DNA of 36,297 bases from Microcoleus sp. FACHB-DQ6 (lineage in GTDB: Bacteria > Cyanobacteriota > Cyanobacteriia > Cyanobacteriales > Microcoleaceae). The stretch's first letter is position 1, and the number at the start of each line of letters is the position of its first letter. The stretch is from assembly GCA_014695175.1 (NCBI GenBank), contig JACJNV010000126.1, positions 1-36,297 of the forward strand, in the 5' to 3' direction. This document shows positions 1 through 36,297 of the stretch, in pieces. Both the position numbers and the translations under genes were made by a program. Under the pieces are notes generated by a model. The model was given only the letters and a program-made list of their open reading frames with translations, searched no databases and was not told where the DNA came from.

Positions 1-114
1 CTCAAGACCTTCTAAGGTAGCTATTTCTGCTGAATCTGTATTCCTGTAGAGGATTTGCGCTATCTCGTCAATACAGGCTGATAACCGTAATTGTTCTTCG
101 GGAGTTATGCTCAT
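1..114 (-). CDS. Partial CDS: N-terminus of a probable transposase (ISKra4-like)
   Basis: The reverse strand reads an open frame from an ATG at 114 off the left window edge, giving 38 residues that begin MSITPEEQLRLSACIDEIAQ. A good ribosome binding site (AGGGG about 7 nt upstream) supports the start. The short acidic helical opening with an 'IAQILYRNT' stretch resembles, from memory, the N-termini of ISKra4-family transposases common in cyanobacteria. This is a family resemblance only; no catalytic residue lies in the window. The gene points away from a truncated gene starting at about 147, which fits an insertion sequence whose end lies between 115 and 146. It could instead be an unrelated small gene. 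Confidence 0.4.
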   Translation of the reverse strand, partial: MSITPEEQLRLSACIDEIAQILYRNTDSAEIATLEGLE

Positions 115-146
115 TTTTTTCCCCTGATCTATTCTCTTTATTTTAG

Positions 147-851
147 CTGCAGGCAGTCTATTTGCAAAATCGGGATGCTCCCAGAGCTTATGCCATTGTT
201 AAGAATATATTATTCAAATCTTCCTTAACAGATGATAATATTCAGGCTTGTGGAAGAGCCGTTGATTACTTGAATGAACATTGGGAGAAAATAAATCAAG
301 ATTCACGCTCGCTGTATTTACTTCTTAAAGTTTGGTGGTTAAGTAAAGCCAAGGAGAACTTATTTACTGGAGAACGAAAAACTGTGTTATTCAGTCAAGA
401 AGATTGGAAAAGTTGCCTACAAATTGTAGAAACATTAATGAAGACAACAGAGTTTTATGAGAATCTATCTCTAACTTATTTGAAAGGCTTGGCAAACTTC
501 CATCTAGATCGAATTCAGACTTCTTTAGAAATATTCAGAGATCTTGAAAATGAGAGTTCATCAATAGGACGTAGACGAATTCTCCGTAGTTATCTTGCGA
601 GTGGTTCCGATGGAAACCCAAGAAAATTTACGGGAGAAGTCGCGTGGAGGCATGAAAAACCTTATGAACGTGGAGCTTTATATGTATCAGAATTGCAGCG
701 TAATCGCATTCCTTTTATTCCACAGCAATTTGGCAAGCCCGATATTCTTGTAGGTGAGTCTCCGGGTGAATTTCACATAGCTTTCAACTTTCTTGGTCCT
801 ATTGCAGATCCGATAACATATTACTCTCAACCATTGCAAAAAAAGAAATAA
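147..851 (+). pseudogene. 5'-truncated gene, helical-repeat protein of unknown function
   Basis: The frame is open from just after a TAG at 144 and contains no ATG until about 90 codons in; the only early start is a TTG at 162 with no ribosome binding site. The protein begins in the middle of what looks like a helical, TPR-like region (residues ~1-150) and ends with a probable beta-rich segment containing FTGEVAW, GALYVSELQR, IPFIPQQFG and FHIAFNFLGPIAD. I do not recognise the family with certainty. The abrupt start 33 bp from a probable transposase start suggests that the 5' part was lost or displaced by an insertion. It is followed 2 bp later by the next gene, so the two were probably one operon. 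No catalytic motif was seen. Confidence 0.5.
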
Positions 852-853
852 CT

Positions 854-1774
854 ATGAATTCATCCGAAGAGGTGCTGAAAGCTTCTCAAAAAATTTATGC
901 CTGTAAACAAGAAATCGATTCCATAGTTTCTCAAATTATTGAAGGCGATCAATTATTTGGTTCAATCAGTATTCAGTTTACTTTGGAGGGAATGTCTGAG
1001 TGCTGCTTTCAGCGAGTAATCTCTTGGTTATATACCTTATATTGGGAAGCCGGTAAAAAGTCTGATATTAAATTTTTAGTAGAGCTATTCGATACTTTTG
1101 ATCTAGACACCAGTAAAAATTTAAGTGCACATTTTTATCTTGTTCAATCGTTGCGTACTCTTCTTCAGCATAATGTTGCTAATAAAGACGCTCACAATAG
1201 TGGGCTTCAAAAAAAATGCTCAGAGTGGTTTGAATCTATTTCTGGACATCCTAAACCCGAGAATGATTATGATTGGGAAAAGTCTTTGATTAAGTTAGTA
1301 GATGAAGCCCAGAGGTTTCTAGAAGCGATTCTAAAGTGCATACAATCCATAGAACGCGATGAGTCAAAGGATGAAATTATTAAGCAGTGGAATATGCGCC
1401 GAAAACGCTACTTTTCACCTTGGGATTATGACAATTTGATTCGAGAAGTAATGGGTGATCTTGGTGTGACAAAAGATGTGGTAAGGCTTAGAAATAAATA
1501 TCAAAGTAAATGGAATGAGGTATTGAAAAATTCCTCAATCAATTCAGATTTTAGGTTTGAACTTAAAAAGCTTATTCTTAATACACTCTTAGACGAGCAA
1601 GAAATGTTAATGCCGTTAATACCGGATGACATTATATCAGAGTTTGGTATTGCAGCAGGATCGCCAGAGATATACAAGCTACTTAGAAAAGCTAAAAATA
1701 TTTATAGAATTGATTCAGAACTTACAAAAGAACAACTCTTGGCAAGATTGAGAGCAGATTTACGGACTGGGTGA
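854..1774 (+). CDS. Hypothetical protein, all-helical, 306 residues
   Basis: ATG start 2 bp after the stop of the preceding truncated gene, so probably co-transcribed with it. The sequence is predicted helical throughout, rich in Lys, Glu and Asp, without a signal peptide or membrane segment. Recognisable local stretches are SLRTLLQHN around residue 100 and a charged KQWNMRRKRYFSPWDYD stretch near residue 180, but I cannot assign a family. Composition is AT-rich (many AAA/ATT codons) compared with the housekeeping genes that follow, consistent with an accessory or horizontally acquired cassette. With its neighbour it may be part of a defence or conflict operon whose other genes lie left of the window; that is inference. 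If the upstream gene is broken, this one may have lost its native promoter. Confidence 0.6.
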   Translation: MNSSEEVLKASQKIYACKQEIDSIVSQIIEGDQLFGSISIQFTLEGMSECCFQRVISWLYTLYWEAGKKSDIKFLVELFDTFDLDTSKNLSAHFYLVQSLRTLLQHNVANKDAHNSGLQKKCSEWFESISGHPKPENDYDWEKSLIKLVDEAQRFLEAILKCIQSIERDESKDEIIKQWNMRRKRYFSPWDYDNLIREVMGDLGVTKDVVRLRNKYQSKWNEVLKNSSINSDFRFELKKLILNTLLDEQEMLMPLIPDDIISEFGIAAGSPEIYKLLRKAKNIYRIDSELTKEQLLARLRADLRTG

Positions 1775-1869
1775 CAACTCCGTCAAAAGCCCTACTTAGT
1801 TATGAAAAATAGACCAATCGAGTTACAAAAAAATGGAAAAATGGTGTAAAGTCCCACTTTTCCAAATTT

Positions 1870-2805
1870 TTATTTTTGTGCTGTTTCCTGCTGTTGTAAG
1901 TCTTGTTCTTGCATCTGCAATAACTCGGGAACTGTTACGAAACTGTACCCTTCCTTTCTCAATCGAGCAATAATCTCAGGTAAAGCTTTTACAGTTCTCG
2001 CTCGATTGCCGCCGCCGTCGTGCATCAGCACAATGCCGCCGGAATTTGCCTGCCTCATCACGTTGTCTATCAAAGATTCCGTAAGAGTGCGCCAATCAAA
2101 AGAATCAGCAGACCACATCACAACTGCATAATTTTTCTTTTGAGCGTAAGCTGCCAATCCATTGTTTAAAATGCCTCCTGGCGGGCGGAACATCGATGTT
2201 TGGATGCCGGTCAACTCCTCAATTAAGGATGAAGTGCGATCGATCTCGCGAGCAGCACCGTCTTCGTTATACTGAAGGTATTCATGGCTCCAAGTGTGAT
2301 TGCCGATCGCGTGACCGGCTGCTGCAACCTGTTTGCCAATGTCGGGAGAATTTTTCAGGTATTTTCCTACCCAGAAAAATGTAGCCTTAATATTATTTTC
2401 CTTGAGAATATCTAGGATTTGTGTAGTGGTTTTCGGCCAGGGGCCGTCGTCAAATGTCAGGGCGATCGCCTTGCGCTGGGGATTGAGTTTCCCATGACGA
2501 ATGGTTGTACCTTGAAACTGCGAAGGTACGGCTGATTGAAATCGGATTGCCTGCAATTGGGCTAGAGACTGTTGGGAAAATTCTACTCGATTGGCGATCG
2601 CCTCGGAGAACTTATTAATATTGGACATCGGCTGTTGTTCTTGGGACTGGGATACAGCCAAGACTTGCGCCTGAATCGGTTGCAAGGGCTGATTTGCCCG
2701 GAAGTTAATTGGCCATGTCACACCCAGCAAAAAACTTCCTGTTGCTGCCATCAAAGCAACGATTAAAGTTTTTCGCCGCCTCCACAGCAGTTTCAATTTT
2801 GTCAC
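1870..2805 (-). CDS. Polysaccharide deacetylase (NodB domain, CE4), membrane-anchored or secreted
   Basis: A 311-residue protein with a basic N-terminus and one hydrophobic segment (about residues 13-30), then a linker, then a NodB-type deacetylase domain from ~112. The CE4 motifs are all visible: TFDDGP (catalytic and metal Asp119/Asp120), HTWSH (metal His170/His174), RPPGG (Arg207), the DSFDW segment and LMHDG (His262). Family knowledge: such enzymes remove N-acetyl groups from peptidoglycan, chitin-like or exopolysaccharide GlcNAc, outside the cytoplasmic membrane. The exact substrate cannot be read from sequence. It stands alone, convergent with the accessory gene to its left, with about 500 bp of repeat-bearing spacer upstream. 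Confidence 0.9.
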   Translation of the reverse strand: MTKLKLLWRRRKTLIVALMAATGSFLLGVTWPINFRANQPLQPIQAQVLAVSQSQEQQPMSNINKFSEAIANRVEFSQQSLAQLQAIRFQSAVPSQFQGTTIRHGKLNPQRKAIALTFDDGPWPKTTTQILDILKENNIKATFFWVGKYLKNSPDIGKQVAAAGHAIGNHTWSHEYLQYNEDGAAREIDRTSSLIEELTGIQTSMFRPPGGILNNGLAAYAQKKNYAVVMWSADSFDWRTLTESLIDNVMRQANSGGIVLMHDGGGNRARTVKALPEIIARLRKEGYSFVTVPELLQMQEQDLQQQETAQK

Positions 2806-3108
2806 GTCCTTCTCTCCTTCACACCTTGCACAGTTAATTTGAGATTTTATGTTGATATCAAGTTAATCCACTTAAGAGAATAATCTTAAATTGGACTGTT
2901 CCTAAAAATGCTACTGGAAATAACCGATCGCGGGGAAGTCCATCCGGATAAAAAAATTTAAGATTTGTGTGCCAGAAATCCCCTAACCCATAAAAACGTG
3001 GGATGGTTGAACTTTTTCCCCAGCCAGGGGGACGGCGCTCAAGTCGGATTCATGGCAGGATATTCTTCGGGACTCAGCCCGCATCAGCCCGCGTCCCTAC
3101 CTGACACT

Positions 3109-3260
3109 GCAAGATGTGAGTTTAACCTGAGATGTTGCAGTATTGTTAATAAGCCTTTCAAGGGCGGGTTAGAAGATTCCACCCCACAAGAAAATTTAGT
3201 CTTTGTGGGATAGACGGGAAAGCCTATTAAGCCAGAATGGCGCAAGATGTGAGTTTAACC
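3109..3260. repeat. Dispersed palindromic repeat, copy 1, inside the 2806-3303 spacer
   Basis: The 500-bp spacer between the deacetylase and panC-cmk has no convincing gene. It holds an exact 19-bp direct repeat, GCAAGATGTGAGTTTAACC, at 3109-3127 and 3242-3260. Between the two lies a hairpin (CCCACAA at 3183-3189, TTGTGGG at 3203-3209) and an AAAGCCTATTAAGCCAGAATGG block. The hairpin and block recur, diverged, at 4958-5025 (reverse orientation) and 29544-29672, so this is a mobile or amplified intergenic repeat family. An open frame at 2965-3213 crosses it but is not protein-like. Confidence 0.7.
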
Positions 3261-3303
3261 GGATTTGATATGAGGGCGATCGCGCGCCCCCAGGCTCGTA
3301 AAA

Positions 3304-4893
3304 TTAACTTTTAGGGCCGATTCTCTCTTTGTACAAGCCGACAATCCGATCGATAACTTCAGCAACAGTCAGATTGTCTGTTTGAATTTCCACAGCATCG
3401 GCCGCTTTACGCAAAGGTGCAACCTCGCGGGTGCTGTCCTTTTCGTCCCGTAGGGCGATGTCTTGTTCCAATTGGGCCAAGCTAATATTAGCCCGATCGC
3501 TATCTTTAAGTTCTAACAGCCGCCTGCGCGATCGCTCTTGTACCGAAGCCGTCAAAAAAATCTTCAGTTCCGCATCGGGAAACACGTTAGTGCCGATATC
3601 GCGGCCTTCTGCTATAATTCCGCCTTTTGTGCCGCAGCGCCGCTGTTCCTCCACCAGAAACTGCCGCACGGCGGGAATTGCCGCCATTTCCGAGACGCGG
3701 GATGTCACTTCCAAACTGCGAATTGCCTCGGTTACCTCTTCGCCGTTAATCTTCAACATCTTTGATGCGGGATCGAGGTTGTATTCCAAATAACTGGAAC
3801 TGATTAATTCGGCGATCGCGCATTCGTCGGAAATCGGCGTGTCTGTTTTCAATGCCAGCCAAGTCAGCGCCCGATACATCGCGCCGGTATCCAGATAAAA
3901 CAAGTTCAAAGCTGTTGCTGCAAGGCGAGTTACGGTAGATTTGCCTGCTCCCGCCGGGCCGTCGATCGCCACAATGGGCCGACGATTCCTGAGAATTATA
4001 TTGTCAATCAAACGAGTAGAGCCAACTCTGGCGGCCACGGCTAAAAGTCCCGCTGTTTCCACAAATTGCAAGGGCGTTAAAGTGTTGGGATCGACGAGTT
4101 CGGCGTATTCGAGATCGACTGCGGGTTCTTCAGCGACTGCTGCGTGGGCTGCTGCGAGTGCGGCTGCTGCGGTGCGATCCCCTGAAGAAAAAGTTTCCCA
4201 GGCTTGTTGCAGCGCGCGGTAGAGTACGGAGGCTTGCTGTTTTTGCTCTACTGTTAAATACAGATTGCGAGAACTCATTGCCAGTCCCGACTCTTCGCGG
4301 ACGATCGGACAAGCGACAATCTCTACAGGCAAGTTAAAATCAAAGACCAACTTCCGAATAATTGCTAGCTGCTGGGCGTCTTTTTGACCGAAATAAGCTT
4401 TTGTCGGCTGCACCAAACTCAAAAGTTTAGTAACAATTGCCGCGACGCCCTGAAAATGACCGGGCCTTGCTTTGCCGCACAAAACCGATGTCATCGCCGG
4501 TGGTGGCACTACTTGAGTTAAGGATGAAAGGTGAATCTCTATCTGTTTTTGGGCGGTTTGCTCTGTTTCTGCGCCGACTGCTTGGTTGCCGAACATTTCG
4601 GTTGCTGAGGGAGCAAATATGGCATCAACCCCAGCTTGTTCGCACAACAGCCGATCTTGCTCGAAATTCCGAGGATAATCTTGAAAATCTTCTGTCGGCC
4701 CAAATTGCAGCGGGTTGACAAAAATGCTGACCAGGGCGATCGCATTTTCTTGCCTTGCCCGCTGGATCAAGCTCAGATGTCCTGCGTGCAAAGCTCCCAT
4801 CGTCGGCACCAAACCGACTGTCAAATGAGGTGCAGCAGACTTTTGTAAATTTAAGTAGCAGCGAAGTGCTGCAATGGTAGTAAACAGGCGCAC
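3304..4893 (-). CDS. panC/cmk: Bifunctional pantoate--beta-alanine ligase / cytidylate kinase
   Basis: A fusion protein typical of cyanobacteria. The N-terminal half is pantothenate synthetase (pantoate + beta-alanine + ATP to pantothenate), with VPTMGALHAGHLSLIQRA (HIGH-like nucleotide site), FVNPLQFGP, FGQKDAQQL and SGLAMSSRNLYL. The C-terminal half, from about residue 305, is CMP kinase with the P-loop GPAGAGKST, the DTGAMYRA segment and AEGRDIGTNVFPDA. The frame extends upstream to 5004, but I place the start at the GTG at 4893: it is preceded by AGGAG with 8-nt spacing and gives the usual VRLFTTIAALRCYL opening. The upstream extension runs into a palindromic repeat (4958-5025), so codons there are unlikely to be native. 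About 529 residues. Cytosolic; links CoA precursor and pyrimidine nucleotide metabolism on one polypeptide. Confidence 0.95.
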   Translation of the reverse strand: MRLFTTIAALRCYLNLQKSAAPHLTVGLVPTMGALHAGHLSLIQRARQENAIALVSIFVNPLQFGPTEDFQDYPRNFEQDRLLCEQAGVDAIFAPSATEMFGNQAVGAETEQTAQKQIEIHLSSLTQVVPPPAMTSVLCGKARPGHFQGVAAIVTKLLSLVQPTKAYFGQKDAQQLAIIRKLVFDFNLPVEIVACPIVREESGLAMSSRNLYLTVEQKQQASVLYRALQQAWETFSSGDRTAAAALAAAHAAVAEEPAVDLEYAELVDPNTLTPLQFVETAGLLAVAARVGSTRLIDNIILRNRRPIVAIDGPAGAGKSTVTRLAATALNLFYLDTGAMYRALTWLALKTDTPISDECAIAELISSSYLEYNLDPASKMLKINGEEVTEAIRSLEVTSRVSEMAAIPAVRQFLVEEQRRCGTKGGIIAEGRDIGTNVFPDAELKIFLTASVQERSRRRLLELKDSDRANISLAQLEQDIALRDEKDSTREVAPLRKAADAVEIQTDNLTVAEVIDRIVGLYKERIGPKS

Positions 4894-4957
4894 CGGTAGA
4901 ATCTCCTGAAGGCATTCTGCAGAAGGCAGAATTTGTTTGTCGGAATTTGTTCGACTT

Positions 4958-5025
4958 GACATCTTCCACCATCCTGCCTTAACAGGCTTTCGGGCCTCTT
5001 CCACAAAGATATGGTGGAAGATGTC
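4958..5025. repeat. Palindromic repeat, copy 2, in the panC-cmk 5' region
   Basis: A perfect 15-bp inverted repeat, GACATCTTCCACCAT at 4958-4972 and ATGGTGGAAGATGTC at 5011-5025, encloses 38 bp. On the reverse strand the interior reads TTTGTGGAAGAGGCCCGAAAGC followed by CTGTTAAGGCAGGATGG, clearly related to the block in the 3109-3260 repeat and, less closely, to 29544-29672. It lies 65 bp upstream of the chosen panC-cmk start, so it sits in that gene's leader and could influence its transcription or translation. Confidence 0.75.
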
Positions 5026-5090
5026 AGTTTTATTCTACTTTCTGCTTTCTAAAGTTCGGATAACTTTTGTATTCTGCCTTACAGTACCGT

Positions 5091-6167
5091 TCAGCGTTCA
5101 ACTGTTGTTTGCTGCTGCGGTTCGATCACTTCGATTTCGACTCTCGCAACGCCACTGCTCATCATTCCCAGCACGCTGGCGGCGCCGGCGGACAAGTCAA
5201 TGACCCGATCGCCCACATAGGGGCCGCGGTCATTAATGCGGACGACTACGGTGCGGCCGTTGTCGAGATTTCTCACCATGACTCTAGTTCCAAAAGGCAA
5301 GTGGCGGTGCGCTGCGGTCAAATCATTTTGGTTGAAACGCTCGCCGCTGGCGCTGAGGTTGCCGTCAAATCCCGGGCCGTACCAGGAAGCCCAGCCGCTG
5401 AGGCGCACTTGAACTGGGCCCATAGACAGCACGGGGGGTTCTGATTGGGGTTTGCCTGCGACTTTTTCCAGGGGTGGGGCGTTGCCCAGAAGCCGGCGGA
5501 GGCGATTGGTTGCTTGCAGGGCGTCTCGGCTAAAGTCGGTGGTGCTGTCGGGGAGGATTGTTTCGGCGTTGATGTTTACCAAGTCCTCGCCGTTTGCCTG
5601 GATAATGTAGCGATCGCCTTTTTCCCACTTAACGGTAATGCTGTTGGGATCGATGTTGTTGCGGGCTAGCTGATTGAGTCTTGCTGCTAAGGTTGATGCC
5701 CGCCAAACTGAATCGGGTTCTTGGTTGCGGTCGTTGCTGGCAATGTTTCCGACTTTGGGATTTTCTCTGGCGCCCGCTACTTTTGACCGACTGCTAGCAC
5801 CGGCTTGGCTGTTGCCAGTTTCTCCCATTTTCGTGTTTGTTTCCGGATTGGCGTTCAGAAAGGTGATGACTGGAATGTTTCGCACGTAGACTGTCGCTGC
5901 TTGTCGCCCGTCTAACTCGTGGGGCTGGATTTTGGCGATCGAGTCTCGGGCAATTTCAGCTCTTGCTTGATACTGATACTGTCCGACTTTTTGCGCTTCG
6001 ACCCGACTCGCGTTTAACTGCCGGGACGGTTGGGTGGCAATTACTTGCTCGGAAACCGGAGAGTTTTGGTTGTCGGCACCTGTTGCTTGTGCGTGACAAG
6101 AGGATGCCGTTCCTACCACAGGAACTAACAGGACAGCGAGTAGACCACCAACAAATTTTTCCTTCAT
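5091..6167 (-). CDS. rlpA: RlpA-family septal ring lytic transglycosylase-like protein
   Basis: The C-terminal ~100 residues form the double-psi beta-barrel of RlpA: GWASWYGPGFDGNLSASGE, FNQNDLTAAHRHLPFGTRV, VRNLDNGRTVVVRINDRGP and DRVIDLSAGAA. The N-terminus, from the ATG at 6167, is a signal peptide (MKEKFVGGLLAVLLVPVVG, with cleavage probably after the CHAQA region), so the protein is exported. The frame extends to a TTG at 6236 and has another ATG at 6191; neither has a clear ribosome binding site. The ~200-residue middle region is low-complexity and unassigned. Family knowledge: RlpA binds or cleaves peptidoglycan lacking stem peptides and acts in cell wall remodelling. The catalytic Asp/His context appears present. 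Single gene, divergent from purM. Confidence 0.85.
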   Translation of the reverse strand: MKEKFVGGLLAVLLVPVVGTASSCHAQATGADNQNSPVSEQVIATQPSRQLNASRVEAQKVGQYQYQARAEIARDSIAKIQPHELDGRQAATVYVRNIPVITFLNANPETNTKMGETGNSQAGASSRSKVAGARENPKVGNIASNDRNQEPDSVWRASTLAARLNQLARNNIDPNSITVKWEKGDRYIIQANGEDLVNINAETILPDSTTDFSRDALQATNRLRRLLGNAPPLEKVAGKPQSEPPVLSMGPVQVRLSGWASWYGPGFDGNLSASGERFNQNDLTAAHRHLPFGTRVMVRNLDNGRTVVVRINDRGPYVGDRVIDLSAGAASVLGMMSSGVARVEIEVIEPQQQTTVER

Positions 6168-6236
6168 ACGTCCATTTTTGTGAATAGCCATTGCCAACCG
6201 AGATTGGAGGATTGGCCATTTGGCGGCGGGCGTCAA

Positions 6237-6659
6237 GGATTTCTCTCTTGCCCTTCGCCATTCCCCCGTGAGTCAAAGCAAAGTATCGGGGTGCGTTTTT
6301 GCTTTCATGCTTCCGCCCCAAAAAAAATTGGCGGAAACTTCCCTGACACTTGACAACTCGTGCTCGATCCGCAATTTGTGTTTTGTTCACGAACTGCAAC
6401 AGACTACCACAAACTTTTGCGGTTGGGGATCGCTGCGATCGCGATTTTCACCAAATATTCATCAAATTTTCTCCAAACCCTCTATCATAAAATCCTTTAG
6501 TTACAGTGCTTACAGCCGTTTCAGTTATTCCCGAAAAATTTACAAAAATTTACAAAAATTTAGTGTCTGTTGTGGGCTGCCGAATAGCTAGTGTGAAAAA
6601 AGCTGTTTGTCAACTGTTATGGCCATAAACTAAAAATTAGAAATCGATTTGGCGGACTT
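6237..6659. other. Spacer between rlpA and purM
   Basis: No gene is supported here; the open frame at 6220-6591 has no protein-like composition. The spacer is AT-rich and holds a short tandem TTTACAAAAA repeat at about 6538-6561. It must carry the divergent promoters of rlpA and purM, but no unambiguous -35/-10 pair was picked out. Confidence 0.5.
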
Positions 6660-7688
6660 ATGGATTATCGAGAAGCAGGTGTGGATGTTGAAGCGGGCAG
6701 AGCTTTTGTCTCGCGCATCGGGAGTATGGTCAAGAGCACGCACAGATCGGGAGTTTTGGGCGGATTCGGCGGGTTTAGCGGGTTTTTCAGCGTTCCTGAG
6801 GGTTTAAAAGAGCCGATTATGGTTTCGGGTACTGACGGCGTTGGGACTAAGTTGAAATTGGCCCACAATCTCGATCGGCACGACACGGTAGGTATCGACT
6901 TGGTGGCGATGTGCGTCAACGACGTGCTGACATCCGGGGCCGAACCCCTCTTTTTTCTCGATTATTTAGCGACGGGAAAGTTAAATCCCGAACAATTAGC
7001 TGCGGTGGTGGCCGGGATTGCTGACGGTTGCAAGCAAGCGGGCTGTGCTTTGTTGGGCGGGGAAACGGCAGAAATGCCCGGTTTTTACCAACCGGGAGAG
7101 TACGATTTAGCTGGTTTTTGCGTGGGAATTGTCGAAAAGAGCAAATTGTTGGACGGTTCGCAGGTACGGGTAGGAGATGTGGCTGTGGGGCTGGCGAGTT
7201 CGGGCGTACACAGCAACGGTTTTAGTTTGGTGAGAAAAATTGCGGGCGATGGAGGTTTTGACTGGAATTCCCAACCCGAAAAGTTAGGTGGCAAAAGTTT
7301 AGGAGAAGTGCTGCTAACTCCGACTACAATTTATGTTAAACCAGTCCTCGAAGCAATTAAGAGTGGTTTAGATATTCACGGCATGGCTCACATTACGGGC
7401 GGCGGTTTGCCGGAAAATTTGCCCCGCTGTTTGGGCGCAAATCAATCTGTGAAAATTGACAGCAATAGCTGGCCAAATTTGCCAATTTTCCAGTGGATTG
7501 CTGAAGCTGGCCAAGTTGCCACAGCAGATATGTTCAATACCTTTAATATGGGGATTGGGTTTGTGCTGTTGCTCGATCGCACAGAAGTCGATCGGGCTGT
7601 TAAATGGTTTGAATCTCAGGGAATTGGTGCTTGGGCGATCGGGGAAGTGATTGAGGGGAAAGGAGAATTGATCGTGGATAACGGTTAA
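6660..7688 (+). CDS. purM: Phosphoribosylformylglycinamidine cyclo-ligase (AIR synthetase)
   Basis: A 342-residue PurM, the expected length, converting FGAM to AIR with ATP in the fifth step of purine synthesis. It opens [20 protein letters not shown] and carries the family hallmarks [61 protein letters not shown] and [13 protein letters not shown]. Cytosolic homodimer in the AIRS family. It is a single gene here with a hairpin 15 bp after its stop. The start is the ATG at 6660, the first in frame and matching the family N-terminus. Confidence 0.97.
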
Positions 7689-7702
7689 TGGGTAATTAGT
7701 AA

Positions 7703-7732
7703 GAAGCAATCGCAGGGGCTGAAGATTGCTTC
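7703..7732 (+). terminator. Probable terminator of purM
   Basis: A perfect 9-bp stem, GAAGCAATC (7703-7711) and GATTGCTTC (7724-7732), with a 12-nt loop, starts 15 nt after the purM stop. The following GCTTTGCTTTG is T-rich but not a clean T run, so termination may be partial. Confidence 0.5.
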
Positions 7733-8104
7733 GCTTTGCTTTGTGCAATAACAGACAATCTCAATCTGCCTTCATCTGTGTATATTATCTGCGGTTAAAT
7801 TTATACTTTTGTAAGTAACCGCAGAGGAGACAGAGGAAGAAAGAGAAAAAGGAATTCACAACAGATGACTTGTTGCTACAATTTTAAATGAAATTGAAAT
7901 TAGCTATTGTGCTTTTAAATACGATATAATTAAAAATTATTTCCGTTAATTAGTGTAAAATTTTACGCCGAACGTTTAAATTAATTGAAGAGCTATACTA
8001 TTTATTAGATCGACTCTGAAATGAAGGATAGTTAATTGTTTAAGTAACCAAATATTAAAAACCAAGGTAAGTTTTGTATCACAGTTTAAATAAAAAACAT
8101 CTTA
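7733..8104. other. Spacer after purM with a small inverted repeat
   Basis: AT-rich, no gene seen. It holds a perfect 10-bp inverted repeat, TCTGCGGTTA at 7788-7797 and TAACCGCAGA at 7816-7825. The left arm belongs to a 'CTGTGT...ATCTGCGGTTAA' sequence resembling the interior of the 10721-10813 element, so it is probably a fragment of a dispersed repeat. Confidence 0.5.
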
Positions 8105-8890
8105 TTAGGCTTGTACGTGACTCAAAAGTTCCAAAAACTCTTGCACAACTAGATCCGGCTGTTCGCTGCATCGGGTAGCGTCGTAATGTTTGACAAGAAA
8201 GATGCCAGAATCTATGAAAAGCTGGCACATTTCATATTCTGTTGCGTTTGGATGGGATGATCCACTGTCAATTTTCAGCATCCCTAACTTGTTTTGGTGA
8301 AATATCAGAAAGTCAGCTTCTAGATTCTGTCTACCTTCCGGTGTTGTGAGTCGGAGTTGGGAGTTGGGGATGAAGAGAGTGGAAGTGCGATCGAGGGTTT
8401 CGGCAATTTTCACTTGTGCGTCGGAGTGAAGGCGAAAACCATTCCAGTCCATTTCGTTTTCTGAGCCAGATAATTCAGTTTCACTGTCAGCATTTATTGT
8501 TTTATCCAAATCAGCTTGACCATAATCAGCTTCATTTAAGTTTGCGAATAATCTAGCTCCACTTAAGTTGGCTCCGCTGAGATTAGCACCGCTGAGGTTA
8601 ACTTCTATTGTCAGATTTCGCTGTAAGTTCACTTGACTCCGCCGTAAGTATCGCTTTAATACAGATTTAAGATTATCTTTTTTGACTTTTTCTTCTAGTG
8701 CTTTTGAAAGTAGTTTCCATAGTTTAGCACCAGCATCTTTGATATAATCATATTCATAGCCTGCGCTTTTAGCAATTTCTATATAAGACCGCCCTTCCCA
8801 GGATTGACGAAACACTATATCTTGAACTTTGTTGAGGCGATCGTAGTTGAGGGCTGTTTCTGCGATCGTTATGGCTTCGTCAACGGTCAT
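8105..8890 (-). CDS. vMAP-N-like domain / pentapeptide repeat / nuclease-like domain protein
   Basis: A 261-residue three-part protein. Residues 1-85 (MTVDEAITIAETALNYDRLN, then FRQSWEGRSYIEIAKSAGY and AKLWKLLSKALEEKV) match the helical N-terminal domain often fused to NB-ARC/STAND or pentapeptide proteins in cyanobacteria (vWA-MoxR-associated N-domain; from memory). Residues ~97-130 are pentapeptide repeats (LSGAN, LSGAR, ADYGQADL). Residues ~150-258 look like a PD-(D/E)XK-type nuclease fold (EADFLIF, LGMLKIDSG, KHYDATRCSEQPDLVVQEFL). In relatives I recall, the central strand reads EVDG; here it reads KIDSG, so a key acidic residue (position 206) may be lost. Divergent from two small accessory genes; probably a regulatory or conflict-system component. 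Confidence 0.65.
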   Translation of the reverse strand: MTVDEAITIAETALNYDRLNKVQDIVFRQSWEGRSYIEIAKSAGYEYDYIKDAGAKLWKLLSKALEEKVKKDNLKSVLKRYLRRSQVNLQRNLTIEVNLSGANLSGANLSGARLFANLNEADYGQADLDKTINADSETELSGSENEMDWNGFRLHSDAQVKIAETLDRTSTLFIPNSQLRLTTPEGRQNLEADFLIFHQNKLGMLKIDSGSSHPNATEYEMCQLFIDSGIFLVKHYDATRCSEQPDLVVQEFLELLSHVQA

Positions 8891-8960
8891 GTGTCAAAGT
8901 CCATTACTAGCGGAGCGTTAAGGTAGGCTTAGTATAGATTGTACCGCAACAGACGCTTAA

Positions 8961-9001
8961 TATTACTATTTTATTACTATTTTATTACTTTTTATTACTT
9001 T
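8961..9001. repeat. Short AT-rich tandem repeat in a divergent promoter region
   Basis: TATTACT recurs at 8961, 8972, 8983 and 8993 (periods 11, 11, 10) in the 263-bp spacer between the divergent genes at 8105-8890 and 9154-9702. Helically phased AT tracts here could affect promoter bending or be prone to slippage. Confidence 0.6.
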
Positions 9002-9153
9002 GCAGCCTAGATAAAGTTGCTATTATATCTCTAAAGACACACCGATGTCAATGCCAATAACACCCACCAGCAATCTTAAAAACCTGATTGAATAAGGTCT
9101 AAGATAGATGCTAGCTAATTGGTAGCTTCGCTGTTCCTTGGAAAGGAGTAATT

Positions 9154-9702
9154 ATGGCCGCAAATGACTTATTGCCCAAAGATGATAATGACAGACCGAT
9201 CAGGAATACCAGGATAGAAATTACTAAGCAAACAGTTAGATTTGATTCAGATGTCTATCAGTTTCGTAACGTCACAGGTTTTGGGTTAGCTCCGGTGAAA
9301 AACACAAATCTATTTCCCATACAATTTATTTTAGTAGTGTTTGTAATTGGACTTTTTTGTGCAAATATTCCTGAGTGGAGATTTTGGGGAATAATATTTG
9401 TTTTAGTAGCAATAGGGGGAGTTTATGCAAACAGTTCACAACCCAAAAAGTACGGTCTAAAATTGTACCTAAATTCAGGTTCTCCGTCCCCAGTATTTAT
9501 TACTAGCGATATGCCAGGTTTAGAAAAAGTAGTTTCAATATTATACAATTTCATGGAAAGTAATGCAGAAGGTAGTTATGTAATCTATGCAGAAGATCGA
9601 TCTATCCGAATAGAAGGAAGTGTGGGAGGATCTGTCACAGCAGGTAATATTGGAGGCAGTTCATCAAGCAATGTTGGAGGAAATGTTTGGCGAAATGACT
9701 AA
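9154..9702 (+). CDS. Small two-helix membrane protein, DUF6232-like, with GSVGG-rich tail
   Basis: 182 residues with a strong ribosome binding site (AAAGGAG, 5 nt before ATG). Residues ~20-47 (ITKQTVRFDSDVYQFRNVTG) resemble the PH-like beta domain of DUF6232 proteins (tentative). Two hydrophobic segments follow at about 54-70 and 75-91, then a short cytosolic domain. The tail (~147-182) is a Gly/Ser-rich repeat: RSIRIEGSVGGSVTAGNIGG, then SSSSNVGGNV. The tail is matched by the N-terminus of the next gene, also at DNA level. The gene is 47 bp upstream of that gene, with the same type of ribosome binding site, so the pair is probably an operon. Function unknown; a membrane sensor or anchor is possible. 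Confidence 0.6.
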   Translation: MAANDLLPKDDNDRPIRNTRIEITKQTVRFDSDVYQFRNVTGFGLAPVKNTNLFPIQFILVVFVIGLFCANIPEWRFWGIIFVLVAIGGVYANSSQPKKYGLKLYLNSGSPSPVFITSDMPGLEKVVSILYNFMESNAEGSYVIYAEDRSIRIEGSVGGSVTAGNIGGSSSSNVGGNVWRND

Positions 9703-9749
9703 AATTTCATAGCTTTACGCAGGATATACTAACCAAATCAGGAGTCATT

Positions 9750-10160
9750 ATGGAAGACCGATCAATCAAAATTGGAGGAAGTGTCGGAGGTTCCCCAACG
9801 GCAGGTGATGTGGAAGGAGATGTATCAAGTCATGTTGGAGGTGATGTATCAAACATTATCAACCAGTTACCCTCATCCTCTGAACCCGATCGCCCTGGAA
9901 TCAAAGAATTACTCACCCAACTCCAAGCAGAAATTAAAGCAGATCCCAACTTAACAGAAGATGACAAACAGGATGCTTTAGAACAAGTAAAAGAGTTAGC
10001 TGAAGCTGCTCAAAATCCTAATGATGCAGAAATGAAGAATAAAGCCAAAAAGGCAGATAGGATGCTCGGACGAATTATCTCCGCTGTACCACAGGCAACA
10101 AAACTACTAGAATTCTGTAATAATCTACTGCCATTGATTACTAAAGTGTTTGGGTTTTAG
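9750..10160 (+). CDS. GSVGG-segment plus helical-bundle protein, function unknown
   Basis: 136 residues, AGGAG ribosome binding site 5 nt before ATG. Residues 1-33 (MEDRSIKIGGSVGGSPTAGD, then SSHVGGDV) duplicate the tail of the preceding protein. From ~50 the protein is helical: ELLTQLQAEIKADPNLTEDD, then LEQVKELAEAAQNP, ending in a hydrophobic LLEFCNNLLPLITKVFGF helix that could insert in a membrane. Similar helical tails occur in small proteins linked to cyanobacterial NTPase-type conflict systems (memory, not certain). The short amphipathic C-terminus would fit a membrane-acting effector or a protein-interaction peptide; both are inference. Confidence 0.6.
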   Translation: MEDRSIKIGGSVGGSPTAGDVEGDVSSHVGGDVSNIINQLPSSSEPDRPGIKELLTQLQAEIKADPNLTEDDKQDALEQVKELAEAAQNPNDAEMKNKAKKADRMLGRIISAVPQATKLLEFCNNLLPLITKVFGF

Positions 10161-10272
10161 TAAGCGACCGCCTTTCAGCAAACACGCCAAATAATTACGA
10201 TCGCACTTCTTCTCCTCTCATTTGTTAACAGCACTCTTTTACGGATGGGTCAACAGGTTTGTGAAGTGCGAT

Positions 10273-10551
10273 TTAACTCAATCCAGGAAAATCCTCATAC
10301 AAAGCAGAGATTGGACACTGAAAATTGAGACTAGCCAACTCTAGACATTCCCCCTCACGGTAGAAAGAAAAACCCCAACGTTCGGCCACATCGCGACGGT
10401 AGCAATCTACATTCATCCGTTGTTGAGTGATTAATACATATTCTTGTATAGTTGATAGCGATCGATAATCCGCAAATTTATCTCCTCTGTCAAACACCTC
10501 AGTTGTTGGAGATAATAATTCCACTTTATATGATGTTATGTTAATTACCAA
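10273..10551 (-). pseudogene. Uma2-family (DUF820) endonuclease remnant
   Basis: The 92 residues correspond to the C-terminal half of a Uma2/DUF820 protein: VELLSPTTEVFDRGDKFADY, then YRSLSTIQEYVLITQ and LNFQCPISALYEDF. Full members are usually around 180-200 residues, and the N-terminal half including part of the PD-(D/E)XK core is missing. The ATG-bearing opening MVINITSYK is not family-like, and upstream sequence is low-complexity and repeat-bearing, so this is most likely a decayed fragment. Uma2 genes are highly amplified in cyanobacteria. Confidence 0.75.
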
Positions 10552-10623
10552 TAAAAATGCTTGGTAGTAAAGAGTTTAGTCTTTATTGACTCATGTTTTC
10601 CGTGCTCAGGACAGAACTACTCA

Positions 10624-10695
10624 CTACCAAATTGATGATTTTGATGGCAGAAATTATCGCTACAAACTTGATGATTTTGAGGACAGAAGCGCTGA
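10624..10695. repeat. 36-bp imperfect tandem duplication
   Basis: CTACCAAATTGATGATTTTG at 10624 is followed 36 bp later by CTACAAACTTGATGATTTTG at 10660. It lies in an open forward frame (10586-10741, TTG start, 51 codons) that would read repeated IDDFDGR/LDDFEDR units, but no ribosome binding site or homology supports a gene. Confidence 0.6.
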
Positions 10696-10720
10696 CTTAT
10701 TAATAGGCGATCGACAATCC

Positions 10721-10813
10721 TTAGACTTTTTGCAAAAATAGATAATATCTGTGTTCATTTGCGTTGATCTGCAGTTAAAAACAGAAAATACCGAACTCTT
10801 GCAAAAAGTCTAA
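10721..10813. repeat. MITE-like palindromic element
   Basis: A perfect 15-bp terminal inverted repeat, TTAGACTTTTTGCAA at 10721-10735 and TTGCAAAAAGTCTAA at 10799-10813, encloses 63 bp. The interior contains an ATCTGTGTTCATTTGCG-type stretch related to 7774-7800. It sits just 3' of the dedA-like gene (reverse strand, stop at 10823), so the transcript could fold it and it may serve as that gene's terminator. No clear target duplication was seen. Confidence 0.7.
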
Positions 10814-10822
10814 CCACCAATC

Positions 10823-11446
10823 TTATTTAGTCTTGTCCAAATTCCGCGACTCCAACCAAATAGGAATTGCAATCCAAGCAACTGCTAACAGCAAAGCAAA
10901 TACCGCAAATTGAGCGGCCCAAGCTACCAATTTCTCCAAAGACACAACTTGTCCCAAGAAGTAGGATAAACTCACCATTACAGATGCCCAGCTTGCAGCA
11001 CCCAGAACATTGAACAGCGAAAATTTCCAAAAAGGCATTTCTGCAATACCCGCTAGGGGGCTAGCAAAAATTCGCAGCAGTGCGATGAAACGGCCCAAAA
11101 ATACGGCTTTAGCTGCATTTTTGCTAAACTGTTCTTTTAAGTCAAACAGTTGTTCTTCTCGAAAGCGGAAAAATTGTCCCAGCTTCAGCAGCAGTGGCCA
11201 GCCACCGTACCTGCCGATCGCATAACCAAGGTTTCCGCCCACAGTCGCACCGGCGATCGCACTGCCGAGTACAAACCAGTAATTCAGTTCCCCGCTGCCA
11301 GCTAAAAACCCGCCAGCAATCGTAATAGTCTCGCCTGGAAGAGGAACTCCCAGATTTTCCAGCAAAATTCCCAGGAATACTGCCCAGTAGCCGTAATCGC
11401 GCGCAAACTGCTGAATAGTCTCTAACGATAAAAACTCAAAAGACAT
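10823..11446 (-). CDS. DedA-family membrane protein (SNARE-associated / VTT domain)
   Basis: 207 residues with four to five hydrophobic segments. DedA hallmarks are present: the re-entrant-loop motif LLENLGVPLPGETITIAGG (Glu30, Glu39), the Gly-rich AGATVGGNLGYAIGRYGG, and the GRFIALLRIFASPLAGIAEM segment with its conserved Arg residues. Family knowledge: DedA proteins are inner-membrane transporters, some shown to be undecaprenyl-phosphate or phospholipid flippases/scramblases dependent on proton motive force; which substrate applies here is unknown. Stand-alone gene with a 349-bp upstream spacer; a palindromic element lies 10 bp after its stop. Confidence 0.92.
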   Translation of the reverse strand: MSFEFLSLETIQQFARDYGYWAVFLGILLENLGVPLPGETITIAGGFLAGSGELNYWFVLGSAIAGATVGGNLGYAIGRYGGWPLLLKLGQFFRFREEQLFDLKEQFSKNAAKAVFLGRFIALLRIFASPLAGIAEMPFWKFSLFNVLGAASWASVMVSLSYFLGQVVSLEKLVAWAAQFAVFALLLAVAWIAIPIWLESRNLDKTK

Positions 11447-11795
11447 TCGATACTGCCTTCGTAAACTTTTGCAAAGCTCAATACACTTATATATTGGCTC
11501 GATTCAGCCAATAGTGCAATCTTTCGCTGTGATGAAGAACACACTGTTGTCGCGATCGCTGGTTCCACTAAAAATTAGCCTTTCAGGCATACTAGATTAA
11601 TAGATAATTGTGGCCGTTGCGTTCCGCGCGATAGCTAGCCAGTTTTCCTACTAAATTTATCACAACGGCTCTCCCCACCGATTCCCACAAGGGCGATCGC
11701 CCTTCCTCAAACCTTAGCTGAAATCCCCTGATGCTTTCAACAGAATCAGCAACTGAACTCACTTATTCATACTTTACGATGGTAGGATAACTGCT
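11447..11795. other. Spacer upstream of dedA and the STAS gene
   Basis: No gene seen. It separates two divergent genes and must hold both promoters. Several GCGATCGC-type sites (around 11552 and 11693) are present; nothing else stands out. Confidence 0.4.
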
Positions 11796-12140
11796 ATGGA
11801 ATTTCCCAACTTCAACCAACACATCATCCTTCAACCTCACAACTGCCTCGACTCCCAAGCCGGAAGCCTCCTCCAGCAACAGCTAGCCGAGATTGTCCCC
11901 GAACGCCACAAACTCTGGGTAATAGACATGGCCGCCGTAGATTTTATCGACAGTTCCGGGATCTGCGCCTTAGTCGGCGGACTCAACGCCGCCCGCCACC
12001 GGGGATGCCGCCTCGTCATCTGCAACCTCTCAGCCACAGTCAAGCTAATTTTTGAAATTACTCAACTCGACCAACTCTTTGAAATCTTCGACAGTTTCGA
12101 CCAAATTATCTCCGCTGAAACTCCGGCTCTAGTTGCTTGA
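11796..12140 (+). CDS. STAS-domain anti-sigma factor antagonist-like protein
   Basis: A single-domain STAS protein of 114 residues. The phosphorylation loop is intact: VDFIDSSGICALVGGLNAAR, with Asp52-Ser53-Ser54-Gly55, preceded by the LWVIDMAAV strand. Family knowledge: SpoIIAA/RsbV-like proteins are phosphorylated on the Ser of DSSG by a kinase/anti-sigma partner and dephosphorylated by a PP2C phosphatase, switching a partner. No partner kinase or phosphatase is adjacent, so the partner is presumably encoded elsewhere. ATG start gives the standard short N-terminus. Confidence 0.9.
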   Translation: MEFPNFNQHIILQPHNCLDSQAGSLLQQQLAEIVPERHKLWVIDMAAVDFIDSSGICALVGGLNAARHRGCRLVICNLSATVKLIFEITQLDQLFEIFDSFDQIISAETPALVA

Positions 12141-12184
12141 TTAAAATGAGCTCCCGAGTTTAAATCTCAAGTTTGCAAGAGACT

Positions 12185-12835
12185 TCAAGCAACCGCAGAG
12201 TTGATTTCTATATCATAAATAGGTTGATTTGTCAAGCAATACCAATGACAAACAAATAAATCCGGCACTTGAACGCCGACAGAAGCGATCGCAGGTGCAG
12301 CCGGAAAAGGCCAAAGTCGATCGAAACAAATCCTTTCCCCTACGAACCCGAACTGCATCAAATAAGTCGCCGGCGGCGCATTTAAAAGATTCAGCAAGCG
12401 GTAAGCCAACTCATACAACTGCTGTCGCCAAACATCCGACAAATGCACCGGTTGAGAGTAACTCAACTCGCCAGACTGCTTGTCAGGTTCCCCACCAATC
12501 ACCTCAGCATACAGTGGCCCCTTTGCCGTCAACACCACAGGCAGCCAAAAATTGCCACCCCCGACGGGAACTTGCAATTCCTGGGCCACTCGATCGCGCG
12601 CCACCGAAACATTGCTACAAAATCGAAACACATCTTGAGCCGGAAAAACCAGGTTTTCTGGCACATTCAGCGTCAAAGGACAAACGATCGCCCCACCCGG
12701 AGCGATCGCGGCAGAATTGAGTTCCGAAACCCCACAGATATTGACTTCAGTTAAAGGATTAGATTGAGCGATTGCCGCCTTGAGACTTGCGCCCGGATCA
12801 TTCTCACCACCCGCCACAATCAAAACCTTAGACAT
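12185..12835 (-). CDS. Conserved cyanobacterial hypothetical protein, 216 residues
   Basis: The frame is open to 13021, but the first 62 residues are an out-of-frame reading of the upstream gene. The ATG at 12835 (MSKVLIVAGGENDPGASLKA) overlaps the upstream stop by 8 bp, a typical translationally coupled junction. The N-terminus looks like a small Rossmann-like beta-alpha unit (VLIVAGG), and the C-terminal half contains YLMQFGFVGERICFDRLWPF, vaguely reminiscent of ATP-grasp strands, but I cannot assign a family. No membrane segment. Operon partner: the coiled-coil protein just upstream. Confidence 0.75.
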   Translation of the reverse strand: MSKVLIVAGGENDPGASLKAAIAQSNPLTEVNICGVSELNSAAIAPGGAIVCPLTLNVPENLVFPAQDVFRFCSNVSVARDRVAQELQVPVGGGNFWLPVVLTAKGPLYAEVIGGEPDKQSGELSYSQPVHLSDVWRQQLYELAYRLLNLLNAPPATYLMQFGFVGERICFDRLWPFPAAPAIASVGVQVPDLFVCHWYCLTNQPIYDIEINSAVA

Positions 12836-13382
12836 TGCCAAAGCTCGGCATTTGAATGCCCCGATCGTCCTCAGCATCGACGCTCGGCAGATCCAAGCCC
12901 TTAGCCTTGCGGCTCCGCACAGCGAGACGGTAAGTGACGCTTTGCAACTCAGTGTGCAACTGGCGGTTTTCCTTTTGCAGTTGATCCAATTTTTCCTTAA
13001 TTGGCTCGATGCGCTCGGCAAACTTCTGGCGGTAAACCCCTGGCAATTCCTGAACCACCTGTTCTAGCATCCTAGACCGATCCGTCAATTCCTGCACCGA
13101 CTGCCGCAGTTGGTAAACCTCAGCATCCCGCTCTGCGATTTGTTCCTGATAAAAACCCACCTGTTCTTCAACAGCTTGGAGTTGTTCCCGCATTGCCTGC
13201 ATTTGAGCTTGGTGGCGATCGGAAACTTCCGGTGGCGGCACAAAACTAGAATTGCCCTTTACCAGCCTGAAAAGTTCTTGAGACAACTGCTGCACCAATT
13301 GGTCGCGCATTTGCAGCTCTTCGGTGAGACGAGATACCTCTGATTGCAATTCTTTTGAGCTTACAAGTTTAGTTTGATTCAC
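12828..13382 (-). CDS. Coiled-coil protein, possibly the Npun_F5560 family
   Basis: 184 residues, almost entirely predicted coiled coil from ~9 to ~160: VSRLTEELQMRDQLVQQLSQ, then VEEQVGFYQEQIAERDAEVY and EKLDQLQKENRQLHTELQ. A short Pro-containing break (FVPPPEVSD, about residue 50) separates two coils. No signal peptide or membrane helix. The opening resembles a cyanobacterial family that databases call Npun_F5560 (from memory, unsure). It overlaps the next gene by 8 bp, suggesting the products act together. Its role is unknown; a scaffold or filament-type protein is conceivable. Confidence 0.8.
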   Translation of the reverse strand: MNQTKLVSSKELQSEVSRLTEELQMRDQLVQQLSQELFRLVKGNSSFVPPPEVSDRHQAQMQAMREQLQAVEEQVGFYQEQIAERDAEVYQLRQSVQELTDRSRMLEQVVQELPGVYRQKFAERIEPIKEKLDQLQKENRQLHTELQSVTYRLAVRSRKAKGLDLPSVDAEDDRGIQMPSFGNV

Positions 13383-13603
13383 GATGACTCTCAGCTTTTG
13401 TTATATAATGTGTTTCTCTTTAAAAATATCTTTCCCTTACCGCAGAGGCAAGAGGCACTTCAAAAGTTTTGAACCCATTAGGCTAAATCGAGCCAGCGGC
13501 CCGATGTCAAGGGTAAAGCTCAGTCTAACTCAAATCAGGCATCCACGTCATCACCTTAGTTTCTTGCCATAGACACAGGTAGAATCCTAGGTTTTTTGTC
13601 AAT

Positions 13604-13618
13604 AAACCCGGTTTCTTA
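13604..13618. repeat. Single AAACCCGGTTTCTTA repeat unit
   Basis: One arm of the palindrome found complete at 24033-24098. Further single arms occur at about 14848-14860 (reverse sense) and, diverged, near 31062. It lies in the 262-bp spacer upstream of the coiled-coil gene and downstream of the aldolase-like gene, which otherwise holds nothing recognisable. Confidence 0.5.
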
Positions 13619-13644
13619 GCTTTTTCTGAGAATAGTGCAAGATC

Positions 13645-14277
13645 TCATGTGTAACCAATCACAGCCGAAAGCACTTTGCCAGCTTCGTCCAGGGTGCTGC
13701 CAAAACAGATAATACCGTCCTCGTGACCGGCCATCGCCAGAATTTTGCGCTCTGCCAAATTCTCCTCCTCAAAAAGTCTAAACATTTCTAAGGCCATCTG
13801 AGGAGTGCCGTAAGGTATTTCTTTTCTAGTAGTAGGAATCTTAAACAGCAGTTGCTGCCATAGCTTAGGATTATGGACGTGAATTATCGCGCCAATATCC
13901 TGTCTCTGAAGGTACAGGGCCCCGTGAGTCAGGGACTCCGACGAAGCTTGTACGGGGCCCCGGCAGCCGAGGAAATTTTGTTCTAAGTTAAATTCGGTAA
14001 CAGTACAGTATGATTCTGGTCCCAGAGTTCTCAAGTGTGCAGTCTGGGTTCCTGATATCACGAATTGGCAAGAATTCCCGAGTCGGACGCTGACGTTGCC
14101 AAACCCTATGCCATTTTCGTAGACGCCAATTAATCCCCAAGCGTGGAGCCGATCGCGCCAGTCCATCAAATCTGCTATGTTCCGGGCAGCTACAGGGCCT
14201 GCCTCTTCCCAGTCACAGCGGTACTTAACGACTCCTTCATCCATCCATTTTTCGCTCAGAGCGGACACAACAGACAC
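13645..14277 (-). CDS. Class II aldolase/adducin-family protein
   Basis: About 200 residues with the zinc-site layout of the family: FGNVSVRLG near the N-terminus, ASSESLTHGALYLQRQ, IGAIIHVHNPKLW (HxH metal ligands) and a C-terminal AMAGHEDGIICFG (third His). Members include L-fuculose- and ribulose-phosphate aldolases/epimerases and methylthioribulose-1-phosphate dehydratase; the substrate cannot be told here. The start is uncertain: GTG at 14277 or ATG at 14244, neither with a clear ribosome binding site. Single gene with a microprotein gene 86 bp upstream on the same strand. Confidence 0.85.
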   Translation of the reverse strand: MSVVSALSEKWMDEGVVKYRCDWEEAGPVAARNIADLMDWRDRLHAWGLIGVYENGIGFGNVSVRLGNSCQFVISGTQTAHLRTLGPESYCTVTEFNLEQNFLGCRGPVQASSESLTHGALYLQRQDIGAIIHVHNPKLWQQLLFKIPTTRKEIPYGTPQMALEMFRLFEEENLAERKILAMAGHEDGIICFGSTLDEAGKVLSAVIGYT

Positions 14278-14363
14278 GATACGAGCACAGACTTAATCGA
14301 AGTTGTCAAACAGCTTTTTTTGCCTGCTGCCTTCTGTCTCGGTGCATCAGTGCCTTAACTAAT

Positions 14364-14447
14364 CTACATTCCCGTGTCGCCGTAATTAGCGACCGACATT
14401 AGCAAAAAGTAAGCTACGAAAGAAGAACCAATTATTCCCAAAATCAT
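14364..14447 (-). CDS. 27-residue membrane microprotein
   Basis: An ATG at 14447 preceded by GAGG (7-nt spacing) opens a 27-codon frame: MILGIIGSSFVAYFLLMSVA followed by NYGDTGM. Residues 2-20 form one hydrophobic helix with a short polar tail. It does not match PetN, PetL, PetM, PetG, PsbM, PsbT, PsaM, NdhP or Psb30 as I remember them. Size, single helix and cyanobacterial context fit a small subunit or assembly factor of a thylakoid complex, but that is inference. Confidence 0.55.
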   Translation of the reverse strand: MILGIIGSSFVAYFLLMSVANYGDTGM

Positions 14448-15016
14448 GATTTAGCCTCTAGGTAATTACAAAAGTTCAATATGAAACTATACGCTTTCAG
14501 TCGGGGAGTTTGATTCCAGGCTTTTGCCCGATCTAGTTTCTGATGTGAAACTACATAACCTCCCTGCATCAGTTATTTTTCTACCCTACAGCATTTTTAC
14601 TGAGGGTATTTATACCTTAAGAAAGATTTAAGGATAAATTACCCCTTCATCAGATAAATTAGCTAAAAAGCAACCGTACATTTACTGATTTTTTATCATT
14701 ATACATATATTTAAGCAAAAAGCAAGCGGAACAAAAAAAATATTTTTTAGCCAGTCTGGGAGGAAGTGGCAGAATCTTCGGGTGCTCTACGTTAGTCAAC
14801 ACCTCTGTCGATCGAGCAATTTTTAGCTCCGGGGCATCCTACAAGCTAAGAAACCGGGTTGAGCGTAATATCATGTCGGGTAAAATCACCGCAACGCCAG
14901 CTCGCGTCGGCGGGTTCACCAAAATCTGTAAGTAGTAGTATAAGTTATAGATCCCGTAAACCCGCGCCTACCTAGAGGGGGATAGTCGATCGACCGAACC
15001 TGATATAAGTCCTATT
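14448..15016. other. Long AT-rich spacer
   Basis: No gene is supported. It holds an AAACCGGGTT arm near 14850 and a 'CCCGTAAACCCGCGCCTACC' stretch at about 14956 that resembles one near 34588. The stretch 14590-14750 is very AT-rich and probably contains the promoter of the microprotein and other upstream signals. Confidence 0.45.
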
Positions 15017-15059
15017 AAGAAAAAAACAAGCCGATCGAGCAGTGAGGGCCCGATCGGCT
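15017..15059 (-). terminator. Rho-independent terminator of the Wzz-like gene
   Basis: On the reverse strand AGCCGATCG (15059-15051) pairs with CGATCGGCT (15037-15029) across a 13-nt loop, followed by TTGTTTTTTTCTT. The hairpin begins 36 nt after the stop at 15095. Stem and T-run are both clean. Confidence 0.85.
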
Positions 15060-15094
15060 AAATTTTTCTGTGAAGCGCGATCGCTCGCAGCCGT

Positions 15095-16090
15095 TTAAAT
15101 GTGGAAGTGATACAAAATGCTGCCGTCGTCTTTAATTTCGCAATTGGCATTAAAAACTTCAGCTTGTTGGTTCAAAAAACGCTGAGCGACATCCGGCGAC
15201 AGCCGCGTTTCCATCGCAAACCGCACCAGAGTTATTTCGCCGCGGCCTTCTTTGATCAGTCGGTACAAAGCACTTTGGAGCCTTTCGCTCTCTTCTCGCT
15301 GAAAAGCTGCTTTGTACCTCCAATCCGCCACCGAAGGAATCAAACCCCGGCTGACCAAAATCGCCAACAGCAAACCAATTCCCAAAATCAGAGGCACTGT
15401 CGGATCGCTCGTGGGCGTCGCCACAATTTGCGGCACTGTAGCGGCGGCCAAACTGCTGACCATTTCTTTTTCCGAAGCTTGCGTATCCGCCATTGCAAGC
15501 TGAGTTTTGTTGTAAAAGTCTTGCTGAAGCTTCATCTGCTGCAACAGCCGAGCGCGTTCTCTTTCGTATTGGTCGAGTTTTTGCTGAGCTTGTTTCAGGT
15601 CTTGAGTGACTTGTGCCAAGCGTTGGTTGAGCGACTGATTGACTGATTGCCACCGATATCTGTTAATCAGGCGGCTTTTTTCCACCATGCCCTTCATCAA
15701 CATATCCACCGTTTGGACTGCTTGCTCCTGATCGAGCGAGCGATACCCAACAACAATCTCTAGGGGTTGTTCCGGCTTAGAAATCTTGACACTAGCATTT
15801 TGTCGAACTTGCTGGGGCGACAGCTTAACTGCATCTGCCACTGCTTTGACAACATTATCTGCCAGCAGAACCTCTGGGGTGAGTTGCTCTCCCTGCTTGA
15901 GAATTGTCGTGCCCGTACTCGAAAATTTGACTGGCGGATTATTAGAAGTGAGAGTGCCTTGAGCCATGAATCCGGGGGGCGGGGCGAGGCGGTAGGCCAG
16001 GGCGCCTGAAATACCCATAATTACAGCAAAACTGCCTAAGGCAATCCATCTGTATTGATGTGCTGAAGATCTAAAACGTAAATTTCCCAT
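15095..16090 (-). CDS. Wzz-like chain-length determinant / polysaccharide co-polymerase-like protein
   Basis: About 331 residues from the ATG at 16090 (MGNLRFRSSAHQYRWIALGS); the frame extends 17 codons further without support. The layout is cytosolic N-terminus, membrane helix at ~15-33, large periplasmic-type domain with a coiled coil (~140-210, rich in Gln/Lys/Glu: QRLAQVTQDLKQAQQKLDQY), second helix (~233-255, VPLILGIGLLLAILVSRG), then a C-terminal cytosolic domain of ~75 residues (ALYRLIKEGRGEITLVRFAM, then SPDVAQRFLNQQAEVF) that looks like a winged helix. Two helices around a coiled coil are typical of Wzz/PCP proteins that set polysaccharide chain length, but the C-terminal domain is not. 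No kinase or glycosyltransferase is adjacent. Confidence 0.65.
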   Translation of the reverse strand: MGNLRFRSSAHQYRWIALGSFAVIMGISGALAYRLAPPPGFMAQGTLTSNNPPVKFSSTGTTILKQGEQLTPEVLLADNVVKAVADAVKLSPQQVRQNASVKISKPEQPLEIVVGYRSLDQEQAVQTVDMLMKGMVEKSRLINRYRWQSVNQSLNQRLAQVTQDLKQAQQKLDQYERERARLLQQMKLQQDFYNKTQLAMADTQASEKEMVSSLAAATVPQIVATPTSDPTVPLILGIGLLLAILVSRGLIPSVADWRYKAAFQREESERLQSALYRLIKEGRGEITLVRFAMETRLSPDVAQRFLNQQAEVFNANCEIKDDGSILYHFHI

Positions 16091-16551
16091 TTTGATAGTC
16101 AAGTCATAACATTCGCTTGCCGCAGCTCCTGCCAAACCCAAGAGCCATCGTTTCTTTCTGGTTAGTCAAATTGACTGCTGAAAATTTTCTCAGTTTCTAC
16201 CTAAAAGCTATTAGCTTTTGAGAGTTGTCAATATTCACGAGCCGAAAAAACCGATCGCGCTTTTATTTGATCCGAGCTATAACTTCAGTTTTTGTCCTTA
16301 ATAATTAATCTGTAACAAGGCTTCTGGAAGTCTACTGGCATCAGACTAGCACTCAGGCGTGCGATCGCCTCGCCTCCCCGTGTTTGTTGACATTCAAAAC
16401 AGTCTCCTTTTCACCCTTGGCAATTCTCCAATTATCTTACGTCTTGGCGTCTTGCGGACGCGGTTGAAGAATAAAAAAAACCTTAAATACTCGACCTAAA
16501 AACTTAACAAGCAAGAATTATACCATGCAGTTAAGAGTTTGCTGCGTATTA
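16091..16551. other. Spacer upstream of the Wzz-like gene
   Basis: No gene or tRNA seen. It presumably holds the Wzz-like gene's promoter on the reverse strand. Between about 16470 and 16560 there are A-rich tracts, the last of which forms the T-run of the adjacent terminator. Confidence 0.4.
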
Positions 16552-16589
16552 AAAAAAATTGTGGAGCTGGTCTCGCCCCCAGATCCACA
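16552..16589 (-). terminator. Rho-independent terminator of the metallo-hydrolase/aroC unit
   Basis: On the reverse strand TGTGGATCTGG (16589-16579) pairs with CCAGCTCCACA (16570-16560) with one internal mismatch and an 8-nt loop, followed by AATTTTTTTT. It lies 64 nt after the stop at 16653. Confidence 0.85.
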
Positions 16590-16652
16590 TATTCACATAA
16601 CAATTATGGTTCGATCGGTTGATGGTTCGATCTAGCTCGCCTAGGCGAATGT

Positions 16653-17564
16653 TCAGAAGCCGATCGGCAAAATAAGACCCTCGCGTGCCATGACAGCCTT
16701 CGGAAAAGCAATTTGCACGTCTTCGGCGATGCGATCGAGAAAATCGTCTGTGTGAGCCGGATCGTGGTGAAAAATCACCACTCGTTTCACCCGCGCCTCT
16801 TTAGCCATTCTCACCGCTTCCTGCCAAGTCGAGTGTCCCCAACCCACCTTCGGAGACTTGGGGTTGTGATATTCCTCGTCGGTGTACATCGCGTCGTAAA
16901 TCAGCACGTCAGCGTCGAGGGCCAAATTATAAATATTCTCATCAAGGCGATCGGGAAAATGTTCCGTATCCGAACAGTAAACAGCCGATCGTCCCTGCCA
17001 AGTCACCCTATATCCCATAGCAGTATTAGGGTGATTCAGAGAACCAGTCCTAATTTCAATATCGTCCAGCATCATCGTCTGGTTGTGATGGAGTTCGTAG
17101 AAATTCAAATCTGCCTGCAAACCCATCAGCGGCACCGGCGAATTCGAGTGCAACACCCGTTCGACGAAGTGCCTTTTCATGCAATCTCCATCCGGCGGAG
17201 TCGCCCCGTAAATATCAAAGCTATTGCCGCGGATGAAAGCTGGGGCGAACAGCGGGAAACCTTGAATGTGATCCCAATGATAGTGAGTAAAAAACATATA
17301 AGCTTGCACGGGCATTTCTTGCACCAACTGGTCTCCCAGCATCCGCAAGCCTGTTCCGCCGTCAAAAATCAAGCGTTTGCCAGCGACTCGCATTTCCAAA
17401 CAAGAAGTATTGCCGCCGTAGCGAACAGTTTCCTGTCCGGGTGTCGGAACACTGCCCCGCACGCCCCAAAACTGTACTACAAAATCATCTATACCTTTTA
17501 TTGATTCGGAGGGTTGAGGGCAATCAACGGGAGTTGCCGCTACAGAGGACAAGCTGATTTCCAT
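16653..17564 (-). CDS. MBL-fold metallo-hydrolase
   Basis: 303 residues with the metallo-beta-lactamase signature FTHYHWDHIQG (HxHxDH), preceded by FWGVRGSVPTPG, GGNTSCLEM and LIFDGGTGLR. Later metal ligands are visible in LNHPNTAMGY, YCSDTEHF and VVIFHHDPAHTDDF. The GVRGSVPTPG opening is typical of a group of prokaryotic MBL phosphodiesterase-like proteins, with PhnP/RNase Z-like relatives, but the substrate is unknown. The gene begins 1 bp after the aroC stop, so the two form an operon; a strong terminator follows. Confidence 0.88.
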   Translation of the reverse strand: MEISLSSVAATPVDCPQPSESIKGIDDFVVQFWGVRGSVPTPGQETVRYGGNTSCLEMRVAGKRLIFDGGTGLRMLGDQLVQEMPVQAYMFFTHYHWDHIQGFPLFAPAFIRGNSFDIYGATPPDGDCMKRHFVERVLHSNSPVPLMGLQADLNFYELHHNQTMMLDDIEIRTGSLNHPNTAMGYRVTWQGRSAVYCSDTEHFPDRLDENIYNLALDADVLIYDAMYTDEEYHNPKSPKVGWGHSTWQEAVRMAKEARVKRVVIFHHDPAHTDDFLDRIAEDVQIAFPKAVMAREGLILPIGF

Positions 17565-17565
17565 T

Positions 17566-18666
17566 TTAAAATTCAGGCTTTAAGGTTCCACATTGTCCGT
17601 GATGGCGCAGCAGATGGTCGCACAACACTAAAGCTACCATCGCTTCCACCATTGGCACAGCTCTTGGCAAAACACAAGGGTCATGCCGTCCCTTGGCAGC
17701 CAGCAGCGTTTCTTCGCCTTCTCGGGTAACGGTGCGCTGCTGCTGGCGAATTGTTGCAGTTGGCTTGAATGCCGCCCGCAAAATGATATTTTCGCCGTTA
17801 GCAATCCCACCCTGAATTCCGCCAGAGCGATTCGTCACTGTACGAATTACACCCTTATCATCAGTATAGTATTCATCATTATGTTCGCTGCCCTTGAGCA
17901 GAGTCCCGGCAAACCCGGAACCAATTTCAAAGCCTTTGCTGGCGGGCAAGGACATGATGGCTTTGGCCAAGTCGGCTTCGAGTTTGTCGAATACCGGCAT
18001 TCCCAGGCCTTTGGGTACATTGCGGGCGACGCATTCGACTACACCGCCGATCGAATCTCCGCTGTCGCGAACTTTTTCGATCAGTTCAATCATTCTTTCG
18101 GCACACTCGGCATCTGGACAGCGGACGATGTTGCTTTCTACTTGTTCTAAGGTAACAGTGTCCGGGTCGGCGACACATTCTAAGTCTTTGATGCGTTTGA
18201 CGTAGCCGACTATTTCGACTCCTGCTGCTTGTTTGAGAATTTTTTTAGCGATCGCCCCTGCTGCTACTCTACCTATTGTCTCTCTCGCCGAACTGCGACC
18301 TCCGCCTTGCCAGTTACGAATTCCGTACTTAGCATCGTAGGTAGCATCAGCGTGAGAAGGGCGGTAAGTTGTGGCCATTTCGCCGTAATCTTGGGGGCGA
18401 GTGTCTTGATTGCGGACTAAAATTGCGATCGGCGTTCCCAAAGTTTTGCCTTCAAACACTCCGGACAGAATTTCGCAGGTATCTGCTTCTTTGCGAGGTG
18501 TGGTAATTTTGCTTTGGCCGGGGCGACGGCGATCGAGTTCGGCTTGAATTTCCGATGCGTCGATCGACACCAGGGGCGGGCAACCGTCAATTACTACTCC
18601 CACACCGCCGCCGTGAGATTCCCCAAATGTCGATATCCGAAATAAATGCCCAAAGGTATTGCCCAT
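17566..18666 (-). CDS. aroC: Chorismate synthase
   Basis: 366 residues, the family length. Converts 5-enolpyruvylshikimate-3-phosphate to chorismate using reduced FMN, the last common step of aromatic amino acid and folate/quinone precursor synthesis. Hallmarks: [40 protein letters not shown] and [14 protein letters not shown]. All three family signatures appear intact. First gene of a two-gene unit with the downstream metallo-hydrolase (1 bp apart). Confidence 0.98.
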
Positions 18667-18910
18667 TATGCTTTGCCCTGAAACTTGATAATTTTTAGCT
18701 TAAATCGAATAGAGATTTACTGTATTTATGAAAAATATACCATTGACGAGTAGGCGACAGGCGATCGCCTCACAGCATCACTCCCTTCCCACCCCTAGAA
18801 GAATATCTACCAGGGAGAGAGGGAGAGACAGAGAATAGGAGATATCTGGAAACACACTTAAATTCATCAGTGTATCCGTGTCCGAATCCGTGTTGTGGCT
18901 TCCTTCTTCT

Positions 18911-19042
18911 TTAGTCTTCGTGTTCTTCAAAAGGATCTCTCAATTCCTTGGAAGGGGGACCGAAAGCGGTGTAGATCGAGAATCCGGTGATTGCCACCAG
19001 ACACACGCCCAGTGAAATGCCGAGAACTGCTGCGGGTTCCAT
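18911..19042 (-). CDS. psbN: Photosystem II protein PsbN
   Basis: Reverse-strand ATG at 19042 encodes 43 residues, [20 protein letters not shown] followed by [20 protein letters not shown] and HED, a near-perfect match to PsbN, which is 43 residues. One N-terminal membrane helix and a conserved polar tail ([15 protein letters not shown]). Family knowledge: PsbN is needed for photosystem II assembly and repair rather than being a stable subunit. It is divergent from psbH, the arrangement seen in other cyanobacteria and chloroplasts. Confidence 0.97.
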
Positions 19043-19187
19043 ATTTTTGATCGATTATGAGTGCTCCACTCTATAATATTACAAAAAATAACAATCGGTC
19101 TGAAAGTCTAGTGATTTTAGGCGCTGTACGGTATGGCAGTCAACCCCCACTCCCCGTTTTCCCAGTCCCCCTGCGGCATTTCTGAGA

Positions 19188-19203
19188 AATTGCGATCGCA
19201 ATT
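19188..19203. promoter_or_regulatory. 16-bp HIP1-type palindrome upstream of psbH
   Basis: AATTGCGATCGCAATT is a perfect palindrome extending the GCGATCGC (HIP1) core, 51 bp before the psbH start in the psbN-psbH divergent spacer. HIP1 cores are abundant genome-wide in many cyanobacteria, so a regulatory role is not implied. Confidence 0.5.
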
Positions 19204-19254
19204 AGCGGTGAAAATATGTCAAACTTCTCTGTAGAGATTCATTGCAGGTGACTT

Positions 19255-19458
19255 ATGGCACAACGGACTTGGTTAGGAGATATACTCAAACCCCTTAACT
19301 CAGAGTACGGCAAGGTAGCTCCTGGTTGGGGCACCACGCTGTTGATGAGCGTTTTCATTGGACTGTTTTTCGTGTTCTTGTTGATTATTTTGCAAATCTA
19401 CAACTCTTCTCTGATTCTGGAGAGTGTGGATATGGATTGGTCGAGCCTAGGCCGCTAA
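19255..19458 (+). CDS. psbH: Photosystem II reaction centre protein H
   Basis: 67 residues, typical cyanobacterial Psb[21 protein letters not shown], then [14 protein letters not shown], one membrane helix (about 28-48) and the [13 protein letters not shown] tail. A small PSII core subunit that stabilises QA/QB electron flow and binds near CP47. A GTGACTT stretch precedes the ATG; no strong Shine-Dalgarno. Followed by a hairpin and then tatA. Confidence 0.98.
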
Positions 19459-19508
19459 AAATTGAACGCAAAACAGTAAGGCTAAAAGTAAAAGCTGAGG
19501 GTTGAGGA

Positions 19509-19551
19509 GAAAGGGTAAAAGCTAAGTTTTCCCATTTTTCCTTACCCTTTC
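19509..19551 (+). terminator. Possible hairpin terminator after psbH
   Basis: A perfect 10-bp stem, GAAAGGGTAA (19509-19518) and TTACCCTTTC (19542-19551), encloses a 23-nt loop in the psbH-tatA spacer. There is no long T run after it (CGGTTACTTTTG), so it may stabilise the 3' end rather than terminate strongly. Confidence 0.5.
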
Positions 19552-19609
19552 CGGTTACTTTTGCCATAAATAAACAAAAAGTAACTAAACAAATTGCAGG
19601 AGAGAAAAA

Positions 19610-19870
19610 ATGAATATTTTTGGCATTGGTTTGCCGGAAATGGCAGTTATTTTTACGATCGCCCTATTGGTATTCGGCCCTAAAAAATTACCTGAAATCG
19701 GTCGGAGTATGGGGAAGGCTATTCGGGGCTTTCAAGATGCTTCGCGGGATTTTGAGTCGGAGTTCACGCGGGAAGCCAAGCAGTTAGAAGAAGCAGTAGC
19801 AACTAGCAGCAAACCGGAAACTGAAAAAGTCGCAGCGGCTACTCATAAGGAAGATAGCACAGACAGTTAA
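19610..19870 (+). CDS. tatA: Twin-arginine translocase subunit TatA/TatE
   Basis: 86 residues: an N-terminal membrane helix (GIGLPEMAVIFTIALLVFGP), the hinge and amphipathic helix FGPKKLPEIGRSMGKAIRGF, then a charged tail. These are the TatA/E/B hallmarks; the short tail and the FGP hinge favour TatA. It forms the pore-like oligomer that carries folded twin-arginine substrates across thylakoid and plasma membranes. AGGAG ribosome binding site 8 nt before ATG. Stop TAA is directly followed by the pth ATG, so the genes are co-transcribed. Confidence 0.93.
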   Translation: MNIFGIGLPEMAVIFTIALLVFGPKKLPEIGRSMGKAIRGFQDASRDFESEFTREAKQLEEAVATSSKPETEKVAAATHKEDSTDS

Positions 19871-20533
19871 ATGAACAACCCTCAGAAGTCGGAAACACCA
19901 GCGGAGTTAGTGATTCCCCAGCTAATTGTTGGGTTGGGAAATCCCGAACCTAAATACGATCGCACCCGACACAACATAGGCTTTAATGCTGTCGATGCCT
20001 TGGCTAAATCGTGGCAGATTTCCCTGTCGGAAAATCGCAAATTTCAAGGCATATTTGGCGAGGGAAACCGGCCGCGGGGACAGAAAATCCGCCTGCTGAA
20101 ACCTCTAACTTACATGAATCTGTCGGGTCAAGCGATTCGGGCGGCGACGGATTGGTACAAAATACCTCCGGAGTCGGTATTAATAGTATACGACGATATG
20201 GATTTGCCGATCGGGAAATTGAGAATGCGGCTTGCCGGTTCGGCCGGCGGACACAACGGCATGAAATCGACAATTTCTCATTTGGGCACAGACAAATTTC
20301 CCCGCTTGCGGATTGGCATCGGCAAACCTCAAAACGATCCTGCTAAAAATGAGAAAGATACGATTTCCTTCGTGTTAGGAAAATTTTCCTCAGAGGAAAG
20401 TCAGTTAGTAGAGAAAGTGCTTAAACTGGTTGTAGAAGCTGTGGAACTGAGTCTGCACCAAGGAGTAGAAAAAGCCATGAGCCTTTACAATAGTCGCACA
20501 ATTGCAGAAACAAACGCGGAAACAAAAAGGTGA
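19871..20533 (+). CDS. pth: Peptidyl-tRNA hydrolase
   Basis: 220 residues with the Pth core: VGLGNPEPKYDRTRHNIGF (catalytic His in RHNIGF), YMNLSGQAI, VYDDMDLPIGKLRMR (catalytic Asp region), GSAGGHNGMKSTI and FPRLRIGIGKP. It recycles peptidyl-tRNA released from stalled ribosomes. The N-terminus has a ~16-residue extension before VGLGNP. The ATG follows the tatA stop with no gap, and the stop overlaps the GTG of the next gene (GTGA), which indicates translational coupling. Confidence 0.97.
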   Translation: MNNPQKSETPAELVIPQLIVGLGNPEPKYDRTRHNIGFNAVDALAKSWQISLSENRKFQGIFGEGNRPRGQKIRLLKPLTYMNLSGQAIRAATDWYKIPPESVLIVYDDMDLPIGKLRMRLAGSAGGHNGMKSTISHLGTDKFPRLRIGIGKPQNDPAKNEKDTISFVLGKFSSEESQLVEKVLKLVVEAVELSLHQGVEKAMSLYNSRTIAETNAETKR

Positions 20534-20796
20534 GTTCGAGACGTTTGCCTGAAACAACTGCATATGTCCGGGTTACTGGCCAATCTTGGCAAAAAGGCAC
20601 GATTGAGGGTGAAGTGACTGCCGGCAATTTTGAGTGGCAGTTTCAGTGGCGTTTCACGTCAGAAAAAACACTGATACTTGAGCCTTCTCAGGGTAGGGCA
20701 TTGATTCAGGAACCGCTGCACCGTTTCCTTGAAAAATGGGATTATCAGCTTGAACCAGGTGGGGATTATTCGTTTACGGTTCGGGCCCAGTTTTAA
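20530..20796 (+). CDS. Small conserved cyanobacterial protein, DUF3146-like
   Basis: 88 residues from a GTG that overlaps the pth stop (GTGA). Contains TAYVRVTGQSWQKGTIEGEV, NFEWQFQWRF, QGRALIQEPLHRFLEKWDY and QLEPGGDYSFTVRAQF. This matches what I remember of the cyanobacterial family DUF3146; function unknown. Third gene of the tatA-pth run. Soluble, mixed alpha/beta composition, no membrane segment. Confidence 0.75.
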   Translation: MSSRRLPETTAYVRVTGQSWQKGTIEGEVTAGNFEWQFQWRFTSEKTLILEPSQGRALIQEPLHRFLEKWDYQLEPGGDYSFTVRAQF

Positions 20797-20822
20797 TATT
20801 GATATTTATTTGGCAATAACTC

Positions 20823-20851
20823 TTGACACTTTATGCTAAATCTAGCATAAT
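20823..20851 (+). promoter_or_regulatory. Promoter and operator of the toxin-antitoxin operon
   Basis: TTGACA at 20823-20828 and CATAAT at 20846-20851 are 17 bp apart, a near-consensus sigma-70 promoter. The inverted repeat TATGCTA-aatc-TAGCATA (20832-20849) fills the spacer and touches the -10 box, as expected of an operator for an autorepressing antitoxin. Confidence 0.75.
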
Positions 20852-20915
20852 ATAATTAGAGAGAGGTCTGTCATAAGTAAAAAGCTTGCCATGATAAAAA
20901 AATACACTAATAACA

Positions 20916-21284
20916 ATGAGACAAATATCACCCAAAGATATTGTATGGATCGGAAGTTCTTTGAACGATGTTAAAGAATTTCCTGAAGATGTACGTGGCA
21001 TAATGGGCTATGCTCTGTATCTAGCACAAACAGGAGGAAAACACCAATCTGCTAAACCTCTCAAAGGGTTTGGAGGTACAAAAGTTTTAGAAATTACCGA
21101 TGACTGTGATGGGGATACCTATCGAGCAGTTTACACGGTAAAGTTTGCAGATACAGTGTATGTTTTGCACGCTTTCCAGAAAAAGTCTAAAAAAGGAATT
21201 GCTACACCGCAACAAGATATTAAGTTAATCCAAGAGAGGCTAAAACGAGCTCAAGAACATTACGAAGAGTTCAAGAGTAAGTAA
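20916..21284 (+). CDS. higB: HigB-like type II toxin (RelE/Gp49-like, DUF891)
   Basis: 122 residues with the Gp49/DUF891 layout of HigB-type mRNA interferases: KPLKGFGGTKVLEITDDCDG, then YRAVYTVKFADTVYVLHAFQ, KKSKKGIATPQQDIKLIQER and LKRAQEH. Toxins of this group cleave mRNA on the ribosome; here the activity is inferred. It precedes the antitoxin gene, the usual higBA order. The ATG at 20916 has no strong ribosome binding site, which would limit toxin yield. Confidence 0.85.
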   Translation: MRQISPKDIVWIGSSLNDVKEFPEDVRGIMGYALYLAQTGGKHQSAKPLKGFGGTKVLEITDDCDGDTYRAVYTVKFADTVYVLHAFQKKSKKGIATPQQDIKLIQERLKRAQEHYEEFKSK

Positions 21285-21286
21285 GA

Positions 21287-21403
21287 ATGGAATTAGTAGT
21301 GATAAGAGTAGATTATATTTCTAAAGAAGCTGGAAATAGACGGGTTCTTATCACTACTTTTTCAGGAATAACTAAGACCAGGAAAAAAAGGGGGAAATCA
21401 TGA
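21287..21403 (+). CDS. 38-codon ORF between toxin and antitoxin (tentative)
   Basis: An ATG at 21287, two bases after the toxin stop, opens 38 codons (MELVVIRVDYISKEAGNRRV, then LITTFSGITKTRKKRGKS) ending in a TGA that overlaps the antitoxin ATG (ATGA). The frame spans a 13-bp hairpin. It has no family resemblance, and its ribosome binding site is poor. It may be a leader whose translation opens the hairpin and couples antitoxin synthesis to toxin translation, or a chance frame. Confidence 0.3.
   Translation: MELVVIRVDYISKEAGNRRVLITTFSGITKTRKKRGKS
21295..21358 (+). promoter_or_regulatory. Long perfect hairpin between toxin and antitoxin
   Basis: AGTAGTGATAAGA (21295-21307) pairs perfectly with TCTTATCACTACT (21346-21358) over a 38-nt loop, followed by TTTTC. 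It lies between the toxin stop (21284) and the antitoxin start (21400). It could be an attenuator or a processing/stability site that separates toxin from antitoxin expression. Confidence 0.6.
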
Positions 21404-21729
21404 GTAAGGAGATCGATATTCAAGTTAGTAGTGGCAATATATTTGCTGATTTGGGTCTGCCTAATTCTGATGAAATGCTGATGAAGGCTGAATTGGTACG
21501 ACAGATAACTGAGATCGTTAGTCAAAGGAAACTGAATCAAGTTCAAGCAGCAGAAGTATTAGGAATTGACCAGCCAAAGGTGTCAGCGTTGATGAGAGGA
21601 AAGCTGACAGGTTTTTCAACAGAAAGGTTGTTTCGATTTTTAAATGCGTTAGGGTGCGATGTGCAAATTGTGGTGAAGCACAAGCTAGAATCGCCCGCGG
21701 CCGCAGGAATTAGTGTTGTTAGCATCTGA
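21400..21729 (+). CDS. higA: HigA-like antitoxin, XRE-family regulator
   Basis: 109 residues with an XRE helix-turn-helix at ~33-75: LVRQITEIVSQRKLNQVQAA, EVLGIDQPKVSALMRGKL and GFSTERLFRFLNALGCDVQI, the arrangement of HigA2-type antitoxins encoded after a Gp49-like toxin. It should neutralise the upstream toxin and repress the promoter at 20823-20851. A strong GGGGG ribosome binding site lies 6 nt before ATG, in contrast to the toxin, which favours antitoxin excess. Confidence 0.88.
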   Translation: MSKEIDIQVSSGNIFADLGLPNSDEMLMKAELVRQITEIVSQRKLNQVQAAEVLGIDQPKVSALMRGKLTGFSTERLFRFLNALGCDVQIVVKHKLESPAAAGISVVSI

Positions 21730-21752
21730 TATCTGAAGAGTCACTTTTTTGT

Positions 21753-22076
21753 CTAATTCACCTTCTTTGCATTCACTTTTATAAATCGGCGGTTTGTCAG
21801 CAAATCAGGTGGCGTCGCTTCTCGGTAAGCCCCGCAATAATACATTGTCAAAACAGCTTTGTAAGCCCAGCGATTGGAAGGTACATCGGTAAAAGGATTT
21901 GGCAGGGTTTCAGCCTGATTCTGCACGCAAGCATTGAGAATTTGTTCTGGCGTTGGCTGCACTTGAACTAAAGAATTATTTTGCTTGAGTGGTGCGGTAT
22001 TTTGTGCCTGTGCGGGAAATGAACAACTGGCACTAACTAGCAGTATAATTGTGGAAACGATTCTGATTTTAAGCAT
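21753..22076 (-). CDS. Small secreted protein with an SLH-like segment
   Basis: From the ATG at 22076: 107 residues beginning with a signal peptide (MLKIRIVSTIILLVSASCSF, cleavage around PAQAQ), a short linker, then NPFTDVPSNRWAYKAVLTMY and YCGAYR, which resemble one S-layer-homology-type repeat. The frame reaches 22115 without support. Its C-terminus faces the antitoxin gene and its 5' end is divergent from the kinase gene (57 bp spacer). Single short SLH-like repeats occur in many cyanobacterial exported proteins; the role is unknown. Confidence 0.7.
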   Translation of the reverse strand: MLKIRIVSTIILLVSASCSFPAQAQNTAPLKQNNSLVQVQPTPEQILNACVQNQAETLPNPFTDVPSNRWAYKAVLTMYYCGAYREATPPDLLTNRRFIKVNAKKVN

Positions 22077-22132
22077 CTCATTACTTTTTGTGCGACAATA
22101 TATCCTAACTTCCACTGCATTCCCTGAAAACT

Positions 22133-23905
22133 ATGCTGGGTCGTACCCTCCGCAATCATTATCAAATTATCAAAGACTTGGGAGAAGGCGGTTTTGGCGA
22201 CACATACCTCGCCAAAGATTTAGACTTACCCGGACATCCCCACTGCGTTGTCAAACATCTTAAACCGAAAGACCCCAATCCCGCCATTTTACTAATTGCC
22301 AAAGGCTTATTCGACAAAGAAGCCGAAACGCTGCATAAATTGGGTAAGCTACACGACCAAATCCCCAGCCTTTCCGCCCACTTTGAGGAAAATGGCGAAT
22401 TTTATTTGGTGCAAGATTTTATCGAAGGACATGACCTTACCAAAGAACTGATTCTCGGTAAAAAATCAAGCGAATCCCATACTATTAAATTATTGCACGA
22501 GATATTAGAAGTTTTAGCCATTGTTCATCAGCAAAATGTGATTCATCGCGACTTGAAACCTGCTAATTTAATGCGCCGCCAAGATGGTAAAATTATCTTG
22601 ATTGATTTCGGGGCGGTCAAGGAAATTGGCACGATGGTTGTTAATGCTCAAGGACAAACTAGCTTCACCGTTGGCATTGGTACTTCGGGTTATATGCCCA
22701 GCGAACAAGCGAACGGCAAACCTAAACTGTGTAGCGATATTTATGCAGTGGGGATGATTGGGATTCAAGCATTGACTGGTCAACCTCCTGATACCTTACC
22801 AGAAGATCCGCAGACGGGAGAAGTTATTTGGCGAAATCGGGCGCAAGTTAGCAATAACTTAGGGAATATTTTAGATAAAATGGTGCGCGACCATTTCAGT
22901 CAGCGCTATCAAAATGCAGGGGAAGCATTACAAGCAATTTTATCTTTGTCGCGGCCTTCCCCGCCACCACCACCGCCACCACCGCCACCGACACGAACGG
23001 TGTATCAAAGTTTGGGGAACAAATCGCCTCAACCTGTAAAAGTATTGTCAAATTCCCTAAAAACAGTTCAATTTGAAACGGTGACAGTGAATTCAAAGGG
23101 GGAAATCATCAAGCGCAGCCAAAGTCAAGCACAGGTTTTTACAGAAACTATCGCCAATGGCGTTACTTTAGAGATGATGGCAATTCCTGGTGGCAGTTTC
23201 GTCATGGGTTCCCCCAATACAGAAGCAGACCGATATAACCAGGAAGGGCCGCAGCATACTGTTAACGTCGCTGCTTTTTTTATGGGAAAATATGAGGTGA
23301 CTCAGACTCAATGGCGTGCGGTGGCAGGTTTACCGAAAGTCAAGATTGACCTCAAGGCTAATCCTTCTAATTTTAAAGGTGATGATTTGCCTGTTGAGCA
23401 AGTATCTTGGGAGGATGCTACAGAGTTTTGTGCGAGGTTATCTCGACTTACTGGACGCAAGTATAGACTGCCTAGTGAGGCGGAATGGGAATATGCTTGT
23501 CGTGCAGGAACCACTACTCCATTTCATTTTGGGGACACAGTTACCCCGGATTTAGTTAATTATAGAGGGAATGAATCCTACGCTTCTGCACCGAAGGGAA
23601 TCTGGCGTGAAAAAACAACTGCTGTGGGTATTTTTCCGCCTAATAGCTTTGGACTTTATGATATGCACGGGAATGTCTTTGAATGGTGTCAAGATATTTT
23701 GCACAAGAATTATAACGGTGCGCCGACTGATGGTAGTGCTTGGGAAACAGGTGGAGATAGTGAAAACCGGAGGCTGCGTGGCGGTTCCTGGCTCAACCAG
23801 CCGCTCTTTTGCCGTAGTGCCTATCGTGGCAGGTATTCGGCGGGCCCTCGCGACAGCTACCTCGGTTTTCGCGTTGCGGTTGCTTCGGTTTCTTCGTCGT
23901 CCTAG
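22133..23905 (+). CDS. Ser/Thr protein kinase fused to an FGE/sulfatase-modifying-factor-like domain
   Basis: 590 residues. N-terminal Hanks-type kinase: LGEGGFGDTYLAKD (P-loop, 16-29), VVKHLK (Lys41), VIHRDLKPANLM (catalytic Asp140), LIDFGAVKEI (DFG) and SGYMPSEQ (APE variant). A proline-rich linker (ten consecutive Pro) at about residue 280 leads to a C-terminal SUMF1/FGE-like domain from ~350: MMAIPGGSFVMGSP, YEVTQTQWRAV, PVEQVSWEDATEFC, YRLPSEAEWEYACRAGT, NSFGLYDMHGNVFEWCQD, RGGSW and GFRVAVAS. All kinase motifs needed for activity are present. The C-terminal 35 residues look hypervariable (see the 23777-23884 entry). No membrane helix seen, so probably cytosolic. A hairpin terminator overlaps the stop. 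Confidence 0.9.
   Translation: MLGRTLRNHYQIIKDLGEGGFGDTYLAKDLDLPGHPHCVVKHLKPKDPNPAILLIAKGLFDKEAETLHKLGKLHDQIPSLSAHFEENGEFYLVQDFIEGHDLTKELILGKKSSESHTIKLLHEILEVLAIVHQQNVIHRDLKPANLMRRQDGKIILIDFGAVKEIGTMVVNAQGQTSFTVGIGTSGYMPSEQANGKPKLCSDIYAVGMIGIQALTGQPPDTLPEDPQTGEVIWRNRAQVSNNLGNILDKMVRDHFSQRYQNAGEALQAILSLSRPSPPPPPPPPPPTRTVYQSLGNKSPQPVKVLSNSLKTVQFETVTVNSKGEIIKRSQSQAQVFTETIANGVTLEMMAIPGGSFVMGSPNTEADRYNQEGPQHTVNVAAFFMGKYEVTQTQWRAVAGLPKVKIDLKANPSNFKGDDLPVEQVSWEDATEFCARLSRLTGRKYRLPSEAEWEYACRAGTTTPFHFGDTVTPDLVNYRGNESYASAPKGIWREKTTAVGIFPPNSFGLYDMHGNVFEWCQDILHKNYNGAPTDGSAWETGGDSENRRLRGGSWLNQPLFCRSAYRGRYSAGPRDSYLGFRVAVASVSSSS
23777..23884 (+). other. Candidate DGR variable region (VR) at the 3' end of the kinase-FGE gene
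   Basis: Codons 549-584. The framework RGGSW, CRSA, R.R and GFRV matches FGE-type DGR targets, in which alternating residues are Asn in the template (WNN...CRSANRN...NNN). Here those positions read Leu, Leu, Phe, Tyr, Gly, Tyr, Ser, Pro, Asp, Ser and Tyr (codons ctc, ctc, ttt, tat, ggc, tat, tcg, cct, gac, agc, tac). All but tcg end in C or T, as AAC/AAT codons would after adenine mutagenesis. The GC-rich CTCGGTTTTCGCGTTGCGG stretch that follows (23861-) could be the IMH. No template repeat or reverse transcriptase is in the window. Confidence 0.6.
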
Positions 23906-23928
23906 TTTTCCCCGCGAGGACTCTTTTT
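23899..23928 (+). terminator. Terminator of the kinase-FGE gene
   Basis: GTCCT (23899-23903, overlapping the stop) pairs with AGGAC (23917-23921) over 13 nt, followed by TCTTTTTT. The stem is short but the T run is good. A pyrimidine-rich tract continues to about 23978. Confidence 0.45.
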
Positions 23929-24325
23929 TGCTCTTTTACCCTTTTACTCTTTACTCTTTTTTCTTTTTCACTTTTTTTGTCGTCTCTGGTGACTCGATTT
24001 ATTTTTGGCACTCCTGGATGCACTCCCGACAAAGAAACCGGGTTTTTTACTTAATCTGTGGAGTACAGCGAAGGATATCCTCAAAAAACCCGGTTTCTGG
24101 CCACCTGTGCGTAAGTTCTGTTTGGGAAAATCACTGTCATTGTGTCAATGCTTTCTGTATAGACAAGTCTGCTGAAATAGTCTGGTTTATTTACGGAGGA
24201 GTTGATGCTGATTTAGGATGGGTTCCAGCGTAGTAAACTATTTTTTTTTTCAGATTCACCGCCGAACAGATTATAATTAGAAATATTGATTTTTCTCACG
24301 AATAGTCGCATAGGAGATTTACAAA
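23929..24325. other. Spacer after the kinase-FGE gene, with a palindromic repeat
   Basis: No gene is supported; the open frame to 24233 is a continuation of an out-of-frame reading. It contains the pyrimidine-rich tract up to about 23978 and a perfect 16-bp inverted repeat, AGAAACCGGGTTTTTT (24033-24048) and AAAAAACCCGGTTTCT (24083-24098). The 5' end of the following gene carries an AGGAG-type ribosome binding site. Confidence 0.55.
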
Positions 24326-24790
24326 ATGAATAACCTATTAGCAGAAACTTTTGCCACCGTCTCTCAACTACCCGAAGCAGAACAAAATGCCATAGCATCC
24401 TTAATTTTAGACAAGATATCAGCACCAAGAGTCGCGCCTTTCCTCATTTCTCAATCAGACATCGAAACCCTAGAAAAATCATACATTTTCCGAGACGAGA
24501 CAGAAGTCATTGACTTTATTAACAAATATCCGTTTTTACTTCCCGTTGTGCTAGAAGCACCCGTTCACATTAGCAATTATTTTCCCGAACAAAAACTATT
24601 ACTTCAAGTCATCAATGACCCCGAAATTCCTAACTATGTTCATCTGGTTCTCTCAATCATCTTGACAGACCTCGATCCCGATGAAGCAATGGATAGAGAA
24701 GACGAATTGCGTAAAAATTGGTCTAGGGGATTATCCCATGAAATTCGGGAGCATTTTTATACGATTTTGGAATATACTGATGAGTTTTGA
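24326..24790 (+). CDS. Partner protein of a HEPN-domain gene, function unknown
   Basis: 154 residues. The N-terminus (LAETFATVSQLPEAEQNAIA, then SLILDKI) resembles the short helical segment of many cyanobacterial antitoxin-like proteins. The remainder (EVIDFINKYPFLLPVVLEAP, then EQKLLLQVINDPEIPNYVHL) is a compact alpha/beta domain I cannot name. The stop overlaps the start of the HEPN gene by 11 bp (24780-24790), so the two are translationally coupled. Antitoxin or sensor is a reasonable guess from context only. A GGAG ribosome binding site precedes the ATG. Confidence 0.6.
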   Translation: MNNLLAETFATVSQLPEAEQNAIASLILDKISAPRVAPFLISQSDIETLEKSYIFRDETEVIDFINKYPFLLPVVLEAPVHISNYFPEQKLLLQVINDPEIPNYVHLVLSIILTDLDPDEAMDREDELRKNWSRGLSHEIREHFYTILEYTDEF

Positions 24791-25157
24791 TTGGTCGCAA
24801 TACCTAAATTTAGCAAAAGAACTTGCTGGTCAAGCAACTATTCCTGCTGAACAGGAGGCGCGATTGAGGGATGCTATCAGTCGTTCCTATTATGCTGCTT
24901 TTATCTTAGCGCGGAACTATTTGCGAGATAAACAAGGTCATTCCCTGCCAAAAAGTAGCGATATTCACCGCTATGTTTGGCAAGAATTTGATATTAATCC
25001 TGACTCAAGATATCAATTAATTGCCGATAATTTAGCAGTGTTGCGCCGATATCGAAATCAAGCAGACTATGACGATAATTTTCCCTTATTATCTGCGATT
25101 GCTACTATTGCGATCAAGCGTTCTCAAGAAATAATTTATAACCTAAATAATCTCTAA
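24780..25157 (+). CDS. HEPN-domain protein (possible toxin)
   Basis: 125 residues from the ATG at 24780; the frame extends upstream but that start has no signal and would duplicate the neighbour's coding region. HEPN features: a helix with AISRSYYAAFILARNYLRDK and a second with LAVLRRYRNQADYDD. The canonical R-X4-6-H motif reads R-N-Q-A-D-Y, so the His is replaced by Tyr, as in other RNxADY members I remember. Coupled to the upstream partner by an 11-bp overlap. HEPN proteins are often RNase toxins in two-gene modules; whether this subfamily retains activity is uncertain. Confidence 0.75.
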   Translation: MSFDWSQYLNLAKELAGQATIPAEQEARLRDAISRSYYAAFILARNYLRDKQGHSLPKSSDIHRYVWQEFDINPDSRYQLIADNLAVLRRYRNQADYDDNFPLLSAIATIAIKRSQEIIYNLNNL

Positions 25158-25275
25158 ATATCAATTTAATCTGATAATGCCTTTGCTAAAACAGCAGTAG
25201 TTGTAGGGTGTGTCGCCTGCGATAAATTCCTAACTAAATACCAACAATCTCATAGCGACGCACCTGATGGATATA

Positions 25276-26115
25276 TTACAAACCTTTGGACTGTTGGGAC
25301 ATTTTTCGCATTCCCAAGGCCAAGACACTCAAAAACAACAGCCCGATCGCCCCAGCTAGCGGATTGCCGTTAACTCCTGTCACCCAGTCGGGTACAGATC
25401 CCGAATATCGCACTAACTGCCCGATGTTAATCGTGTAATATCCCCAGACTAAACCTGCATGAAGCCCGATCGACAAACCGAGGCGATTTTGGCGCGATCT
25501 TTTTCCCCAAACCAGAATCAAACCCAGCAACAACAACCCCGGAAACTGCGGCCAACTTCCCAGCATTGCCGCGACAGGTTTGATAAAATGAGATAGGGCA
25601 AACACCAGGCTATTCGCCCACAGAGATATTCTATAATTGTAATCCCGCTGCAACTCGTCCAGCAACCAACCACGGAATACCAACTCCTCCGCAAAACCGA
25701 CTCCAAGGGCGCTTAATAGCCCTTCTGCGATGATTCTACGCAAATTATCTGAATTTTGCCACGCGACTAAGCCGAACAGCCCTTGCACCCCAAATAAGCT
25801 GAAAGTGACCAAAAGCCCGATCGCCAATCCAATTAAAAGCTCAAAACCGTTTTTTCGCGTATTGATTAAACCATAACTTTTGAGTAATTGGGTTTGTCCG
25901 TAAACCTGTTTTCCCCAGATCCGCACCAAAAATAGAAACTCTGTAAACAACAGCGCCATAGTTAGAATAGTGGCGAGGTTGCTGTCTTTAACTAACAAGT
26001 AAATTGGTGCTGCTAATGGCAGCCATATTGACAATAAAATCCATAAAAAAATCACGATCCGTAAAGGAAATGGATAACTTGCTATTTTGATGCGATTAGT
26101 CATTAGTGTCAACAC
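25276..26115 (-). CDS. CPBP-family intramembrane glutamic endopeptidase (Abi/CAAX protease-like)
   Basis: 279 residues with about seven to eight hydrophobic helices. Motif 1, FAEELVFRGWLLDE (Glu143, Glu144, Arg148), and motif 2, NSLVFALSHF (His176), are intact, and a third motif lies in SIGLHAGLVWGYY. The CPBP family includes Rce1/Abi-type proteases in prenylated-protein processing, bacteriocin immunity and stress, so the exact role is open. Reverse-strand single gene between two accessory islands. A palindromic repeat element lies upstream at 26132-26332. Confidence 0.9.
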   Translation of the reverse strand: MLTLMTNRIKIASYPFPLRIVIFLWILLSIWLPLAAPIYLLVKDSNLATILTMALLFTEFLFLVRIWGKQVYGQTQLLKSYGLINTRKNGFELLIGLAIGLLVTFSLFGVQGLFGLVAWQNSDNLRRIIAEGLLSALGVGFAEELVFRGWLLDELQRDYNYRISLWANSLVFALSHFIKPVAAMLGSWPQFPGLLLLGLILVWGKRSRQNRLGLSIGLHAGLVWGYYTINIGQLVRYSGSVPDWVTGVNGNPLAGAIGLLFLSVLALGMRKMSQQSKGL

Positions 26116-26131
26116 ATAGGGGTTTTTTCAC

Positions 26132-26332
26132 TGTCCGGCAGTCCGGCAGGGGTTTAAACCCCTGCCTCAAAGCTAAAGTCGTCTGAAGACGACTAAAGAG
26201 TTTAATAGAAAGTGCGATCGATTAAAAAAACAGACTAGAGACTCTAATAGAAAATATTATCAATTTTAGTCCTCTTTTAGAGGACTTTCGCTGTGAGACA
26301 GGGGTTTTTAACCCCTGTCGGACTGTCGGACT
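26132..26332. repeat. Composite palindromic repeat, two inverted copies of a hairpin unit
   Basis: The left unit (26132-26196) reads GTCCGGCAGTCCGGCAGGGG, then a GGGGTTTAAACCCC palindrome, CTGCCTCAAAGCTAAAGTC and a GTCGTCTGAAGACGAC hairpin. The right unit (26265-26332) is an inverted, diverged copy whose second hairpin is GTCCTCTAAAAGAGGAC. A solo unit at 28011-28070 has GTGTGAAGACAC in the same place. Hairpin arms differ but still pair. Confidence 0.8.
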
Positions 26333-26491
26333 CACCAAGAAGACTGTTACTGCATTTAGCCTGCAGTTGATACCTGCGGGCAATACCGTGCTGCTACTGG
26401 GTTCGCCCTGTACGAAGCAGACGGAAAAAGCTAGAATGGCATTGTATTGGCTGAAACTTTAAACAAAACAGAACTATAAAATAAGGGAACA

Positions 26492-27961
26492 ATGACTGAA
26501 GCCTCGGATTTTTCAAATGTCGATCGCGAATTAGATGACACAATTTTAAGCTTCGCAGACATTCAGGCAGAACTCAACCTGCGCCACGCTAAAGATGCTC
26601 TGCGAGATATAGTAGAAAATCTCGACTTGACAGTTCAAGAGCGAACTGGACTGGAACCGGAAATTGGCGGGTTGGAGAAAATGCTCGACAAGCTAGAGCG
26701 CGCTTGCGTGCAAATAGCTGTGTTTGGGATGGTGGGAAGGGGAAAATCTTCGGTTTTGAACGCGCTGCTAGGTCAAAATGTGTTTGAAACTGGCCCGACT
26801 CACGGGGTGACTCGCACCACGACTATCGGTCAGTGGGATGTCGGAGAGGGAATTGATGAGAATTTGCCCGATGGCTTACGCCCCGCTACGCTACGACTTT
26901 CGCCAGTTATTTACCGTTTGTCGCAAGTTGAATTAATCGACACTCCGGGAATAGATGAAGTTGACGGCGAAACTCGCGAACTTTTAGCCCGCCGCGTTGC
27001 TAAACAAGCAGATTTGATTTTGTTTGTCGTGGCTGGCGACATTACAAAGGTGGAATACGCAGCACTTTCGCAGTTGCGGGAAGCCGGAAAACCGATGTTA
27101 TTAGTGTTTAATAAAATTGACCAGTATCCTGATGCAGACAGGCTGGCAATTTATCATAAAATTCGAGACGATCGCGTGAGAGAATTGTTGTCTCCCGATG
27201 AAATTGTGATGGCGGCGGCTTCGCCTTTGACGGCGAGGGCGGTGCGCCGTCCCGACGGAAGTATGGGCGTGCAAATGACTCGCAGTTTGCCACAAGTGCA
27301 AGATTTAAAATTAAAGATTTTGGAGATTTTAGACCGAGAAGGCAAATCTTTGGTCGCGCTGAATACGATGCTCTGTGCGGGGGATATTAACGAGCAGTTG
27401 GTGCAGCGAAAAATGGAAATTCGAGATGAGGCGGCTAATCGAATTATCTGGAACGCGGTAATGACTAAAGCGGTGGCGATCGCACTTAATCCAATTACTG
27501 TAGTTGATATTCTTAGCGGTGCCGTAATTGATGTGGTGATGATATTAACTTTATCTAAAGTTTACGGCATTGCGATGACGGAAGCGGGCGCGGTGGAATT
27601 GCTGCAAAAGATTGCGATTAGTATGGGGGGGATTACGGCCGGTGAATTGTTGGCTAATTTTGGCTTGAGTTCTTTGAAAGGATTCTTGGGTTTAGCGACG
27701 CCAGCGACGGGGGGTTTGGCTTTAGCGCCTTATTTGTCTGTGGCGGTGACGCAAGCTGCGATCGCGGGGGTTTCTTCCTACGGTATCGGTCAAGTTACTA
27801 AGGCTTATTTGGCTAATGGTGCTTCTTGGGGAGATGATGGGCCAAAGGCTGTTGTGAGCAAGATTTTGTCTTCTTTGGATGAGGAGTCTATTTTAAATCG
27901 GATTAAGGAAGAGTTGCGGGCTAAGTTGGATTTGGGAAGTGTGGAAAAACAGAAATCTTAG
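26492..27961 (+). CDS. GTPase with C-terminal DUF697 (Era-like/dynamin-like)
   Basis: 489 residues. A ~70-residue helical N-terminus precedes a GTPase domain: G1 FGMVGRGKSSVLNALLG (~78-94), G2 THGVTRTTT, G3 ELIDTPGIDE (Asp150), G4 NKIDQY (~207). A mostly helical, partly hydrophobic C-terminus (~300-460) with ALNPITVVDILSGAVIDVVM and GGITAGELLANFG matches DUF697, which is membrane-associated in related GTPases. Family knowledge: such proteins are GTP-dependent regulators or assembly factors, role undetermined in cyanobacteria. Single gene; a repeat unit lies just 3' of it. Confidence 0.88.
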   Translation: MTEASDFSNVDRELDDTILSFADIQAELNLRHAKDALRDIVENLDLTVQERTGLEPEIGGLEKMLDKLERACVQIAVFGMVGRGKSSVLNALLGQNVFETGPTHGVTRTTTIGQWDVGEGIDENLPDGLRPATLRLSPVIYRLSQVELIDTPGIDEVDGETRELLARRVAKQADLILFVVAGDITKVEYAALSQLREAGKPMLLVFNKIDQYPDADRLAIYHKIRDDRVRELLSPDEIVMAAASPLTARAVRRPDGSMGVQMTRSLPQVQDLKLKILEILDREGKSLVALNTMLCAGDINEQLVQRKMEIRDEAANRIIWNAVMTKAVAIALNPITVVDILSGAVIDVVMILTLSKVYGIAMTEAGAVELLQKIAISMGGITAGELLANFGLSSLKGFLGLATPATGGLALAPYLSVAVTQAAIAGVSSYGIGQVTKAYLANGASWGDDGPKAVVSKILSSLDEESILNRIKEELRAKLDLGSVEKQKS

Positions 27962-28010
27962 CGATCGGCTGTTTTACGTTGACCCAGCAATCCTGGCGCA
28001 GCCCTGCCGC

Positions 28011-28070
28011 AATCCGGCAGGGGTTTAAACCCCTACCTCAAAGCTAAATTTGTGTGAAGACACTTTAACA
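28011..28070. repeat. Solo copy of the CCGGCAGGGGTTTAAACCCC repeat
   Basis: Shares CCGGCAGGGGTTTAAACCCC, then TACCTCAAAGCTAAA, with the left unit at 26132-26196, and ends with a GTGTGAAGACAC hairpin in place of GTCGTCTGAAGACGAC. It lies 50 bp after the GTPase stop and may act as its transcription end. Confidence 0.75.
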
Positions 28071-28162
28071 AATTGTTAGGATAACAACCTGTTACCAATT
28101 ACCAATTATTACTAACTCATGACTTAGGCAATTGGCAGAGGTTGGGCGATTGCGGCAAATAA

Positions 28163-28299
28163 GGTGTGCTGTGCACACCCTACTCTTAATTCCGCGAAGG
28201 CGAACTTTGCTTGTGTAGCCCCCAATTCGATTCGGCGAGTTAAGATCGAATTGTTAATCCGAATTCGATTCGGTGGGCTTAACATCGGGTTTTTAACCC
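28163..28299. repeat. Hairpin and 38-bp tandem repeat in the GTPase-argG spacer
   Basis: GGTGTGC-tgt-GCACACC (28163-28179) is a perfect 7-bp hairpin. Two 38-bp units starting AATTCGATTCGG at 28224 and 28262 are tandem and diverged. The 27962-28309 spacer holds no gene. Confidence 0.6.
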
Positions 28300-28309
28300 T
28301 AATTTGCTC

Positions 28310-29518
28310 CTATTTATAACCTCTATTCTTCTCCGACCAAACGCGGGTTGGTAGCCCCCAAACATAGACAAATCCTTCAGCAGCTTTGTGATCGAATTCG
28401 TCTTCTGCGCCGTAGGTTGCTAAGTCGAAACTGTAGAGAGAATTTTCAGATTTGCGGCCAACAATTGTCGCATTTCCTTTGAATAGTTTGAGCCGCACGG
28501 TTCCAGTTACTCGCTTTTGCGTGTCCTGAATAAATGCGTCTAAAGCAGTTTTCAAAGGATTGTACCAAAGACCGTTGTAAATCATTTGGCTGTACGTTTC
28601 TTCGATGCCGCGCTTGTACCGCGTCACATCTGCTGTCAGCGTCAAACTTTCTAAGTCTCGGTGCGCCTGCATCAAAACTAAAATCGCTGGTGTTTCGTAA
28701 ATTTCCCGCGATTTAATCCCGACTAAGCGGTTTTCAATCATGTCAATCCGGCCGACTCCGTGGTTTCCAACTATTTCGTTGAGTTGGGAAATTAAGGCGA
28801 CTGGTGATAACTCTTTGCCGTTCAAACTGACAGGATTTCCGCAATCGAAATCGATTTCTATGTATTCGGGTGTGTCGGGAGTTTGTTCGATCGCCTTTGT
28901 CATCAAATACACCTCTTCCGGCGGTTCCGCCCAAGGATCTTCGAGGATTCCGGCTTCAATTGCCATTCCCAATAAGTTGCGATCGATACTGTAAGGGGAA
29001 GACTTCTTCACGGGCGACGGAATGCCGCATTTCTCGCCGTATGCGATCGTTTCCTCGCGGCTCATTTTCCACTCCCGCGCAGGTGCTAAAATCTTAATCT
29101 TGGGGTTGAGCGCGCCGATCGACACATCGAACCGCACCTGATCGTTTCCTTTACCTGTGCAACCGTGGGCGATCGCATCTGCACCGTATTTTTCCGCAGC
29201 TTCTACTAACAATTTAGCAATCAGCGGGCGAGCGAGGGCAGTTGAAAGGGGATAACGGTTTTCGTAAAGTGCGTTAGCTTGAATCGCTGGAAACGCATAG
29301 TCTTTGACAAATTCTTCGGTAGCATCAACAACTAAAGATTCCGAAGCACCGGATGCTAAAGCTTTTTTGCGGATCGGTTCTAATTCGTCTCCCTGTCCCA
29401 AATCCGCAGCCAGAGTAATTACCTCTTCCACACCCCACTCGTTTTTGAGGTAAGGAATGCAGACGGAGGTATCGACTCCGCCCGAATATGCTAGCACAAC
29501 TTTTTTAGCGCGACTCAT
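28310..29518 (-). CDS. argG: Argininosuccinate synthase
   Basis: 402 residues, family length. Joins citrulline and aspartate with ATP in arginine synthesis. Signatures: [20 protein letters not shown] (PP-loop), [37 protein letters not shown] and [20 protein letters not shown]. All are intact. Single gene on the reverse strand, with a dispersed repeat in its upstream region (29544-29672). AgrE, which consumes arginine, is encoded 5.4 kb away in the opposite orientation. Confidence 0.97.
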
Positions 29519-29543
29519 TGCTATTTACATCCTGAATTTAACT

Positions 29544-29672
29544 GACATCTTGCACCCTTGTCACTAAGCTTTTCAGGGCGGGCTCTTCGGCCCACCCCAC
29601 AAAAAAATATCATTTTTGTGGAACGGGCATCTTGCCTGTTCTTGAGAATGGTGCCTAATGTGAGGTTTAACC
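29544..29672. repeat. Dispersed repeat, copy 3, upstream of argG
   Basis: Contains GACATCTTGCACCCTTGTCA, AAGCTTTTCAGGGCGGG, a CCCACAA...TTTGTGG hairpin, GAGAATGGTGC and TAATGTGAGGTTTAACC in the same order as 3131-3260, and related to 4958-5025. It lies 25 bp upstream of the argG start and so in the argG leader or promoter region. Confidence 0.7.
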
Positions 29673-29827
29673 GACTTTTCATTATGCACCTAATTGAGAT
29701 CGATTCTTGTCAGAAATAGTACAGATTTATATATTCTTTTTTTGCTAAACTTGGCTATTTCGCGGGGGAGTTGCTGCGAAAAATCTGCTACCGTGGGATA
29801 CGGTAACTGTGGCGATGGGGAAAAACC

Positions 29828-30766
29828 GTGTTTTTTAGTGTTGTGATTCCGACGTACAATCGTAAACCGATTTTGGCAAAATGTCTACTGGCTTTGGAAA
29901 ATCAGCAGTTCGGTGAGATTGTCAGAGAGTATGAAGTAATTGTCGTGGACGACGGCTCGACGGACGGGACGCTGGAGTGGTTGGCTGCAGATGCCGACTT
30001 GTTGCCTCATGTGCGATCGATCTGTCAATCTCACCAAGGCCCCGCCGCTGCCCGGAATTTGGGCGTTGAAGATGCTAAGGGCGATACGATTATTTTTATT
30101 GACAGCGATTTGGTGGTAACAGAGCATTTTTTGCAAGCACACGCAGATGCTTTGCTACAGGGTTACAAAGATACTGATGCGGTTTTTACTTACGGCAGCG
30201 TGATTAATACTTGTAATTTCGATAATCCTACTTCGGAACCTTACAAAATAACCGATTTTTCGGCCGCTTATTTTGCTACGGGAAATGTGGCGATCGCCCG
30301 CCACTGGCTGCTGGCTGCTGGACTTTTTGACACTCGCTTTCAACTGTACGGATGGGAAGATTTAGAATTGGGTGTCAGGTTGAAAAAATTAGGTTTAAAA
30401 TTGATTAAATGTCCGGCTGCTGTCGGCTATCACTGGCATCCACCTTTTAGTTTAGAGCAAATTCCGGGCATGATTGACCGAGAAATTCAGCGCGGGAGAA
30501 TGGGAGTTTTGTTTTATCAAAAGCACCCTAATTGGGAAGTGCGGATGATGATTCAAATGACTGTTTTGCACCAAATACTGTGGGGAGTTTTATCATTAGG
30601 TGGGATGCTGAACGAGCGGACGATGACTCCTTTTTTGAAGTGGTTGATTGACCGAGGCAAGCCACAGTTAGCTTTAGAAATCGCTCGGATTTTTCTGAAT
30701 TGGTATAACGTGAAAGCCGTGTACGCCGCTTGTGGGGAATTGCAGGGCGAGACAAAGATACCATAA
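29828..30766 (+). CDS. Glycosyltransferase family 2 protein
   Basis: 312 residues from a GTG. GT-A fold: FSVVIPTYNRKPILAKCLLA, VIVVDDGSTDGTLEWL, QGPAAARNLGVEDAKGD and FIDSDLVV (DxD). A galactosyltransferase-like C-terminal motif, YGWEDLELGVRLKKLG, gives the WED catalytic signature. Transfers a sugar from a nucleotide donor; acceptor unknown. No membrane anchor in the N-terminal part. It is a single gene here, not in an exopolysaccharide cluster. Confidence 0.93.
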   Translation: MFFSVVIPTYNRKPILAKCLLALENQQFGEIVREYEVIVVDDGSTDGTLEWLAADADLLPHVRSICQSHQGPAAARNLGVEDAKGDTIIFIDSDLVVTEHFLQAHADALLQGYKDTDAVFTYGSVINTCNFDNPTSEPYKITDFSAAYFATGNVAIARHWLLAAGLFDTRFQLYGWEDLELGVRLKKLGLKLIKCPAAVGYHWHPPFSLEQIPGMIDREIQRGRMGVLFYQKHPNWEVRMMIQMTVLHQILWGVLSLGGMLNERTMTPFLKWLIDRGKPQLALEIARIFLNWYNVKAVYAACGELQGETKIP

Positions 30767-30819
30767 ATCAGCCGAACCGTGCAAATAAAATATAAGATAT
30801 TGTAGGAGTGTTTCAGGAC

Positions 30820-30979
30820 CCATTGGTGTCAACTTAAGCTCAAATATAGTAACGGTATACTGTTTGACAATTATGCCTAAATCCTCCTAGCCTTGCTTAA
30901 CAAGGGGGATTTAGGGGACTCAAGACTTGGATACAAACCAAAGAAGCAAAGGATTTTAGTATTAAGTTGACACCAATGG
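30820..30979. repeat. 160-bp MITE-like element with perfect 18-bp ends
   Basis: CCATTGGTGTCAACTTAA (30820-30837) and TTAAGTTGACACCAATGG (30962-30979) are a perfect inverted repeat. The interior carries a second hairpin, CCTAAATCCTCCTAGCCTTG paired with CAAGGGGGATTTAGG (about 30877-30915). It has no coding capacity. No clear target duplication; TCAGG occurs near both ends but is not symmetric. Confidence 0.8.
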
Positions 30980-31335
30980 TCAGGGGTGTTTAAATTGTCA
31001 TTTCGACTACGGATATTTGCTGAGAAAACACAATACAGAGCTACCAGGTAAAGGCAGGCAAAACCGGGTTCTAGACATTGTAAAAATTTTACCTTTAATC
31101 AAAGTTGCTTGCTTAGCCTGTGATTTGAGGAATCTCGGCTGTTTTCTTGAGCGGCTGCGCTCATTAGATTTCCACACATTTTAAAACAATCATTATTTTT
31201 GATATAATTACAGATAATTTAGGAGTGGGGTATCTACCCAATACTTGTGCTGGTTTACCTGAGAGTGTTAGCTACAAACGGTTAATGACTTAAAAATATT
31301 CCCACATCAAAATTTGAATAATTTGAGGGTCTGCT
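30980..31335. other. Spacer upstream of the hybrid histidine kinase
   Basis: No gene is supported. A diverged AAACCGGGTT arm lies near 31062. It presumably holds the kinase promoter; no clear -35/-10 was chosen. Confidence 0.4.
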
Positions 31336-34300
31336 GTGAATACAACTGACAATACAAATCCCAGACTAGAAAAACTGAGGCTTCAAAACACGGCTTTACA
31401 AGAAAATATTTTAATGGTGGACGACAATCCAGAAAGCTTGCGGCTTTTATCCCGGCTTTTGTCTAAGCGGGGATATAAAGCGCGGCCGACACGAGATAGC
31501 AAATTGGCTCTCAACTTTGCTCTATCGAGTCCACCGGATTTGATATTACTGGATATCATGATGCCCGGTATGGATGGCTATCAAGTCTGCGAACAGCTAA
31601 AAGCCTCTCCGAAAACGAAAGATATTCCTGTGATCTTTATCAGCTCTTTAAATGAAGTTTTTGATAAAGTCAAAGCTTTTTCGGTGGGGGCGGTAGACTA
31701 CATTACTAAACCGTTTCAAATAGAAGAAGTCGTGGCTCGCGTCGAAAATCAACTGCTGCTCAGTCGGCTTTCTAAGGAACTTTTAGCAAAAAATGCGCTG
31801 CTAGAAGCTGAAATAGAAGAACGCAAGCGGATCGAAGCACAACTGCGAGAAAGCCAGCACTGGCTGTCTGCAGTAATTAAAACGCATCCTAATCTATTGT
31901 ACGTTTACGATTTGATAGAAGAGAGAAGTCTCTATGTCAACCGCGAAATATATAGCGAGATTGGCTACACGTTTGAAGAAATACAGGAAATGGCAGCCAC
32001 ATTTATTCCTAAATTAATACATCCTGACGATATCCCTGCATTCTCAGAACAAAGAACAAAACTTGAGACAGCAAAAGATGGCGAAAGCTTTAACTTTGAA
32101 TACCGGATACAGCACAAGAATGGTGAATATCGGTGGTTTTGCAGCCGGGAGAGTGTGTTTTCCAGAACAGCGCAGGGCAAACCTTGTAAAATTCTGGGAA
32201 CTGCTACTGAAATTAGCGAGCGCAAACAAGCAGAACTCGAACTTAAGAGAACTTTATTTGTTTTAGAACGGCAGGTAAAGCAAAGATTTCTGCTCGAAAA
32301 AATCACTCTGGAAATTCGCTACAACTTAAACCAGCAACAAGTCTTTCAGAGAGCTGCTACCCAAATTGGTTTAGTTTTTAATGCCGATTGCTGCTTGATT
32401 CACAGTTATACCCAACACCCAATACCCCGCATCCCTTGTGTTGCCCAGTACACCAGAACGGAATCAGACTCAGAATCGCTTTTAAATTTAGAAATGCGGT
32501 TGGAAGGCAATCCTCATGCTGAGTTGGTACTATCACAAGAAAAAGCTGTGGTTTCGGACGATGTTTTGACCGAACCGCTGCTAGCAAATGCTAGAAATTT
32601 TGTCGATAAAATAGGTTTAAAGTCGATGATAGCCATTCGCACTTCTTACCAGGGAAAAGCGAACGGAGCAATCAGCTTACAGCAGTACGATGGCCCTCGC
32701 CACTGGACAGAAGATGAGGTTAGATTATTAGAAGCAGCGGCGGCACAACTGGGAATCGCGATCGCTCAAGCCAATCTTCTCGAACAAGATAAGCAGCAGC
32801 GACTTAAACTTCAACAAAGCGAAGCTAGTCTAGCAGCAGCCCAGAAAATCGCCCATATTGGCAGTTGGGAATATGATGTCCTTACAGATAAAATTACTTG
32901 GTCAGAAGAAGTATTCCGCATTTTTGGTCTTGACTCAACCGCACCTGAGCCGACATATGCCGAAATCACCGAGATGTATCATCCCGACGACAGAGAGTTA
33001 TTTCAAGAAACTCTCACTCTTGGTATCTCACGAGGAACTTGCTACAAAAAAGAGTTCCGAATTTTGCATACGGGCGGTCAAATTCGATACGTGGAAGCAA
33101 GGGGAGAATCTGTTTTCAACGAAACTGGGCAAGTTATTCAACTATTGGGAACAGTAATGGATATCACCGATCGCAAAGAAGCCGAAGCAGCTTTGCTTCT
33201 TAGCGAAGAACGTTTTTATCTGGCGTTTGAAGGCAGTGCTACGGGATTGTGGGATTGGAATTTGGCCACGGGAGAATTGTATTTTAATTCGCGGTGGAAA
33301 ACGATGCTGGGATATGAAGTAGAGGAAATAGAAAATAAGATCGCATCGTGGGAGCAACTGGTACATCCAGAGGATTGGCGTCCGGTTAAAGCAGCGCTAG
33401 ATGCTCACCTAGAAGGCAAAGAGCCGACTTACGAAAAGGAATTTCGGATGCTGACAAAATCCGGCGAGTGGAAGTGGATTTTGAGTCAAGCGAAGGTGAT
33501 GGAACGCGACGCTGCGGGAAATCCTGTGCGGATGACGGGCACGCATATCGATATTAGCGATCGCAAACAAGCCGAAGCAGATTTGCTGCTTAGCGAACTG
33601 CGAGAACGGGAAAAAGCGCAACAGTTAGAACAAACCCTGGAATATTTAAAAAATGCTCAATCCCAGCTCATTCAATCCGAAAAAATGTCAAGTATCGGGC
33701 AAATGGTAGCGGGAGTTGCCCACGAAATTAATAACCCTGTCAACTTCATCTACGGCAATATTCTTCCCGCCAAACAGTACGCTTGCGATTTAGTAAAATT
33801 GCTCAGCCTTTATCAGCAACACTATCCCGAACCTGTTCCCGAAATAGCTCAAGAATTGGAAGAAATCGAGGTAGATTTTATCGCTGACGATTTTCCGAAA
33901 CTCATGGCTTCAATGCAACAAGGTGCTAATCGAATTAAGCAGATAGTGCTGTCTTTGCGAAACTTTTCGAGACTTGACGAAACAGAGTGCAAAGTAATAG
34001 ACATTCATGAAGGGATAGAGAGCACTTTGGTGATTTTGCAGCACCGATTGCAGTCACAGCCAAAACCTCGGGAAATTCAACTTATTAAAAATTACGGCAC
34101 ACTGCCAAAAGTCGAGTGTTATCCGGCTCAATTAAACCAGGTATTTATGAATTTGTTGTTGAATGCGATCGACGCTGTGGAAGAGTCATCAGCCAACTGT
34201 AGTTGCAAAGTTAAGCAGATTCGGATTGTTACTGAAGTCAGCCGAGAAAACCAAGTGTGCGTGCGGATTTCTGACACCGGGCCCGGTATCCGTCCCGAAG

Positions 34301-34494
34301 TTCAGTCAAGGATATTTGACCCGTTTTTTACTACCAAACCGATCGGCAGCGGCACTGGTTTGGGGTTATCGATTAGTTACCAAATTGTTAAAGATACCCA
34401 CGGGGGTAAGTTGGAGTGTCATTCAGAAGTTGGCCGGGGAACAGAATTTGCGATCGAACTTCCGATTTCGCAAAAGTTGAAAGTTAAAAGTTAG
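31336..34494 (+). CDS. Hybrid sensor histidine kinase (REC-PAS-GAF-PAS-PAS-HisKA-HATPase)
   Basis: 1052 residues from a GTG. An N-terminal receiver domain comes first (ILMVDDNP, phospho-acceptor Asp73 in LILLDIMMPGMDG, ITKPF). Then come PAS1 (~170-300), GAF (~310-480), PAS2 (~505-610), PAS3 (~625-745) and a HisKA domain (MSSIGQMVAGVAHEINNPVN, His796). The HATPase follows, with the N-box (LLNAIDAV), G1 (ISDTGPGI), F-box (IFDPFFTTK) and G2 (GTGLGLSI). The receiver is at the N-terminus, so it may receive phosphate from another kinase. No membrane helix: cytosolic sensor. No cognate response regulator gene is adjacent. Inputs unknown; the GAF has no visible bilin-binding Cys motif. Confidence 0.95.
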   Translation: MNTTDNTNPRLEKLRLQNTALQENILMVDDNPESLRLLSRLLSKRGYKARPTRDSKLALNFALSSPPDLILLDIMMPGMDGYQVCEQLKASPKTKDIPVIFISSLNEVFDKVKAFSVGAVDYITKPFQIEEVVARVENQLLLSRLSKELLAKNALLEAEIEERKRIEAQLRESQHWLSAVIKTHPNLLYVYDLIEERSLYVNREIYSEIGYTFEEIQEMAATFIPKLIHPDDIPAFSEQRTKLETAKDGESFNFEYRIQHKNGEYRWFCSRESVFSRTAQGKPCKILGTATEISERKQAELELKRTLFVLERQVKQRFLLEKITLEIRYNLNQQQVFQRAATQIGLVFNADCCLIHSYTQHPIPRIPCVAQYTRTESDSESLLNLEMRLEGNPHAELVLSQEKAVVSDDVLTEPLLANARNFVDKIGLKSMIAIRTSYQGKANGAISLQQYDGPRHWTEDEVRLLEAAAAQLGIAIAQANLLEQDKQQRLKLQQSEASLAAAQKIAHIGSWEYDVLTDKITWSEEVFRIFGLDSTAPEPTYAEITEMYHPDDRELFQETLTLGISRGTCYKKEFRILHTGGQIRYVEARGESVFNETGQVIQLLGTVMDITDRKEAEAALLLSEERFYLAFEGSATGLWDWNLATGELYFNSRWKTMLGYEVEEIENKIASWEQLVHPEDWRPVKAALDAHLEGKEPTYEKEFRMLTKSGEWKWILSQAKVMERDAAGNPVRMTGTHIDISDRKQAEADLLLSELREREKAQQLEQTLEYLKNAQSQLIQSEKMSSIGQMVAGVAHEINNPVNFIYGNILPAKQYACDLVKLLSLYQQHYPEPVPEIAQELEEIEVDFIADDFPKLMASMQQGANRIKQIVLSLRNFSRLDETECKVIDIHEGIESTLVILQHRLQSQPKPREIQLIKNYGTLPKVECYPAQLNQVFMNLLLNAIDAVEESSANCSCKVKQIRIVTEVSRENQVCVRISDTGPGIRPEVQSRIFDPFFTTKPIGSGTGLGLSISYQIVKDTHGGKLECHSEVGRGTEFAIELPISQKLKVKS

Positions 34495-34871
34495 GATAAG
34501 CTGTTATATCCTGTCAGGTGAATCAACCATAATTATTGTAGGGGCGAGTCCACCAACCATATCTAATATCAGCCTGAGACGACCGTAAACCCGCCCCGAT
34601 CCTCCAATTGGGGGCAATTGAACGGAGACCATATTAATCGTCTATCAGAACTTATTTTAGGTTGCGTCATAACCTAGCATTTTCTCCAGTATTTCTTGCT
34701 AACAGTCTGTGATTTAGTATAATTTAATCCTAAGCCTGATATAATAAAAAGTTAGCCTTAACAGCCTCCAGACGTTACGCTGCTAAAATTAGTAGTGAAT
34801 ATTACAGTTGCTCTTATACAAATTCTGTCAACATACGTCTGCTGTAGCGTCTACCACATTTTTACTGAATT
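34495..34871. other. Spacer upstream of agrE
   Basis: No gene. It carries a GTAGGGGCG ... GTAAACCCGCCCCG pair near 34540-34600, resembling the stretch at 14956. The last 130 bp are AT-rich and probably hold the agrE promoter. Confidence 0.45.
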
Positions 34872-36297
34872 ATGACTGACTCAATTCGCTTCCTCATGTG
34901 TGCTCCTGACCACTACGATGTGGATTACGTGATTAATCCGTGGATGGAGGGCAACGTACACAAATCATCGCGCGATCGCGCCGTCGAACAGTGGGAAAAA
35001 CTCTACCACGTCCTCAAAGAAAACGCTGTGGTAGACCTCGTACCGCCGGCCAAAGGCTGGCCGGATATGGTTTTCACCGCAAACGCAGGCTTACTTTTAG
35101 GCAATACCTTCGTCCTCAGCCGTTTTTATCACAAAGAACGCCAAGGCGAAGAGCCCTATTTCAAAGAATGGTTTGAAAGCAAAGGTTTCACCGTGCACGA
35201 ACTCCCGAAAGACTTGCCGTTTGAAGGCGCGGGCGATGCTTTGCTCGATCGCGAAGGACGCTGGTTGTGGGCCGGATACGGCTTCCGTTCCGAACTCGAC
35301 TCGCACCCGTTACTAGCAAAATGGCTCAACATAGAAGTGCTTTCGCTGCGTTTAGTTGACGAACGTTTCTATCATCTAGACACCTGTTTTTGTCCCCTGA
35401 CAGGTGGCTATTTGCTCTACTATCCCGCAGCATTTGACTCCTACTCCAACCGCTTAATTGAAATGCGAGTTGCGCCGGAAAAACGCATTGCCATTGAAGA
35501 AGCAGATGCCGCAAATTTTGCCTGCAATGCGGTCAATATTGACAAAGTTGTGGTAATGAACAAGGTTAGCGAAGCCTTGAAAACGCGCATTACTCAGGCA
35601 GGTTTTCAAGTAATTGAAACGCCGATGACCGAATTCCTGAAAGCGGGCGGCGCCTGTAAGTGTTTGACGCTGCGGGTAACGGAACCGGTTCAAGAAGATG
35701 GATCGCCAAACGTGATGGTAGAAAGCCGCACCATTCGCATGGAAGGTCACTTGCTCGATGCTGGTTTAATCAGCCGCGCTTTAGACTTAATTATCGAAAA
35801 CGGCGGCAGTTTCCAAGTCCTCAATTTCAATTTAGGAGAGCAGCGGCAAAGCACATCATCTGCGGATGTTAAAGTTTCGGCTCCTTCCCACGATGTGATG
35901 GAAGAAATCATGGGAATGCTGATTGACTTGGGTGCAGTTCCTCCGCCGCAAGAGATTTGCGACGCTATTTTAGAGCCGGTAGTGCAAGATGGCGTCGCCC
36001 CGGACGACTTTTATGTGAGTACGATTTATCCCACAGAAGTGCGGGTAAACGGTCAGTGGGTGAAAGCGCAAAATCAGCGGATGGACGGTGCTGTTGCTAT
36101 TACGGAAACTGCTGATGGCCCAGTGGCTAAATGCAAATTATTGCGCGATTTAAAAGTAGGAGAAAAAGTGGTTGTTGATGTGGTCGGCATCCGCACTGTC
36201 CGCAAAACAGAATCGCGGGAACAGCGCAATTCTCAAGAATTCAGCTTTATGTCGGGCAGCGTTTCTAGCGAGCGCCGCGTAGAATTGGTAGTGGAAC
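34872..36297 (+). CDS. agrE: Partial: bifunctional arginine dihydrolase / ornithine cyclodeaminase
   Basis: Open to the window edge, 475 codons; full-length proteins are around 700 residues. Known as AgrE (Anabaena) or ArgZ (Synechocystis). It hydrolyses arginine to ornithine, CO2 and two ammonia, and in some strains the C-terminal domain converts ornithine to proline. The dihydrolase residues fall at the published family positions: Asn71 (VFTAN), Glu118 (PFEGAGD), His168 (FYHLDTC) and Cys264 (GGACKCLTLR, the nucleophile). From ~285 the LOR/SDH domain begins; the C-terminal cyclodeaminase domain lies beyond the window. Supplies nitrogen from arginine or cyanophycin; opposes ArgG. Confidence 0.95.
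   Translation, partial: MTDSIRFLMCAPDHYDVDYVINPWMEGNVHKSSRDRAVEQWEKLYHVLKENAVVDLVPPAKGWPDMVFTANAGLLLGNTFVLSRFYHKERQGEEPYFKEWFESKGFTVHELPKDLPFEGAGDALLDREGRWLWAGYGFRSELDSHPLLAKWLNIEVLSLRLVDERFYHLDTCFCPLTGGYLLYYPAAFDSYSNRLIEMRVAPEKRIAIEEADAANFACNAVNIDKVVVMNKVSEALKTRITQAGFQVIETPMTEFLKAGGACKCLTLRVTEPVQEDGSPNVMVESRTIRMEGHLLDAGLISRALDLIIENGGSFQVLNFNLGEQRQSTSSADVKVSAPSHDVMEEIMGMLIDLGAVPPPQEICDAILEPVVQDGVAPDDFYVSTIYPTEVRVNGQWVKAQNQRMDGAVAITETADGPVAKCKLLRDLKVGEKVVVDVVGIRTVRKTESREQRNSQEFSFMSGSVSSERRVELVVE

Follow-up and report, generated by a model that had tools for sequence, protein, structure and literature searches.

A probable orphaned DGR variable region at the 3' end of a kinase-FGE gene in Microcoleus

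The last ~100 bases of a kinase-FGE gene of Microcoleus sp. FACHB-DQ6 are very probably a DGR variable region (VR) left by mutagenic retrohoming. The cassette of reverse transcriptase (RT), Avd and template (TR) behind it has probably since been lost from this lineage, and the VR is most likely a remote DGR target that has become orphaned and frozen. The gene lies on a stretch of 36,297 nucleotides (contig JACJNV010000126.1, assembly GCA_014695175.1, forward strand), which as a whole is called the window.

The kinase-FGE gene and its surroundings

The gene and its parts have the following positions in the window:

22133..23905, + strand: very probable DGR target gene for kinase, linker and FGE/C-type-lectin-like domain, 590 amino acids (ORF, Pfam)
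22160..22912, + strand: protein kinase domain PF00069, residues 10-260 (Pfam, E=3.6e-31)
22961..22990, + strand: ten-proline run, linker separating the kinase and the FGE domain
23171..23878, + strand: FGE-sulfatase / C-type-lectin-like domain PF03781, residues 347-582 (Pfam, 2.3e-58)
23777..23866, + strand: core of the very probable VR, RGGSW ... LG (template and orthologue comparison)
23773..23877, + strand: segment matching the template of congener G008 (BLAST)
23916..23923, + strand: GAGGACTC, 3' of the stop codon, probable landing-site motif

The kinase domain of ORF 22133-23905 contains HRD and DFG motifs. The framework RGGSW-LNQPLF-CRSA-Y-R-G-R-YSAGP-R-DSYL-GFRV is in frame at the C-terminus of the ORF (23777-23875), and the VR makes up the last ~35 codons of the FGE domain, near the 3' end of the gene. 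Named proteins most like the kinase-FGE protein come largely from Microcoleus and other Oscillatoriales, and the closest solved structures by sequence include PvdO, TvpA (2y3c, E=7.8e-24) and SUMF1 (E ~1e-20).

SUMF1, a catalytic formylglycine-generating enzyme, belongs to the same domain family. When it is aligned with the window protein, one of the catalytic FGE cysteines is retained and the other position is Asn. In SUMF1, position 336 is Ser in the 2aft chain and Cys in the wild type. Since the residue aligned to position 336 is Asn and falls within the variable stretch, FGE catalysis is unlikely, and the alignment suggests that the domain is more likely of the binding than of the catalytic type.

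Upstream of the kinase gene (20916-21729) there is a pair of Gp49-like (PF05973) and HTH_37 genes, which may be a HigB/HigA-type toxin-antitoxin module. Downstream (24326-25157), an uncharacterised ORF is followed by a HEPN-domain gene, and in several congeners the two likewise adjoin the kinase gene. A Dynamin/MMR_HSR1-type GTPase with DUF697 is found at 26492-27961.

Adenine-specific change in the VR

The best available template, TR8, belongs to a complete DGR in congener G008 and not to the own genome. Relative to TR8, the window VR is changed at 16 of 25 adenines but at only 8 of the remaining 77 positions (Fisher p=3.3e-7), the changes per template base being A 16/25, C 1/24, G 3/29 and T 4/24. 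TR8 has 11 AAY/ATY codons; the window changes positions 1-2 in 10 of these and retains the exact third base in 10. Such retention (10/11) was matched by 0/20000 random draws of third bases from the same ORF and by 50/20000 codon shuffles over the same positions. The initial annotation had taken tcg as the single exception among substituted codons ending in C or T, and this was mistaken, because the template also reads TCG there and the variable stretch additionally holds CAG and CCG.

In true VR/TR pairs, non-A mismatches are few. Anabaena sp. 90 and Fischerella NIES-4106 have DGRs on plasmids, and three pairs from these, over 90 bases, have 0, 0 and 1 of them, with 17, 13 and 16 mismatches at A. 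A third plasmid locus (L017, Microcystis) was dropped, as the stretch retrieved contained neither a VR/TR pair nor an annotated RT. Within the genus, the internal VR of G009 differs from its own TR at 1/77 non-A and 13/25 A positions, and the VR of G007 from its own TR at 2/77 and 12/25. The 8/77 of the window is above the 0-2 of true pairs, so that either TR8 is related to the donor or the VR has drifted afterwards; TR8 itself is not the donor of the window VR.

A fixed FGE paralogue of the own genome with the same framework (C291, locus L249) served as negative control together with its orthologues L135, L136 and L137. VR-like residues in this group are nearly fixed across species (NDHPPNCRSACRLRYQPDCKASIVGFRV). 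The group shows ordinary drift, with differences of the orthologues from C291 at codon positions 1-3 of [0,0,6], [0,1,6] and [1,1,3], i.e., 15 of 18 at third positions. Against TR8, the control group differs at 14-16/25 A and 28-31/77 non-A positions (p=0.03-0.07) and retains 5-7 of the 11 third bases. A weak lean to A is thus not enough by itself, and the evidence is in the strength of the window pattern and not in the fact that a pattern exists.

The same locus was compared in five syntenic orthologues, the comparison being between species and not between strains of one species. Identities to the window of the kinase, the VR and the downstream non-coding DNA, respectively, are:

G015: 97.1, 58.9 and 96.3%
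G004: 95.1, 63.3 and 96.1%
G020: 95.0, 62.2 and 97.4%
G023: 93.8, 61.1 and 94.7%
G024: 95.0, 80.0 and 92.9%

Of the 24 TR-adenine columns, 12-18 differ between the window VR and a given orthologue, against 6-20 of the 66 remaining columns (p 1.8e-5 to 6.6e-4). The bias to adenine columns is present in all 15 pairwise comparisons of the six species (p 6e-6 to 0.016, the pairs not being independent). The initial annotation had named even drift over orthologues as the counter-case; changes in the VR instead concentrate on template-adenine columns, while those in the C291 control are mostly at third codon positions. Its central proposal, a DGR VR at 23777-23884 on a kinase-FGE fusion, is borne out by the A-specific differences from congener templates and by the syntenic hypervariability.

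Between species, the VR is also more divergent at its non-A positions than the flanks are (e.g., 17/66 with G004). We read these extra differences as copies from different template families; paralogue gene conversion would also fit. The G015 VR differs from the G007 template at 18/25 A and 2/77 non-A positions, and the VR of G018 at the syntenic locus fits the G007/G009 template family with 2/77 non-A differences. The G024 VR fits TR8 (14/25 A, 3/77 non-A). Templates of different families have thus apparently supplied the same position. The stretch 23867-23935 is 91-97% identical, except in G024 (72.5%), which has a TR8-type tail.

FGE core identity is 61-91% across the syntenic orthologues and linker identity 87-93%, except for 53.5% in G023, where the kinase and the FGE domain are in separate open frames. 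With such values (FGE core 61-91%, linker 54-93%), recombination has also reshuffled the gene. Over the N-terminal part of the FGE domain (23161-23440), four of the five orthologues align to the window at 61-64% identity, with kinases at 94-97%, an apparent module exchange. Two kinase-FGE genes stand in tandem at the syntenic locus of G021 (L151), and that of G025 (L155) has an additional FGE gene; these arrangements suggest local duplication of targets.

DGR components in the own genome and in the genus

The own assembly (G000) is a 6.72 Mb draft of 402 contigs, 98.26% complete, and no template, DGR RT or Avd was found in it. The RVT_1 profile gives three matches, which were rejected as DGR RTs since they carry the TPQGGVISP or TPQGGVVSP motif, which we take as the group II intron type of RT. 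A two-sequence DGR-RT profile, built from the Anabaena and Fischerella plasmid loci above, detects DGR RTs in 5 of the 29 genomes of the genus set, and in G000, itself one of the 29, only the same three intron-type genes. The Avd search, positive in 4 of the 29 genomes, gave 0 matches in G000. DNA searches with two congener templates gave 4 and 3 matches in G000, all of them VR-bearing FGE genes and none a TR. The initial annotation had placed the RT and TR elsewhere in this genome and proposed a search for a TR-like copy and a DGR RT; the remote VR stands, whereas the search returned only FGE-gene VRs and group II intron RTs. Absence of the cassette from G000 is likely, and unproven because the assembly is a draft of 402 contigs.

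Seven FGE-domain matches are present in G000. The window and the copies on C59, C395 and C55 have RGGSW...CRSA...GFRVAVASVS in common, while the interior varies; the version on C184 is related. A-bias is strong in C395 (p=9.8e-9) and in C184 (p=5.6e-8 with TR9, the template of G009), and weak in C59 and C55 (p=0.004 each). C184 differs from the G007 template at 16/25 A and 4/77 non-A positions, a cleaner fit than that of the window (8/77). A DGR hidden past the contig end beside C184 was considered and rejected, as the downstream bases give no sign of a cassette: most of the 413 bases, up to base 301, match DNA that follows the orthologues in genomes lacking a DGR RT, and the last ~110 have no match among the sequences compared.

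The genus set comprised 29 genomes, own included. Eight pass E<=1e-20 with the DGR-RT profile. The RTs of G004, G021 and G023 and a second match in G010 were dropped, being without the SSQ/TSQ motif, which we take to mark DGR-type RTs. Such RTs are present in 5/29 genomes (G001, G008, G009, G010 and G015), where that of G010 was counted from a 157-residue fragment at a contig end, its motif not checked, with Avd adjoining. Avd is present in 4/29 genomes, and the G008 query matches the model DivGenRetAVD (NF033474). Asn-codon-rich templates adjoin Avd and RT in G008 (TR8) and G009 (TR9). At L142:4302 in G009, the target gene inside the complete DGR has a stop codon within its VR.

A further template, 96% identical to TR9, is found in G007 beside a target gene. 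There, neither Avd nor RT was found in genome searches or in the 8.5 kb fetched around the template. G007 has a decaying cassette with the mutator gone, a visible intermediate of cassette loss. Target gene and template, the latter in GAGCACTC form, are located on G007:C155 (locus L230).

TR8 has DNA matches in 25 of the 29 genomes and TR9 in 23. Of the 25 genomes with a TR8 match, 21 are without a DGR RT, such a match alone being no proof of a VR. Scoring against the templates covered 54 distinct sites, with regular-expression misses and VRs of other length left out; a re-check added missed sites in RT-bearing genomes and in G003. Among 51 standard-length non-template sites, 14 have <=5/77 non-A mismatches to one of the three templates and 9-18/25 A changed. 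Adding the internal VR of G009 gives 15/52 close-fit sites, which is no unbiased rate, because loci were fetched for likeness to the templates. Thirteen of the 15, in ten genomes, are in genomes without a DGR RT; the remaining two come from G015 and G009.

In all three templates, GAGCACTC stands 52 or 65 bases from GGTTTTCG, downstream of GFRV. The spacing is 52 bases in the window vs 65 in TR8. Among 45 other distinct sites, 23 (window included) have GAGGACTC, 22 have neither form and none has GAGCACTC. One marker base sets the templates apart from those VRs in which the motif is retained. The terms IMH and IMH* come from phage BPP-1, which has a downstream hairpin or cruciform. From these bases, the difference between GAGGACTC and GAGCACTC looks like one of IMH vs IMH*-like form. 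A BPP-1-like hairpin downstream of the VR received no support from DNA folding of window 23880-23935 (z=0.59), and two template-side stretches folded for comparison (z -0.34 and -0.45) have no significant hairpin.

Origin of the VR and alternatives

In the proposed mechanism, reverse transcription of an RNA copy of the template would have placed random bases wherever the RNA has adenines; the mutagenised cDNA would then have replaced the 3' end of the kinase-FGE gene, the conserved downstream sequence with GAGGACTC being the probable landing site. After cassette loss, the VR would have been inherited as a frozen recognition surface on the lectin-like domain, whose binding face is where the altered residues are predicted to lie. 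The attached Ser/Thr kinase would report binding, the lectin-like domain probably gating the kinase.

Two alternatives concern the cassette-loss part only, and both overlap with the preferred explanation. The first, active diversification in trans by a cassette on an unassembled stretch or plasmid, so that the VR is still being rewritten, is unlikely. A draft of 402 contigs at 98.26% completeness leaves room for it, plasmid loci show that cyanobacterial plasmids can carry DGRs (Vallota-Eastman et al., 2020; PMC7517822), and C184 fits a congener template with 4/77 non-A differences; however, TR, Avd and RT were each searched in G000 and not found, and the own VRs differ mutually at non-A bases, which is not expected from one common active template. 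Moreover, VRs of G003 (6 contigs, 100% complete) resemble TR8, with 5/77 and 8/77 non-A differences, and that genome gave no DGR-RT match.

The second, that the VR was made elsewhere and the already diversified gene was acquired, through transfer or recombination, from a relative with an RT, is likewise improbable. It would agree with a recombinant FGE core and with same-locus VRs that fit different families: those of G015 and G018 fit the G007/G009 family, and those of G024 and, more loosely, the window fit TR8. The case of G020 is against it: its FGE core is 86-90% and its downstream DNA 97% identical, yet its VR only 62%, so that change is focused on the VR itself. Finally, gene conversion among FGE paralogues with positive selection on a binding loop and no DGR is very improbable, for although domain exchange occurs (the FGE core mosaic, 61-64% at 23161-23440 in 4/5 orthologues) and the fixed C291 control is also weakly A-leaning (p=0.03-0.07), C291 orthologues drift ordinarily, selection alone predicts no template-adenine change with exact third bases retained (10/11), and neither the match to templates adjoining RT and Avd nor the template/VR marker base is predicted.

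The remote VR of the window, probably orphaned and frozen, has relatives among known systems. Cyanobacterial remote DGR targets including kinase-CLec fusions are described by Vallota-Eastman et al. (2020; PMC7517822), and those described there have, like the window gene, a C-terminal CLec module with the VR, an N-terminal Ser/Thr kinase and a location distant from the RT. For such fusions, ligand-relieved autoinhibition or substrate choice was proposed in the same study. Its 52 genomes all have a complete DGR cassette, as far as its account of them goes, whereas RT, TR and Avd were not found in the window genome, and hypervariability is shown here, in difference to the set as described, at one syntenic locus across congeners. 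all3226 of Nostoc PCC 7120 has remnant TR-VR homology and no proximal RT, according to the same source.

Leftover DGR targets are also described in strains of Treponema denticola that lack both RT and TR (PMC4891356). As characterised there, their VRs are recognised, like that of the window, by mostly-adenine differences from templates of relatives; they belong to a different phylum, most of the targets have lipoprotein signals, and strains of one species were compared, as opposed to species of one genus here. TvpA (T. denticola variable protein 1, 2y3c) is of the same domain family as the window protein, and its C-terminal stretch aligns with the window VR, but it is a spirochaete chain of 294 residues, compared with 590 including a kinase in the window. 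To our knowledge, TvpA has no kinase domain.

Targets diversified in trans are described in Thiohalocapsa PB-PSB1 (PMC10907252), and the metagenome survey of Roux et al., by its described design, would miss remote targets (PMC8144416). DGR surveys, as described in these sources, begin from the RT, so that targets in genomes with a lost RT go unreported. The literature thus already contains kinase-lectin DGR targets as well as leftover targets in RT-less genomes; the useful addition is the syntenic series, with its different templates and its loss of the mutator.

For the genus as a whole, a wider reading may be entertained tentatively: DGR cassettes from two or more template families, transient and exchangeable, would rewrite common kinase/FGE-type sensors, landing at the same locus via a GAGGACTC-type site, and the cassettes would then be lost, leaving a frozen, species-specific recognition repertoire. 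The genus spans complete DGRs, a template without RT and VR-only genomes, at a common syntenic kinase locus. The series allows asking whether unrelated templates use one landing site, and how often hypermutated signalling receptors become fixed after the mutator is lost.
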